Assembly (NCBI RefSeq): GCF_030382115.1
Contig: NZ_JAUDRJ010000003.1
Span: 7,242,122-7,265,157 of the forward strand
Direction of reading: 5' to 3'
Length of the DNA stretch: 23,036 nt
DNA from: Nostoc sp. GT001
GTDB taxonomy: Bacteria; Cyanobacteriota; Cyanobacteriia; Cyanobacteriales; Nostocaceae
The position numbers and the translations under genes were made by a program. Position 1 is the stretch's first letter. Every line of letters starts with the position of its first letter. A model generated the notes under the pieces. The model was not told where the DNA came from, made no database searches, and saw only the letters and a program-made list of their open reading frames with translations. Positions 1 through 23,036 of this stretch are shown here, piece by piece.

Positions 1-133
1 AACAATAATTTGTACTCAGTTAAACTTCGTCTACCTTGAAAACCTTTATCTAAACCCCAAAATCGATAAAGACGATCGCCATATCCCGCAAAGAAGACAG
101 CGATCGCCTTTATATAAACCCCAATATCGGAGT

Positions 134-424
134 ATGAATATCATCATGTCACAATTACCAAAATCTGCCCAGTCCAAGTTAAAACAGTTTTTGTCTGGGG
201 AAAATTTCGATACATCCACCAGCCATCAACCAACCGGACAACCATTACCCCGGCGAGAACCGATTAAACATACATTGATTGGTTCTGCCAAAGCCGTTAC
301 CAGCACCATCCACTATTTACAAGTAATTGGTTATGCCAGCGTTGGGGACTGGAGTCCACTAGTACCCACCGAGAACCCAGATAAGGTAATGAGCATTTTA
401 ATCCGCCAGATTCTTATCCACTAA
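134..424 (+). CDS. Small protein of unknown function
   Basis: The 96-residue product has no motif I can tie to a function. It is polar at the N-terminus (a SAQSKLKQFLSG segment), has a proline-rich stretch at about residues 33-45, then a mildly hydrophobic stretch ending in SILIRQIL. There is no signal peptide or clear membrane segment. GGAG lies at 129-132, only one base before the first ATG, so the second ATG at 146 (MSQLPKSAQ...) with a 13-base gap is an equally reasonable start. The reading frame ends just before a strong terminator-like palindrome at 436-461, which supports a real transcription unit. The composition looks like a conserved cyanobacterial hypothetical protein, but this is an impression, not a search result. 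Confidence 0.6.
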   Translation: MNIIMSQLPKSAQSKLKQFLSGENFDTSTSHQPTGQPLPRREPIKHTLIGSAKAVTSTIHYLQVIGYASVGDWSPLVPTENPDKVMSILIRQILIH

Positions 425-435
425 CCTAAATGTAG

Positions 436-461
436 AGACGTTGCAATGCAACGTCTTTTTT
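436..461 (+). terminator. Terminator-like palindrome after the first gene
   Basis: AGACGTTGCA and TGCAACGTCT form a 10-bp perfect inverted repeat around a single A, followed by a T run at 456-461. It lies 11 bp after the stop at 424, as expected of a Rho-independent terminator. The same AGACGTTGCAATGCAACGTCT palindrome is, from general knowledge, a common dispersed repeat in Nostoc-type genomes, so it may be a repeat that also terminates transcription. Confidence 0.6.
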
Positions 462-507
462 CTATTTGATTTAGGGACTGATAAATAAAAAAATATACAA
501 CTTTTAT

Positions 508-565
508 TGTGGGGTGGGCGTCTCGCCCGCCCAGTTCATAGGGCGGACAAGATGTCCACCCCACA
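508..565. repeat. Imperfect palindromic repeat
   Basis: Arms at 508-532 and 541-565 match at about 21 of 25 positions around an 8-base loop; the outer 10 bases (TGTGGGGTGG) match exactly. It sits between the convergent ends of the gene ending at 424 and the minus-strand gene ending at 596, so it may help stop transcription. The GC-rich arms differ from the AT-rich surroundings and resemble dispersed palindromes common in filamentous cyanobacteria. Confidence 0.6.
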
Positions 566-595
566 AGAGTGGATAATTTATTTCTTGGTAATCCT

Positions 596-979
596 TTACA
601 AAGCAGTAGGGGCAGGTTCACCGACAGCAGAAACCACGTTTTTACGCACATTACGCTTGCGATCGCTTTTACGAATACCTCCAGCCATCTGATATTCATA
701 GCTATTCTTACCAAATTTATAAGCAATACCACGCAAAATTTGCTCAGAATAATCTGCTAAATCTTGCTCATTTTCAAGGATCTGGGTTAGCAAGACATCA
801 ATAGTGGAGAGGGTAGTATTGTATGCTTCTAGAGATTGTCGCAGACTTTCGATTTTTCCAGTATAGTCTTTGACTGACAATCCCTCTCCGACATCTAGAC
901 TTGAATTGATAGATTTAACGCTTGCTAGACGTGTTTCAGCTTTACCAAGAATACGTGAATTTCGTTTTGGTCTTGCCAT
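596..979 (-). CDS. Unknown protein with basic ends and a helical middle
   Basis: A 127-residue protein starting at an ATG (979-977). Residues 1-20 are basic (MARPKRNSRILGK...), residues about 38-90 are rich in L, I, S, E and Q with heptad-like spacing that suggests a coiled coil, and residues about 100-117 are strongly basic (IRKSDRKRNVRKN). There is no membrane segment or catalytic motif. The basic ends suggest nucleic acid binding or association with another protein, but this is inference. It reads away from the repeat region at 1111-1341 and ends near the palindrome at 508-565. It is probably a conserved cyanobacterial hypothetical. Confidence 0.6.
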   Translation of the reverse strand: MARPKRNSRILGKAETRLASVKSINSSLDVGEGLSVKDYTGKIESLRQSLEAYNTTLSTIDVLLTQILENEQDLADYSEQILRGIAYKFGKNSYEYQMAGGIRKSDRKRNVRKNVVSAVGEPAPTAL

Positions 980-1110
980 AATTGTTACTTATTTTTCAAA
1001 TTTACCATAACTCTATAATGGACAATTGTTTCAAAAGTTGTCATACGTAAAATTATTGGTTTTTATTTAAAAACCTAAAATTTAAGTAATTTCCAGCGAC
1101 TTCTGATAAC

Positions 1111-1341
1111 GTGAAGGCAGAAGTTGATCCAGACTGCGCGAAACACTCAAACGTGAAGGCGGAATTTGATCCAGAGTGCGCGAAACACTCAAACGTCAAG
1201 GCGGAATTCGATCCAGGGAAGGCGGAATTTGATACAGAGTGCGCAAAACACTCAAACGTCAAGGCGGAATTCGATCCAGAGTGCGCGAAACACTCAAACG
1301 TGAAAGCGGAATTTGATCCAGGGTACGCGAAACAGATGTGA
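1111..1341 (+). repeat. 42-bp tandem repeat (minisatellite), open in frame
   Basis: Full units begin at 1111, 1153, 1216, 1258 and 1300, with an exact half unit of 21 bp at 1195-1215. The unit reads GTGAAGGCGGAATTTGATCC then AGAGTGCGCGAAACACTCAAAC. Since 42 and 21 are multiples of three, the plus strand stays open as a 14-residue repeat (VKAEFDPECAKHSN) from a GTG at 1111 to the TGA at 1339-1341; the minus strand is also open across it. No ribosome binding site precedes 1111, so I call it a repeat, not a gene. Confidence 0.85.
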
Positions 1342-1402
1342 CTATGGCTATAACATTTTTTTGTGCGATATTATACTAGTTATTTAAAGTTTATAAATAA
1401 GA

Positions 1403-1429
1403 CAAAGTAGGAAAAGTGGGAAAAGTAGG
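1403..1429 (+). repeat. Three copies of a 9-nt repeat
   Basis: CAAAGTAGG, AAAAGTGGG and AAAAGTAGG lie head to tail. The same triad with one change recurs at 7071-7097. Such short tandem repeats are common between genes in filamentous cyanobacteria. Confidence 0.6.
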
Positions 1430-1531
1430 ATGTTTTACATAAGTTACTGCTAATCATGTTATTACGTTGTAGACTACATAGATATAACAAGTAACCAGCA
1501 AATACACAGGCAAAGTAGCGATTTCAAATAG

Positions 1532-1729
1532 ATAGCGATCGCCAGCATGATGTATTCAATTTTTTGATACTTCATACAAGAGAGCCATAACACATTCAAT
1601 TAGACAGTTTAAAAACAACCAAAAAGAGTCAAACCATCATGTTAAAAATATTTTCAACAAAGAAACAAGCAACAAAACAAACGCCTACACTCATTCAACA
1701 GGATTTGGAATTGTTTGAAGAACTAGATG
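1532..1729. repeat. Direct repeat, copy 1 (upstream region plus leader)
   Basis: About 195 bp is nearly identical to 1948-2145, at a constant offset of 416 bp. It covers the HIP1 site, the 5' untranslated region and the codons for the first 29 leader residues of the two peptide genes. Early differences are single bases (GCATGATG against GCATTATG). The repeat decays within the leader, after about codon 29. Confidence 0.9.
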
Positions 1730-1911
1730 ATGCTGATTTATTAGCTATAGTTGGCGGAGATTCAAGTGCAGATGGTGCTGCTGTTGGTAGTCCTGGAGTT
1801 CTTTCGGGAAACCTTGTTCAAGTACCCGTTCATGTACCCGTTAACGTTTGTGTTGATAGTGTCAATGTAATTGCTCTACTTAACCCAGCTTTCGGCAATA
1901 CTTGTAAATAA
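1639..1911 (+). CDS. Double-glycine leader fused to a chaplin domain
   Basis: A 90-residue precursor. Residues 1-40 are polar with no Sec signal peptide and end in an acidic helix-like stretch and LLAIVGG, the pattern of double-glycine leaders cut by C39 peptidase exporters; the expected cut is after G40. Residues 41-90 closely match a Streptomyces chaplin domain (Pfam ChpA-C): GAAVGSPGVLSGN, then QVPVHVPVNVC, then LLNPAFGNTC. Both conserved chaplin cysteines are present (C71, C89) and form a disulfide in known chaplins. Chaplins are secreted surface amyloids that lower surface tension and coat aerial hyphae; activity here is inferred. The CGN of typical chaplins is CVD. The gene heads a group with a second same-leader peptide (2055) and a membrane thioredoxin-type protein (2431). 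Identification rests on remembered chaplin sequences. Confidence 0.85.
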   Translation: MLKIFSTKKQATKQTPTLIQQDLELFEELDDADLLAIVGGDSSADGAAVGSPGVLSGNLVQVPVHVPVNVCVDSVNVIALLNPAFGNTCK

Positions 1912-1976
1912 AGTAACCATTTGCACTCTATTGGCTATTACGATGAAATAGCGATCGCCAGCATTATGTATTCAAT
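1855..1976. repeat. Direct repeat of chaplin 3' end and spacer, copy 1
   Basis: The chaplin 3' end, its stop and the following spacer (CTCTATTGGCTATTACGATGAAATAGCGATCGCC...) recur with scattered changes at about 2321-2439. In the second place the spacer leads directly into the start codon of the gene at 2431. In the first, the same ATGTATTCA is followed by TTTTTTGA and stops after four codons. Confidence 0.8.
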
Positions 1977-2145
1977 TTTTTGATACTTCATACAAGAGAG
2001 CCATAACACATTCAATTAGACAGTTTAAAAACAACCAAAAAGAGTCAAATCATCATGTTAAAAATATTTTCAACAAAGAAACAAGCAACAAAACAAACGC
2101 CTACACTCATTCAACAGGATTTAGAATTGTTTGAAGAATTGAGCG
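1948..2145. repeat. Direct repeat, copy 2 (upstream region plus leader)
   Basis: This is the partner of 1532-1729 at offset 416. It supplies the second peptide gene with the same 5' untranslated region and the same leader. The high identity points to recent duplication or ongoing gene conversion. Confidence 0.9.
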
Positions 2146-2285
2146 ATGCAGAATTAATGGCAGTAGTGGGAGGTTTTAAGGTCGAAGTAGACGGATCTAT
2201 ATCTGCCAAATGTGTACAGGACACCCTTGCATGTTTGGCTGCGAAGAGCTTGATGGGTTGCACTAAATTAATAGTATGTGAATAA
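2055..2285 (+). CDS. Second double-glycine peptide with a four-cysteine core
   Basis: A 76-residue precursor. The first 29 residues are identical to those of the gene at 1639, then the leader ends ELSDAELMAVVGG, a textbook double-glycine motif with the expected cut after G40. The 36-residue core is unrelated to the chaplin domain and has four cysteines (C53, C60, C69, C75) and no tryptophan. It could be a disulfide-bonded bacteriocin-like or surface peptide. No lanthionine, cyclodehydratase or radical SAM enzyme is present nearby to suggest another modification. The downstream thioredoxin-type membrane protein would suit disulfide formation. A chaplin C-terminal remnant follows at 2298-2381, so this gene seems to have replaced most of a second chaplin gene. 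Confidence 0.75.
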   Translation: MLKIFSTKKQATKQTPTLIQQDLELFEELSDAELMAVVGGFKVEVDGSISAKCVQDTLACLAAKSLMGCTKLIVCE

Positions 2286-2297
2286 TCCGCTTGAAAA

Positions 2298-2381
2298 ATG
2301 TACATACCAGTTTATGGTAAGAGTATCAATATAATTGCTCTACTTAACCCAGCTTTCGGGAATACTTGTGTAGATGCGTAA
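2298..2381 (+). pseudogene. Stranded C-terminal fragment of a chaplin gene
   Basis: From an ATG at 2298 the frame reads MYIPVYGKSINIIALLNPAF then GNTCVDA and stops at 2381. The last part (INIIALLNPAFGNTC) matches the chaplin at 1639 and known chaplins, but the N-terminal half of the domain, the leader and the first cysteine are missing. The DNA matches 1855-1911 with scattered changes. I read it as the tail of a former chaplin gene cut off when the core of the second peptide gene was exchanged. Translation as a 27-residue peptide is possible but unsupported. Confidence 0.75.
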
Positions 2382-2430
2382 TGATTTGCGCTCTATTGAC
2401 TATTACGATTAAATAGCGATCGCTAGCATT

Positions 2431-3354
2431 ATGTATTCACTTTCTGTTATAAGTTCTCTAGTAGTTGGCAGTGTATTTCTGGTGACTGGTGTTGTCAAAG
2501 CACTCGCACCTACAAGATTTCTGATTCACATCAGTCAATTGCAGTTATTACCGCCAAAAGTGAATATAGGTGCAGCGATCGCTTTTACAATTCTAGAGTG
2601 CATCCTGGGAGTAGCTTTGATTTTGCGGCTGTTTCCCCAGTGGCTATTTCTCGGTACAATTGTTTTGCTATTGCTCCTATCGAGTTTAACTTATTGGAGT
2701 ACTTCGACCAAACGCACAGATGATTGTGGTTGCTATAACGGTTTAATTGACATCAGTCCCAAACAAAGTTTACTCCTCAATGCCCTCTACATTACTTTGA
2801 TGGGTTTGGCTTGGTTTTATCCGGTTGCCGATATTTTAACTGTTTCACAACAAGTAACAGCATTGTTGATTTCTTTAACAACAAGTTGTCTATTAACTGC
2901 TGTTTCATATATATATTTCTGGAAGCAAAAAAAACCTATCCTAAACTTAGAGCCGCTTCAGGTTAATCGTCGTTGGCAACCCCAATGGCTAAAGGAATAT
3001 CCCGAAAGCTTAACAACTGGAGAAAAACTGGTTGTGTTTTTAATGCCTGGTTGTCCAACGTGCAAGAACTGGTTGAAAGTGCTAAAAGTGGTTCACCAAA
3101 GAACTGATTTACCTGATGTCGTGGCAGGAGTTCCCCAAACATTAGAACAAGTTCAAGCATTTGTTCAATCTAATAATATTAACTTTCCGGTAGTGGCAAT
3201 GAGTCCTACTGTAGTGGCACGTTTAACCAATGCTTTTCCAACTGCTGTATTGTTAGAGGAAGGTATAATTCGAGAGAAATGGTTGGGAGTAATGCCGCTA
3301 GACTTTGTTAAACGCGTTAAACCAAACTTATCTGTTCCTAGCGGCTCATTTTAA
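2431..3354 (+). CDS. MauE/DoxX-like membrane protein with thioredoxin-like domain
   Basis: A 307-residue protein. Residues about 5-160 hold four or five membrane segments of the MauE/DoxX type, with a DCGC pair (C99, C101) in the loop after the third segment. Residues about 198-300 form a thioredoxin-like domain with a CPTC active site (C208, C211) and a later NFPVV segment that fits the cis-proline loop. This layout, a membrane quinone-type redox module joined to a thioredoxin fold, resembles proteins that make or relay disulfides. It sits 50 bp after the chaplin remnant, on the same strand as the two cysteine-bearing peptide genes, so I infer that it oxidises or matures those peptides outside the membrane. 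Its first codons (ATGTATTCA) are copied upstream of both peptide genes, linking their histories. The start has no clear ribosome binding site. Confidence 0.8.
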   Translation: MYSLSVISSLVVGSVFLVTGVVKALAPTRFLIHISQLQLLPPKVNIGAAIAFTILECILGVALILRLFPQWLFLGTIVLLLLLSSLTYWSTSTKRTDDCGCYNGLIDISPKQSLLLNALYITLMGLAWFYPVADILTVSQQVTALLISLTTSCLLTAVSYIYFWKQKKPILNLEPLQVNRRWQPQWLKEYPESLTTGEKLVVFLMPGCPTCKNWLKVLKVVHQRTDLPDVVAGVPQTLEQVQAFVQSNNINFPVVAMSPTVVARLTNAFPTAVLLEEGIIREKWLGVMPLDFVKRVKPNLSVPSGSF

Positions 3355-3426
3355 CTTGTCCTAACAGGATGTTTGAAAAGTCATAATTGATGTATCAAAT
3401 ATTTTTTACCCCACCCTAACCCTCTC

Positions 3427-3592
3427 CGATGTATTGGCTACGGTGTACACACAAGTTATGGAATCACTACCAGTCCTTGAATTACCCCATCCTAACCCTC
3501 CCCTTATAAAGGGGAGGGAACTAGATTTCTTTTTCCCCCCAATACATCGGGGGAATTAAGGGGGGTAATTTGACTTGTGTGTACACCGTAGC
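3427..3592. repeat. Foldback element with 20-bp perfect ends
   Basis: GCTACGGTGTACACACAAGT (3437-3456) is matched exactly by its reverse complement at 3573-3592. Inside, CCGATGTATT (3427-3436) has its complement at 3541-3550, and GAATTACCCC / GGGGTAATT type arms add further pairing. CCCCACCCTAACCCTC-like blocks beside it are common cyanobacterial repeat filler. No gene is seen. This is a non-coding dispersed repeat or MITE. Confidence 0.65.
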
Positions 3593-3637
3593 TTTGTAAA
3601 GGGGAGTCTATTCGATTTATGCAAGAGGTCTACTTTC

Positions 3638-3819
3638 TTAACGCTCTTCCATCACTCTCATCAAACAATAATCGAAGCAGAAAACTAAAACTATCACCCA
3701 ATCAAGGTTTGAGGCTTTATTTTTTAATAGAAATTCAAAAATCTAGCTAAAACCTGAAAACCGAAGTCTCGTAAGCCTTGCAGCGAGTACTTTTCCCAAG
3801 ACTGATGGAAGAGCGTTAA
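3638..3819. mobile_element. MITE-like element, 17-bp perfect inverted repeats
   Basis: TTAACGCTCTTCCATCA (3638-3654) and TGATGGAAGAGCGTTAA (3803-3819) are perfect inverted repeats enclosing 148 bp of AT-rich DNA with no gene. The right end stops one base before the stop codon of the minus-strand oxygenase (3820-3822). The ends begin and finish with TTAA, so target duplication cannot be told apart from the repeat itself. Size and structure fit a miniature inverted-repeat element mobilised by a transposase elsewhere. Confidence 0.6.
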
Positions 3820-4728
3820 TTATGAATTACCATAAGTTGCTTGTAAACGTTGTAAAAGATATTCTCCCGCCAGGATAGGGGGATAGATAGGCAATTGTTC
3901 TTTCTGGCAACTCTCCAAACAAGCAATTTCTGTATCATCATTAGGATGACAGAAAAAAGCCATAGAATACCGCGATTGATTCACTCTTTTATCAGTGGGA
4001 ATCATCACTCGATGCTTAGTTGAGCAAAATCGATGATTTGTCCACCGCTGCATTAAATCGCCAGTATTGACTATTACAGTATCAGGAATTGCAGGCGCGA
4101 CAATCCACTCTCTAGAGACTGTCTGTACTTCTAACCCGCCAATGTCATCTTGGAAAAGTAAGGTAATACTGCCATAATCGGAATGCTCACCAGCACGCAC
4201 TTGTCCGGGTTTCGGTGGTGTCTGCAATGGTGGATAGTGGAGTAAGCGCAAGGTATGATTTTGTTGATTATGTCTTATAGTAAAAAAATCTTCTGGCAAT
4301 TCCAACGCCAACGCATAAGCTTGTAATATCGTGTTAGCAAGTTCTGTACAATTATCATAAAAGGTAACAAGAGAAGCATCTATCCTTACTGCTTGTTTAT
4401 TTACATTAAACGCCTCTTTTAAGTCGCCTGGTTTATTGGGGTCAAGACGTTCTCTCTCAATCCCAACGTAACCCATATTACTAAATTCATCACTCCAAGC
4501 TTGCTTTTGCTTAACTTCCAAAGGTAAATTGAAAAAAGATTTGCTGTGAGTGAATACTTCCTCGATTAGGTTTTTTGATATTCCCGAATTTTGCAAATAC
4601 ATGAAGCCAATTTCGTGACAAGCTTCATAGATTTGTTTGATGACAGCTTGCCGAGTTATGGCGTTGCCCTTAGTAAAATTAGTGAGATCAATTACTGGAA
4701 TTCTGACCATTGATTCAAAATACCACAT
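3820..4728 (-). CDS. 2-oxoglutarate/Fe(II) oxygenase, isopenicillin N synthase type
   Basis: A 302-residue soluble enzyme of the isopenicillin-N-synthase-like family of non-haem iron dioxygenases. An N-terminal domain (about residues 8-110, beginning VRIPVIDL) precedes the double-stranded beta-helix core. The iron triad is H182, D184 (GEHSDYGSITLLF) and H239 (STKHRVMIP); R253 and S255 (RYS) fit 2-oxoglutarate binding. The family hydroxylates or desaturates small molecules; the substrate here is unknown. The ATG at 4728 and the ATG seven codons later (4710, MVRIPVIDL) are both possible, and family members usually begin close to the latter. Neither has a clear ribosome binding site. It stands alone between repeat regions, with a MITE against its stop codon. 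Confidence 0.9.
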   Translation of the reverse strand: MWYFESMVRIPVIDLTNFTKGNAITRQAVIKQIYEACHEIGFMYLQNSGISKNLIEEVFTHSKSFFNLPLEVKQKQAWSDEFSNMGYVGIERERLDPNKPGDLKEAFNVNKQAVRIDASLVTFYDNCTELANTILQAYALALELPEDFFTIRHNQQNHTLRLLHYPPLQTPPKPGQVRAGEHSDYGSITLLFQDDIGGLEVQTVSREWIVAPAIPDTVIVNTGDLMQRWTNHRFCSTKHRVMIPTDKRVNQSRYSMAFFCHPNDDTEIACLESCQKEQLPIYPPILAGEYLLQRLQATYGNS

Positions 4729-4737
4729 CTTTATTGA

Positions 4738-4903
4738 GAGGGGGAAAGGGAAATAATTAAAAACTTTTCCCTACGGGTATAAATGCAGGGGGAAAGGGGA
4801 AAGGGGAAAGGTTAAAGGGAAAGGAAAAATTCCATTCCTTTACCCCTTCCCCTTTACCCCTTCCTCTTTACCCCTTCCCCTTTAACCCTTCCCCTTTACC
4901 CTC
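4738..4903. repeat. Purine/pyrimidine-rich short repeats with inverted symmetry
   Basis: GGGGAAA-type units at 4738-4826 face CCCCTTTA-type units at 4841-4903 across a short AATTCC centre, so the region can fold back on itself. It lies between the 5' end of the oxygenase gene and the 3' end of the nucleotidase gene and runs into the latter, supplying its last dozen codons. It may act as a terminator for the minus-strand gene at 4868. Confidence 0.7.
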
Positions 4904-6928
4904 TTCTTCATGCAGCTTCAGATTTTGAATGCGAGTATCTTCGGTAGCTGGTACATCCTCCTGAGCAAATGGAATCTGTTTAAATTTAGCAGCCAGATAT
5001 TCTGCTAATGCATCTTGTTCAGAACCATCAGCAGCAAAGGTAGCTAAACCTGTACGTTTAGCATCTTTTGATGTCAAATCAACCCGTTCTCTTTTGGGAA
5101 AAGGATAACCATCACCACCATTTGCGAGGAAGTTTAAGGTGACAGTGCGGAAAATGCGATTAGAGTCACCCACTAACTCTGCATTTTTCACCACTACATC
5201 AATAATTTTGCCTTTTCCATCTTTGATAGCCAGGGATTTAACACGCTTACCTGCTGGCAAATCTGGGTCAAAGCTAAAGGCTAATCCCGCTACTTGGGGA
5301 AAACTACCAGGAGTAGCACCCGGCGCTATGGCTGCTACACTATGTTCAATTACTGCTATTAGTTCTTTGGCATTCAAAGTCACCAAAGTCAAGCTATTGT
5401 TAAACCGTAAAGCGTTGGCGATATCAAGTTGAGAAATTTCTTTTTCTTTCTTACCTGCTACAGGATTTGCTTGGGGTGGCAGTTTGATAACATCCTGTGA
5501 GCGAGTCGAACCTGGGGGAAAGGTATAGATACCAATATTGTCACGGATACCACCACCATTTTTAATGGAAATAACAGTTTTAGGATCGTATCGTTTAGCG
5601 ATCGCTAAATTAGCTTCGGCTGTCAAATTACCGAAATTGGTTTCTTGGGTGCGGACATCACCCCGCCAGCCGTTAAGGAAAACGTTGGTTTTCCCAAAAA
5701 TCTGACCATCTTGGGCAATAATCACTTTTTTGAGCGCTTCTGTAATGGCAACAATTTTGGCATCAGGTTTCCCACCTACAGCTGCTACACCTTGGGAATC
5801 AGTCGCATAAGCACCGCTGATTTTGGGGTCAATACTTTTAGGAATTATTACTCCCTTGGCATCAAAGTTAACTACTAGCCGACCAACATAGCGATAGTTT
5901 CCATCGGTATTAACTACAGCTATCGGATTACCATCTGCGGCTTTTTTGATGATTGGATAAGTTCCAGCAGATTTATCACCCACGCGCAGACGGTCTGTTT
6001 TGTCGGCTAGTAAGGTATTGGAACCACCAGCAACAATAATATCTACTCCCTTAAGTAATTGTGCTAGCTTTTGCTCAATGGCAATTTGCTGCATGTGTGC
6101 CAATAGAATGACTTTATTAATCTCTGGGTTTTTTGTCAGCAGCGTATCAACAGAAGTTTGAATTTCAGCAGCTAAAGCAGCGATATCTGCGGTATCACGG
6201 CTATTAAATTCTTTAGGCAACACAGTCACACCACCAGGAGAAGAAATAGTCCGCAGTGTGGGAGTTGTCGCCCCAACCACAGCAATTTTTTCACCATTGA
6301 CGGTAATGATGGTGCTACGGGCAATTTTATTCGGAATTTTACTTGCTTCTAGTCCATCAACAGTAACTAATTTTGCCAGGTCTTTATCAGTGCTGAAGTC
6401 CAGATTCGCGCTGAGATAGGGAAATTTTGTACCTGGGTAATCTTCTTTAGCACGCAGTAAGTCGGCAACAACACCCGTATTTAAGTCAAATTCGTGATTA
6501 CCAAAGGCGATCGCACCAAACCCAAGAGCATTTAGAATTAAAATATCTCCTCGTCCCTGACCACCAAAAGCTGCGTCACTGGCAAATAAGAAGGGACTGG
6601 GAATATAAGCATCTCCAGATGAAAGGATTAAGGTATTAGGATAATCAGGTTTACCATCACCATTAACATCGTGATTTTTCAGTGCATTCAACACCGCCGA
6701 AAAGTTCGGTGCATCCTTCAGCGCGGGTACACCTGCTTCTTGGTCGGAAGTATGTAAAAGTTGTAGTGTGAACCCTGACTTCTGTGCTGTTTTAACTTGA
6801 ACTACACCACCAGTAGTTCCTAAAAATAAAAAGATGCTAGATATAATTAGCCAACTTAAATGGCTAGTCCTTAAATCTCGGCGATTAAACTTACTTAAAA
6901 ATCGACTTTTCCGATTTAAAAAAGACAT
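4868..6928 (-). CDS. Exported 5'-nucleotidase / metallophosphatase-like protein
   Basis: A 686-residue protein. A hydrophobic segment at residues 25-40 after a basic N-terminus is a signal peptide or anchor, so it acts outside the plasma membrane. Residues about 52-350 are a calcineurin-type metallophosphoesterase domain: HTSDQEAG (D62), SGDAY (D106), FGNHEFD (N144, H145), AHMQ (H278). Residues about 400-670 are a 5'-nucleotidase C-terminal domain, with NGGGIRDNIG and NGGDGYPFP. UshA-type enzymes hydrolyse nucleotides or sugar nucleotides. Two metal motifs depart from UshA: D-x-H is D-Q-E, and GHxH is GGSN (301-304), so substrate or metal use may differ. DVNGDGKPD (87-95) resembles a calcium-binding loop. 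The last residues (EEGKGEGLKGKG) are encoded by the repeat at 4738-4903. The start is a good ATG at 6928. Confidence 0.88.
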   Translation of the reverse strand: MSFLNRKSRFLSKFNRRDLRTSHLSWLIISSIFLFLGTTGGVVQVKTAQKSGFTLQLLHTSDQEAGVPALKDAPNFSAVLNALKNHDVNGDGKPDYPNTLILSSGDAYIPSPFLFASDAAFGGQGRGDILILNALGFGAIAFGNHEFDLNTGVVADLLRAKEDYPGTKFPYLSANLDFSTDKDLAKLVTVDGLEASKIPNKIARSTIITVNGEKIAVVGATTPTLRTISSPGGVTVLPKEFNSRDTADIAALAAEIQTSVDTLLTKNPEINKVILLAHMQQIAIEQKLAQLLKGVDIIVAGGSNTLLADKTDRLRVGDKSAGTYPIIKKAADGNPIAVVNTDGNYRYVGRLVVNFDAKGVIIPKSIDPKISGAYATDSQGVAAVGGKPDAKIVAITEALKKVIIAQDGQIFGKTNVFLNGWRGDVRTQETNFGNLTAEANLAIAKRYDPKTVISIKNGGGIRDNIGIYTFPPGSTRSQDVIKLPPQANPVAGKKEKEISQLDIANALRFNNSLTLVTLNAKELIAVIEHSVAAIAPGATPGSFPQVAGLAFSFDPDLPAGKRVKSLAIKDGKGKIIDVVVKNAELVGDSNRIFRTVTLNFLANGGDGYPFPKRERVDLTSKDAKRTGLATFAADGSEQDALAEYLAAKFKQIPFAQEDVPATEDTRIQNLKLHEEEGKGEGLKGKG

Positions 6929-7070
6929 AATAAATTTTCTAGCTCATCAGTGGTGAATATTTTTTTAGTGTATTATCAATATCCCATAATAAATACTTCA
7001 TAAGTTAGTTTTAATATTCATCTTCATAGCTGATTGGAAATTGCCCATGTATAGGAAAAGATTATAGATA

Positions 7071-7097
7071 AAAGTTAGGAAAAGTAGGAAAAGTAGG
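7071..7097 (+). repeat. Three copies of a 9-nt repeat, second site
   Basis: AAAGTTAGG, AAAAGTAGG and AAAAGTAGG, closely matching the triad at 1403-1429. The bases just after are also similar (ATATTTT against ATGTTTT). Confidence 0.6.
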
Positions 7098-7254
7098 ATA
7101 TTTTCTATTACCCCCTTGATTATAAGGTTCTTACACGGTAATTTGAATCTTATGTGCAGCTTGGGAAAAGGAGTTTGAGGGTATGTAAAAAAGTCACTGC
7201 AATTTTTAAAGGAAAATTTTCAGATGAAAAAACTGAAATAAAATAGGGAAAATA

Positions 7255-7283
7255 GAGTTAAAAAAATGCGCTTTTTTTAACTC
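7255..7283 (-). terminator. Hairpin terminator after the UPF0182 gene
   Basis: GAGTTAAAAAAA (7255-7266) pairs with TTTTTTTAACTC (7272-7283) over a 5-base loop, giving a 12-bp perfect stem 43 bp beyond the stop of the minus-strand gene at 7327. The A/T runs are within the stem, so efficiency is uncertain, but position and symmetry fit a terminator. Confidence 0.5.
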
Positions 7284-7326
7284 CTTTTATGTTGATGCTT
7301 ATGTAACTTTTTAGTTTTAAAATCGC

Positions 7327-10300
7327 TTAACCTGGCGGGGCTGCTTCTTCAAAGGGACGGATAATCGCTCGCGCTGGTGTAACTTCTGGTTTAAAGATTC
7401 CCTGCAATGCTTGTTCTAAGGTTTGCGCCATGACAATCCGGTTTTCGTAAGCAACTACTACCCGTACCAAGGTTGGCAGACTATTCTGTGTGGCTTCTAG
7501 ATAGATTGGCTCGACATACAGCAGCGATTGCTGAATGGGAATTACTAGTAGATTGCCTTGAATCGCTCTCGAACCCTGGCGATTCCACAAGGAAATTTGC
7601 TGAGAAATTACTGGATCTTGGTTAATCCGCGCCTCGATTTGCTCTGTTCCGTAAATCAGGCGTTCTTTAGGAAAGACATATAGCAGCAGCTTCCCGTAGT
7701 TTTTGCCATCTGATCGCGCCGCTAACCAAGCGATTAAATTAGTCCGCTGTCTGGGAGTATAGGGTAAAAACAGCAGAAATTCTTCTCTACGAGAGGCTGC
7801 GCCAACAAAGTCTACGGTGGGTAAACTAGTAATCAAATAATATGGCTCTACCGGACGGGGTTCACTGCCATAGATTTCATTAGGAATCTGCCACTGGTCT
7901 TCCCGGTTGTAAAATACTTGGGGGTCGGTCATGTGGTAGGTCATCAACCGCTCAGATTGAATTTTGAAAAAGTCCACCGGATATCGGGTATGACTGCGGA
8001 GATTGACTGGCATTGTATTGAGCGGTTTGAACATATTGGGAAATATCGCTGACCAAGTGGCAATAATCGGGTCGCTTTGATCGGCAATATAAAAATTAAC
8101 GCTGCCGTTGTAAGCATCAATCACTACCTTGATCGAGTTACGAATGTAGTTGATACCATCGCTACCGGTGTCTGAGTAGGGATAGCGATCGCTCGTTGTG
8201 TAAGCATCAACAATCCAATAAAGATAACTGGGATTACTGGGGAAATCTTGATTAGCAGCAGCAGCAACTAAATAGGGGTCGCTGTCAAATTTTAGAAAAG
8301 GCGCGATCGCTTGAATTCTTTCCTTGACATTTCGCCGCAATAGCACCCTTGTCTCTGGCAAAAAGTCTCGCGTCAGCACCATCTGCCAATCTTTCAAATA
8401 CATCGCAAATAGCCAGCGTCTCCATGCTGAACCGATTTCAACACCACCCAGACCATCGTAAGAGTTGTAAACGTTGTCACTACCGCTAGGATAGTCTAGC
8501 TCTCTAACTCTTGTGCCAGTCATTACATAAGTATTGGCAATTTCACCGTAATAAATTCGGGGTTGCCCAATGGGAATACTTTCACGAATGGCTTCACTAG
8601 AAGTTGTCAGAGCGCTACTATCACCGCTAATATCTTTGACAAAATATTCTGGTAATCCACCCGCTCCAACTGTATTAACTGGGCTAACAGTAAACCCAAA
8701 ACCGTGGGTATAAATTAAATGGCGGTTAACCCATGTTTGAGCTTCCTGTGGTACGCCAGTATAGTCTAATTCCCGTGCAGCAATCAATACCTGTCGCCGT
8801 TCTGTTGATTCAACTGGTTCCTGCTGAGGTTCTGGTGGGTTTTGAGGGGCAGATGGTCGGCGTGAAGTTACATCTGTTTTGAGAGTATATCGGTCAATAT
8901 CGGCATCGGGGAACCGATAGTAAGGCCGAATTTGTTGCAGTTGACGGTTAGTTTCTAAGAGTGGTCGTTCATCCCATAGGCGAATATTGCGAATTGTCAA
9001 GTCATTCTTTTGAATGTCAGCTTCAGTCAGTGTTCCTTGCGGGTTGAAGCTTCTAGAATCGATCGCTTCTAGATCGAATGCTTGGCGTGTCAAGGCGATA
9101 GTCCGCTGAATGTAAGGTTGCTCCCGTTGCAACTCATTAGGTTGAACAATTAAATATTGCACCACAGTCGGTAAAACAACATCAGCAGCTACAACTAATA
9201 CTAAATAAACCCCTAACCCGTAAAAGACAAAGCGACGATATCGAGATTTTGGTTTCCAGAAAAAGGTTCGCCAAAGGAGGTAAAAGGCGATCGCTACTGC
9301 CACAATGCACAAGACGGTATAAGCTGGCAACTGGGTTGTCACATCGGTATAGCTAGCACCATAACTCACTCCCCGGCTAGAATACACGAGTTCATAGCGA
9401 CTCAGCCCATAACTCAGAGCCACTACCAGCATCAACAAGCCACCCATACCGAATAAATGACGCTGTTGCTGGGGCGAAAAACCGGGGAAAATTCCCTGAC
9501 TCAAACTATCCCCCGACAACAGATAAGTGAGAGAAACGGCGACAAAGCCATACAAACATAACCCCATCAGCCAGAGTTCTAGCAGTTCCCAAAAGGGTAA
9601 GGAAAATACGTAAAAGCTGATATCTCGACCAAATAAAGGCTCAGTGCTGTTGAAAAGGGTGGGGTGGAAATATTGCAGCACCTTGGGCCAGTGGTGGAAT
9701 AAGATGAAGGCAAAAATGGGACTGAAGAGAATTGCGATCGCAGTCAGTAAAAATTGCGGATAGATTAAGATGGCGATCGCTACTCCCCCAATTAAACCGA
9801 GATACCAGACTTGAGAGACAACCTGCTTCAAAAGCTGCCAGATTGTCTCCGGTCGAAATAGGGCGGGAACGGGTAGAATAGCCTGATTGACTGGAGTATG
9901 CCAGTAAGAAAGAGCAATTTGACCATAGTGAGCCAGCATTAACCCAATCACCAAGCTGAGTATCAGAGCTAAGGGTAATAACCAGCGTAATTTTAATGCT
10001 TGAAAGCGTTGTGGCGCAAGTATCTGGGTTTCGTTGCGTCTTGGATAATTAGGACTGAGAAAATTTGTTAATTCACTGTTGAGTTCTGCTTGCTCAATCT
10101 TTAGAGACTGGGAATATTTTAGCCGTTGTGCTAAAGCCAAGTTTAGCAGTAGATAGGCAGCAGTTATTCCAGCCACAACTACCCACAAAATACCACGAGT
10201 CAGCAGCCTCAACAAAAATACTTGCAGATAGCCGACTTCCCGAAACCAAAAAATCTCTGCTCCCAGGCGGGAACCCAGATCCAGAAGTAGCCACAGCCCC

Positions 10301-10341
10301 AAAAATCCAATTAATAGCCTAAAGCCCCATTTCCAATACAT
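7327..10341 (-). CDS. UPF0182 family large membrane protein
   Basis: A protein of about 1004 residues matching the UPF0182 (COG1615) family, which is widespread in cyanobacteria and actinobacteria and has no established function. The N-terminal 400 residues hold about seven hydrophobic membrane segments; the rest is a large soluble region, probably outside the membrane, with conserved-looking stretches such as [13 protein letters not shown] and [19 protein letters not shown] place the start at the ATG at 10341 ([12 protein letters not shown]), 11 bp after the VapC stop. The frame stays open back to a TTG at 10368, which would overlap vapC by 16 bp; homologues as I recall them begin near MYW. 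No clear ribosome binding site is visible. The gene may be read with the toxin-antitoxin pair upstream, which has probably inserted ahead of it. Confidence 0.92.
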
Positions 10342-10352
10342 TGATATGTAAT

Positions 10353-10760
10353 TTAAGAAGAACGCCAATTCTGTATTTGCAAGCCGTTTACTCTTTGAAA
10401 TTCTCGAATATTAGATGTTACAACAATATGATTGTGAGTTAGTGCTGTTGCTGCGATCAATACATCATAAGAACCGATAGGATTACCTGCTGTCTTCAAA
10501 ATACTTCTAATTTGGGCAGCAAGTTCTGCTTCTTCCACACCAAAAGGTAAAATTGTAATCGAACCTAACAATGCTTCAATCAATGATTGAATTTTTAAGG
10601 CACGTTGAGGATTGATTGCTAATCCATACTTAATCTCCATTCCTGTTAAGGAGGAAATAAAAATATCTGTGGGAGTAGTAGACTTTAATAGCTTGAGAGT
10701 ATTTTTTTCTCCCTTGACAAAATCACTAATTACGCAGGTATCGAGTAAATAACCCATCAT
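10353..10760 (-). CDS. vapC: VapC-type PIN-domain toxin (ribonuclease)
   Basis: A 135-residue PIN-domain protein. It starts [14 protein letters not shown] with the first acidic residue D7; E42 (GMEIKYG) and D99 ([12 protein letters not shown]) complete the usual metal-binding acids, and TSNIREF near residue 117 is the typical fourth motif. VapC toxins are Mg2+-dependent RNases that often cut tRNA or rRNA and are held inactive by their partner. The start codon overlaps the stop of the upstream antitoxin by one base (TAATG), showing translational coupling. The stop lies 11 bp before the ATG of the UPF0182 gene. Members of this kind in cyanobacteria often have such short partners. Confidence 0.9.
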
Positions 10761-10975
10761 TAAAACTCGATTTCGTTAGGTGGTAGCAGTTCGTCTCGGT
10801 AGGACTCAAAAATAATACTTTCTACTACACCTTGATGTTGCATAATAGTTTCTGGCCAAGTCATGGGTTTTGTTTCTAAGAAAGTAACAAAGACTTTGCT
10901 TTCAGTAATACCTTGTGGTTTTTCAGCTAGTTCGATTTTGCCGTTTTTATAAATTCCTTCAATGGTTCGTAGCAT
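10760..10975 (-). CDS. VapB-like antitoxin
   Basis: A 71-residue protein with an N-terminal beta-rich segment (MLRTIEGIYKNGKIEL) resembling small antitoxins of the DUF104/AbrB-like sort that precede PIN toxins, and an acidic C-terminus (residues about 55-71, RDELLPPNEIEF) suited to wrapping the toxin. The ribosome binding site is strong: AGGAGGT seven bases before the ATG. Its last base of the stop is the first base of vapC. The assignment as antitoxin depends mainly on position; the exact family is uncertain. Confidence 0.8.
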   Translation of the reverse strand: MLRTIEGIYKNGKIELAEKPQGITESKVFVTFLETKPMTWPETIMQHQGVVESIIFESYRDELLPPNEIEF

Positions 10976-11030
10976 TGTTTTTACCTCCTATCGAAATTCT
11001 AGTAGTATTTATTACCGAACTGGTGGTTCA

Positions 11031-12272
11031 TCATGCCTTGTCGAACTCAATATAGAGGTGCTTCAGTGTCCGCATGAGTACGTTCGGTAAATATTGGTAT
11101 CCTTCTTGTGCCAAGCGAATGTCCTTCAACCGTAGCAGCAAACGCTGATATGCGATCTGCATTTCCTTACGAGCAAGCATAGCGCCCAAACAAAAATGAA
11201 TCCCATGACCAAAAGATAGGTGGTTGCTGGCATTCTGGCGGCGCACATCGAAACGCTCACCCTCAATAAATTTTAGCGAGTCGCGGTTAGCAGCATCGAA
11301 GCGGAGCATCACTAAAGACCCAGCTTTGAGATCGACATCTTGGAGCTTTGTATCTTCCGTCACAACTCGCCACATTCCTGCTGTCGGACTTTGCATTCGT
11401 AAAACTTCTTCAACAAAGTTCTCTAACAGGGAAATATCTGTTTGTACCAACTTCATCTGCTCTTTGTTGTTTGTCAGCAACAACATCCCACCTGCGATCG
11501 CACTGGTGACAGTCTCATTGCCTGCCACTAATATTTGCTGAATGATACTCAGCAGTTCAGCAGTGTCGAGCGATCGCTCTCCATCCACTTTTGCTTGTAC
11601 CAAGTCAGTAATAAAATCATCTTGAGGCTGTTTTTGGCGTGACTCTATGACATCATGAAAATAATGCTGGAAAGCGACAACATCTTTAGCACACTCGATC
11701 TCCTGCTCTCTAGAAAGTAAGTTACCTAAACGGGCAATAAAAGCATCAGACCATTGCTTGAACTTCGGCAAATCTGCTTGCGGCACACCTAACTGTTGAG
11801 CAATAACTTTGAGCGGTAAAGGTACGGCAAACTCACTGACGAATTCACACTTGCCGCGATCAATAAAGCTGTCAATGAGTTCATCAACAATCTGCTCAAT
11901 CAAGTCACGCATTTTGTTGATACGCGATGAAGTGAATGCCTTATTCACCAGGGAGCGAAATCGCTCGTGTTCTGGTGGATCTGCCGTCAGTAGGGTGTTC
12001 ATCTGGGGCCAGCCAAGAGCCGAAATTTTCTGCAACTCTTGATCGTGTTGTTCTTTGCCAGCTAGTAAAGTCGAGAAATTGCTAGAGAATACTCTTGTAT
12101 CCTTAAGAATTTCGATCACTAATTCATAGCGAGTAACAAGAAAGAGTTTTGCTTCTGTTGAGGGACTTGGTAGCTCCATTATTGGTGCTTGCTCCTGTGC
12201 CAGCTTGTAGAATTCATAAGGGCACACAAGCACTTCTGGATCAAAGAAGTTGTAGTCTGACAGATGCTTCAT
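11031..12272 (-). CDS. Cytochrome P450
   Basis: A 413-residue soluble bacterial-type P450 monooxygenase. The I-helix oxygen-binding motif AGNET is at 250-254, the K-helix ExxR at E289-R292, and the haem-binding loop SFGHGIHFCLG has the axial cysteine C361. ADPPEHERFR (97-106) is the conserved C-helix region of class I bacterial P450s. These enzymes hydroxylate or epoxidise small molecules using electrons from a ferredoxin and reductase; neither is encoded nearby, so general cell partners must be used. The substrate is unknown. Start is the ATG at 12272. It is not tightly linked to either toxin-antitoxin pair around it, and no biosynthetic cluster is evident beside it. Confidence 0.95.
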   Translation of the reverse strand: MKHLSDYNFFDPEVLVCPYEFYKLAQEQAPIMELPSPSTEAKLFLVTRYELVIEILKDTRVFSSNFSTLLAGKEQHDQELQKISALGWPQMNTLLTADPPEHERFRSLVNKAFTSSRINKMRDLIEQIVDELIDSFIDRGKCEFVSEFAVPLPLKVIAQQLGVPQADLPKFKQWSDAFIARLGNLLSREQEIECAKDVVAFQHYFHDVIESRQKQPQDDFITDLVQAKVDGERSLDTAELLSIIQQILVAGNETVTSAIAGGMLLLTNNKEQMKLVQTDISLLENFVEEVLRMQSPTAGMWRVVTEDTKLQDVDLKAGSLVMLRFDAANRDSLKFIEGERFDVRRQNASNHLSFGHGIHFCLGAMLARKEMQIAYQRLLLRLKDIRLAQEGYQYLPNVLMRTLKHLYIEFDKA

Positions 12273-12434
12273 GCTTCTAAGTAGCGATCAGTGATGTTTT
12301 GCTTTGACTCAAAATGAATCAACATCATCTTAACAAGTTACTCACCGTCGGCTCATTGGCGATCGCAGTTTAGGTGCAACGAAAACTGCAACGGTCATCA
12401 GCGATCGCAATTGACCCCTGACTTCTAACTCCTG

Positions 12435-12483
12435 ACTTCAAACTTCCACCAACTTCACCAGCTAGTTGGTGGAAGTTTGAAGT
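12435..12483. terminator. Perfect 20-bp hairpin
   Basis: ACTTCAAACTTCCACCAACT (12435-12454) and its exact reverse complement (12464-12483) enclose a 9-base loop. It lies 52 bp past the stop of the minus-strand relE-like gene and well upstream of the P450 start, so it may terminate the toxin-antitoxin transcript. There is no T run, so it may instead be a repeat element. Confidence 0.5.
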
Positions 12484-12534
12484 TGAAAGTTACTGCAACG
12501 CTACTCAATGCAAAAAGAAGTGAAGCCGGAAAAA

Positions 12535-12810
12535 CTACAAATTTTTGTAGACTTCACCATCATTCCTCTTGCCAACACGAAAAACATCAATCATCTGGTT
12601 CTCGTGGTCAATAGTGTAAAGAATCCTGTACTCACCTTGATCAACACGATAGCCACCTTCATAACCCTTCAATGCCTTACAGTCCTGGGGTTGAGAATTA
12701 CCTTGAAGCGAAAGAATTTTAGCTACAACTTGCTTATATTGTTTAGCTTGTAAATCATTCAAATCCTTTTCAGCAGTCTTAGCAATCCTCAAACTATAGC
12801 GCTCGCTCAT
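12535..12810 (-). CDS. RelE/ParE-family toxin
   Basis: About 91 residues from the ATG at 12810 (MSERYSLRIAKTAEKDLNDL). The order of elements is that of RelE/ParE toxins: an N-terminal strand, two helices to about residue 45, then a beta sheet with GGYRVDQGEYRILYTID and IDVFRVGKR. RelE relatives cut mRNA on ribosomes and ParE relatives poison gyrase; the arginines and C-terminal basic residues fit the RelE side but do not prove it. The frame stays open back to a GTG at 12825. The ATG has GGAG directly before it. It overlaps the antitoxin gene by 17 bases (32 bases if the GTG is used), a usual layout for such pairs. Confidence 0.9.
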   Translation of the reverse strand: MSERYSLRIAKTAEKDLNDLQAKQYKQVVAKILSLQGNSQPQDCKALKGYEGGYRVDQGEYRILYTIDHENQMIDVFRVGKRNDGEVYKNL

Positions 12811-13054
12811 CTCCACGCTTCGCACTAATTGCGTCTAACGTAGTAAAACCATCATTTTCACTAACTGCACGGCGAAGCGCCTCTGAATCAATAGCGTCTT
12901 CTATAGCTTCAAGCAATTTCAAATCATCAAGACTGATAATCGCTACAGCAGCTTTACCATGACGCTCAATCACAATACGCTCACGCTTATACTCAGCACG
13001 ACTAATAAGCTCTTGAAAATTTGCACGAGCTTCTGTTGCACTTATACGAGTCAT
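12794..13054 (-). CDS. Phd/YefM-family antitoxin
   Basis: An 86-residue protein with the Phd/YefM N-terminal DNA-binding fold (MTRISATEARANFQELI, then VIERHGKAAVAIISLDDLKLLE at about residues 28-49) and an acidic C-terminal part that would bind the toxin. Such proteins repress their own operon, with toxin as co-repressor. A 12-bp inverted repeat lies upstream at 13090-13129 as a candidate operator. Start is the ATG at 13054; the gene overlaps the toxin gene downstream. Confidence 0.9.
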   Translation of the reverse strand: MTRISATEARANFQELISRAEYKRERIVIERHGKAAVAIISLDDLKLLEAIEDAIDSEALRRAVSENDGFTTLDAISAKRGDERAL

Positions 13055-13089
13055 AGTACCTTACAAAATTAATAAATGACAGTCAAAAT

Positions 13090-13129
13090 GTAAATTTTGT
13101 ACAATTTGCTAAAAATTTACAAAATTTAC
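13090..13129. promoter_or_regulatory. Inverted repeat, possible antitoxin operator
   Basis: GTAAATTTTGTA (13090-13101) and TACAAAATTTAC (13118-13129) are a perfect 12-bp inverted repeat with a 16-base spacer, 35-75 bp upstream of the Phd/YefM-like start. Placement fits autoregulation by the antitoxin; the AT-rich sequence means chance cannot be excluded. Confidence 0.4.
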
Positions 13130-13320
13130 GTTCTGTACTAATATTATTACACCACAATCGAAAAAAGAGTGAATTTTTACCTTTTTACAAAGAGTGACTC
13201 TTTACAAGAAAAGTAGAAGTCGGAATTTACTGCTACATCTAGTAACTTAGTTGCAAAGTCTAATCTACTTACAAAAGCTCAACCAGTTTCCCGCGATCGC
13301 ACTCTCAACAAGTTAAAAGT

Positions 13321-13348
13321 GAGTAGGCAGGCAGGATGCCCGCCTATT
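13321..13348 (-). terminator. GC-rich palindrome after the small membrane-protein gene
   Basis: AGTAGGCAGGCA and TGCCCGCCTATT form an imperfect hairpin 20 bp beyond the stop at 13368. The GC-rich stem fits a terminator, but no T run follows on the minus strand; it resembles the palindromic repeat at 508-565. Confidence 0.35.
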
Positions 13349-13367
13349 CTCAGGTTTTTACGACTAC

Positions 13368-13559
13368 CTAGTTCCCTTCCTTGTCAGATTTCCCTGGCAT
13401 CCGAAAGTAACAAATGACCACGGTTTTAACAAGGTCAAAGTAGGCAGGGCGAATTTTCTGGTCAATAATCGCCAAACCTAGCGCACCAGATACTAAAATA
13501 GTAGTTATGATTGGTAAAATAACGCCTTTACTCAAGGCGTTATTAAGGGGTTTTTGCAT
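13368..13559 (-). CDS. Small single-pass membrane protein, unknown function
   Basis: A 63-residue protein starting at the ATG at 13559, which has a well-placed ribosome binding site (AAGGAG, five bases before). The frame is open further upstream but that extension lacks such a site. One clear membrane segment spans about residues 12-31 (ILPIITTILVSGALGLAII); a second hydrophobic stretch at about 41-52 (FDLVKTVVICYF) may be amphipathic or a re-entrant helix. The C-terminus is charged (RMPGKSDKEGN). I do not recognise the family. Codons about 6-14 contain an 11-bp perfect hairpin, and a structured 92-nt element lies 45 bp upstream, so expression may be controlled at RNA level. Confidence 0.65.
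   Translation of the reverse strand: MQKPLNNALSKGVILPIITTILVSGALGLAIIDQKIRPAYFDLVKTVVICYFRMPGKSDKEGN
13518..13544 (-). promoter_or_regulatory. Hairpin inside the first codons of the small gene
   Basis: AATAACGCCTT (13518-13528) and AAGGCGTTATT (13534-13544) form an 11-bp perfect stem with a 5-base loop. In the mRNA it falls about 15-41 bases after the start codon, where it could slow early translation or be a site for RNA control. Confidence 0.45.
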
Positions 13560-13603
13560 AATTCTCCTTATTGGGTTTAGTTTGCCTGTCAATTCAAAAA
13601 CTA

Positions 13604-13695
13604 AAAAACTAACTTATGCGCCTCTAGCTGGGCTCAACAGCTAGAAGTGATAAGCAAATTTTTCGCCCCTGTTTTTTAAACAGGGGTTAGTTTTT
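13604..13695. ncRNA. Structured three-stem element, candidate RNA or leader
   Basis: AAAAACTAAC (13604-13613) pairs with GTTAGTTTTT (13686-13695). Within lie TCTAGCTG / CAGCTAGA (13623-13630, 13638-13645), extended by CTTAT / ATAAG (13613-13617, 13650-13654), and CCCCTGTTT / AAACAGGGG (13666-13674, 13678-13686). On the plus strand the last hairpin is followed by TTAGTTTTT, the shape of a terminator with no gene before it. On the minus strand the outer stem ends in a T run 45 bp before the gene at 13559, the shape of an attenuator. No Rfam family is recognised. Confidence 0.4.
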
Positions 13696-13881
13696 AATAA
13701 TTGAATCATTGCGATAATAATAATCTAGCAGAAAAAAAACGATTTTAAAAAAATCTATTACATTGTGATATAATAATTTTCTTTTTCAGCAAAAAACGGT
13801 CATTTGTTTTACCCCACATGGGTTTAATCAATCATCACATAATAGAAAACAACCTAAATTAAGATGGGGCTTGAGACAAAG

Positions 13882-13941
13882 TTTGCAGTAGATTTGCAGT
13901 AGATTGCAGTAGATTTGCAGTAGCTTTGAATAGATTTGAAT
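13882..13941 (+). repeat. 11-nt tandem repeat
   Basis: TTTGCAGTAGA occurs at 13882 and 13893, with 10- or 11-base variants at 13904 and 13914 and decayed units (TTTGAATAGA, TTTGAAT) to 13941. It lies in the upstream region of the DUF4336 gene. Confidence 0.75.
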
Positions 13942-13993
13942 TTTCTGAGCTAGACTTTCCCCAACCCTGATCTTGGGGGACTATTTATGAGAG

Positions 13994-14027
13994 ACTTGTC
14001 GGTAAAAAGAATCTTTTACCGACAAGT
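13994..14027 (+). promoter_or_regulatory. 14-bp perfect hairpin ahead of the DUF4336 gene
   Basis: ACTTGTCGGTAAAA (13994-14007) and TTTTACCGACAAGT (14014-14027) pair perfectly around the loop AGAATC. It lies about 110 bp before the ATG at 14138. No T run follows, so it may be an operator for a dimeric regulator, a leader hairpin or a small repeat. A smaller imperfect hairpin (TCCCCAA / TTGGGGGA) precedes it at 13959-13980. Confidence 0.45.
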
Positions 14028-14137
14028 GTTGTGTGGGGATTCTAGCCAGTTGCCCTCGCCTGACAAGCGTGCTATACCAATCTTGTAGCCACTACAGCAC
14101 TCTCATAACTGGCCCACGCCAGGACAATGGAACGACG

Positions 14138-15373
14138 ATGAATTCACTTGGATCTCAGTCGAGGGTTGAACTACAAGATCGAGGTATGTCTCCTTTGAAC
14201 AACCCCAAGGATTGGTCATGGCCATTCTGGGCTGCTGTCCCACTTTACCCCTACGGCAGACGGCGGACACTTCGTCAGGAAATAGTTAAGGATACTATCT
14301 GGACATTCGATCAGCTTCACGGCATTCTCTACACCATCGTGCCGATTCGCATGACTATCGTCAAGCTCTCTGCTGGAGGACTTCTGGTCTATGCACCCGT
14401 TGCTCCCACAACTGAGTGTGTCCGCTTGGTTAATGAGTTGGTAGCAAAGCACGGTGAAGTTAAGTACATCTTACTGCCAACCAGTTCTGGTCTGGAGCAT
14501 AAAGTCTTCGTTGGCCCCTTTGCTCGTCGCTTTCCTCAAGCACAAGTGTTTGTTGCCCCGCACCAGTGGAGTTTTCCGTTCAATCTGCCGCTTAGTTGGC
14601 TAGGCTTTCCCCAAAAACGAACTCAAGAACTCCCAGAGGACTCAAGCCTTGCTCCCTTTGCTCTGGAGTTTGACTATGCAATATTGGACATCGACTTGGG
14701 ACGAGGATCTTTTGCAGAAGTTGCAGTGTTTCACAAGCGATCGCGCACTCTGCTTGTAACTGATTCTATCCTTTGTGTTCCAGTTGACCCACCAGAAATC
14801 CTCCAATTAGATCCTTATCCCTTACTGTTTCATGCCAGGGATAATGCCTGGGAGATAATCGAGGACAATGAAGAAAACCGTCGCAAAGGATGGCAACGCA
14901 TTTCACTGTTTGCACTTTACTTCCGTCCAAGTGCCTTAGAAGTTACTTCAATCGGACAGATGTTTCGTGATGCTCTCAAAGCACCACAGCGATCGCTAAA
15001 AACCTACTTTGGTTTATTTCCTTTTCGCTGGCAAGCAACCTGGAAGCAAGCATTCGACGCTCTACGAGGTCAGGGACGACCATTTGTCGCACCGATTTTG
15101 CAAATCCTCATTTTTCCTCAAGCACCAAGCCAAGTCCTCAAATGGGCTGATACAGTTGCAAGTTGGGATTTTCAGCAGATTATTCCCTGTCACTTTGACT
15201 CGCTAATTAAAGCAAATCCGCGTCAATTCCGGCAAGCATTTGCTTTTCTGGAAAAAAATCTTTCTTCTGGCGAAAGCCAGCCTTTATTGGAGGAAGACTT
15301 AAAATTCATTCAGGAACTAGAAGCGGGTTTAGTTAAACGCGGTATTGCAACGCCAGCTAAAGAGGATGTCTGA
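14138..15373 (+). CDS. DUF4336 domain protein
   Basis: About 411 residues from the ATG at 14138. From about residue 24 it matches the DUF4336 family as I recall it (WSWPFWAAVPLYPYGRRR, then VKDTIWTFDQLHGI, then VPIRMTIVKL). The family is common in cyanobacteria and plants and is thought to have a metallo-beta-lactamase-like fold; typical metal His clusters are not obvious here, and function is unknown. There is no membrane segment. The frame is open to a GTG at 14033. The ATG at 14186 (MSPLNNPKDWSW) has GAGG only one base away and is an alternative start nearer to the conserved region. The region just past the stop carries a palindrome into which an IS element has inserted. Confidence 0.85.
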   Translation: MNSLGSQSRVELQDRGMSPLNNPKDWSWPFWAAVPLYPYGRRRTLRQEIVKDTIWTFDQLHGILYTIVPIRMTIVKLSAGGLLVYAPVAPTTECVRLVNELVAKHGEVKYILLPTSSGLEHKVFVGPFARRFPQAQVFVAPHQWSFPFNLPLSWLGFPQKRTQELPEDSSLAPFALEFDYAILDIDLGRGSFAEVAVFHKRSRTLLVTDSILCVPVDPPEILQLDPYPLLFHARDNAWEIIEDNEENRRKGWQRISLFALYFRPSALEVTSIGQMFRDALKAPQRSLKTYFGLFPFRWQATWKQAFDALRGQGRPFVAPILQILIFPQAPSQVLKWADTVASWDFQQIIPCHFDSLIKANPRQFRQAFAFLEKNLSSGESQPLLEEDLKFIQELEAGLVKRGIATPAKEDV

Positions 15374-15409
15374 GAAGTATCAAATATTTATCGATCCCCC
15401 CTAACCCCC

Positions 15410-15420
15410 CTTTTTTAAGG
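15410..15420. repeat. IS target duplication, left
   Basis: CTTTTTTAAGG directly abuts the left inverted repeat and is repeated exactly at 16890-16900 after the right one. It marks the insertion site. Confidence 0.9.
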
Positions 15421-16889
15421 CTTGTCATTACCAACATCTTTTAAACTGACTGGGTGATAAAATCAGCAGCCCAACACATATCCTGTAATCGCAACCAGCC
15501 TCGCCATAAGGTCTGCCAACCAGGTAGATCATCGGATTTGCGGCCAAGAAAACCACCCAAACGAGCGATCGCTAAAAAGAATTCACCCAAAGTCAACTCA
15601 CAATTTGTCAACCCAAGACGAGCAACTAAGACTTTTAACATAATTGTAGGTATGTACTCGTGTGCCTTCAGTTGGGAATTGCTGCGACTAAGTTGGCGTA
15701 ACTGTAATAATCTGACTGAAACTATAGCAAAAAAGCCAAGTAACCTTACCAGTGATGAAGCTGACTCCAATTGACGTTTTTCTACAGCACAACCAGTTTT
15801 GAGACACTTATGATACTCTTCAATTAACCAACGTGTAGCATACCAATCTAGTTGCATGAGGGCATCCTCACGAGCATTTACAGCAACAGTGGTAAATAGA
15901 ATCCATTCTAAATCTCCTTCTGGTTCCCAACAACGAATACACCAACCATCTATTGGCTGTTGTTTTCTTTCACAGCCAATTGCTGGGGGTTGAATTGTCA
16001 ATTGAGACCAAGCTACTTGTAAGTTAACTTGACGTTTGGGTTCTCCGTTGCGCCCACGCAAAACAACAGTTTTCTCCGCCATTGGTTGTAAAGAACGAGC
16101 AAATGCCTTGAGATACCCTTTGGTGGCATCAGGTTTAGTAATCACTCGGTTTTGAGTGACTCGTACTAAGCAGTGCCAGTACAAAGCTTTGGCTCGTCGA
16201 AGGTAAGAAAAAATATCACTCCCCCTGTCTCCGACACTTACCCAAATTGACCCAGTTTGTGGTGTTGGTGCAGTGCCGATGGATTCCACCATCTCTGCCC
16301 AAATTTCCCCTTCACCATCTGTTCTCAATAGTTCTGGTAGCGCTTCCACCAACGTGTTGTCATTGTCCTTTTTTTGACTACGCAGCCAAGGTATTTGTCC
16401 TGCCAATCCCAAAATTTGTGGATTCAAAGGTAACGGTACTACTGCTAAACACGTGTGTAGCATCATTCCTCTACCTTTGCCATCTCCAATATGCCCTAAT
16501 CCCTTAACTTGCCGATGATGAGTATAATCTAGTTCTGTTGTGTCTTGGATGAATAAAACAACATTGGATTTTATTTCAGTTGCGCTTTGTTTCGTCTCCG
16601 TGATGTGAGGTTGAATTAATGCCTTATGAGTTACATCGTCTTCCGCAAATAATCGGTACGCAGCACGAATTTCATTCCAGCCTTGCATCATATCTGGTAA
16701 ACTCCCTTGCGGGTTGGCAGCTATGGCTACACCGATAGCGATCGCTCTTTGCGTACGACGAGTATCCCCTAATTCGGCATCTCCCCATTGCTCAACTGCC
16801 CAAGCATTGAGGTCTGTGAAATTTTTCAACTTCATACTCTGACTCTATTACATCCCTACCTCACTTTAAAAGATGTTGGTAATGACAAG
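15421..16889 (-). mobile_element. Complete IS4-family insertion sequence
   Basis: The element is 1469 bp. Its ends, CTTGTCATTACCAACATCTT plus TTAAA (15421-15445) and the reverse complement (16865-16889), are 25-bp perfect inverted repeats. An 11-bp duplication, CTTTTTTAAGG, flanks it. It contains one intact transposase gene on the minus strand. Perfect ends, intact gene and exact duplication indicate a recent and possibly still active insertion. Removing it restores a CCCCCC-TTTTTTAA-GGGGGG palindrome after the DUF4336 gene. Confidence 0.95.
15441..16835 (-). CDS. IS4-family transposase
   Basis: A 464-residue DDE transposase. The N-terminal region (AWAVEQWGDAELGDTRRTQR, then RAAYRLF at 58-63) is the DNA-binding domain seen in Tn5-like members. 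Catalytic aspartates fit D98 (FIQDTTELDY) and D203 (VGDRGSD). The YREK signature of the IS4 family is exact: Y332, R335, E339, K346, with E339 as the catalytic glutamate. It cuts and rejoins the element's own ends. The stop codon lies within the left inverted repeat. Start is the ATG at 16835, 30 bp from the inner edge of the right repeat. Confidence 0.95.
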   Translation of the reverse strand: MKLKNFTDLNAWAVEQWGDAELGDTRRTQRAIAIGVAIAANPQGSLPDMMQGWNEIRAAYRLFAEDDVTHKALIQPHITETKQSATEIKSNVVLFIQDTTELDYTHHRQVKGLGHIGDGKGRGMMLHTCLAVVPLPLNPQILGLAGQIPWLRSQKKDNDNTLVEALPELLRTDGEGEIWAEMVESIGTAPTPQTGSIWVSVGDRGSDIFSYLRRAKALYWHCLVRVTQNRVITKPDATKGYLKAFARSLQPMAEKTVVLRGRNGEPKRQVNLQVAWSQLTIQPPAIGCERKQQPIDGWCIRCWEPEGDLEWILFTTVAVNAREDALMQLDWYATRWLIEEYHKCLKTGCAVEKRQLESASSLVRLLGFFAIVSVRLLQLRQLSRSNSQLKAHEYIPTIMLKVLVARLGLTNCELTLGEFFLAIARLGGFLGRKSDDLPGWQTLWRGWLRLQDMCWAADFITQSV

Positions 16890-16900
16890 CTTTTTTAAGG
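16890..16900. repeat. IS target duplication, right
   Basis: CTTTTTTAAGG, an exact copy of 15410-15420, abuts the right inverted repeat. Confidence 0.9.
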
Positions 16901-16952
16901 GGGGAATAAAAGCCTTAAAGTCCCCCTTTTTAAGGGGGACTTAGGGGGATCT
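16890..16952. repeat. Palindromic CCCCC-TTTTTAA-GGGGG repeat
   Basis: With 15395-15420 on the other side of the IS, this forms a set of nested palindromes: CCCCCTAA, CCCCCCTTTTTTAAGGGGGG, AAGTCCCCCTTTTTAAGGGGGACTT and TTAGGGGGATC. Such repeats are common between cyanobacterial genes. It separates the DUF4336 gene from the convergent MvdD-type gene and may terminate both. Confidence 0.6.
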
Positions 16953-17010
16953 CCAAGGATTAGATGTATATAAAAGAACTTTTCAGACATCCTATAAAGA
17001 GAAATTGTAA

Positions 17011-17985
17011 TCAATTAGGTGAATTAGTTAAAACCTCAGCGATCGCCTGGGAAATCGGTAAACCAGGACAGCGTTCCAGCCAGAAGAACTCGCCAACTGG
17101 GTTAACTTCCAGGAATACATGACGACCATCAGGAGTCAAAATAATATCAAGCGCCCCATAATTTAAACCAAATTCTGCCATGAGTTTGAGCAATTTCTCT
17201 TCGACATCTTCGGGTAAAGTGTATGATTCCCAAGCGTCGAGTAAGGCAATTCCCTGTTTGCGCCAGTCGTAACGTGCCTTATCCAAAGCTTGAGAATCAA
17301 CCGCAGCTGTTAGCACACGTTTCCCTACAACAATTGTCCGCAATTCCAATGCCTTGGGAATCTTTTCTTGAAATGTCATTGGGCAGAAACGTAAACCATC
17401 AAGGTTGTCTAGATCCTCTGAGGAAATTGGATTTGTAAACACAACTTTTTCTCGCCCTTGTTCATCATAAATAGCGAAGGAAGACAGCATTTTTGTAATC
17501 ATTCCCTGCTGACACTCTTGGGCAAATTGCTTTACTGCTATGGGATTATTTGTAGTCAGAGTGCGAGGCGTATCTAAACCGATATCTCTTGCTATTTGTA
17601 ATTGCAATTGCTTATTTTCGGCTCGGCGAATATTTGGCAGAGGATCAAGATGAAACCCACTAATACTAGCAATCATTCCCTCAATGCTGACGCGAGATTC
17701 TTTGAGTGAAGCTTCTCTAAGTTGTTTGTCCATCGAGTTGGGAATTTTTGACCCAATTGCAATACGCCGATACCAAACTGCTGACACTTCATTTAAATCT
17801 AATATCTGGTCATCGACACTCAGAATCACTCGCTTAGTACGACCATAGTAAATATCTAACTGCATTTCTGTGGGAAATCGGTCTGTGTCAAAACGAAATG
17901 CTTTCTTTCCTTGGGCTTCAATTGCCTGAATAACTAGAGGAATACTTTCGTTATCTTGGCTGTGAGTAATGATTAAAGCAGTCAT
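17011..17985 (-). CDS. mvdD: MvdD/MdnC-type ATP-grasp graspetide ligase
   Basis: A 324-residue ATP-grasp enzyme of the microviridin maturase family. It opens with MTALIITHSQDNESIPLVIQ and carries the MvdD-type landmarks as I recall them: AFRFDTDRFPTE, VSAVWYRR, FCPMTFQEKIPKALELR (ATP-grasp fold, about residues 200-216) and a C-terminal FLEVNPVGEFFWLE with the Mg/ATP-binding acids and asparagine. In known systems this ligase acts first, forming two ester (lactone) bonds between Thr/Ser and Asp/Glu side chains of the precursor core. It is the last gene of the microviridin operon here, after the MvdC-type gene (84-bp gap) and the precursor. Start is the ATG at 17985. Confidence 0.93.
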   Translation of the reverse strand: MTALIITHSQDNESIPLVIQAIEAQGKKAFRFDTDRFPTEMQLDIYYGRTKRVILSVDDQILDLNEVSAVWYRRIAIGSKIPNSMDKQLREASLKESRVSIEGMIASISGFHLDPLPNIRRAENKQLQLQIARDIGLDTPRTLTTNNPIAVKQFAQECQQGMITKMLSSFAIYDEQGREKVVFTNPISSEDLDNLDGLRFCPMTFQEKIPKALELRTIVVGKRVLTAAVDSQALDKARYDWRKQGIALLDAWESYTLPEDVEEKLLKLMAEFGLNYGALDIILTPDGRHVFLEVNPVGEFFWLERCPGLPISQAIAEVLTNSPN

Positions 17986-18069
17986 TTACAAATATGGAGA
18001 ATGAAGTACGCTACATATAAATAAATATAGGGGTTATCAGTTGTTTGGGAATTTTTAAGTAAGAGCATT

Positions 18070-19059
18070 TTACTTCGGGTTTGTTGAAAGTAGTGCAGAT
18101 GCGATCGCTAGAGCAATTGGATAGTCCAAATCTCTCTCCAGCATCCCCCACTCTCCTGTAGGATTAATTTCTAAAAAAACATATTCTCCTGATGGCGTTT
18201 TAATCAAATCAAATGCTCCAAAAATCAGTCCAAACTTAGCCATAAAGGCATCCAAACAACGGATTAGTTTATCAGGTAATTGTTCTGGTTGCCAGGTAAG
18301 AATCTTTTTGGTCTCACGTCGCCAATCTTGGGTAGATGCTGCATACTCAGACGCATCTAGCGCCCCGACAAAGAGATTGCCATTCACATACACTGCTCGT
18401 AGTTCTTGCTGTTTAGGGATTTGTTCTTGAAACATAACTGGACAATAGCGGAGTGTTTCAGCATCAAGTAAGTCTTCTTCTTTAACGAGGCTGGTATACA
18501 TGAAAAAAGAGGAGGCTTGCATCCCAGAAGAAAGAGGTCTGAGCAGCTTGACAATCATTTTTCCCTTAACTTGATGGAAAAATTCTCGTGCTTCTTGAGG
18601 ATTGTTGGTGACAAGAGTCCGAGGTATAACAAGACCTACTTCTGATGCAACCCGCAGTTGGCGTAACTTGTTTTCAGCTGCACTTATCTGACGTAAATCA
18701 TCTACCCACTTAGCATCTCTGAGGCTGTCCCAAAAGCCATCTAAGACTGCGAGTGATTCACTAGAACAGGCTGCTTGAAATTGTGGAGCCAATTCTTTAC
18801 CGAGATCGGGTTGCCAAATACGCCGCATCCATACTGCTTGCACTTGCTCGGTGTTGAGGGAGCGATCGCTATATTGCAGTGTATGATTGCTACCAGAGTT
18901 ACTTAAATTAGCCTGGAGTTGCAGTGCGATCGGAAACTTATCAGTATCAAGACGAAATGGCTGTGCGCCTAGTTTTGATACTGCTTCTGCAACTCTATCT
19001 ATTGTAAAGTAATCACCACTATGGGTGATTAATAAAACTACATCACGATCAAGGTGCAT
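18070..19059 (-). CDS. mvdC: MvdC/MdnB-type ATP-grasp graspedtide ligase
   Basis: A 329-residue ATP-grasp enzyme, homologous to but distinct from the gene at 17011. Its start (VVLLITHSGDYFTIDRVAEA), the WMRRIWQPDLGKELAP segment and the C-terminal FLEINPTGEWGMLERDLDYP match the MvdC/MdnB branch. In characterised microviridin pathways this enzyme forms the amide (lactam) bond from the core lysine to an acidic side chain after the partner has made the esters. It lies between the precursor gene (179-bp gap) and the MvdD-type gene on the same strand. Start is the ATG at 19059. All elements of the fold seem intact. Confidence 0.93.
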   Translation of the reverse strand: MHLDRDVVLLITHSGDYFTIDRVAEAVSKLGAQPFRLDTDKFPIALQLQANLSNSGSNHTLQYSDRSLNTEQVQAVWMRRIWQPDLGKELAPQFQAACSSESLAVLDGFWDSLRDAKWVDDLRQISAAENKLRQLRVASEVGLVIPRTLVTNNPQEAREFFHQVKGKMIVKLLRPLSSGMQASSFFMYTSLVKEEDLLDAETLRYCPVMFQEQIPKQQELRAVYVNGNLFVGALDASEYAASTQDWRRETKKILTWQPEQLPDKLIRCLDAFMAKFGLIFGAFDLIKTPSGEYVFLEINPTGEWGMLERDLDYPIALAIASALLSTNPK

Positions 19060-19238
19060 AAAATATTTTTATTAGATCTTGCATTTTCACTATTGTCAAC
19101 TCTTAAGAAAGCAAAATTTTAAACAAGTGAACTTAATTTTAATGGAAAGCCAACTCCTAGATGAAGTTGGCACTAACTGTATTTTTATACTGACAATAGT
19201 TTTAAAACCGCATCTCTGGTGTGATCAAAAGTATGCAG

Positions 19239-19535
19239 CTATGAAGGTGAAGACGGCGAACTGTCATCACCATCTGAAGGAAACTTCTGAGTAACAGCGA
19301 ACTCATCACTATCAGAGGGGTACTTTTTAGTTACTGCGCCATCTTCTTGATCGGATGGAAACTTCAGAGTTGTTACAAGTTCATCCTTATTCTTGTTTGT
19401 GGCATTATTACATTTACCACCGATAATCGCTTTTGAGTCTTCATCAGAAAGGTCTTCAAGGCTTTGCCCTTCCAAGAATCGAGCGAAGAATGGTACTGCT
19501 TGTGAATTCAACTTTTCTGGTTTGTTTTCAGACAC
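19239..19535 (-). CDS. Microviridin-type graspetide precursor with three cores
   Basis: A 98-residue precursor from a GTG at 19535, chosen because AGGAG stands seven bases before it; an ATG at 19583 in frame lacks this and lies beyond the end of a repeat. The leader has PFFARFLEGQ (15-24), the helix recognised by the ligases, and ends LSDEDSKAIIGG (29-40), a double-glycine site. Three cores follow at an exact 13-residue spacing: TLKFPSDQED (56-65), TKKYPSDSDE (69-78) and TQKFPSDGDD (82-91). Each has the Thr, Ser, Lys and acidic residues needed for two esters and one amide. The tail is Ser/Pro-rich. Products of this family often inhibit serine proteases. The two ligases follow downstream; no acetyltransferase or exporter gene is adjacent. 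Confidence 0.92.
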   Translation of the reverse strand: MSENKPEKLNSQAVPFFARFLEGQSLEDLSDEDSKAIIGGKCNNATNKNKDELVTTLKFPSDQEDGAVTKKYPSDSDEFAVTQKFPSDGDDSSPSSPS

Positions 19536-19558
19536 AATCTTTCTCCTATAACATACTG

Positions 19559-19703
19559 ATATCATGTCCGCCAAATTACCCATAATAAAATAACCCCACC
19601 CCCACCCCCACCCCCCTCTCCGCCTGCGGGGAGGGGAGACAAAGCACAGCTTTGGCGGGGTGGGGTTCTTCGGGTTTAATAAGCAATCAAGCGGACATGA
19701 TAT
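19559..19703. mobile_element. Foldback MITE-like element before the microviridin precursor
   Basis: ATATCATGTCCGC (19559-19571) and GCGGACATGATAT (19691-19703) are 13-bp perfect inverted repeats, with looser pairing just inside (TTACCC against GGGTTT). The interior holds CCCCCAC runs and small palindromes (CCGCCTGCGG; CAAAGCACAGCTTTG) and no gene. It begins only 24 bp upstream of the precursor start, so the precursor transcript must start within or beyond it. Confidence 0.6.
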
Positions 19704-20051
19704 GAACTTAAATATCTCCTGTATTATATGACATAATACATACTAATACCTTTGCCAAAAAAGAGTTTATACATCAACTCAACCTCGGAAATTGGCGAAG
19801 TTTGACTTACCAAAATAAGTATTAATTTATTTCTTAATAAATATTTACTTTTGTGTAATTATGCTTGTATAAAGTTAAAAATATAATAATTTTTCTTACA
19901 GCAAGTATGGACAGGGCGCAATTGTGAAACAGTATAGCAAGAGGACTGGGGACTGGGGATGGTGGGGCAGGTAATTATCAAAAGATTCACTTAAATATCT
20001 TAATAATCATCCTTAAAAGCGCGACATTTACATTTATAGGAATTATTCACT
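19704..20051. other. AT-rich region upstream of the microviridin genes, no gene
   Basis: About 350 bp between the foldback element and the convergent-side end of the glutamine-synthetase-like gene. It contains the TGTATTAT / ATAATACA palindrome (19720-19740) and short GGACTGGG repeats near 19945-19960. No coding frame is evident. It probably holds the promoter of the microviridin operon. Confidence 0.5.
19720..19740. promoter_or_regulatory. 21-bp palindrome, possible operator
   Basis: TGTATTAT and ATAATACA form a perfect 8-bp inverted repeat with a 5-base centre, a common geometry for a dimeric regulator. It lies about 185 bp upstream of the precursor start on the far side of the foldback element. 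It does not fit the NtcA spacing GTA-N8-TAC. Confidence 0.35.
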
Positions 20052-21542
20052 TCAAAATAATTCAAAATATTCTCTTTGCTCCCAGTTAGTCACCTGCTTT
20101 AAATAGTCTTCTGGTAGCCGATCGCCGACGGACTGCAAAAAGCGATTGATTTCATTCTGTTTCATCTTTATGATGAAGTTGATGAACTGCTGCCCCATTT
20201 TTTGAGCAAAAAGTTCGCTTTGGCTCAAATATGAAATCGCCTCTGGCAAACTTTTGGGTAAGGCTGGACTTTCTGTAGCGTAAGGTTCATCTGTTGGGGA
20301 GCCAGGGTCAAGTTTACAATCTACACCATCTAACCCAGAAATCAATTGCGATGCCATATACAAATAAGGATTGGCTGCTGGTTCTCCAACTCGGTTTTCA
20401 ATGTGGGTGGTGGGGTCATCATAACCGCCTTGTAATCTAATCATTGCTCCTCGATTTTCCAATCCCCATCCGGCGCGATCGGGAGCTAGAGAGTAAGGTC
20501 TAAATCTTTTGTAGCCGTTAATTGTCGGGGTTGTGAATACAGAAGCGGCATTGGCGTGTTTCAGAAGACCACCAACAAAATGTTTACCTAAATCTGACAT
20601 TAGGGCTTTGGAGTTTGCAGACATGAAAGCGTTCTCGCCTGTGGTTCGGTCTACAAGGGATTGGTGCAAATGCCAGCCATTGGAAGAAGAACCTTGCAAT
20701 CCTGGACGACACATAAATGATGCGATGTAACCTTGTTGACGGCAGATTTGCTTGGTCGCCATGCGGAATATGATCATTGTATCCGCAGCTTGTAATGCCG
20801 GAATCGGGTCAAAGGTAAATTCAAATTGACCCGCACCTCCTTCGTTTTCTACACTTCTTAAAGGCAATCCCATTTCAACTAAATTTTCTGCCAGAATACG
20901 CAGTAAGTCGTGAATTTCTGGATTGTGCGATTCTAAAAGGTATTGGAAGCTATGCTCTACAGCGCTAACTTTGGCAGGTTCACCAGGTTTTCCAGAAGTA
21001 CCAACATTAGCGATCGCTAACATCGGATCTTCCAACTTTGCCAGATACCACTCAACTTCTAAGCCGACAATATGCTCCAATCCTCTTTGATGTAACTCTA
21101 CCAATGATTGGCGCAAAATACCGCGACTGGAAAAGGGCATTACCTGACCATTTTGAAAGTACTCGTCACAGAGGATAAAACCAGTACGTTTTGCCCAAGG
21201 CAGAATTTTGAAGGTATCAGGGTCAGGAACAGCCACAAGATTTGGCGCACCTGTCATCAAAGGCATATCTAAACTACCGCCAGGCACAAACGGGTTAAAT
21301 ACTATTGCACCACCAGTATCAAACAGAAATGTCCCTGTGCTGATTTGCATACCGTTTTCTAAGGCGCTGAAAAACGCCTGGGGTAAGAGCGATTTGCTGC
21401 GAACAATGCCATGCTGGTCTGACCAAGCGGTACGAATCAACAATAAATCCCGTTCTTTGACAACAGCCTTGATCTTTTCAGATGCTTCTTTTTGGATTGC
21501 TGTCCACAGGTGATGACGCTCAATAAATCCAGGTTTTTTCAT
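20052..21542 (-). CDS. Glutamine-synthetase-family ligase (GlnA-like)
   Basis: A 496-residue protein with the full glutamine synthetase fold. The N-terminal beta-grasp domain covers about residues 15-130. The catalytic barrel has GLEVEWYL (metal-binding Glu), ENEGGAGQFEFTF, SSNGWHLHQSL (with the catalytic-site His), NGYKRFRPYSLAPD (nucleotide and substrate loop) and IENRVGEPAANPYLY. It differs from the main nitrogen-assimilation GlnA in these loops and lacks the usual adenylylation-region sequence, so it is more like GlnT/PuuA relatives that join glutamate to amines or other substrates. The upstream GST-like gene ends 34 bp before its start and is on the same strand, suggesting an operon. Start is the ATG at 21542. 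Confidence 0.9.
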   Translation of the reverse strand: MKKPGFIERHHLWTAIQKEASEKIKAVVKERDLLLIRTAWSDQHGIVRSKSLLPQAFFSALENGMQISTGTFLFDTGGAIVFNPFVPGGSLDMPLMTGAPNLVAVPDPDTFKILPWAKRTGFILCDEYFQNGQVMPFSSRGILRQSLVELHQRGLEHIVGLEVEWYLAKLEDPMLAIANVGTSGKPGEPAKVSAVEHSFQYLLESHNPEIHDLLRILAENLVEMGLPLRSVENEGGAGQFEFTFDPIPALQAADTMIIFRMATKQICRQQGYIASFMCRPGLQGSSSNGWHLHQSLVDRTTGENAFMSANSKALMSDLGKHFVGGLLKHANAASVFTTPTINGYKRFRPYSLAPDRAGWGLENRGAMIRLQGGYDDPTTHIENRVGEPAANPYLYMASQLISGLDGVDCKLDPGSPTDEPYATESPALPKSLPEAISYLSQSELFAQKMGQQFINFIIKMKQNEINRFLQSVGDRLPEDYLKQVTNWEQREYFELF

Positions 21543-21576
21543 TTGGATTTTCGGTTAGGCATAAATATCTGAAATC

Positions 21577-22782
21577 CTACTTGATGGCAAAGTTAGACGG
21601 GTCTTGATCTCGTCGATGCTGAGTGGGAATAGGGGCTGGCTGCCCATCACCCGCAAGGGATGCGGTTTTTTCCAGGGATTCCCTCAATCGCTTGGCTGCG
21701 TAGATAGACATGTCTCGTGGTACATTAATGCGATCGCGCAAATATCGGAGAGCGACATCAGATCCCGATGGGGGTACACAGTCTTCCCCTGTCATCATGT
21801 GTGTTAAAGCACAACGTAGCGCTCGATCAAACAATTTATCATCTAAGGGGTTGACTCGAATAATATTTATCCGGTGATCGATAGTTCGTTTAAGAGCTTC
21901 CATACGGGAGTTTTCCGGCTCTGGATAAGTAACATCTGGTAGTCCAAACCAGGGGCCGTTATCCACCAGCGCTTTATTGAGAAGCATCTGGGTTTCGCCG
22001 TTTTCCCAACAGCCCCCCATCTGGGGCGGCAAATCATGTGCGTGGGTGTGAAAGTCGCTCTGAGTACCGCAGTAGGTTGGTCGGCTTTCCATTGCCGCAA
22101 ACCATGCACTCAAACGAGGGTTTTCTTCCCGCAGTGAGTAGCCCTTGTAGTAGTAAAGGCTCGCATTCATCCGTTCGAGATATGGCGTAAAAATGACATC
22201 AACGATGCCAAAGCTATCTAGAAAATAAGGGCTTGGGGTGCTACCCAGAGCTTCCTCTACCCTAGCCACCACTGCGATAAATTGTTCTCGATTGCGTTGT
22301 TCTTGTTGAGAGGAACCGACTTTAGAACACAGCCAAACGCACCAAGCTCTAAATAAAAGTCGTTCTAATTGACGTAAAGGAAGCACCGTGAGGTCTTCCA
22401 TCCCTTGGTTCAATGGAGCAAATACCTTTTCCAAAGCGATCAAAATGTCATCGCTTTCCTTAATAATCCGTCCATCTAGCTCGATCGCGGGGAGCATTCC
22501 TGATGGAACCTTACGTTTGTACCAACTTTCTTTCTCCCCATAGCAGAACATTGTCACTTTTTCGATGCGGTAGGGGATCTGTTTTTCCTCTAGCCATAAC
22601 CAAACTTTTTGACAGTAAGGACACCAGGCGTGGTTATCGCGGTACAGCGTTACCCGCACATCAGATTCCGGCTGACCAAACAAGCGCAACCTAGCTCTAG
22701 CGTTGGTGGGACCATTAACGGTATCTATTTGATAGTCCGTGAGGGTTTCTAGTTCTTCCCAGCTTAAGGGTGCGGTAGTCAT
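21577..22782 (-). CDS. Glutathione S-transferase family protein
   Basis: A 401-residue protein. Residues about 43-125 form a thioredoxin-like GST N-terminal domain with [14 protein letters not shown] (C54 and C57, a CPYC glutaredoxin-type motif), and [12 protein letters not shown], which contains the cis-proline that binds glutathione. Residues about 140-250 fit the helical C-terminal domain. The remaining 150 residues extend well beyond a normal GST (about 220 residues) and are unrecognised; they are mostly polar. Function may be glutathione-dependent transfer, reduction or lyase. It is the first gene of a likely operon with the glutamine-synthetase-like gene. Start is the ATG at 22782; no ribosome binding site is obvious. 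Confidence 0.88.
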
Positions 22783-22887
22783 AGGGGGAGTTGCGTAGGC
22801 AATACTTAGGACAATTCTATACTCTACAATATTTTCAATTACACCAAGGCTGAATTTAACCGATGGGTTCGCCCATCAATTCTTGAT

Positions 22888-23025
22888 TTAAGAAAAAGTT
22901 GAAGTGACGATACCACGTTCAAAGGTTCTGGCAATTTGGCATAACTTATCTCTGAATTGCCGTTTAAATGAGATATCAACAGAACAGACAAATCGCCAGT
23001 TGTTGACCCAACGCTGTAGACGAAC
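22888..23025 (-). other. Possible gene remnant at the window edge
   Basis: One frame between stops (TGA at 23026-23028, TAA at 22888-22890) reads a protein-like 46-codon stretch with RWVNNWRFVCSVDISFKRQF then RDKLCQIARTFERG. It has no ATG and is closed by a stop before the window end, so it would be a broken fragment. A second frame of this strand is also open to the edge and could instead be the end of a gene. Neither can be named. Confidence 0.2.
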
Positions 23026-23036
23026 TCAGCAGCCCC

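Follow-up and report, generated by a model that had tools for sequence, protein, structure and literature searches.

How does a chaplin domain come to stand behind a double-glycine (GG) leader in a cyanobacterium, by what route might such a peptide leave the cell, and what could it do outside? Chaplins are small surface-active peptides of the Streptomyces aerial coat, and rodlins are their partner. The question is raised by a 90-residue ORF (ORF1; 1639..1911, plus strand) of Nostoc sp. GT001, which lies in a stretch of 23,036 nucleotides that we refer to as the window. The reading that we favor, with rather better than even confidence, is that of a C39-exported chaplin coat aided by a MauE-thioredoxin-like (MauE-Trx) protein, in which the Sec signal has been replaced by a double-glycine leader.

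The precursor and its leader

An earlier note on this DNA had claimed a chaplin domain in ORF1 and had named a missing profile match as its refutation. The Pfam profile search instead gave a significant match of PF03777 (ChpA-C) to residues 40 to 89 (87.8 bits, with the gathering score at 21; E 4.2e-25), and the segments GSPGVLSGN, PVHVPVNVC and LLNPAFGNTC are all in place together with both cysteines, C71 and C89, so that the claim was borne out. ORF1 opens with an ATG, and its predicted mature core comprises the last 50 residues (41 to 90; 1759..1908), with a computed monoisotopic mass of 4897.47 Da when one disulphide is counted. The spacing of 18 residues between the cysteines is also found in all seven cyanobacterial chaplin domains for which DNA was available; the residues following the first cysteine are VD in the window chaplin and in one relative (P0002) and GN in most others. 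Above cut-off, PF03777 matches only ORF1 and a decayed 22-residue tail at 2310-2375 in the host genome and nothing in 14 control genomes, 5 of which give sub-cut-off matches at E up to 10. No solved structure was sequence-similar to the chaplin at E up to 0.1, and a promoter and terminator scan gave a signal no higher than in shuffles.

Residues 1 to 40 (1639..1758) end in DLLAIVGG. Here, too, the earlier note, which had described a polar double-glycine leader, agrees with what we found: the motif is present in 15 of 15 cyanobacterial GG-chaplins examined, 14 ending in GG and one (P0010) in AG. The host genome contains the chaplin-type leader twice, in ORF1 and in its neighbor, ORF2. As a crude measure of leader hydropathy, applied in place of a trained predictor, we took the best 10-residue Kyte-Doolittle mean within residues 1 to 40. 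ORF1 scores 1.32 and the 15 GG-chaplins range from -0.20 to 1.32, while five actinobacterial chaplins and rodlins (four from Streptomyces and one from Mangrovactinospora) score 1.88 to 2.67 and two Sec-type Nostoc proteins 3.3 to 3.4; because one GG-rodlin (P0122) scores 1.99, the measure alone cannot separate the two kinds of leader. A strongly hydrophobic segment in residues 1 to 40 is found in none of the 15 GG-chaplins and is present in the chaplin of genome G043. Since, as judged by hydropathy only, ORF1 lacks a Sec-type hydrophobic segment, we regard it as a chaplin-domain peptide rather than a canonical chaplin precursor. Its leader falls below the curated models (ComC, PF03047, 17.7 bits against a cut-off of 20.4; no TIGR01847 match), and TIGR01847 (cut-off 15.7) is passed at 16.1 to 16.9 bits by ORF2 and two rodlin leaders. 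Nostoc contains both leader forms, since the G043 chaplin and the second rodlin of G029 have Sec-type hydrophobic starts. It is the GG form, not the Sec form, that is tied to the cassette described below.

When about 5.8 billion proteins were searched with the window chaplin, 5010 matches were returned. The best 120 of these include 14 GG-chaplins from Nostoc, Brasilonema and Tolypothrix (P0002-P0013, P0015 and P0016), so that there are at least 14 cyanobacterial relatives; 12 of them are listed as chaplin, P0010 as hypothetical and P0007 without a name. The remaining matches among these best 120 that carry an organism name are all actinobacterial, mostly from Streptomyces, and so are 78 of the 80 loci kept. 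Among cyanobacteria the domain is rare and patchy: within the host's family, 7 of 217 genomes score above cut-off, as do 4 of 99 relatives (in G061, a fifth, the match is broken and below threshold), and in an even draw of the class it appeared in 1 of 388 genomes, the host's own. The chaplins of G117 and G118 are identical to those of Brasilonema L008 and P0015, which places these two genomes in Brasilonema; G122 has the same genus code. The naming is already known, in that NCBI names these cyanobacterial proteins chaplin and rodlin. A literature search over the titles and abstract openings of the papers listed, largely open-access ones, found nothing on chaplins or rodlins in cyanobacteria. 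The main text of a survey of cyanobacterial double-glycine precursors (PMC3140520) has no occurrence of "chaplin," and that of a report on cycad-root Nostoc MAGs which carry the gene (PMC10999742) has neither "chaplin" nor "rodlin."

Neighboring genes and the route of export

In three Brasilonema-group genomes (G117, G118 and G122), genes for HlyD, the GG-chaplin, MauE-Trx and a C39-peptidase ABC exporter (C39-ABC) follow one another on one strand, with one extra ORF ahead of the ABC gene in G118, so that 3 of 3 Brasilonema-group loci have a C39 exporter beside the GG-chaplin. The assignment of HlyD and ABC to the NHLM type by HMM was made on one locus, Brasilonema L008 (on the same contig as G117), where HlyD matches TIGR03794 at 337.7 bits (cut-off 156.2) and the C39-ABC matches TIGR03796 at 1156.2 bits (cut-off 853.3). 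The Cys, His and Asp that we take to be the functional residues of the C39 peptidase are all present in six of six aligned exporters, three of which come from the host genome. The same-strand runs provide independent evidence for a C39-type export route for the GG-chaplin, which we consider well supported. The earlier note had proposed that an actinobacterial domain was moved onto such a route, and this proposal draws support both from these runs and from the fact that the named non-cyanobacterial matches listed are actinobacterial. The rodlin on a like leader, the linked MauE-Trx gene, the varied sites of the cassette and the Sec-type chaplin in another Nostoc genome are additions to what that note had described.

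No exporter gene was found in the window, nor in the stretches read of G002/L007 and G029; in these loci the candidate is an exporter encoded elsewhere, and for the window chaplin it would have to act from another part of the genome. The host has an NHLM HlyD and ABC1-ABC2 locus about 0.66 Mb away, whose ABC1 is 62% identical to that of Brasilonema, and the nearest C39-ABC/HlyD pair lies 14 to 16 kb upstream of the chaplin, beside GG precursors of different look. Because similar NHLM exporters are present in genomes without a chaplin (G001 and G006), the exporter is not chaplin specific. Two C39-ABC/HlyD clusters of the host genome (L120 6890-13389 and L121), upstream of the window chaplin at distances of about 14 and 50 kb, contain several GG-leader precursors that are larger and of another kind, those of L121 being crystallin-like by eye.

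The MauE-Trx gene of the window (2431..3354, plus strand) encodes 307 residues and matches PF07291 (MauE) at 64.1 bits (cut-off 27). Its thioredoxin-like part gives sub-threshold matches only (AhpC-TSA, 21.4 bits against a cut-off of 26) plus a CxxC motif, and the four cysteines of the CGC and CxxC motifs are invariant in seven of seven aligned relatives. Every GG-chaplin locus read carries a MauE-Trx-like gene downstream. Across 99 genomes, the host included, MauE-Trx at 91 to 100% identity is found in 3 of 3 GG-chaplin genomes (G000, G002 and G029) and in 0 of the 96 others (Fisher p 6e-6, a value that ignores kinship); the Sec-chaplin genome G043 is without a MauE-Trx above 90% identity. 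Two distant forms, with neighbors judged by eye, lie after an ABC-exporter gene in G026 (48%; the locus includes only the C-terminal part of that gene) and, in G074 (51%), close to a GG peptide rich in cysteine. MauE presumably serves in disulphide formation, and if this role applies to the window's protein, then MauE-Trx is possibly a disulphide-forming helper of the GG-chaplin. As an aside, the G074 peptide (3083-3340 of L126 983-3340, minus strand) has a GG leader and knottin-like cysteines, is without a Pfam match, and has a MauE gene, a separate thioredoxin-like ORF and a parvulin-like gene, all named by eye, as neighbors.

Two relatives also carry a rodlin. The gene order in G002 and G029 is GG-chaplin, GG-rodlin and MauE-Trx, and against NF041022 (equivalog cut-off 75) their rodlins reach 109.5 and 129.8 bits, respectively. 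The chaplin and rodlin of G002 read identical to those of L007 (Nostoc sp. "Peltigera membranacea cyanobiont" 210A), and the GG-rodlin of G029 ends a few residues early. Within the host's family 2 of 217 genomes have a rodlin; the window's genome, searched at E up to 0.001, has none. The best 120 of 3729 protein matches include seven GG-rodlins (P0131 of 210A, P0122-P0126 and P0137), five of them source-named rodlin and two without a source name. PMC4255298 reported obvious rodlins in streptomycetes only. Of 78 actinobacterial chaplin loci, each up to 16 kb long, 39 have a rodlin no more than 3.6 kb from a chaplin, so that both could have travelled on a single stretch of DNA.

Duplication, sites and ancestry of the cassette

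ORF2 (2055..2285, plus strand) encodes a second GG-leader peptide, of 76 residues, with a bacteriocin-type core of four cysteines. It matches PF04604 (L_biotic_typeA) at 21.9 bits (cut-off 21.7) and the bacteriocin leader model TIGR01847 at 16.5 bits, and its leader is chimaeric, with a chaplin-type front and a rodlin-type end (LSDAELMAVVGG). Behind it lies the decayed tail of a second chaplin copy (2310..2380, plus strand; PF03777, 25.2 bits, and blastn), which has Tyr at the position of the first Cys and ends in VYGKSINIIALLNPAFGNTCVDA followed by a stop. The upstream region of the chaplin gene (1532..1638, plus strand) is duplicated before ORF2: by blastn, 1532-1757 is repeated at 1948-2173 with 93% identity (210/226), near-identical as far as the middle of the leader, and 1846-1974, comprising the end of ORF1 and its downstream flank, is repeated at 2310-2439 with 85% identity (111/130). 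From these repeats, we conclude that the chaplin gene was probably duplicated and that the core of the second copy was then replaced. ORF1, ORF2 and the decayed tail, all in one window, would thus illustrate the swapping of precursor cores behind a constant leader. By eye, repeats of about 40 bases (AAGGCGGAATT..GATCC..GCGAAACACTCAAAC) occur at 1111-1341, just upstream of the chaplin gene, and L007 has another stretch rich in repeats at about 3210-3600.

The closest relative of the ORF2 core is a Nostoc protein named "bacteriocin" (P0243), on a rodlin-type leader (MTNNKIADLETSLFEELSDAELMAVVGG). One rival reading is that the chaplin core itself is now a bacteriocin-like or signalling peptide, a secreted, membrane-active agent on a chaplin scaffold. 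ORF1 does adjoin a four-cysteine bacteriocin-type peptide with a near-identical leader front, leaders and cores are visibly shuffled, and close relatives differ mostly through amino-acid changes. We nonetheless consider such a role improbable; the core is 92 to 100% identical to Streptomyces chaplin over 39 residues, a rodlin accompanies the chaplin in two relatives, and no immunity-like gene adjoining the chaplin was recognized by eye. Two other combinations of leader and core were noticed: P0013 is a chaplin behind a rodlin-type leader front, and P0244 (Nostoc CmiVER01) is a cysteine-free core behind a chaplin leader.

The chaplin cassette occupies different sites in different Nostoc. In G029 it lies between a gene for a 179-residue protein and a small ORF/ATP-grasp pair; these flanks are found free of the cassette in G020 (L129), 0.44 kb apart, and in the window's own genome at 6.318 Mb (L132), 0.24 kb apart, the window's cassette being at 7.24 Mb. 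Three other loci were compared: L131 and L133 match the 179-residue side only, and L136 matches the opposite side, but at a greater distance. These comparisons do not separate gain from loss at a given site. With regard to possible vehicles, a tblastn search of 72,556 plasmid records with the window chaplin gave no match, and viral contigs gave one relative, Sec-type, at 4803-5135 of L118 (a 153-kb IMG/VR contig; 96.6 bits). This contig has a high GC content and by eye is an actinobacterial phage, in which the chaplin adjoins a collagen-like protein. A viral carrier for the cyanobacterial chaplin was therefore rejected, the only viral match being a Sec-type chaplin on a presumed actinobacterial phage, although chaplins may be phage cargo. 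Elsewhere in the window, all on the minus strand, are a microviridin cluster (17011-19583), comprising the ATP-grasp ligases MvdD (17011-17985) and MvdC (18070-19059) and a precursor (19239-19583) in which three core-like segments (LKFPSD, KKYPSD and QKFPSD) are arranged in tandem; a Tn5-like transposase near this cluster (15441-16835; Tnp_DNA_bind, 56.5 bits against a cut-off of 24); and two likely toxin-antitoxin pairs, namely, a PIN-domain protein with a putative small partner (10353-10975) and ParE with Phd/YefM (12535-13054).

The seven cyanobacterial chaplin domains with DNA are 92 to 100% identical over 39 residues to their best Streptomyces or other actinobacterial match (180 domains compared; 4 of 184 dropped), but at identical residues cyanobacterial and actinobacterial chaplins share only 13 to 19% of codons. 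GC3 is 0.18 to 0.26 in the cyanobacterial domains (0.23 in the window chaplin), against an actinobacterial mean of 0.94. That the gene is a contamination or misassembly with Streptomyces DNA is, on these values, scarcely credible: no point in its support was found, the gene lies inside a 7.29-Mb contig, and it has relatives in other genomes. Codon sharing among the seven cyanobacterial domains exceeds independence by z values of 2.5 to 8.5, which favors common descent. Between lineages (Nostoc GG, Brasilonema-group GG and the Sec form), pN/pS of the chaplin domain is 0.08 to 0.34 in 15 of 15 pairs, which are not independent of one another (Fisher p 0.0034 to 3e-8); in six within-group pairs it is 0.37 to 1.09, not different from 1. 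Because the protein is so nearly identical while codon sharing and pN/pS are low, the data fit an old transfer from Streptomyces-like donors, with adjustment to the host and conservation of the protein under purifying selection.

The same data bear on whether the chaplin is a nonfunctional passenger of a mobile cassette. Its patchy distribution (7 of 217 family genomes), the different sites of the cassette, the decayed second copy in the window and the lack of detectable constraint within close pairs would all suit a passenger. Near-complete replacement of the codons around a conserved protein and significant purifying selection between lineages would not, and we regard this explanation as very unlikely. 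For the rodlins, a comparison of the G002 and G029 GG forms gives about 15 changes that alter an amino acid and 2 that are silent (pN/pS 2.7, p 0.37), and the other two pairs give 0.76 and 0.47. The residues that changed between G002 and G029 are states found in two Streptomyces rodlin types; this pattern may reflect rapid change confined to a few permitted residues, or else gene conversion, or diversifying selection.

Trees were built on the 39-column chaplin and 77-column rodlin cores, which are too short to fix the number of transfers. In the rodlin tree (109 rows), the 9 cyanobacterial rodlins need 7 changes, of which the starred branches force only 1, and AU tests on a smaller tree, without six long-branch loci, left a single clade unrejected (p 0.164 for 9 rows and 0.16 for the 8 GG rows). 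In the chaplin tree, the 17 cyanobacterial rows need 15 changes; at least 3 of these are imposed by the starred branches, a result that tells against a single origin or in favor of convergence. One chaplin clade was likewise unrejected by the AU test (p 0.24, with two sets of identical rows left free).

A candidate surface coat and its known counterparts

The chaplin coat that we favor would arise as follows. In a cyanobacterial ancestor, the Sec signal of a chaplin would have been exchanged for a double-glycine leader. A C39-peptidase ABC exporter of the NHLM_micro_ABC1 type would cleave the precursor after Gly-40 and, together with HlyD and a presumed TolC-like channel, carry the core of 50 residues across both membranes in a single step, with the co-carried MauE-Trx-like protein aiding formation of the C71-C89 disulphide. 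Outside, the core would, like other chaplins, assemble at the air-water interface or on cell surfaces, joined in the relatives by a rodlin exported on a sister leader, and filaments, sheath or attachment would gain an amphipathic coat. The earlier note had likewise suggested that the peptide could make filaments or sheaths hydrophobic, or could have a new role after secretion. We infer the cut, the disulphide, the exporter located elsewhere in the host genome, the amyloid assembly and the coat, and with the last the function of the GG-chaplin. A bolder version is that the chaplin-rodlin rodlet-layer kit moved whole into Nostocales, each peptide receiving a new leader and being served by a C39 exporter and a dedicated MauE-Trx oxidase, to yield a Streptomyces-like amyloid coat on terrestrial filaments, the leader swap being a general monoderm-to-diderm route. 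This we put forward tentatively, at somewhat less than an even chance.

As an alternative, the peptide may serve as an adhesin or matrix amyloid in association with a host (lichen fungus, cycad root or leaf) rather than as a water-repellent coat. Several carriers are symbionts, namely, the Peltigera cyanobiont (L007) and the cycad-root Nostoc MAGs ChiVER01, CmiVER01 and DedSLP03 described in PMC10999742, and chaplins also aid surface attachment in Streptomyces, according to PMC4255298. Weighing against it, Brasilonema is reported from leaves and is also placed among taxa of aerophytic habitats in PMC11676812, and the coat and adhesin roles are mutually compatible; as an exclusive account we think it unlikely, if somewhat less so than a bacteriocin-like role.

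If the coat reading is true, a functional amyloid coat crossed from Gram-positive bacteria to cyanobacteria through the exchange of an export tag. In a cell with two membranes, a Sec signal would strand the peptide in the periplasm, and a single step by the C39/HlyD route would bring it to the exterior. It also becomes possible to ask by experiment whether chaplin and rodlin are sufficient for water-repellent filaments outside Streptomyces.

With the short chaplins of Streptomyces (PF03777), the window peptide shares the domain, the two cysteines and their spacing, and the likeness extends to identity at 39 of 39 residues between G118 and S. avidinii L069. It differs in its GG leader in place of the Sec signal, its cyanobacterial host, its linkage to MauE-Trx and, in the Brasilonema-group genomes, its linkage to a C39 exporter. 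Similarly, two Nostoc rodlins exceed the equivalog cut-off and have a chaplin as their neighbor, as do RdlA/RdlB of Streptomyces (NF041022, PF25848), but in Nostoc a GG leader replaces the Sec signal and N-terminal region, and the window is without a rodlin. Like MauE-type and bacteriocin disulphide helpers, MauE-Trx has a MauE domain and a CxxC motif, and its distant forms lie near an exporter or a GG peptide; unlike them, its MauE and thioredoxin-like parts are fused and chaplin linked, in a role that is putative. The cyanobacterial double-glycine precursors (PMC3140520) likewise have C39-ABC and HlyD neighbors, as seen here in the Brasilonema-group genomes. Compared with the consensus E(I/L)X2(I/V)XG(G/A) given in that survey, the leader ends of ORF2 and the rodlins fit within changes of the I/L/M type, while the chaplin leaders carry D in place of E. 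A difference lies in the cargo, which here would be a structural amphipathic peptide known from another phylum.
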